Below are positions 1 through 21,958 of a stretch of DNA of 21,958 nucleotides, piece by piece. The position numbers and the translations under genes were made by a program. How positions within the stretch are numbered: position 1 is the first letter of the stretch; each line of letters starts with the position of its first letter. The notes below the pieces were generated by a model that ran no database searches, had not been told where the DNA came from, and saw only the letters and a list, made by a program, of their open reading frames with translations. The stretch comes from a virus, in IMG/VR virus record IMGVR_UViG_3300046747_000016, positions 1 through 21,958 of that record; one strand, written 5' to 3'.

Positions 1-2104
1 CGGGAACGCTCATCCCACCACCCACCATAGACGATGCCCGGTAAGCTCCCATCCAGTCATTTGCATGCGCCTTGAACTGAGGGGCGCTAACGGCCTCGCT
101 ACGGTCGATAACGCCATCACCATTTGCATCCCATACACTGTTAAGGGAATAGGCCTTTGAGCCCTTCTTGTACCCAGAGCCCGTAACAGCTTCATATGCC
201 TCGCCTAAGGAATGCAGCTTACCGTCAGAGAATCCGCGCTCTTGGAAGTAGCGCTTCACGACCTTTTCCATCTGATCGTCAAAGCTCATGGCGCCCAGCT
301 CGTCGCGGGTATGGCCGTAATACTTGCCGCCAGGATCGGCCATTTTCTGAATCAGCCCAGTGGCAGACGACTTCGGGTTTCTGGCGTTTGGGTTAAATGT
401 CCCGCCAGTCTCGAACGAGATAATTTGAGCCAGGTCATTAGGCTCTAACCCGATCTCTTTGGCGACCCTAGCAACGGATGATGCGTTTTCAGTGTTTAGG
501 CCTTGACGCATGACGCCTACCGGCGCGCCGTTAGACTGCGGCCCGCTAATCCATCCGGCTAGCTTGTTTTTTACCCACGCGTAAGCTTCGCGCTGCGCAC
601 TGGAGAGCGTTCCGTCATGCGAAGGGTCATGCCCAAGCGCGGCATCCCATGCGCCTGTAACGCGACCAGCAACCGAGCCGCTCGCATCAAGAAGGGTGCC
701 AGCCATCTGCACAGGGATTTTCTTTGACAGGTCAACCGCGTCATTCCATCGACCATCCATAACGGCCGAATAAATCTCGATCAGCGAGCGCATCGCCGGG
801 ATTGTGTTGTAAATCTCTTTGGCTAGATTCTTGAACGAGTCGGCCAGCTTTTTAATCGAAAGTCCTTGCTCGTCAATGATGCCATTGTCTTTGAGCCAGC
901 CCATGAATGCCTTTGATGCCTCAGACAGTGAGTCATAGCCCGTCAGCAGGCGCGCAAACCCTTTAGCCAGGCTATCGACTGAAACGTTTGTGCCTTTGAT
1001 GTAATTGTCGAACGCGGTCCAATCGAACAGCGACTTGCCGCCCTCGGCCCACGTCTTGTAGTCGTCGTAAAGAAGGCCGAATGCGGCTGCCAAGGCTGCA
1101 ACCACAGCAGCAGTGCCGAGGATTGGTGACATAAGGGCAAGCATGGCAAAACCAGCCTTGATCAAAATCGGCAGAAGAATTACGCCCACCGCAATGGCCA
1201 GCCCCTCAAAGAAATTACGAACCGTTCGTTCGTTTCGAGAAAGGTAATCCATCCACCCCGAGACGACTTTTGTCATTTTAAGCAGGTATGGAATCAAGGC
1301 GTTGGCCAGCATGGTTTTCAGGCCTTCCCACTGAGCGTTGAGAAACGCCTGGGCCCGGCTTAGCTCACGACTGGTGCGTATCTCGGCCTCACTGGATACA
1401 TATACCTTCTTTTGCATGTCCAGCATTTCTTGCATGGCGTCACGGCCTTGGATCAGGGCGTTGGCAACGCCGTCATCCAGCCCCATCGCGGACGCAAACG
1501 CATACGCCTGCTGAGGGTTCATCTGAGATAGAGAATCCGCCATATCAAGAAGAATATCGTCCATCTCGCGGATGCTGCCAGAGGCATCGACCACGCCGAC
1601 GCCGAGAGCACCGAAGAAAGGGATCAGGGCGTCATTGCCCATCAGCACCATTTCCTGAATGCCCTGGTTAAGGCTGCGCATAGTGCTGGCGACAGAAGCG
1701 CCGGACCCGCCAAGGGCGGCCACGGCTGCATCCATGCCTTTGATATCGCGCCCGGCCATGCCTAATCGTTTCGACAGAAAGCCCAGCTGATCGTTGGCGT
1801 CCGAAATAGCCATGGTGAATTTTTGAAGGGCGTTAGAGCCCATCAGAATGCCGAAGAAGCCTGCAAGCCTTCTTGTTACAGATACGACCGTCTGTAGGTG
1901 GCTTGAAAGCTCTCTATTGGACGCAGCAACCTCATCAGACATGTCGCTGATGCTTTCGCCGGCATCACGCGCCGCGTCCCCAGTACCACGAAGCGCATTG
2001 CGCAGTCGCTTTTCAATACTCTCGGCCTGGCTGGCATCGGATCGGAACTTATCAAGTTCGATCTCAATGCGCATCACCAGCTCATCGACGGTTACTGAGC
2101 TCAT
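1..2104 (-). CDS. Tail tape measure protein with lytic-transglycosylase-like domain (3' end outside window)
   Basis: Open reading frame of 701 codons with no stop before the left edge, so the C-terminus is missing. The ATG at 2104 follows a GGAGG Shine-Dalgarno. The protein sets tail length and is expected to be injected or to help penetrate the cell wall. The N-terminal 80 residues are charged and helical, as in phage tape measures. Residues about 300-347 are strongly hydrophobic (AIAVGVILLPILIKAGFAML and onward), which fits a membrane-inserting segment. Residues about 545-600 read like a lytic transglycosylase/lysozyme-type domain, with candidate catalytic Glu565 in ISFETGGTFNP followed by SSATGLIQ. 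Residues 659-670 (DANGDGVIDRSE) fit an EF-hand calcium loop. The gene follows the tail assembly chaperone fusion and overlaps its end by 23 bases, the usual order for contractile tails. The identity as tape measure rests on position, length and hydrophobic core; the enzymatic activity is inferred. Confidence 0.88.
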   Translation of the reverse strand, partial: MSSVTVDELVMRIEIELDKFRSDASQAESIEKRLRNALRGTGDAARDAGESISDMSDEVAASNRELSSHLQTVVSVTRRLAGFFGILMGSNALQKFTMAISDANDQLGFLSKRLGMAGRDIKGMDAAVAALGGSGASVASTMRSLNQGIQEMVLMGNDALIPFFGALGVGVVDASGSIREMDDILLDMADSLSQMNPQQAYAFASAMGLDDGVANALIQGRDAMQEMLDMQKKVYVSSEAEIRTSRELSRAQAFLNAQWEGLKTMLANALIPYLLKMTKVVSGWMDYLSRNERTVRNFFEGLAIAVGVILLPILIKAGFAMLALMSPILGTAAVVAALAAAFGLLYDDYKTWAEGGKSLFDWTAFDNYIKGTNVSVDSLAKGFARLLTGYDSLSEASKAFMGWLKDNGIIDEQGLSIKKLADSFKNLAKEIYNTIPAMRSLIEIYSAVMDGRWNDAVDLSKKIPVQMAGTLLDASGSVAGRVTGAWDAALGHDPSHDGTLSSAQREAYAWVKNKLAGWISGPQSNGAPVGVMRQGLNTENASSVARVAKEIGLEPNDLAQIISFETGGTFNPNARNPKSSATGLIQKMADPGGKYYGHTRDELGAMSFDDQMEKVVKRYFQERGFSDGKLHSLGEAYEAVTGSGYKKGSKAYSLNSVWDANGDGVIDRSEAVSAPQFKAHANDWMGAYRASSMVGGGMSVP

Positions 2105-2740
2105 TGCGTAATTCCTCCATCAGTGCCTTGTTGTGCCCTGACACCTGATGAAACTCAATCATCGTAATGGCATCCTCAAGCGTTAAGCGCGAATCAAGAT
2201 CAGCGTAGGATGCCAGGCCGTTATCTAGCACGTAATAGGCCTGGGCGCTGAGGTTGACGCACTTTGCAAAAGCCTCTGTATTCAGAGGCATCTGCAACCC
2301 ATCCTTTTCGACTACTGGGTAACGCCGGCCGTTAAAAAATCGAGGTTTACCTTGATCGACTCGATTCGCAGCTTCCACAGGGTAGCGATACTGGACACAT
2401 CCGACTCGATAATCAGCGGTCGCTCCGTGCCATTCTGGAGGCGCAGACGAACATCCTGCAAAACCTCGTCAAGCAGCGCCTGAGCGGTTTCATCGTCAAC
2501 ACCGCCCAATGCCTTGAGCGCCACGTTAACAACGCCTGTCATGTCCAGAAGGCCTCGGAAAACGGCATTGCCATTGTCGTCATGAGTGGTAAGCCCGGAG
2601 ATATCTACCCCGGACTTGCACAGCGCCAGAGCGACACGGTTGGCCCAGCGATCACCGCGAAGCAGTGGCATCTGCTTCACGATGAAAGTTTTCCCCGCGT
2701 CCGAGCCATCTGAAATGGTCACGTCCTTGGTTGTGATCAC
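2082..2740 (-). CDS. Tail assembly chaperone, -1 frameshift fusion (gpGT-like) product
   Basis: Ribosomes slipping back one base at 2333-2339 would continue from the chaperone frame into the overlapping frame that ends at 2082. The result is a protein of about 219 residues (136 from the first frame, 83 from the second). The downstream frame can be read alone only from a GTG at 2378 that has no Shine-Dalgarno, lies inside the upstream gene and is a poor start. In lambda and many other tailed phages, the minor frameshifted product binds tube protein and tape measure through its T part. The T part here (from RRYPVVEKDGLQ onward) is acidic and helical and overlaps the tape measure start by 23 bases. 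The frame relation (-1) and the slippery site are directly visible; product levels are unknown. Confidence 0.78.
2312..2740 (-). CDS. Tail assembly chaperone, short (gpG-like) product
   Basis: This 142-residue protein starts at GTG 2740, which overlaps the stop of the tube gene (GTGA). A longer in-frame reading upstream lies inside the tube gene in another frame and looks unnatural (rich in Arg, Gln, His and Pro), so it is rejected. The protein is acidic and helical, with an N-terminal beta-type segment (VTISDGSDAGKTFIVKQMPL), matching tail assembly chaperones found between tube and tape measure genes. These chaperones coat the tape measure protein during tail tube polymerisation and are not in the virion. 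Its 3' end carries a slippery heptamer that leads into a second frame. The function is assigned from gene order and the frameshift signature; the sequence itself is only loosely family-like. Confidence 0.8.
   Translation of the reverse strand: MITTKDVTISDGSDAGKTFIVKQMPLLRGDRWANRVALALCKSGVDISGLTTHDDNGNAVFRGLLDMTGVVNVALKALGGVDDETAQALLDEVLQDVRLRLQNGTERPLIIESDVSSIATLWKLRIESIKVNLDFLTAGVTQ
2333..2339 (-). promoter_or_regulatory. Programmed -1 ribosomal frameshift heptamer (T TTT TTA)
   Basis: On the minus strand the chaperone codons read GAT TTT TTA, giving the canonical X XXY YYZ heptamer TTTTTTA in the correct phase. Slippage by -1 gives TTT TTT and then AAC in the frame that remains open to 2082. 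The zero frame ends soon after, at TAG 2314-2312. The sequence just downstream is GC-rich (ACGGCCGGCGTT) and weakly self-complementary, but I see no strong stimulatory hairpin at the usual spacing. Lambda uses a different heptamer in the equivalent gene. The position between tube and tape measure is exactly where such sites occur. Confidence 0.82.
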
Positions 2741-3186
2741 GAAATGGCCTCTTCGTTGTTGATGACCATGCTGAACACGTACTGCGTTCCGTTGATGAGC
2801 TTCTGAGCGGACGGGCCGCCGCCCTGGCTGACCATGAAGCCACTGGCCTGAATGCGCCGGCCGATCGAAGGGATGGTGATATCCAGCGCGCAAAGGCTGG
2901 TTTCTTGGTTGGCGTTGCACCAGGCGCGGTATTCTTCCATCTGGCCACGACTTACGCTGTTGGCCTCGAGGAATACCGTTACCGGCACTTCGTGCGCGAT
3001 CCAGCCGCCCGACTGCTTTCCGTCTACGCCGATGCGGGTTTCGCCAACAGTCGCGTCGCCAAAGCCGAATGCGTTATCGACCTGGAAGCCCTGCAGCTGG
3101 ATTGCCTGATCGAAGTAGCCGGCAGCCTTGAAAAGAACGACGCTGTTGGCTGCGGTTATTGTCCTCGGATTTTGGGTCATTGTCAT
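2737..3186 (-). CDS. Tail tube protein (DUF3277, KPP10 ORF10-like)
   Basis: This 149-residue structural protein begins at ATG 3186, preceded by GAGG eight bases upstream. The sequence (GGYFDQAIQLQGF-like start, then DATVGETRIGVDGKQSGGW and a C-terminal NGTQYVFSMVINNEE) resembles the DUF3277 family, which is found next to DUF3383 sheath proteins and forms the inner tube of contractile tails. It should polymerise inside the sheath during tail assembly. Its normal partner, the sheath gene, lies upstream but is separated from it by about 950 bases holding an opposite-strand nuclease gene and a terminator. Its stop overlaps the GTG of the chaperone gene, so translation is coupled. Family assignment is from memory of the sequence pattern. 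Confidence 0.78.
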   Translation of the reverse strand: MTMTQNPRTITAANSVVLFKAAGYFDQAIQLQGFQVDNAFGFGDATVGETRIGVDGKQSGGWIAHEVPVTVFLEANSVSRGQMEEYRAWCNANQETSLCALDITIPSIGRRIQASGFMVSQGGGPSAQKLINGTQYVFSMVINNEEAIS

Positions 3187-3224
3187 GGTCTACGTCCTCG
3201 AATCTGGGGTTCTTAATAGGAGCT

Positions 3225-3254
3225 ATGATTTTAGCATGCAGCATAACCTATAAC
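3225..3254 (+). promoter_or_regulatory. Possible plus-strand promoter for the AP2-domain nuclease gene
   Basis: A -10-like TATAAC (3249-3254, five of six consensus bases) lies 18 bases after a weak -35-like ATGATT (3225-3230, three of six). Initiation would fall near 3261, just before the folded leader at 3278. The nuclease gene faces against the late operon and needs its own promoter, which is why this site is worth listing, but the -35 match is poor. TATGAT at 3224-3229 is an alternative -10 with no good -35. The rest of 3187-3277 shows nothing else I can name. Confidence 0.3.
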
Positions 3255-3277
3255 GCTATTCATGATAGAGTGCCGCA

Positions 3278-3336
3278 TGCGGCTAGGGGGCACCCGAAAT
3301 CGAGCTAGTCACTCGCTGCCGCAATCCCTCATGACT
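3278..3336 (+). promoter_or_regulatory. Structured leader RNA candidate (copy B): three-way junction with pseudoknot
   Basis: On the plus strand, bases 3278-3283 (TGCGGC) pair with 3318-3323 (GCCGCA) to close a junction. Inside are a small hairpin (GGG 3286-3288, loop GGCA, CCC 3293-3295) and a second hairpin CGAG-CTAGTCA-CTCG at 3301-3315. The loop bases AGTCA (3307-3311) are complementary to TGACT at 3332-3336, which would make a pseudoknot. The structure ends 34 bases before the ATG at 3358, and an AGG Shine-Dalgarno lies between. The same architecture with different stem bases occurs ahead of the HNH gene at 15289-15349. A competing palindrome (GCCGCATGCGGC, 3272-3283) overlaps the closing stem. 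The fold was drawn by eye and is not thermodynamically tested. I do not recognise it as a known RNA family. Confidence 0.55.
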
Positions 3337-3357
3337 TCCTTTGACCAGGTCCTCACC

Positions 3358-4113
3358 ATGAAAGACTCAAAAAAACCTATTTCTGTGGGCGATATCTTCA
3401 CCATTAACGATGGTGGAACCTGCACTGTTGTTGAGTACTTACGCGACAGACAGATAACCATTCAGCACAATGACAAGCATGCACACCGCGCTGTGGTGGA
3501 AGGTGGGAACTTGCGAAAGGGGCAAATCAGAAATCCATTCTCCCCCAGTGTATTCGGTGTAGGCCTTATAGGCTTCGGAAGACATAAAGTTAAATCAGAA
3601 GGAAAGAAGACGCCTGCATACACCCTATGGAACGGCATAATCCAGCGCGGCTACTCCGAAGAGTTTAAGCGCGAAAACCCATCCTACCGGGATGTATCGG
3701 TGGCACCTGAATGGCACAACTACCAGTGCTTTGCCGAATGGTTCCACGCCCAAGAATATTCACAATCTCCAGAATTCCAGCTAGATAAGGATTTGATCCT
3801 GGCCGGGAATCGAGAATACTCGCCATCAGCGTGTTCTTTTGTTCCGTCTCAGATAAACAGTATTCTTAATGATTGCGCTGGAAGGCGCGGAAAATTCAAG
3901 CAAGGCGTTAGCTTTGTTGATCGGAGGAATTCATACGTCGCCAGAATCAGCATTAGGGGTATCCCGGTTAAGATTGGATCATTTCCTGGCGAGGAAGCGG
4001 CGTATTCTGCTTACCTTTCCGCCAAGACCGAATACGTCCGAACCATGGCTGAAGAATACAAACCAGTCCTTCACCCTAAGGTTTACCAGAACCTGAGAAG
4101 CTGGACCCTGTAA
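3358..4113 (+). CDS. Homing-endonuclease-like protein with C-terminal AP2 domain
   Basis: This 251-residue protein is the only convincing plus-strand gene. I chose ATG 3358 because its upstream sequence (GACC-AGG-8 bases-ATG) aligns with the start of the HNH gene at 15265; in-frame ATGs at 3262 and 3331 lack a Shine-Dalgarno and would put the folded leader inside the gene. Residues 8-75 form a small beta domain (VGDIFTINDGG to GVGLIGFG). Residues 88-172 carry the phage HNH-like pattern with W91, W119, LDKDLILAGNREYSP and SFVPSQIN, but no clear catalytic His pair. Residues 182-235 (QGVSFVDRRNSYVARI, then IGSFPGEEAAYSAYLSAK) fit an AP2 DNA-binding domain. It is probably a free-standing homing nuclease or its DNA-binding relic, inserted between the sheath and tube genes. 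Activity is uncertain. Confidence 0.75.
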   Translation: MKDSKKPISVGDIFTINDGGTCTVVEYLRDRQITIQHNDKHAHRAVVEGGNLRKGQIRNPFSPSVFGVGLIGFGRHKVKSEGKKTPAYTLWNGIIQRGYSEEFKRENPSYRDVSVAPEWHNYQCFAEWFHAQEYSQSPEFQLDKDLILAGNREYSPSACSFVPSQINSILNDCAGRRGKFKQGVSFVDRRNSYVARISIRGIPVKIGSFPGEEAAYSAYLSAKTEYVRTMAEEYKPVLHPKVYQNLRSWTL

Positions 4114-4118
4114 CAAAT

Positions 4119-4143
4119 AAGGCCCCAATTGGGGCCTTTTGTT
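4119..4143. terminator. Bidirectional rho-independent terminator between convergent nuclease and sheath genes
   Basis: A perfect 20-base inverted repeat (AAGGCCCCAATTGGGGCCTT, 4119-4138) is followed on the plus strand by TTGTTTTA and on the minus strand by ATTTGTTAC. It starts six bases after the plus-strand nuclease stop and lies just downstream of the minus-strand sheath stop. Termination should be strong for the nuclease gene and somewhat weaker in the late direction because that U tract is interrupted. Late transcription must read through it, or restart, to reach the tube, chaperone and tape measure genes. Confidence 0.88.
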
Positions 4144-5616
4144 TTACTGGACGTTGATGGAAGCCATGTTGACGCTCTGAACCGATCCGCCGTCCGTATA
4201 CCAGAAGGTGAACGGGAAAGATCCACGGTTGCCGCGTGTTTGCGCGTCAGGCGTCTTTATATCCAGAGCCCAACCCTTGGCGAGCAGGTTAGGGATCACA
4301 TCGTAGCCGGCCTGGGTGTTGATGATCGACTTTTGCTGCTCGCTCAGTGCGCCCGGATCAATCAGTGGAACGATGCCACCGAAGTTCAGCATCTCGCTGA
4401 TAGGATCGGCAGCGGCAGCTCGGTGTATCGCCTTGCCCGCGTCGTTGTATGAAATGAAGCCATAGCTGGTAAGCATGGTCATCATTGCCAGCTGGAATTG
4501 AGCGTTCATGTAGATCTGGTTGACGTAGTTATCCAGCCACTTGAATTGTCCAGAAACGGCGCCGTTCACGTTGAATCGGAATTCATCGTTGGCCGTGGCG
4601 AACTCGCCATAGAAGGTGTATCCATTACTCATCAGCGCGGTGTAATCCGCCTCATCGGTGATCGACGCGGCAATGCCGGACTGCTTCATGAACATGATGT
4701 TTCGGCGACCGTTGGTGCGCTTGAAGTCGATTGCTGCGATGCCGCCGCACAAGGCGGCAACTTGGTCAATGGTTCCGTAGTACGGAACAGTTCCATTTTG
4801 CTCGGTATCCTCCAGCCACTTGCCGAAACTGGCGTCGTTGTTGGCGATCAGGCCGGCACCCGTTTTATCCAGCGCAACGAATGCGAACCGGCTGTTCTGC
4901 AGGGTATTCCAGGCCGCAAACGACTCCAGGACTTGTCGATCTTGCTCTTGCGCGTGCGCGATCACGCCGAAGTTTTGGGTTCTATTTAGGGCATAGGCCA
5001 TAAGTTCGGCCTCGCTCATGACTGCTCGACCCTTGTCGATCTGCGCGCCTGCCGCCTGATCCAGCTTGATACCCAGGCCGACTTCGCCAGATCCGAAGCC
5101 GATGCTCGCCGTGGCGCCAGTATCAACTGTGGTCAGCTCAAAGCATTGTTGCTGCTCGTTGAAGTCGCCGACAAAGTTAGATACGTCAGTCAGAAGAGCT
5201 GCGGCTTCAGAGAAGCTGGTGACGGTCGAGAAGTTCACAGGCACCGTGATAGGAGTGCCATCAACAGAAACAGTCAGGCTTCCGGTAATCGCCTTCAGCT
5301 GTGTGAGTGTCATTCCGCGCACGCTGGCGCCACGCAGGATCGCAGGAATAGCGACTGTAGGGCTTTCTACAACGTTCAGAGCACCAGGCAACTTAAAGGC
5401 GCCGTCATAGCCTAGAAAGTAGCGCGTTGCAAACTTGTACTCATCAGAGGTCAAGCCAAAGAATGCGCCAACCTCGGCAGCACTGCCAAATAGCTGGACG
5501 CCGATAACGCGTTCTGACCCGCTGGTGATCAGCAGGGTATTCATTGCCAGGGGATTGCCGCCAGTGCCAATGGCAGACGGGTTGATCGTGACAATTCGAC
5601 TTGCCGGGATAGACAT
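4144..5616 (-). CDS. Tail sheath protein (DUF3383)
   Basis: This 490-residue protein forms the contractile outer sheath of the tail. It starts at ATG 5616, one base after the previous stop, with CAGGAGT as Shine-Dalgarno. The N-terminal SRIVTINPSAIGTGGNPLAMN and the YFLGYDGAFKLPGALNV region match the DUF3383 sheath-like family seen in myophages that also carry a DUF3277 tube. The length agrees with that family. The stop TAA lies beside the bidirectional terminator at 4119. Sheath and tube genes are usually adjacent; here they are separated by an inverted nuclease gene. The family call is from sequence pattern and gene order. Confidence 0.85.
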   Translation of the reverse strand: MSIPASRIVTINPSAIGTGGNPLAMNTLLITSGSERVIGVQLFGSAAEVGAFFGLTSDEYKFATRYFLGYDGAFKLPGALNVVESPTVAIPAILRGASVRGMTLTQLKAITGSLTVSVDGTPITVPVNFSTVTSFSEAAALLTDVSNFVGDFNEQQQCFELTTVDTGATASIGFGSGEVGLGIKLDQAAGAQIDKGRAVMSEAELMAYALNRTQNFGVIAHAQEQDRQVLESFAAWNTLQNSRFAFVALDKTGAGLIANNDASFGKWLEDTEQNGTVPYYGTIDQVAALCGGIAAIDFKRTNGRRNIMFMKQSGIAASITDEADYTALMSNGYTFYGEFATANDEFRFNVNGAVSGQFKWLDNYVNQIYMNAQFQLAMMTMLTSYGFISYNDAGKAIHRAAAADPISEMLNFGGIVPLIDPGALSEQQKSIINTQAGYDVIPNLLAKGWALDIKTPDAQTRGNRGSFPFTFWYTDGGSVQSVNMASINVQ

Positions 5617-5617
5617 A

Positions 5618-6118
5618 TCAGACTCCTGATACTGGGATGATGATCACACCGGCACGGTCGGTAAAATCCTGCGCGACGGTAACTTGAGGATTGTATTGCA
5701 GGCCGAGGTCAATGATCCAACGGTCTTCGTACTGGTTTGAATCGTTTACATAGATATGGCGGTCATGCGACTGCACGTAGAGCGGCTGACAAGTCGTGAG
5801 CAGGTCGCAGGTATAGCCAGTTCGCCATAGGTTGGCCATGATCCGGCTGCGGGCTTCCGCGCTCTCGCCATAGAAGTCTATCTGCATCCGAACTTCAACC
5901 GAGTTTTGAATTGCAGCCTCGGTCGGCGGAAAGTTAGTAACCACGGCGAAATCCAAATTCTTGGAAAACATTATCTGCATGACCACGGCGTTTTTAGGAA
6001 GTGGCTGATTATTCTGAGCGGCTTGGATGATCTGCTTTTCAGCCCCAGGGTTAAGTCCAAGGAGGAACTTCCGCACATCCTTGTAAATTTCCTGATGGGT
6101 TACGCTCAGCTCAGCCAT
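5618..6118 (-). CDS. Neck/tail terminator-like protein (LIC_12616-type)
   Basis: This 166-residue protein probably sits at the head-proximal end of the tail. I prefer ATG 6118 (MAELSVTHQEIYKDVRKFLL) because GAGG lies nine bases upstream and it overlaps the preceding stop; an in-frame ATG five codons earlier has no Shine-Dalgarno. The mix of an N-terminal helix, a FPPTEAAIQNSVEVRMQIDFYG strand region and a C-terminal RWIIDLGLQYNPQVTV pattern resembles proteins annotated as LIC_12616 family or neck terminators in phages with DUF3383 sheaths. Its place directly before the sheath gene agrees with a tail-terminator role. Function is inferred from family resemblance and position. Confidence 0.6.
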   Translation of the reverse strand: MAELSVTHQEIYKDVRKFLLGLNPGAEKQIIQAAQNNQPLPKNAVVMQIMFSKNLDFAVVTNFPPTEAAIQNSVEVRMQIDFYGESAEARSRIMANLWRTGYTCDLLTTCQPLYVQSHDRHIYVNDSNQYEDRWIIDLGLQYNPQVTVAQDFTDRAGVIIIPVSGV

Positions 6119-6524
6119 TGACAGGAACCTCATTAGGTGTGGCGTCTGTACGCCAAGCGATTACCCGGGTCCATGTTGCATACGACTCTGCAACTTGATC
6201 GACCATCCACACAGCCGGTTCTTCCTCTCCATATGCCGGGAAGGTGAACTTCGATGAGCCTTTTTGCAGCCAGCGGCGGATGCCGTCAATCGTGCCGTAG
6301 GCGTAGATCGAGATGAACTGGCCCTGCTTGTTCACCAGGTCAAGGTTGTACTTCTCGGTTGACGACAGCGACTGGGTTTGCACCTCGATCAGCTGCGACA
6401 GGAACGACGGCACCTGATGGCCGTAGTCGTCAACCGTATAGCCCGTGCTCACCTCAAGCGTCACCACCTGATTTGGGTTAACGTTCTGCGTTGCCATGTT
6501 GGCCAGGCCACGGACGTTGATCAT
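6111..6524 (-). CDS. Conserved neck or tail-completion protein of unknown function
   Basis: This 137-residue protein starts at ATG 6524, which overlaps the preceding stop (ATGA), with GAGG eight bases upstream. The sequence is beta-rich and soluble, with no signal peptide or membrane segment. A central segment (SIYAYGTIDGIRRWLQKGSSKF) and a late WMVDQVAESYATWTRVIAW look like a compact structural fold. I do not recognise a named family with confidence. It lies between a gp10-like tail-completion gene and the neck terminator, where phages of this type encode head-tail joining or stopper proteins, so a role at the head-tail interface is likely. Confidence 0.6.
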   Translation of the reverse strand: MINVRGLANMATQNVNPNQVVTLEVSTGYTVDDYGHQVPSFLSQLIEVQTQSLSSTEKYNLDLVNKQGQFISIYAYGTIDGIRRWLQKGSSKFTFPAYGEEEPAVWMVDQVAESYATWTRVIAWRTDATPNEVPVNG

Positions 6525-7069
6525 TGCTCAACCTCATAGGTGAAGGAGTTGCGCAGGATCTTGTCATTTGCGCGCAATGGCGCGTTATAGCCTTTGGCTG
6601 CCACTGTTGACGCGGCGTTCGGCGGATCGCTCCAGGTCATTACGGACTCCTGCAGCGCGCCGGACATAAACTCTCCCGCGATGCGCATACCATAAACCAC
6701 GCCACCCTCTTTGATGGCCTTGGCGATGATCTCTTTCAGAGCATCCCGGTTGTTCGCAATTGCCGTCCGAAAGAATGGCCGCGACGGAATGTCTAGCTCA
6801 TACGACGGAACGTCAACGATGCGCTCAAGGTTGGCCTTCTTGGCCTTCACAAAGCGCCCGTCATTGCGCATGGAACCGTCAGCATTAACAGAGTGGTAAA
6901 TCGTCTGCTTGCGCGCCGGCACCATGCCCTTGTAACCGTACTCGTTGACGTACCCGACATACGCGACAAGCTCGCCGTCTGGGTAGGTCTTGTCACCCAT
7001 GATGCCGACCTTCAGGGCCGCTTTAGGCCCTTTACGGTACTTGTCCAGCATATCGGTGAGCTTGCTCAT
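6521..7069 (-). CDS. Tail completion / virion morphogenesis protein (gp10-like)
   Basis: This 182-residue protein starts at ATG 7069 behind a GGGAGGGG-type Shine-Dalgarno located in the end of the preceding gene. The motifs VGIMGDKTYPDGELVAYVGYVNEYG and IPSRPFFRTAI are the hallmark NEyG...PaRPFFR pattern of phage tail-completion or head-tail joining proteins (HK97 gp10-like and the phage virion morphogenesis group). These act at the neck to complete and attach tails. The C-terminal half (MRIAGEFMSGALQESVMTWSDPPN) also matches, with its SDPPNAAST segment. It is translationally coupled to the next gene by ATGA. Confidence 0.72.
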   Translation of the reverse strand: MSKLTDMLDKYRKGPKAALKVGIMGDKTYPDGELVAYVGYVNEYGYKGMVPARKQTIYHSVNADGSMRNDGRFVKAKKANLERIVDVPSYELDIPSRPFFRTAIANNRDALKEIIAKAIKEGGVVYGMRIAGEFMSGALQESVMTWSDPPNAASTVAAKGYNAPLRANDKILRNSFTYEVEQ

Positions 7070-7075
7070 GGGTGC

Positions 7076-7432
7076 TTATACCCCTCCCGCAGGCTGAGCT
7101 ACAGCGCGAACTAGCGCCATGATCCCGGTCTGAATGTCAGTCTTTCCAATCGCCGCCCAGCGCTGAGGTTCAGCAGCTTGGAAGCGGCGGAACTCCTGGC
7201 ACTCATCAGTGGCGCCAGTATGCTCTGTATACGCGTAGCCATTGAAATCGCAGCCTGCAACGGATCGCTTAGCATCGCCAAGCTTGACCTCTAGATCCGT
7301 ACTCAATCGCCCGGAAAGCTCTGCCTGCAGCTGAAGCAGTGAAGCACCTGCAGCCTTGATGCGATTCATCAGGTCGATTTCTTCTTGGGAAAGCTCGCGA
7401 TACCCGGCGATCTTGCGGTGTTGGTTTTCCAT
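7076..7432 (-). CDS. Acb2/Tad1-family anti-defence protein (cyclic nucleotide sponge)
   Basis: This 118-residue protein starts at ATG 7432 (MENQHRKIAGYRELSQEEI), preceded by GGGGAG; a longer in-frame reading upstream sits antisense-like within the preceding gene and is discarded. The N-terminal HRKI.GYRELSQEEIDLMNRIK pattern and the C-terminal RWAAIGKTDIQTGIMALVRAVAQP pattern are characteristic of the Acb2/Tad1 family. Members of this family bind and sequester cyclic oligonucleotides (CBASS signals) or Thoeris gcADPR-type signals and so blunt host immunity. The helical hairpin expected for the family spans residues about 8-45, and the conserved C-terminal helix about 92-115. It is set inside the head-tail joining module, 13 bases after the DUF4054 gene and 6 bases before the tail-completion gene. 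Ligand preference cannot be read from the sequence. Confidence 0.72.
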   Translation of the reverse strand: MENQHRKIAGYRELSQEEIDLMNRIKAAGASLLQLQAELSGRLSTDLEVKLGDAKRSVAGCDFNGYAYTEHTGATDECQEFRRFQAAEPQRWAAIGKTDIQTGIMALVRAVAQPAGGV

Positions 7433-7445
7433 GAGTCTCCCCAAA

Positions 7446-7865
7446 TCACTGAACGTAGGTGCGCTGGACCGGCATAGGCGCAATGCCCAGGCGGTACACA
7501 GCGGATCGGTACTTCTTGGTGAGCTGCCAGTACATCGCGCCCCAGGGGGTTTGCAGATACCAGCGCTCGTTGTTGCCCATGGTGCCGTAATCGAGGGACA
7601 CGGATACGCTACCCTCGGTCGCATTGGCGATCCGCCCAACCACCGGGTTGCCTTTCTCGGCCATGCCGGTCAGCGTGGCGATATGGGCAACCAGGAGGTA
7701 CAGCATCCGCTTGCGGTCCTTCAGGCTCTTTACGACACTGCATTCAGTGTTGTCGAGGAAGGTTTCCGCCATGGCGAAGTAGTCCTCAAGCTGCACGTCA
7801 GTGGCAGTGATCGCCGGATACAGCGCCCGGAACTCAATCGGGTCAAAGACTACTACACCATCCAC
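7446..7865 (-). CDS. Head-tail connector protein (DUF4054)
   Basis: This 139-residue protein starts at GTG 7865, two bases after the previous stop; the only nearby ATG is out of frame, and family members need this N-terminus. The sequence pattern VVFDPIEFRALYPAITATDVQLEDYF, then LYLLVAHIATL, VGRIANATEGSVSVSLDYG and WYLQTPWGAMYW, is a clear DUF4054 signature. DUF4054 proteins sit under the portal as an adaptor between head and tail. Length is normal. The Shine-Dalgarno is weak, so translation probably depends on coupling to the upstream gene. Confidence 0.85.
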   Translation of the reverse strand: MDGVVVFDPIEFRALYPAITATDVQLEDYFAMAETFLDNTECSVVKSLKDRKRMLYLLVAHIATLTGMAEKGNPVVGRIANATEGSVSVSLDYGTMGNNERWYLQTPWGAMYWQLTKKYRSAVYRLGIAPMPVQRTYVQ

Positions 7866-7867
7866 GA

Positions 7868-8203
7868 TCAGCGATCCGCTTCGCCGAGGCCGCCAGCAGC
7901 ATCGGTCTTCTTGATCTTGGCCAGCTGCTCATGACCGGACTTGTTGTCCTTCTGGTCTTTTGCCTTGTCGATGGCGCGCTTTTCGGTTTCTTCCGCGAAG
8001 ACGATGCCGCTTTTGATCAACTTCGATTCCGCATGTTCTTTGCTCCAGGCCGCCCACAGATCGGCAGGGACGTCGCGAGTGATCCCGTGCGACAGGCCGG
8101 CAATCTCGTTGTTGTTCCAGCCGTTGATTCGGACGCGCTTCAGCTCGCCGGATTCCATGTAAATGCCGTTTGGCAGTTTGCAGCCGATGGTTACAGTGCT
8201 CAT
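7868..8203 (-). CDS. Conserved small protein of the head module, unknown function
   Basis: This 111-residue protein starts at ATG 8203 behind AAGGAG. The N-terminal half is a compact beta domain (VTIGCKLPNGIYMES, RVRINGWNNNEIAGLSHGITRDVPADLWAAW), and the C-terminal third is charged and probably disordered (KAKDQKDNKSGHEQLAKIKK). Similar proteins occur between the major capsid and DUF4054 genes in related phages, but I know no proven function. Candidates are a head-completion or capsid-associated protein. It is separated from the capsid gene by a strong hairpin at 8222-8246. Confidence 0.65.
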   Translation of the reverse strand: MSTVTIGCKLPNGIYMESGELKRVRINGWNNNEIAGLSHGITRDVPADLWAAWSKEHAESKLIKSGIVFAEETEKRAIDKAKDQKDNKSGHEQLAKIKKTDAAGGLGEADR

Positions 8204-8221
8204 GCTTGCTCCTTGTCAGTG

Positions 8222-8246
8222 GTGCGGGGCCGAAGCCCCGCCGCAC
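8222..8246 (-). promoter_or_regulatory. UUCG-capped stem-loop after the major capsid gene
   Basis: On the minus strand GCGGGGC-TTCG-GCCCCGC forms a seven-pair stem (8224-8241) closed by a UUCG tetraloop, an exceptionally stable RNA hairpin. The flanks GTGCGG and CCGCAC allow an extended or alternative pairing. It starts three bases after the capsid stop at 8250. No U tract follows, so it is unlikely to be an intrinsic terminator. It more likely protects the capsid mRNA 3' end or marks a processing site. Confidence 0.6.
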
Positions 8247-8249
8247 AGT

Positions 8250-9272
8250 TTAAACCGACACCAGCGCCGAAGCGATCATGAGCGGACGGTAGATGATGGT
8301 GCCCACAGTACCCTGAGAGCGTTTCTGGCGCCAAGACGACAGACCCAGCACCATCGGATGCACGCGCATCTTCTCGGTGAAGGTCGGCTCCACAGTGTCA
8401 ACGCCTTCGTAGCTGTCCACGATCAGCTTGATCGCTTCGCCCGCGGCAGTAGACATTTCCGGCGCGGTTTCAACGCGCATGTTCGGGAAGTTCTTCTTCA
8501 ACTGGTCCGTCACGTTGACGTTGTACTGGTTGGTTTTGGTGAAGTTGGTTTCTGCTTCAGGCGACAGAAGCAGGGTCATCTTCTCGTTGCGGTCAACTAG
8601 GCCTTGAGTCTGAGTGATCAACTCTTGGTATAGGGCGCGAATGTCATCGTAAACAGCCTGGCCATCCTTGGATGCCCAAGTGGTGAACGGAACGGCTGCC
8701 AGCAATGACGGGTCGTTCAGCAGTCCCCAGTTCTTCAGGCCGGCAACGCCGTTGAAATAGGTCTTGTTCTGGAACTTGTTCAGGGTCAGCGCGGCACTGA
8801 TCTGCTTGCGGGAAACCCAGTCTAGCTTGGCGGCGCCGGCCCGCGCCACTTCGCGCTCGCCCAGCTCGATGATGGTCTGGTAGTAGTACGGCTGGCGGTC
8901 TTCCCAGTTGACGTTGGTTCCGCTCATGCCGTTTTCGGAGAAGTCGTCATAGGACGAGGTTTCGCCGGTCGATTCCGCGATAGGGAATTGCAGCGTATCG
9001 TCGGTCCAGCTACCTTTTTTGGTCTCACCGAAGATCTGGGCGGCCTTCATCGGCTCCACCAGCACTTCAATGACGCGAGGGTCAACGTAGGTGGTGAACA
9101 TCGACAGGATGCCGGCGTTGGGCGCAGTGAGCAGTGGCGCAGCGTCCATTGCTACGCGGCGAAACTCGCCATCCATTCGGGCGCGCTCTTGCGGGGTCAG
9201 GACTTGCGGCGCGTGGCCGGTGGCGAAAACAACGCCAGCGTTTTGTTGCAGGTCGTGCAAAGAGAATGGCAT
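8250..9272 (-). CDS. Major capsid protein (DUF2184)
   Basis: This 340-residue protein starts at ATG 9272 with an AAGGGGG Shine-Dalgarno. The opening residues and the later VDPRVIEVLVEPMKAAQIFGE, WTDDTLQFPIAESTGETSSYDDFSENG and RQPYYYQTIIELGEREVARAG patterns match DUF2184, a major capsid family with an HK97-type fold. It assembles the icosahedral shell. Its neighbours are exactly those expected: a cement protein and a protease/scaffold upstream, connector genes downstream. A stable hairpin just past the stop suggests special mRNA stability for this most abundant protein. Confidence 0.87.
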   Translation of the reverse strand: MPFSLHDLQQNAGVVFATGHAPQVLTPQERARMDGEFRRVAMDAAPLLTAPNAGILSMFTTYVDPRVIEVLVEPMKAAQIFGETKKGSWTDDTLQFPIAESTGETSSYDDFSENGMSGTNVNWEDRQPYYYQTIIELGEREVARAGAAKLDWVSRKQISAALTLNKFQNKTYFNGVAGLKNWGLLNDPSLLAAVPFTTWASKDGQAVYDDIRALYQELITQTQGLVDRNEKMTLLLSPEAETNFTKTNQYNVNVTDQLKKNFPNMRVETAPEMSTAAGEAIKLIVDSYEGVDTVEPTFTEKMRVHPMVLGLSSWRQKRSQGTVGTIIYRPLMIASALVSV

Positions 9273-9284
9273 CTGATTGCCCCC

Positions 9285-9752
9285 TTAGATCGAGAATCGA
9301 GTGATTTTGACGAGCGCGCCAGCTTGTGCGGCCTCGGCAAAGACGAAATTGGTTTCTTGCGCGGTTGCGGCTGCTTCATCAACAGCGCCGTCCGCATCCA
9401 GGGCATACACTTTTGCGCCTGGCGCCACGACAGCAGGGGCCACAGCGTAGAAGTCGCCAGCGGAGAACAGGGCAACTTCCTTGCCTGTCGGAATGGTCAT
9501 GCTTGCAGCCTGGCCCAGCGCCACAACAGCTTGGTTGTTTCGGTGAACAAAGCCAATGACGCGCCCGGCAACAAAGGAGGCGTACACTTTCCCGGTAGTC
9601 AGATCGGCAAACGCGAACTGACCGACAGTGATTGGCTCGGCGGCAACCAGAGCAGCCTCGCCAGCCAGAATGGAGTTACGCGGGTTGGTCGAAGCGAAGT
9701 CGCCCGCCACGCCGCGAGGAAGATCACGGTTCAACTTGGTTTGAAAGCTCAT
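9285..9752 (-). CDS. Capsid cement/decoration protein (Gp24-like)
   Basis: This 155-residue protein starts at ATG 9752 after AGGGG. It is small, beta-rich and low in charge. The NSILAGEAALVAAEPITVGQF segment and the repeating short strands (VIGFVHRNNQAVV, VALFSAGDFYAV) match the structural cement protein family that sits next to DUF2184 capsid genes. Cement proteins bind the outside of the mature shell and stabilise it. It lies directly between the protease/scaffold and capsid genes. Family assignment is from pattern and position. Confidence 0.75.
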   Translation of the reverse strand: MSFQTKLNRDLPRGVAGDFASTNPRNSILAGEAALVAAEPITVGQFAFADLTTGKVYASFVAGRVIGFVHRNNQAVVALGQAASMTIPTGKEVALFSAGDFYAVAPAVVAPGAKVYALDADGAVDEAAATAQETNFVFAEAAQAGALVKITRFSI

Positions 9753-9755
9753 GGC

Positions 9756-10961
9756 TTACCCCTGCTTGAAGCGGTTGGTGAGGGTGGATGGCGCCGAGTC
9801 ATAGGCGGCTTCACGCTGTGCGGGCTTGGCATCACGCTGCATCGCTACCATGGCCTTAAGGCCGGCTTCGTTGACGCCGTCACAGGCAATGCCCTTTTGC
9901 TTGAGGGCGTAGGCGTAGACCGATGCAGCGTCAGGGAAGCTGTCCATTGCGATGCGGCCAACCAAAGGCTCTACGGCATCGCGGGCGGTGTACTTGGCTT
10001 CCAGCTTGGCTCCGACCGATGCGGCGATGGCATCAGCGTCCATAGCGGTATTGCGCTTTGCATCGCGGTCGTCGCGGTCGTCGCGGTCTGTTTCTTCCAG
10101 CTTCTTGCGCTCGGCATCGGCCTTCGGGCCTTTGTCTTCATCGACAGCAACCGGGCCGGGGGCCGAATCAGGTTCTGCGTCTTTCGCGGTAGCTTCGCCG
10201 CCGATCAGCTTTACGATCTCGTCGTAGTTGTCGCCAGCAAGCTCGCGCATTTTGTCTTCGTCAAACGCCGGCTTGTGCTCGATGTTTTCCGCTACTTCGC
10301 GAATCACTTCTTCTTCGACGCCATCCGTCATACCGTCTTGCGCAATCTTGCGCAGGCGGGCAGTAATCAGCTGCACCGCGCCTTTCTTCAGTTTCATGTT
10401 TAGCCTCATTTCAAGGGGTAGTGAGTCGCCAATTACTGCGTCCCTGCCGATTCTACCACGCTCCACTAATGCAACATGGTTTCCGTGGATATCACGCATA
10501 ACGCCGTCATACGGGACGCCTTCGAACTCGCCGGGCGTCATGTCCGGCTTGTAATAGTAACCGTAGGAAAGCTCGCGCATTCGCTCAGACTGGATAAGTG
10601 CAATTGCCTGCTCATCCCAGAATGTTAGGTCGGCATACAGCTTGCCGTCCGCATAATCAATATCAGAGCCGATAGATCCTACGGTAAGTTCTTTTTCTGG
10701 TGTTTTTGAATCGACGTAAGTGTGCTTGAAAAGGATCTGCTTGCCCTTTGCGGTTTCAGCAGACTTCTCAAGCTCAGAAGGGTCGCGCAGCAATTGGTAC
10801 ATGCGGTCAGGCTCAAGCCCCATGGCCTCATAGCCAGGAATCTCTCGACCAAAATATGGATCAATCTGCGCTTTGCTGATAACAGTGCGCGAAACATGGA
10901 GATGCCCGCTCTCATCAATGGAGCGCACAGAAGAGTCAAAGGCGATGTTTCTGGCTACCAT
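9756..10961 (-). CDS. Prohead protease with C-terminal scaffold-like region (DUF2213)
   Basis: This 401-residue protein starts at ATG 10961, which overlaps the preceding stop; a TTG start eight codons earlier is unlikely. Residues 1-185 match DUF2213, a capsid maturation protease family: FKHTYVD around His80, RELSYGYYYKPD around Ser132 and IHGNHVALVERGRIGRD around His162 are the likely catalytic surroundings. The remaining 215 residues are acidic and helical, with a charged linker (DRDDRDDRDAKR, about residues 295-306) and a C-terminal helical tail, as expected for an internal scaffold cleaved during maturation. Protease and scaffold therefore appear fused in one chain. The protease call is firm on family grounds; the catalytic residues are inferred from conservation as I recall it. 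Confidence 0.8.
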   Translation of the reverse strand: MVARNIAFDSSVRSIDESGHLHVSRTVISKAQIDPYFGREIPGYEAMGLEPDRMYQLLRDPSELEKSAETAKGKQILFKHTYVDSKTPEKELTVGSIGSDIDYADGKLYADLTFWDEQAIALIQSERMRELSYGYYYKPDMTPGEFEGVPYDGVMRDIHGNHVALVERGRIGRDAVIGDSLPLEMRLNMKLKKGAVQLITARLRKIAQDGMTDGVEEEVIREVAENIEHKPAFDEDKMRELAGDNYDEIVKLIGGEATAKDAEPDSAPGPVAVDEDKGPKADAERKKLEETDRDDRDDRDAKRNTAMDADAIAASVGAKLEAKYTARDAVEPLVGRIAMDSFPDAASVYAYALKQKGIACDGVNEAGLKAMVAMQRDAKPAQREAAYDSAPSTLTNRFKQG

Positions 10962-11734
10962 TCTATGACTGCCTTGGAAGTGCAACCGCAGTTAATTTCT
11001 TGGCCTGGCAAAATCCACTTACCATCCAAGTACATTCCTTTTTCCACATCAAACTCTTTGCCATTGGCCTTTACGTGCGACTGGCGCGGCTCTTTAGCCG
11101 CCGCAGAGTGCATCCATATTGCCTTTTTAATTCCTAACTCTTTGCGCCTTGCCTGCTCCATTGCGGCATGCGCTTTGTTCGATTGATCTCGGGCAATAAG
11201 CTTGCATCTGTTTCTTCCGATATGATATGCGCGATCTAAGTTGGCGGTCAACGTGGCGAGGTCAAAGCCACCCTCTACGCTCTCCCACACATATTTCTGC
11301 ACATCACCCAGGTACTCGCTAGGGATCGACTTGATTAGGCCAACGTTCATGCCAACGGATGCGCGCACGGCCTCTTTGGTGAAGTCGGTTAGTTGCAGGC
11401 TGACCGCGAACCCGGACTTCTTGAGCGCAGCACCCAAGTTTCGGTCTAGCGCCCCGGCCGTCTGCCCAACGAACCGGCGCGCCATCTTCTGCGGCAAGTC
11501 GTTCAGGCTGGTCATCCACTTGGCAATCAAGGCGTCAATGACGCGCCCAAGAATGTCCCGCGCTGCGTCCATGGCGACCGGCTGCGGTGCCTGCCAGTTA
11601 TTGGCGACGGCCTGCACCACCTCGTTACGCGCACTGCGCAGGAGGCGATTCAGTTCGGCGCGGTAGGCTGCTCGGATGCCTGCATTCACTTTGAAGTCAG
11701 GAAGGGCTACACGCTTGCGCTTGATGATCGTCAC
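10955..11734 (-). CDS. Minor head protein, Mu gpF-like (phage head morphogenesis)
   Basis: This 259-residue protein starts at GTG 11734, overlapping the portal stop (GTGA). The C-terminus RQSHVKANGKEFDVEKGM, then LPGQEINCGCTSKAVIEW, is the typical gpF/SPP1 gp7 signature (R.SH...G, PG..i.CgC), with two cysteines likely to bind metal. The N-terminal half is helical, as in the family. These proteins associate with the portal inside the head and are needed for assembly or for DNA ejection. The order portal-gpF-protease is standard. Confidence 0.85.
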   Translation of the reverse strand: MTIIKRKRVALPDFKVNAGIRAAYRAELNRLLRSARNEVVQAVANNWQAPQPVAMDAARDILGRVIDALIAKWMTSLNDLPQKMARRFVGQTAGALDRNLGAALKKSGFAVSLQLTDFTKEAVRASVGMNVGLIKSIPSEYLGDVQKYVWESVEGGFDLATLTANLDRAYHIGRNRCKLIARDQSNKAHAAMEQARRKELGIKKAIWMHSAAAKEPRQSHVKANGKEFDVEKGMYLDGKWILPGQEINCGCTSKAVIEW

Positions 11735-13332
11735 GCGTCTAGGCCCGAATCAGAACCTTCATCGAACGCATCATCCATGCCCTGGCCATCCGGCACATCG
11801 TCAACGTCGATACCATTGAACGGGCTCTGCTCGTCTTTCGACAGCGCCTGACGGGCCTCCTGCGGGGATACGATGGATGCGGCAACCAACTGCGCGGCGT
11901 TGCGCCCATTAATGTCCTGAACCTCTGCCAGCTCCTTCGCGTCAAGCTGGTACAGCGGGTTGAACTCCCACACGATGGTCGGATCGATTTCGCCAAACTG
12001 GTCAAGCTGGATCAGGTCGCTGAACGTCTTGACCAGAGGGCGAATATGCGCTTCGTTCTGCGCCATGATGTAGTCGTAGTAGACGCGGATCTCGCCATCA
12101 CTGCTCGCGTTCAGGCCGGACGGGGTGGCGCCTGTCAACTTCACCAGTGGCGTATGGCTAGGCCCGGCCATCTGCTCCTGGCTCTTGGTCAGCAGCTCCG
12201 GAAGGCTGGTAAGCGGCGTGTTTACTTGGTCTATCTCTTCACTCTCCTTGTCCAGCAGCATCATGCCGCTGTTCTCGCGGTAGCGGTTGAAGATGCCGGC
12301 GCGCAGCCACAGGTTGGCGTCACTCTCACCCCCCGACAGGATGCCGCTCATATCGGTGGACAGGATAGTCAGGCTGAAGGCCTGTACGATCTGCGCAACG
12401 CTGTCCGCCGTCCGCTGGTAGCGCTCAACGTATGGCTTCATCAGCTGGTACATGCTGATTCCGCCGAAGTTGTAGGCAGGTTTCAGAATGTCCGGCACGG
12501 GGCGCATGACCAGCGTCATCAGGCGATCAGCATGCACTTCCTTGCCCAGCACAAACCACTTGTTCGGGACGTAGAAGTCAGCCTCTGTCGGGTCGTATGC
12601 GTTGTATGCGCTCGGCGTAGACCACATCGGCTCGATCAGGCGGAACCCTTTTAAGGCCCCTTTCTTCACGCCGCGCTCATCCATAACGAATGGAAGCGAA
12701 TCATTGGCGTGATCGAGCTTAATGTAGATTTGGGCTCGCCCCATGCTCAACTCAACTTCGATTGCTCGGCGCACCAGCTCGCGGATACCGTAGGAGTCAA
12801 ACGCACCATTGATCTGGTTGATCTTGGACTGGCGCACAGCTGACTGCTTGTTCTTCTGATCCTTGAGCGCCTCAAGCTCAACGTCGGTCAATTCAAGCCC
12901 TTGATCAACGTCTGGGTCATCAATCTTGAAGCGACCCCACTCCCGCGTCATCTCGGTGGCGGTTGTCTCTGCCACTGCGCGGTAATCGCTTGACTGACCC
13001 ATAGCAGCGAGCGCTGGATACCCTGGGAACGTTCCGTAGAAGCTCGGGATGCCCTGGGAGGCATAGTCATAGATCGACTGACAGCTATCCATGGCCACGG
13101 CCGGCGTGGAGCCATCTGGAACAACCGAGGGCAATAGGGCGGGCGCGGAAAGCATAACCGGCGCATCATTTTGCGCCTTTTGCACCTGCTCATCCTGCAT
13201 CATGCGGATAATGGCCCGCTGTTGCTTCAGCTTGCGCTCTTCCAGGTCGGCCTGCTTCTCTGCCAGCTCAAGCTCGCGCGCCTTTAGTGCAGCCTCTCGC
13301 TTGCGGAGCTTGTTGCTAAATAGATCGATCAT
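11731..13332 (-). CDS. Portal protein (DUF1073 family)
   Basis: This 533-residue protein starts at ATG 13332, overlapping the large terminase stop (ATGA). Residues 6-50 form a strongly charged coiled coil. The core carries the DUF1073 portal patterns TEMTREWGRFKI, GRAQIYIKL, FNYGG-like YNFGGISMYQLMKPYVERYQ and TGATPSGLNASSDGEIRVYYDYI. The C-terminus is acidic (GIDVDDVPDGQGMDDAFDEG). Twelve copies should form the DNA channel at one head vertex and dock the terminase and the DUF4054 connector. It is sometimes labelled Acb1-like in databases because that domain name covers DUF1073 relatives, but nothing here suggests a nuclease against cyclic nucleotides. Confidence 0.88.
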   Translation of the reverse strand: MIDLFSNKLRKREAALKARELELAEKQADLEERKLKQQRAIIRMMQDEQVQKAQNDAPVMLSAPALLPSVVPDGSTPAVAMDSCQSIYDYASQGIPSFYGTFPGYPALAAMGQSSDYRAVAETTATEMTREWGRFKIDDPDVDQGLELTDVELEALKDQKNKQSAVRQSKINQINGAFDSYGIRELVRRAIEVELSMGRAQIYIKLDHANDSLPFVMDERGVKKGALKGFRLIEPMWSTPSAYNAYDPTEADFYVPNKWFVLGKEVHADRLMTLVMRPVPDILKPAYNFGGISMYQLMKPYVERYQRTADSVAQIVQAFSLTILSTDMSGILSGGESDANLWLRAGIFNRYRENSGMMLLDKESEEIDQVNTPLTSLPELLTKSQEQMAGPSHTPLVKLTGATPSGLNASSDGEIRVYYDYIMAQNEAHIRPLVKTFSDLIQLDQFGEIDPTIVWEFNPLYQLDAKELAEVQDINGRNAAQLVAASIVSPQEARQALSKDEQSPFNGIDVDDVPDGQGMDDAFDEGSDSGLDA

Positions 13333-14567
13333 CTTAATATTCCGGGGTCAATGTTGAGTCCTCGCCGCTTCATTGCTGGCTCCAGCGCGTAACGCATAGC
13401 ATCAATGGCGTGGTTATGATCATCGACAGGCACCGGCATAATGTCCTCGGTGTGCTTGTCCACCTTGTAACTATACAGTCTAAATTCTTTCGCCGTGTTT
13501 TTGCAGCGCGGATGAATGATCACTTGGTCAAACGACCTGATGTATTCAATCCCGTCCTCGACGCTTCCCTTGCCTTTCTCGGCAGCCTTGATGCGTGGCA
13601 GACCCTTGCGCTTTAGGTAGCTGATCGTTTCCGGGCGGGCGTTGTCAGCGCGGCAGGCGTGCTTCTCAATGTCTGGTACGGCCTTGCGGATGTGATCGAC
13701 AGTGTGGTCAATCTCCAGGCCGATCTGGTACGCCTCGTATTCGACGTAGAGCTTGCCCTCATTGATCCACAGCTTGACGGCTGCTGTCGGGTCATTCGCA
13801 AACCCGAAGTCGAGGCCGTAATAAGGGCCTTGCCATTTGATATCCGGAGTGAAGTCCTGGACCGCGTACTTTCCTCGGAAGATCTGCGCCTCGCTGATCT
13901 GCCTGTATGCACCTTCCCATATCCACGCATATTCCTCGTGCGGAAGGTTTCTCAAATCCCTTTGACGCTCAAGCTCAAGCACGTCAGGCAGCCAGGGGTT
14001 GTCGGAATGGTTAATTTCCACCACAACGCCATCGCCGCCCAGGTCAGTCTTGCGGAACCTTATATCTGTTGGACTGCCCTCGTTCTCTGGATTATAGGAA
14101 ACCCAGATCTCCGAATCATCAGCGCGCACGGTAGGCAGAAGCTTTTTCCATGCCAAATCACTTACCGTCTCGGCCTCGTCAATCCATGCGATCAAGATGC
14201 GCGCCTTGGATTTTATGCTGTCCAGGTTGTGACGGAGCCCCGCGAAAGCGAAGTCAACAGCGCCGCACCTGGTGCGAATGAACTTCTCTCCTATCTCGTA
14301 GACGGAGGATAGCCATGGCTCAGAAAGGATCGCGTGCTTGATCTCTTCCATGGACGATTCGCCCAGAGAGTTCATGTATTCGCGAGCGCACAGCAAAATC
14401 CCTCGCTCGCCATTGGCGGCATACATGGCCCCTCGGATTGCAATCATCTTGGCGAAGGTGAAGGTCTTTCCTGATCCACGCCCCCCATGCGCAACCCTGT
14501 AGCGCATCTTAGTTGGGGCGAACAAGGGTATAAGTTTTGGCGGTATCTCTATGCGAAGCGTACTCAT
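13329..14567 (-). CDS. terL: Terminase large subunit (PBSX-type ATPase-nuclease)
   Basis: This 412-residue DNA-packaging motor starts at ATG 14567, overlapping the HNH stop (ATGA); a GTG three codons earlier is less likely. The Walker A motif GGRGSGKT is at residues 28-35 and Walker B ILIAWIDEAE at about 124-133. The C-terminal RNase H-like nuclease shows Asp253 in YYGLDFGFANDPT, Asp308 in CRADNARPETI and Asp389 in HNHAIDAMRYAL. All key residues are present, so the enzyme looks intact. There is no strong Shine-Dalgarno, and translation probably depends on coupling to the HNH gene that now separates it from the small subunit gene. Confidence 0.93.
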   Translation of the reverse strand: MSTLRIEIPPKLIPLFAPTKMRYRVAHGGRGSGKTFTFAKMIAIRGAMYAANGERGILLCAREYMNSLGESSMEEIKHAILSEPWLSSVYEIGEKFIRTRCGAVDFAFAGLRHNLDSIKSKARILIAWIDEAETVSDLAWKKLLPTVRADDSEIWVSYNPENEGSPTDIRFRKTDLGGDGVVVEINHSDNPWLPDVLELERQRDLRNLPHEEYAWIWEGAYRQISEAQIFRGKYAVQDFTPDIKWQGPYYGLDFGFANDPTAAVKLWINEGKLYVEYEAYQIGLEIDHTVDHIRKAVPDIEKHACRADNARPETISYLKRKGLPRIKAAEKGKGSVEDGIEYIRSFDQVIIHPRCKNTAKEFRLYSYKVDKHTEDIMPVPVDDHNHAIDAMRYALEPAMKRRGLNIDPGILR

Positions 14568-15265
14568 ATCCGACACTGCGCTACCAGGGCAAACCTAGCT
14601 CCCTTTGATTGATTTTCACTCGCCCACATAGGTCTGAGGTTTTTCAAGGCGTTAATCTTCTTCGGGCATATAACCCCCAGCCTTATCATCTCTGCAACCG
14701 GAATAATATGGTCTATATGCCATAAGCCATAATTACCCCAGCCCATGCCATCAGCGAACTGCTTTTCAATATGCTGCTTAAGCGCGAGCGGGCTGTAGCC
14801 AAGCTCACTTTTGGTAGATCCATTTTTACGCGATCCCGTGGCTACCAGCGTTCTTTTCAGCATGTTTCTTGCCGACGTGGCTATCTTGTAGTTTTCGCAA
14901 TTCCTAAGCGTTTCTCGATAGTACCTGAGATATTGGTGGCGTCCTTTGTCGCTGCGGATGTATTTCCTGTTGTATTCAGCGGATTTATGAGGGTTTGCTT
15001 CGTAGAACGCCTTAACCCTAGCGTCTCGGCTTTCTGCATTCCTTCGAGAATATTCGCGCTCTCTTTTCCTGTGCGCCTCAATATCATTATCTCGGTATTT
15101 CCTTGCGTTCTCCCGCATGCGCTCCGCGTTTTCTGCATAGCGTTTGTTTTTTGCGGATTTAACGCATTCCTTGCATGCGTACGCAAGCTTGCCAGGGGAG
15201 CGCTCATAGAACCCATTCAGGGCCTTTTCTGTTTTGCACTTAGAGCAGAATTGGGTATCAGTCAT
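14564..15265 (-). CDS. HNH homing endonuclease inserted between terS and terL
   Basis: This 233-residue protein starts at ATG 15265 behind GAGG eight bases upstream; an earlier in-frame TTG at 15283 is rejected. Residues 7-34 form a four-cysteine zinc ribbon (C7, C10, C31, C34). Residues 40-125 are a long charged helix rich in Lys, Arg and Glu that probably grips DNA. The HNH core is at about 182-222: WHIDHIIPV (H183, D185, H186), LKNLRPM (N209) and ENQSKG (N218). All catalytic positions are present. It is a free-standing mobile nuclease of the kind often found at the terminase genes, likely cutting phages that lack it. Its last codons overlap the terL start, and its upstream leader resembles that of the plus-strand nuclease gene. 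Confidence 0.87.
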   Translation of the reverse strand: MTDTQFCSKCKTEKALNGFYERSPGKLAYACKECVKSAKNKRYAENAERMRENARKYRDNDIEAHRKREREYSRRNAESRDARVKAFYEANPHKSAEYNRKYIRSDKGRHQYLRYYRETLRNCENYKIATSARNMLKRTLVATGSRKNGSTKSELGYSPLALKQHIEKQFADGMGWGNYGLWHIDHIIPVAEMIRLGVICPKKINALKNLRPMWASENQSKGARFALVAQCRI

Positions 15266-15288
15266 GGTGTACGCCTCGGTCAAAAGGG

Positions 15289-15349
15289 TAGTCAGGGGAG
15301 GGTGGCCGCCGAGTGACTAGCTCGGCACGGCTTGCAAACCGCTGCCACC
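15289..15349 (-). promoter_or_regulatory. Structured leader RNA candidate (copy A): three-way junction with pseudoknot
   Basis: Read on the minus strand, GGTGGC (15349-15344) pairs with GCCACC (15306-15301). Inside are CGGTT-TGCA-AGCCG (15341-15328, five pairs with one U-G) and GCCGAG-CTAGTCA-CTCGGC (15326-15308, six pairs). Only one to two bases join the helices. The loop bases TAGTCA (15319-15314) are fully complementary to TGACTA at 15294-15289, giving a six-pair pseudoknot. The structure ends 35 bases before the HNH start codon at 15265. The copy at 3278 shares the loop, the junction layout, the pseudoknot and the distance, while its outer stem differs. It occupies most of the terS-HNH gap. 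Folding is by eye, and no named RNA family is recognised. Confidence 0.6.
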
Positions 15350-15363
15350 ATGGAATTCTACCG

Positions 15364-15783
15364 TTACTCGTCTTTCGTAGCCATCGACGGGGCAACGATC
15401 TCTATCCGAGTAGGTATTGCGCTCATACTCCCATCGCTGCTGGTCAGGTCAACCTTTTCGGTATACAGGCCTGCCGCCTTCCCTCGGTTTGTCTCGGCAG
15501 TGATGGCGGCACTGTACTGCTCAGCCTCAAGCGCTTTGTCGCGGAGCATCTTCAGGTCAGCTAAGTGACCCTCAAGCGTCATCTGCGCAGCCTTTACAGC
15601 AGGCTTGCGCAATTCATCAAGCCTTACCGCTACCTTACCGTTCGACAGTAGCTCGCTCGCCTTCACGTTGATTGTGGCAGCCTTCATGCCGGCAGCTGAA
15701 TAAGCACGCCTGTAAGCCTCGCTAGCATTACCAGTCTCAAGGTAAGCCAGGCAAAAGGCCTCCTGCTTTGGCGTTAGGGTCAT
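15364..15783 (-). CDS. terS: Terminase small subunit
   Basis: This 139-residue protein starts at ATG 15783 with AAGGA eight bases upstream. The opening LTPKQEAFCLAYLETGNASEAYRRAYSA and the following INVKASELLSNGKVAVRLDEL are the classic helix-turn-helix region of the Terminase_2 (PBSX XtmA-like) family. A helical oligomerisation region follows to about residue 105, with a flexible tail that may contact the large subunit. It recognises the packaging start on phage DNA. The recognition site is not identifiable by eye. The partner gene is separated from it by the inserted HNH endonuclease and its leader. Confidence 0.9.
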   Translation of the reverse strand: MTLTPKQEAFCLAYLETGNASEAYRRAYSAAGMKAATINVKASELLSNGKVAVRLDELRKPAVKAAQMTLEGHLADLKMLRDKALEAEQYSAAITAETNRGKAAGLYTEKVDLTSSDGSMSAIPTRIEIVAPSMATKDE

Positions 15784-15793
15784 ACATCAATCC

Positions 15794-16138
15794 TTATGTC
15801 TTTGCGCCAATAGTTCGCATACAGCGCTGGTAGTTCCACTGGGCGAACTCTTTGGGCGGCACTGGGCCTTTGGCTGCCCAGGCGAACTGGCTGGCGAGCG
15901 TTACAGACTCATTTAGGTAGGTGCTGAGCTCTTTGTGGTCGAGCTCGTTTACTTCCTCGTAGACGTACTCGACGGGGTATCCGACGTTAAGGCGCGCCAT
16001 GATGGACGCAGAAATTACGCCAGCGACAAAGCAAAACTTTTCAGGCTGGTGATGCAGGTTGGTCGGGAATATTTGGCTTGCCATTACAGGCTGACAAGAA
16101 GCAGCCAAGGTCATTGCTGCTATTGCTAGAATTCTCAT
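15794..16138 (-). CDS. Secreted or lipoprotein-like small protein, unknown function
   Basis: This 114-residue protein starts at ATG 16138 (GTG at 16141 is also possible), with GGAG eight bases upstream. Residues 1-20 form a signal peptide (MRILAIAAMTLAASC, then QPVMA). Cleavage could follow VMA, or the LAASC segment could serve as a weak lipobox with Cys15 lipidated. The mature part contains two more cysteines near residues 36 and 107 and is otherwise soluble and slightly acidic. It sits between the holin genes and the small terminase. A lysis-accessory or superinfection-related envelope role is possible, but no family is recognised. Confidence 0.65.
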   Translation of the reverse strand: MRILAIAAMTLAASCQPVMASQIFPTNLHHQPEKFCFVAGVISASIMARLNVGYPVEYVYEEVNELDHKELSTYLNESVTLASQFAWAAKGPVPPKEFAQWNYQRCMRTIGAKT

Positions 16139-16189
16139 CACTTCAACTCCGCCAAGGGTTTAGTTTGCGCACCACAAATGACGAAATGC

Positions 16190-16504
16190 TCAATTTGTGG
16201 GGCGCACGAAAGTTAATCTATCCAAGATGCGAGCGACATTGCCGCGTACCTTGATAGCCAGTACCAGAAGAATGGCGAGCACGATAGTCGTAACTGGAGA
16301 GATTGAAGGCCAGTACCCGTACAGAAGTATTGAGCCCATTACGCCGATCCACTCGACGCCGGACTTTGCCGCGATGGCGAAGGCCACCAGGCTGGGGATG
16401 AACTTGTACTTTGCACCTTTGCGCTGGTACATGAAGGCCACAACAAAGCACAGGCTGCCGCATAGAGTGGCGTAGAGCAGTGCGTTAGCGTGGGTAAAGG
16501 TCAT
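16190..16504 (-). CDS. Holin, three-transmembrane type (Phage_holin_3_7-like)
   Basis: This 104-residue membrane protein starts at ATG 16504, overlapping the previous stop (TAATG), with GGAGAGG as Shine-Dalgarno. Three hydrophobic segments lie at about residues 7-25, 37-62 and 68-86. The pattern ANALLYATLCGSLCFVVAF, GAKYKFIPSLVAFAI and KVRGNVARIL agrees with the small three-helix holin family common in Gram-negative phages. It should form lesions in the inner membrane at lysis time. No endolysin gene is present in the window. A second holin-like gene lies immediately upstream. Confidence 0.72.
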   Translation of the reverse strand: MTFTHANALLYATLCGSLCFVVAFMYQRKGAKYKFIPSLVAFAIAAKSGVEWIGVMGSILLYGYWPSISPVTTIVLAILLVLAIKVRGNVARILDRLTFVRPTN

Positions 16505-16890
16505 TATTCACCTCTCCGGGGGAGAAGCCGTCCGATGGCTGATGGCAGCTCTGTAAGCCACTTGGGCAGCGTGCCGGTTTTAAAGGATTCAAGGACGCTG
16601 ATGCTGACAAGGACCGTTACTAGACCACAGGCGAAGGCCGCGATGCCGCTGGTCTTGGTCCATGCCTGGGCTAGAATCTCAGCTGCTGCGTAATACCCGC
16701 CGATCCAGCCAGAAAGCAAATAGCCGATCCGCTGAAGCACGCTTAGCTCCTTAGCCCACAGGACAAAGATTAGCGCACCGACGAATGCGCAGACAACCGC
16801 GTTCAAGTCGATTTGAGGCAGGCAGCTTGCCACAGCGACCCCGGCAAATCCGACAGCGGTACAGGCTACCGGGGTGGCAACATCAGCCAT
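16504..16890 (-). CDS. Second putative holin (Phage_holin_8-like)
   Basis: This 128-residue protein starts at ATG 16890 behind AAGGGA. Three or four hydrophobic segments are visible, at about residues 10-25, 30-46, 54-75 and 82-102. The pattern LPQIDLNAVVCAFVGALIFVLWAKELS, RIGYLLSGWIGGYYAAAEIL matches the putative holin family often paired with a three-helix holin in Pseudomonas and Burkholderia phages. The C-terminus is cationic (LLPRRGE). The two genes overlap by one base and are probably co-translated. Whether this one is holin, antiholin or pinholin cannot be told from sequence. Confidence 0.7.
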   Translation of the reverse strand: MADVATPVACTAVGFAGVAVASCLPQIDLNAVVCAFVGALIFVLWAKELSVLQRIGYLLSGWIGGYYAAAEILAQAWTKTSGIAAFACGLVTVLVSISVLESFKTGTLPKWLTELPSAIGRLLPRRGE

Positions 16891-16900
16891 ATTCAGTCCC

Positions 16901-17164
16901 TTAGTTTTTGTAGCGGAATGGCTGGGGGCCGCTCAACTCCACGCAGCCAGCCAGCGATGAAATAGCGAAGGCCAGAATACCCATGCTCAATGCTACAGCA
17001 AGGAATGCACTCTTTCGCTCTTGGCGCGAACCATCGGGCCTCTTTAGGCCCTGAATAACAAACACGCAAGCCAAGAAGATATTGGCGCTGATATCGCGGC
17101 TCATCGCGTAACTGGCCATTGCCAGCGAGAACGCCAGGAGGCTCCATGCGGTTGAAGGCTTCAT
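16901..17164 (-). CDS. Small three-helix membrane protein, unknown function
   Basis: This 87-residue protein is the first gene after the late promoter at 17195-17224. It starts at ATG 17164 with AGGG upstream. Hydrophobic stretches at residues about 5-21, 25-41 and 52-74 are separated by a charged loop (KRPDGSRQERKS). The short tail after the last helix is polar. Ten bases separate it from the next membrane gene. Its position at the head of the lysis cluster suggests a lysis or envelope function, but I do not recognise a family. An alternative reading in another frame from 17270 looks spurious. Confidence 0.62.
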   Translation of the reverse strand: MKPSTAWSLLAFSLAMASYAMSRDISANIFLACVFVIQGLKRPDGSRQERKSAFLAVALSMGILAFAISSLAGCVELSGPQPFRYKN

Positions 17165-17194
17165 TCGCTACCCTGCAAATATGTTCGTAGGGGG

Positions 17195-17224
17195 ATTGTA
17201 TACGGCATGGCTGCTTGGCGTCAT
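17195..17224 (-). promoter_or_regulatory. Sigma70-like promoter for the lysis/packaging/structural operon
   Basis: On the minus strand, ATGACG (17224-17219, four of six -35 bases) is followed after 18 bases by TACAAT (17200-17195, five of six -10 bases, within TATACAAT). Initiation would fall near 17188, giving a leader of about 24 bases before the first gene at 17164. It sits just downstream of a terminator for the preceding unit, which is a natural place for a late promoter. No other comparable promoter is visible between here and the terminase genes. Confidence 0.6.
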
Positions 17225-17248
17225 GACAATCTGCCATTCGGTTGAATG

Positions 17249-17287
17249 GCGGGCAGTAAAAAGCCCGCATTTTTAGGCGCAGGCTTT
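17249..17287. terminator. Overlapping bidirectional terminator between early and late units
   Basis: On the minus strand, AAAGCCTGC (17287-17279) pairs with GCGGGCTTT (17268-17260) to give nine pairs including one G-U, with two further U residues after the stem. On the plus strand, a different hairpin uses the same bases: GCGGGC (17249-17254) pairs with GCCCGC (17263-17268), followed by ATTTTT. The two hairpins overlap, so each direction has its own terminator. In the minus direction it lies downstream of the tRNA gene and would end the early transcript. Confidence 0.72.
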
Positions 17288-17425
17288 GTGTTGCTGCCGT
17301 GGATTAGTGGGCCTTGGCATTTGTCGCTTTTAACCAATAGTGATACCCGTTGGCGGCTGGGTAGCGTAAGCATGATCACCTCATGCATTTGCTTGCTGGA
17401 GGGCCAAAGCAAATTCTTTATTTCC

Positions 17426-17499
17426 TGGAGCGGGCGCCGGGAATCGAACCCGAATAGCTAGCTTGGAAGGCTAGAACATAACCATTCTGTCACGCCCGC
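17426..17499 (-). tRNA. tRNA-Gly (anticodon UCC) with encoded CCA
   Basis: The minus strand folds as a tRNA: acceptor GCGGGCG pairs with CGCCCGC, the anticodon arm CTAGC-CTTCCAA-GCTAG gives anticodon UCC, and the T arm CGGGTTCGATTCCCG contains the invariant TTCGA. The discriminator U and a genomically encoded CCA follow. It closely resembles the enterobacterial tRNA-Gly(UCC). The D arm is one base shorter than in that tRNA, and its four-pair stem includes a weak G-U. Phage tRNAs usually supplement codons over-represented in phage genes, here GGA. The gene lies in an early/late intergenic stretch with no integrase in view. Confidence 0.9.
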
Positions 17500-17555
17500 G
17501 AACTGATCCAGTATAGAACAACCAACTTAACTCTGTGAAGCCCTTTTGAGAACCT

Positions 17556-17666
17556 TTAGCGGCGAATTCCTCGCGCAAGCCTGTCCCGGCGAATCAGTCG
17601 GCGGCAACCCCCAAGGCAGCTGATGGACAGAAGAATCATAAACCCGACGTAGCAGTAAATAATCAT
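17556..17666 (-). CDS. 36-residue membrane microprotein coupled to ninG
   Basis: ATG 17666 overlaps the ninG stop (ATGA), the same coupling used by most neighbouring genes. The frame stays open for 36 codons. The first 21 residues are hydrophobic (MIIYCYVGFMILLSISCLGG), and the remaining 15 include eight arginines, which fits a single-span protein with its C-terminus in the cytoplasm. No family is recognised. The remaining gap down to the tRNA holds no further convincing gene. Confidence 0.5.
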   Translation of the reverse strand: MIIYCYVGFMILLSISCLGGCRRLIRRDRLARGIRR

Positions 17667-18259
17667 TCGGCATTCCTCTTTAGCTCTCTGGTCCTGGCTC
17701 GGTAGTGAGCCGCCATATCAATCAGATCCTGCGTCGAATACTTCCTTGGCTCTTGGTCGCACTCCAGAAGCACCACTGCTGTGAGCCCGATGCGCTCGAT
17801 CAATCCAAGCCGGTACGCGACGACATTTCCCGACAGGAACTGGTTATCGTGCTTACTTTGGGCGTGGGCGTTCCTTTCGTCGAAGCGCAAATGGGGCGAT
17901 GAGCCAACCGAGCGATAGTGCCCGCAGTCGGTCATGTTCCCCGACCAGTCCAGGGGGCGCCCACTCGATATGCAGGCATGGCCGGCGACACGATCACGCC
18001 ATCGGATGAACTCATTGAAAGCCCGCTGGCATTCCTTCATGTGGTCGGATCGCGTCTTGAGCTTTTCCTTGCGCTCCTTGGTCTTTGTGCGCTCAACCTG
18101 AACTATTGCCTTTTTGGCCTTCTCCTGATTCTTCGGCGCATCAATGATCGCGCAGGCCGGACTGCAAACAGCTTGGCCCATGCGAGCAGGGACGAATAAG
18201 GCTCTGCATGATTCGACCCGGCACTTCTTCGGGCGCGGCCTCTTGGCTTGCAGGCTCAT
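17663..18259 (-). CDS. ninG: NinG recombination protein
   Basis: This 198-residue protein starts at ATG 18259, overlapping the preceding stop (ATGA). The N-terminal zinc-binding segment has C13, C18, C32 and C36 (KKCRVESCRALFVP, VCSPAC). A long basic helix follows (residues 45-75), and then the conserved core FNEFIRWRDRVAGHACISSG, CGHYRSVGSSPHLRFDERNAHAQ. This is the lambda NinG (Rap) family, which helps resolve or stimulate recombination intermediates during phage replication. Length and motif order agree with the family. Confidence 0.9.
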   Translation of the reverse strand: MSLQAKRPRPKKCRVESCRALFVPARMGQAVCSPACAIIDAPKNQEKAKKAIVQVERTKTKERKEKLKTRSDHMKECQRAFNEFIRWRDRVAGHACISSGRPLDWSGNMTDCGHYRSVGSSPHLRFDERNAHAQSKHDNQFLSGNVVAYRLGLIERIGLTAVVLLECDQEPRKYSTQDLIDMAAHYRARTRELKRNAE

Positions 18260-18468
18260 ATGGTTAGCTCATCAAGATGGCGGCGAACAACCTCAAGCTC
18301 AGCTTTCAGCGCGGCAGCCTCGGCCTGCGCCACCAGCATTCGGCCTTTAGCTGTTCGGCGAGCAGCTCGATTCATCCATGGCGAAACGAACGACTCATAG
18401 GCGCGCTCGCGAGCTTCCGATATTTCTCTCTCGCGCAAAAACTCAGGACTTCCTCTGAATGGCGTCAC
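18256..18468 (-). CDS. Small helical protein of the nin-like region, unknown function
   Basis: This 70-residue protein starts at GTG 18468, overlapping the preceding stop, and its own stop overlaps ninG. It is highly charged and predicted helical throughout (EFLREREISEARERAYES, then a coiled-coil-like VAQAEAAALKAELEVVRRHLDEL). The segment PWMNRAARRTAKGRMLV may contact nucleic acid. No named family is recognised. The tight overlaps on both sides and the natural residue composition support a real gene. Confidence 0.65.
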   Translation of the reverse strand: MTPFRGSPEFLREREISEARERAYESFVSPWMNRAARRTAKGRMLVAQAEAAALKAELEVVRRHLDELTI

Positions 18469-19052
18469 GCAAAATTCCCCATCTGGTCAGCAGCACTCAT
18501 GGCCGCCTCTTCACTTTCAAAATGCGCCGACAGCACCAGGCGCCAGCAGGCGTTAAACACGTCGCGGCACAGTGGCTGGAATGCCGTCTCATCCATGGAT
18601 GACCAGCTGATCGACTTGGCCTCTTTGCGAACCCCGTCAGGCGTGCGCACCAGGTGGAAATGGCCAGCCTCAATCGTCACCCATTCCCGAAAGGCCTCGC
18701 GGCTCTTATCGACTGCCGGGAAGCGCTCGGCGCGGTCTTGCTCAAGCTGCGCGATGTAGGCCGCGACTGCGCCTGACAATTGCCCCGGCTTGCCACTGGC
18801 CTGCTCGAAGAACTTGGCCAGCCCTTGGATGCCGCGAAGCTCTTGGCGTGGCACCAGGCCGCCGACCGGCTCGAAGTAGTCAAAGGCCAGATCCAGCATT
18901 TTGAAGAAGCGCCGATGGAATCCGGCGTTCCGCATCTTGGTGAACTTGCCGTGAATGGTCTGGCCGGACTTCCACGCCTGCATGGTTTCGCGGTCGGCCT
19001 CGGTGGCGGGCACAAGGCCGTGCGAGGTTCTGATTAGGGCGATGTCAGCCAT
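18465..19052 (-). CDS. DUF1367 family protein
   Basis: This 195-residue protein starts at ATG 19052 with AAGGA eight bases upstream. The N-terminal pattern IALIRTSHGLVPATEADRE followed by GKFTKMRNAGFHRRFFKMLDLAFDYF is the DUF1367 signature of lambdoid and Pseudomonas phage nin-like regions. The C-terminal part (FNACWRLVLSAHFESEEAAMS) is also typical. The biochemical role is unknown; its place beside ninG suggests replication or recombination. It overlaps the end of the small membrane gene upstream. Confidence 0.82.
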   Translation of the reverse strand: MADIALIRTSHGLVPATEADRETMQAWKSGQTIHGKFTKMRNAGFHRRFFKMLDLAFDYFEPVGGLVPRQELRGIQGLAKFFEQASGKPGQLSGAVAAYIAQLEQDRAERFPAVDKSREAFREWVTIEAGHFHLVRTPDGVRKEAKSISWSSMDETAFQPLCRDVFNACWRLVLSAHFESEEAAMSAADQMGNFA

Positions 19053-19203
19053 TATGCCGATCCTTCCACATGATCCAAGCCATGGCTATGCCGTGATACG
19101 CAAACATCGCAGCGCATGCCACAGCGAACCATGGAGAAGGTTCAGTGTTTGAGGCGATCAGCCAGATAGGGCCGGACAATGCGTGGAACTGGATATTGGT
19201 CAT
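19045..19203 (-). CDS. 52-residue membrane protein, unknown function
   Basis: ATG 19203 overlaps the stop of the preceding gene (ATGA), and the stop overlaps the DUF1367 start, so it fills the gap exactly. The protein has hydrophobic stretches at about residues 9-18 and 25-46 (WFAVACAAMFAYHGIAMAWI) and a basic tail (WKDRHNG). One or two membrane spans are likely. It is paired with another small membrane gene just upstream. No family is recognised. Confidence 0.6.
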   Translation of the reverse strand: MTNIQFHALSGPIWLIASNTEPSPWFAVACAAMFAYHGIAMAWIMWKDRHNG

Positions 19204-19406
19204 TGGCTCGCCGCCTTCTTCCATTCTTTGATCTGCCAGTTAGCAATCCCAGCTGGCCATAGCACTACAAGGCCGATCATTGTCACCGGAACACCCGCGA
19301 CAAAATCCTGAATGCTCCAATCATGACCACCCTCAATCACCTCGGCCACAATGCCAGCCCAAATAATTAGACCGGTGATGCCGTATGCGATCAGAAATGC
19401 GATCAT
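19200..19406 (-). CDS. 68-residue two-helix membrane protein, unknown function
   Basis: ATG 19406 overlaps the Rha/KilAC stop (ATGA), with GAGG upstream. Two hydrophobic segments lie at about residues 3-22 (AFLIAYGITGLIIWAGIVAE) and 37-54 (VAGVPVTMIGLVVLWPAG), separated by an acidic loop and followed by a basic tail (KEWKKAASQ). It and the 52-residue protein downstream may form a membrane pair. A superinfection-exclusion role is possible but not shown by the sequence. Confidence 0.65.
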   Translation of the reverse strand: MIAFLIAYGITGLIIWAGIVAEVIEGGHDWSIQDFVAGVPVTMIGLVVLWPAGIANWQIKEWKKAASQ

Positions 19407-20131
19407 GCCGACACCTCAAGACTCAGGGCCTTTTCAGGTTCTATTTTCTTTGAGTCGCGCAGCAGGCGGGCGACGTACTCTATTCCGCGAGGGGTAAATT
19501 TGGCAGATGTGAATGCGTGGTCGTTGTGCTCAGCAGTCCCGGTCTTCACCTCAAACCGACCAGCATCGATGTGATTGGCATACGGAACCCACTCGCCGCC
19601 GATCTGGTATTGAATCTTGTGTTCGACCAGAAAGGCCCGGAATAGGTTCTCTTTGATGCCCAGCAGCTTTGCGACTTGGCGGAAGCCTTGAAGCCCGGTT
19701 GCCTCGACGTAACGGTCTACAAATTCAGCTTTTGGGGCGGCTATAGCCAATGCCTGCTGAGCAATCTGCTTTTGCTCTGTCGCGTCGGCCCATGCTCGGG
19801 CGGATGCCACTGGGTCATCGAAGTTTGGCAAGGCTGGTGCCAGTGATGCCGCGACGATCTCTTCGAGCTGATGAAGGCGAATAATTACCTTGCGGCGCAG
19901 TCGAATGCTGTACCCGGTTATCAGTGTCTCCGTCAGTTCTTTGTCAAGATGGAAAACATCTGTATACCCGCGACCATCCTTAATTTCACCATAGCCCAAA
20001 ACTGGGCCATCTTTTTGCAGCTCGGTAAGCATTTTTCGTATGTCACGAATAACGTGGCGATGCTCTTTTTCGCAAACCTCTGCGATTTCACGACTGGTCA
20101 TGCTGACCATATTTTGCGCTACTGAATTCAT
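19403..20131 (-). CDS. Rha-family regulator with C-terminal KilAC antirepressor domain
   Basis: This 242-residue protein starts at ATG 20131 (MNSVAQNMVSMTSREIAEV), with GGAG upstream; an earlier in-frame TTG is rejected. Residues 10-92 are the Rha/pRha domain (SREIAEVCEKEHRHVIRDI, GYTDVFHLDKELTETLITGYS). Residues about 125-232 are KilAC/ANT (APKAEFVDRYVEATG, FRQVAKLLGIKENLF, KFTPRGIEYVARLL). Proteins of this type bind DNA or repressors and act in the lysis-lysogeny or early-late switch; Rha itself interferes with growth in some hosts. The leader upstream holds interleaved inverted repeats that could control its translation or transcription. Confidence 0.87.
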   Translation of the reverse strand: MNSVAQNMVSMTSREIAEVCEKEHRHVIRDIRKMLTELQKDGPVLGYGEIKDGRGYTDVFHLDKELTETLITGYSIRLRRKVIIRLHQLEEIVAASLAPALPNFDDPVASARAWADATEQKQIAQQALAIAAPKAEFVDRYVEATGLQGFRQVAKLLGIKENLFRAFLVEHKIQYQIGGEWVPYANHIDAGRFEVKTGTAEHNDHAFTSAKFTPRGIEYVARLLRDSKKIEPEKALSLEVSA

Positions 20132-20143
20132 TTTATTCTCCAA

Positions 20144-20251
20144 GCGCAAAAGGCAACCCGCTTACCTCGGGTCAGATTGGATGCAAGTACACCCACCGAG
20201 AAAACGAATTGCCTTTTGCGCACTTGTTGGTTATTGGGATCTGACACCCGA
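20144..20251 (-). promoter_or_regulatory. Leader with interleaved inverted repeats upstream of the Rha/KilAC gene
   Basis: Four segments occur in the order a-b-a'-b' on the minus strand. Segment a is TCGGGTGTCAGAT (20251-20239) and a' is ATCTGACCCGA (20177-20167); they pair over 11 bases with a two-base bulge. Segment b is GCGCAAAAGGCAA (20221-20209) and b' is TTGCCTTTTGCGC (20156-20144), a perfect 13-base match. A short hairpin ACCCG-AGGTAAG-CGGGT (20172-20156) overlaps a' and b'. The b' arm ends a few bases before the Shine-Dalgarno of the gene. The arms cannot all pair in a simple nested way, so they suggest a pseudoknot or alternative structures. DNA-binding sites for a dimeric regulator are another possibility. 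Confidence 0.6.
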
Positions 20252-20266
20252 ACTCACATCATACCG

Positions 20267-20674
20267 CTACTGGCCTGGATTGGCCAATGGGTCTTTGCTC
20301 ATGGCGGCGTCAACATGAAGGTGACGGTTCATCTGTTCCTGATAACCGATATTCTCCCATGTTGCGGAGTCAGCCTTACCCTCAAGCCATTTCCAGCGAA
20401 CTGAATCTTTTCGCAGCGCCTCAATCTCAGCCCGCGCCGACTGGAGCTTGTCGATCATCGTTCCTCGCTCTTCGCTCCAGCACTTCTCGTTGAACTTGAC
20501 CGTATCTTTCCACTCTGCGATCTCTGTGCGCAGAGATGTCAGCTCTTCGGCCTGTCGCTCTACTTGGCCCTTCCACATATCGCGGTTTCGCCTCAGCCTT
20601 TCAATCTCGCACCCTGCGCACGGGGAATGACCGACTACTGGAAGGGCGGCGTGCTTTTCGCATGATTGGCTCAT
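20267..20674 (-). CDS. Coiled-coil phage protein, unknown function
   Basis: This 135-residue protein starts at ATG 20674, overlapping the previous stop (ATGA). Residues 5-22 contain two Cys-rich sites (CEKH, CAGCE) that could bind a metal. Residues 23-95 are a long coiled coil rich in Glu, Arg and Leu (IERLRRNRDMWKGQVERQ and following). The C-terminus RWKWLEGKADSATW is a pattern seen in many phage accessory proteins of unknown function. It ends about 136 bases before the Rha/KilAC start. Confidence 0.68.
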   Translation of the reverse strand: MSQSCEKHAALPVVGHSPCAGCEIERLRRNRDMWKGQVERQAEELTSLRTEIAEWKDTVKFNEKCWSEERGTMIDKLQSARAEIEALRKDSVRWKWLEGKADSATWENIGYQEQMNRHLHVDAAMSKDPLANPGQ

Positions 20675-21222
20675 GGCTTGTACTCGCTATGCTTATCAGT
20701 GTCGTAGTCCAATACACAGGGGCTCTCAGACAGTTCGCCAATCATATGAAGGAACCTGTCAGCCTCATAACGAACTCGACCTGGATACTCAGATCGGTCG
20801 ATGGTAATTCCTTCTGTAATATCACCCCGGTGAAGGATGGCGGTCCAGTTGGTCTTTCCGTTGCTCTCTGGCATTGAACCGTACCAGACGGACAGCTTCG
20901 GCGCGCTCAGCTCTGCGCTGGCGGATAGGGCGGCGCGCAGCTTCAAGATCAACTTCCACTCAGCGTCGCTTCGACCTACGCCGTCGTCGATGAATTCGAG
21001 AGATTCACGCAAAAGCACATCTCGCCCAGCCATCCTGGCGCGCAGATCCACCAGCTCATCGTTCATTTCGCGGATAACGTCGGTCTGTTCGGCATGATTC
21101 ATCGCATGACGCAGCGCCGCCTTGTTCTTGGTCCACTCCGGGCCTTTGTACGTGCAGGCGCTGTGCTCCAGAAAGTCGCGCAGAGCCTTGAATGGGACGC
21201 TGACCATCTTGTCATTGTTCAT
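20671..21222 (-). CDS. Phage accessory protein with helical N-terminus, unknown function
   Basis: This 183-residue protein starts at ATG 21222, with AAGG upstream and an ATGA overlap with the previous gene. The first 110 residues are helical and charged. Residues about 110-178 form a separate domain (LSVWYGSMPESNGKTNW, ITIDRSEYPGRVRYEADRF, CVLDYDTDKHSEYKP) that recurs at the end of many unrelated small phage proteins. That modular arrangement suggests domain shuffling among accessory genes. No function is known to me. Confidence 0.68.
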   Translation of the reverse strand: MNNDKMVSVPFKALRDFLEHSACTYKGPEWTKNKAALRHAMNHAEQTDVIREMNDELVDLRARMAGRDVLLRESLEFIDDGVGRSDAEWKLILKLRAALSASAELSAPKLSVWYGSMPESNGKTNWTAILHRGDITEGITIDRSEYPGRVRYEADRFLHMIGELSESPCVLDYDTDKHSEYKP

Positions 21223-21440
21223 GCTTTCACCTTCAGGCCTAGTGATTCGATTGATTGGATCAGCGTCAAGTCTTCGGCCAGTGATGGCGGCAACTCCACC
21301 TCAATAGCGGCTCGGGAAGCCTGCCAAACCAACCATGCATTATCCGTTTGCTGGCTCGAATAACCATTCACTCCCCCTACGTAATAACCATTCTTCTTTG
21401 CCCACAACTCAAAATCTAACTGCATTTTCTCGACACTCAT
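21219..21440 (-). CDS. Small phage protein with FELWA...WQASR pattern, unknown function
   Basis: This 73-residue protein starts at ATG 21440 with AAGGAG eight bases upstream and an ATGA overlap with the DUF1382 gene. The segment DFELWAKKNGYYVG, then NAWLVWQASRAAIEVELP, is a recurring sequence in phage early operons, where it often forms the N-terminus of longer proteins. Here it stands alone. It has no signal peptide or membrane span. Function unknown. Confidence 0.68.
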   Translation of the reverse strand: MSVEKMQLDFELWAKKNGYYVGGVNGYSSQQTDNAWLVWQASRAAIEVELPPSLAEDLTLIQSIESLGLKVKA

Positions 21441-21625
21441 ACCGTCCGCTCCTTCGATTCAACGATGACCGCGATCCGCTCCAATCGCTCTTGGGCCTGA
21501 TCCGCCAGATTCGCATGGTCGGCCTCATCGACGACGGGCATGCATACGAAACGGATTCCTGCCTTGGCGAAGGCGTGTGCGACCTCAAGAGATTTTCTGA
21601 GTTGTACCGGGCTGGCGCGGTTCAT
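21437..21625 (-). CDS. DUF1382 family protein
   Basis: This 62-residue protein starts at ATG 21625 with GGAG eight bases upstream and an ATGA overlap with the previous gene. The sequence MNRASPVQLRKSLEVAHAF followed by AKAGIRFVCMPVVDEADHANL and a helical QERLERIAVI is a clear match to DUF1382, a short protein common in lambdoid and Pseudomonas phage early regions. Its length is normal and its role unknown. Confidence 0.85.
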   Translation of the reverse strand: MNRASPVQLRKSLEVAHAFAKAGIRFVCMPVVDEADHANLADQAQERLERIAVIVESKERTV

Positions 21626-21945
21626 TTTGACTGCTCCTGCATGGCTTTGCCGATCTCGGCGGCGGCGCGGACGATAGCTCGGCGCGCGCCATATTCGTCC
21701 AGAGCCTCAACGGTTACGATTGAATTAAGATCACCTTTTGGCTCGCACATCACGCTATCAGTGGATGGGCACGGGCTTATTTCAATGGCCAACTTTATCG
21801 CCAAGCTAAGTGCGTCGTGATTTTCATCCAGAGGATGCCAGCGCAGTTCACGGCCACTGCCGTTATGGTCTTGGTTGTCTGCATGGATGTACAGAATGCA
21901 CTCGTCCGAGTGCACTCCAGCGGATCGCCATATCTTCCAAATCAT
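21622..21945 (-). CDS. Phage early-region protein, unknown function
   Basis: This 107-residue protein is read from ATG 21945, near the right edge; the frame stays open upstream to the end of the window and no strong Shine-Dalgarno is visible, so the true start could lie further upstream. The N-terminal part is polar, with several His and Asp residues (YIHADNQDHNGSGRELRWHP). The C-terminal part is helical (DEYGARRAIVRAAAEIGKAM). Its stop overlaps the DUF1382 start. No family is recognised. Confidence 0.62.
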   Translation of the reverse strand: MIWKIWRSAGVHSDECILYIHADNQDHNGSGRELRWHPLDENHDALSLAIKLAIEISPCPSTDSVMCEPKGDLNSIVTVEALDEYGARRAIVRAAAEIGKAMQEQSK

Positions 21946-21958
21946 TTGCCCAGTTAGC

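Follow-up and report, generated by a model that had tools for sequence, protein, structure and literature searches.

Phage leaders related to int-alpA RNA carry a loop complementary to two downstream sites: a probable cis-acting translational switch

Introduction

Why should two unrelated nuclease genes of one phage be preceded by what looks like the same structured leader? The window analysed here, a 21,958-nucleotide stretch of viral DNA (IMG/VR record IMGVR_UViG_3300046747_000016), raises this question, and an earlier note on it took the leader for an undescribed module carried with mobile nucleases. In the T4 family, RNA structures sequester the ribosome-binding site (RBS) of homing endonuclease genes (I-TevI, segB, mobE) and limit their translation (PMC2988022). 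Relatives found outside the window lead us to a related answer of wider reach, in which the leader is probably a switch acting in cis on many kinds of phage gene.

The two leaders of the window

In gene content the window suggests an early region of temperate lambdoid type joined to a module of contractile-tail type. Pfam identifies NinG, DUF1367 and a Rha/KilAC antirepressor-type protein at 17663-20149 (-), a tRNA-Gly gene (anticodon TCC) lies at 17426-17499 (-), and blastn of the window genes against phages returned almost nothing.

The plus leader occupies 3278-3323 (+). Its outer stem P1 (TGCGGC 3278-3283 with GCCGCA 3318-3323) encloses P2 (GGG/CCC, 3286-3295), followed by GAAA at 3296-3299, and P3 (CGAG/CTCG, 3301-3315) with the loop CTAGTCA at 3305-3311. 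Site A, TGACT at 3332-3336 (+), begins 8 nt 3′ of P1 and complements the P3 loop; the 5-nt pairing at offset 8 falls inside the family range of 8-12. A candidate site B, TGACCAGG at 3342-3349 (+), adjoins the Shine-Dalgarno sequence (SD) AGG (3347-3349), and its TGAC complements the same loop, weakly (4 exact pairs, about -5.1 kcal/mol with flanking pairs). This second complementary site overlying the SD is additional to the TGACT site of the earlier note, and it points to mechanism. A -10-like hexamer, TAGAGT with TGA before it, can be read at 3266-3271 (+), 12 nt 5′ of P1; a strict scan found no consensus sigma-70 promoter for this leader. The palindrome GCCGCATGCGGC at 3272-3283 (+) places a copy of the P1 3′ strand directly upstream of P1, which could act as a competitor if transcription began further upstream.

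The gene behind this leader (3358-4113, +; ATG 3358) encodes an HNH/AP2-type nuclease of 251 aa (phrog_953, E 6e-58), and its start is backed by the homolog L044. An inverted repeat with a T-run, GGCCCCAATTGGGGCCTTTTGTTTT at 4107-4150 (+), is a likely intrinsic terminator. Gene and terminator (3358-4150) lie between tail genes, and the neighbours run the opposite way. With its own leader and likely terminator, the nuclease gene looks like a self-contained cassette.

The minus leader occupies 15301-15349 (-), with a minimum-free-energy fold of -25.2 kcal/mol and a homolog in a viral contig (L019). P1 pairs GGTGGC (15349-15344) with GCCACC (15306-15301), P2 lies at about 15342-15328, and P3 (GCCGAG/CTCGGC, 15326-15308) has the loop CTAGTCA at 15320-15314. 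Site A, TGACTA at 15289-15294 (-), has 6 nt complementary to the loop at offset 6, slightly outside the 8-12 range; the homolog L019 has 6 nt at offset 8. The candidate site B, TGACCGAGG at 15274-15282 (-), combines TGAC with the SD GAGG (15277-15274), again with weak loop complementarity (4 exact pairs, about -3.8 kcal/mol). A -10-like hexamer, TAGAAT, can be read at 15355-15360 (-), 11 nt 5′ of P1. The gene (14564-15265, -; ATG 15265) encodes an endonuclease VII-like/HNH nuclease of 233 aa (phrog_1035, E 1e-18) and sits between terS (PF03592) and terL (PF04466), slightly overlapping the terL start. Phages Bas81 and YX3973 have unrelated HNH genes at the equivalent terL place, each with a leader of the same kind.

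What the earlier note had observed in this pair was borne out. Each leader stands directly 5′ of a different nuclease gene; P1 ends 34 and 35 nt before the ATG, with an SD between; and the minimum-free-energy fold is, for both, the three-way junction with P2, P3 and the loop CTAGTCA that the note had drawn. The coding sequences are unrelated, as it had said: the nucleases do not align (BLASTP E 0.43) and belong to separate families, phrog_953 and phrog_1035. The shared 15-mer CGAGCTAGTCACTCG is exact at 3301-3315 (+) and 15310-15324 (-), and no third copy exists in the window at up to 3 mismatches. Since 12 of 100 shuffles gave two or more matches at that tolerance, the 15-mer alone is weak evidence, a caution that the note had itself expressed. 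Folding free energy (z -0.5 for the plus leader, -2.5 for the minus leader) is unimpressive by itself and was dropped as evidence.

The note had also seen pairing kept while bases changed in the two outer stems. The stems are as it gave them, but the window copies appear to be of two subtypes, so that their two P1 sequences alone prove no covariation; the family-wide data below supply that proof. The leaders differ in P2 and in the junctions. The core elements UAG after P1 and GAAA after P2 are present in the plus leader (CTAGG..CCCGAAA) and missing from the minus leader, whose junction is tighter than type I. The two therefore look like different junction subtypes.

Relatives outside the window

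The Rfam int-alpA model (RF02996) scored the plus leader at 20.5 bits, below its gathering cut-off of 35.8, and did not match the minus leader; a separate scan of the window with the int-alpA model gave no match. E. coli prototypes of int-alpA score 62-65 bits with RF02996, and six phage leaders pass the cut-off (L136, L088, L110, L084, L077 and L147; 37.6-54.9 bits). We built a covariance model, R1, from 55 outside copies, none of them from the window. With R1 the plus leader scores 54.2 bits (E 1.3e-14), and nothing else in the window is convincing; the minus leader is absent from its 21 matches, which reach down to 4.2 bits. Judged by these scores, the plus leader is a member of an int-alpA-like superfamily, type I. 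The minus leader looks like a type II-like variant, a filing made on anatomy only.

Blastn with the leader found intergenic copies in phages of Vibrio, Shewanella, Acinetobacter, Aeromonas, Salmonella, Klebsiella and E. coli, and in these named phages each copy lies directly 5′ of a gene. Scanning viral contigs for the tail motif added true relatives: L019 lies before an HNH gene, L044 before an AP2-type nuclease gene, L045 before a DNA helicase gene, and L024 and others before genes of small unknown proteins. As search keys the short sequences were poor: of 23 viral matches to CGAGCTAGTCACTCG only L019 was a true relative, and the three matches to the 20-mer tail in genome contigs were all due to chance. 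A pattern of one P1 sequence plus the core, with the loop left free, gave at least 120 matches in IMG/VR and 2 when reversed. Among sampled Pseudomonadota genomes, 15 of 249 had an R1 match at E up to 1e-5, a lower bound like all our bacterial tallies, few candidates having been scored per genome; in Actinomycetota none of 149 genomes had a match at that threshold, in a shallow first pass with no positive control. These counts make the int-alpA-like class a common one in phages of Pseudomonadota. Copies occur in virulent-type and temperate phages alike.

Downstream genes

The earlier note proposed looking for copies before nuclease genes elsewhere, and many homing-type nuclease genes in other phages are indeed so preceded. 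Of the 71 non-redundant proteins encoded downstream, HNH endonucleases form the commonest families, with as many as 9 members in a single PHROG family and AP2 in 4. Next come DUF927/primase-type, DUF1376 and replication O-like proteins, integrases, methyltransferases, helicases, KilA-N, Rha and others. Nucleases are thus frequent yet a minority, and the idea of a module of mobile nucleases has to be given up: the same leader stands before genes for helicase, primase, replication proteins, integrase, methyltransferase and small unknown proteins.

A second junction subtype

Type II, with the architecture GGC-AAA-P2-T-P3-T, is seen in Salmonella and Klebsiella phages, where it takes the place of type I before related nucleases at equivalent loci. 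Before terL, Bas81 has type I whereas YX3973 and ZCEC08 have type II; before an endonuclease gene, VLCpiS13f and Bas80 have type I whereas VLCpiS13e has type II. The L019 contig, the sole viral contig with a minus-type leader, also has a type I leader (L205, G001:C1:36855-36923) whose loop differs from that of L019, and so both kinds of leader coexist there as they do in the window.

Conservation of the fold

Of the cells in the alignment of 55 copies, 89% pair, and 12 of the 14 pairs vary on both sides. None of 500 shuffles reached any of five measures, and shifting the partners by 1-3 columns made the score collapse. P1 was fixed by the search pattern in the pattern-selected copies, so that its covariation rests on the remaining ones; among the bacterial copies that the model detected, P1 varies widely in sequence, with UAG and CGAA largely kept.

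Complementarity of the loop with two downstream sites

We examined loop pairing in 69 non-redundant copies, each with an SD and an open reading frame. Their P3 loops are highly diverse (63 distinct), and each tends to match its own downstream sequence. The longest exact match between loop and site A averages 4.91 nt with the copy's own tail and 2.32 nt with swapped tails (z 13.9, n=69), which extends to the whole family the loop complementarity of TGACT(A) that the earlier note had seen, correctly, in both window leaders. Site B, over the SD, behaves likewise, with means of 4.67 nt for own and 2.96 nt for swapped tails (z 10.9, n=69). R1 itself has site A columns, which it treats as unpaired; in 25 independent copies, detected by the model or as additional leaders in genomes that have several, z is 7.7 for A and 6.9 for B. 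Duplexes with the copy's own sites have median energies of -7.3 (A) and -6.8 (B); with swapped tails the medians are -2.8 and -3.7.

The geometry is nearly constant. Site A starts 8-12 nt 3′ of P1 in 60 of 63 copies and leaves 16-25 nt to the start codon; from the end of site B to the start codon the distance is mostly 4-8 nt; and the spacer after P1 is poor in G at positions 5-8 (3 of 276). Both sites are present in 59 copies, and in every one of these A and B draw on at least 3 common loop bases, so the two pairings would be mutually exclusive. A few copies are without a clear site B or site A (L102, L106 and L192, for example). The E. coli int-alpA prototypes (L203, L204) have loop, site A and SD complementarity arranged alike.

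Across the family, -10-like hexamers are most frequent 12 nt 5′ of P1, and the transcript is therefore expected to begin at P1. A U5 run follows P1 in just 6 of the 69 copies, and on this count we rejected a reading of P1 as terminator. One copy is unlike the others in that an intrinsic terminator (ccgccttcgggcggttttttt) separates leader from gene (L090:4564-4650).

Seven genomes with several copies allow own and cross pairing to be compared, at means of 6.06 nt and 3.0 nt. Each copy's pair of loop and target is thus, as far as the sequences tell, private within its genome. The loops of such genomes differ, and a trans regulon with one loop for all copies of a genome was discarded. The window, with one loop (CTAGTCA) for two genes, is the exception beside these genomes, and cross-talk between its two copies could in principle occur, the loop being common to both.

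Proposed mechanism and alternatives

We consider it probable that the leader is a cis-acting translational switch, in which a loop private to each gene chooses between a decoy, site A, and an SD-masking site, site B. Transcription would begin at P1, and the compact three-way junction would fold at the 5′ end of the mRNA, its P3 loop serving as antisense to two copies of the target on the same transcript. Pairing with B would block ribosome binding and hold expression of the gene at a low level or off. If the loop paired instead with A, at its fixed distance after P1, a pseudoknot would form and the SD would stay free, making this presumably the on state. With both states using the same loop bases, and at nearly equal energy, a small push might tip the balance; it could come from the order in which the nascent RNA folds, from a protein of host or phage, or from a ligand bound at the conserved junction. 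Its own loop and target pair would make the control private to each gene, and limiting a costly nuclease may be the benefit. The conserved fold, the covarying pseudoknot of loop and downstream site, and a placement suited to translational control agree with the earlier note, which had listed translational control among the possible roles. The plus leader would be the type I example and the minus leader a variant junction; because site B is weak in both, the evidence for the window genes favours the predicted A pseudoknot over SD masking.

A more tentative extension, which we put forward as a possibility only, makes these leaders a phage-wide class of two-state switches whose constant UAG/GAAA core senses one shared signal (a ligand, a host protein or a cue of the infection stage, for instance) and moves the gene-specific loop between decoy and SD. 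If so, many unrelated phage genes would answer one cue through private antisense pairs.

The main rival to control in cis is an antisense sRNA acting in trans, as c4 of P1/P7 does: the 5′ structure, processed or terminated, would bind sites A and B of later transcripts, for autorepression or to confer immunity to another copy of that gene. In its favour, int-alpA is listed in Rfam as an sRNA, and c4 too is a phage RNA with a defined fold, binding in the region of its target's RBS (PMC12197685). Private loops would fit the specificity of immunity, two targets per mRNA could let a cis and a trans copy bind together, and the U-runs of 6 copies would suit a short terminated RNA. That such runs are confined to 6 of 69, however, speaks against this reading, as do the P1-A spacing of 8-12 nt (60/63) and the G-poor spacer (3/276), which indicate intramolecular geometry; we regard it as unlikely.

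Less likely again is a leader that only represses, in which A and B both hinder ribosome loading, A by way of a pseudoknot beside the SD, and relief comes from ribosomes, helicases or a factor, site A being no decoy. Ending 16-25 nt before the start codon, site A is near enough to disturb 30S loading, and a stable hairpin directly upstream of the RBS is reported for seg43 of Aeromonas phage 25 (PMC2988022). Repression alone nevertheless leaves unexplained why the target is kept twice, with near-equal energy and overlapping use of the loop.

The recombination or homing site that the earlier note had also entertained, a DNA-level element (for homing, recombination or replication) travelling with mobile nucleases, could draw on the many copies that adjoin homing-type nucleases and on the minus copy in the terS/terL junction, but it is largely refuted by RNA pair covariation on a single strand, tied to the -10 hexamer, SD and start codon, and by copies before helicase, primase, integrase and methyltransferase genes, and we give it hardly any credence. 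A ribozyme or group I intron was rejected, Rfam giving no match to one in the window.

Comparison with known systems

Pseudoknot riboswitches of the preQ1 and SAM-II type are structured 5′ RNAs with a conserved core and a pseudoknot at or near the SD. The leaders described here resemble them in their conserved core and in a pseudoknot partner at or near the SD; unlike them, they have loop and target sequences that vary freely and two competing sites, and a ligand is only hypothetical.

The RBS hairpins of the T4 family are, as our leaders may be, RNA structures that hold down the translation of homing nucleases, whether free-standing or intron-borne (PMC2988022). They are, however, plain and made gene by gene, with no conserved module, pseudoknot, decoy or non-nuclease genes.

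The c4 antisense RNA of P1/P7 and P4 (RF01695), with its a1b1 targets (RF03163), is also a three-way junction with an antisense loop; it stands at the head of a phage operon and has the RBS region of that operon as its target (PMC12197685), an arrangement that we also saw in P4. It differs in its P1 of 17 bp, in being without the UAG/GAAA core, in targets that lie in a separate region up- or downstream, and in trans action, which has been shown. Up to E 5 the c4 model matched nothing in the window (positive control P4, 74.9 bits), nor did it match any of the leaders searched.

With int-alpA (RF02996) the leaders have in common the P1/P2/P3 junction, the core CUAG..CGAAA..CUG and a position 5′ of prophage genes. 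In its printed form the int-alpA model differs from them in showing no pairing downstream, neither a pseudoknot nor one with the SD, and the leaders also occur in virulent-type phages and before many kinds of gene. To judge from the family name, int-alpA presumably belongs between integrase and alpA-type genes; the E. coli prototypes follow an integrase, and the window copies stand before nuclease genes in the virion-gene region. The earlier note's impression of an undescribed element accordingly fails for the core fold, which Rfam holds as int-alpA (the plus copy scoring below its cut-off). What we believe to be new are the pseudoknot, the design with two sites, the second subtype and the spread across genes: the literature searched, which did not take in int-alpA's founding paper, contained no description of the pseudoknot, the competing SD site, the second subtype or the range of genes.

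We know of no function for int-alpA. Private, covarying pairing with its own sites and SD makes a cis role likely, and an orphan filed as an sRNA would so gain a concrete and testable one, as a translational regulator in cis. Phages would have in it a general means of holding nucleases, primases and other accessory genes low, a natural modular switch whose core is separate from its address.
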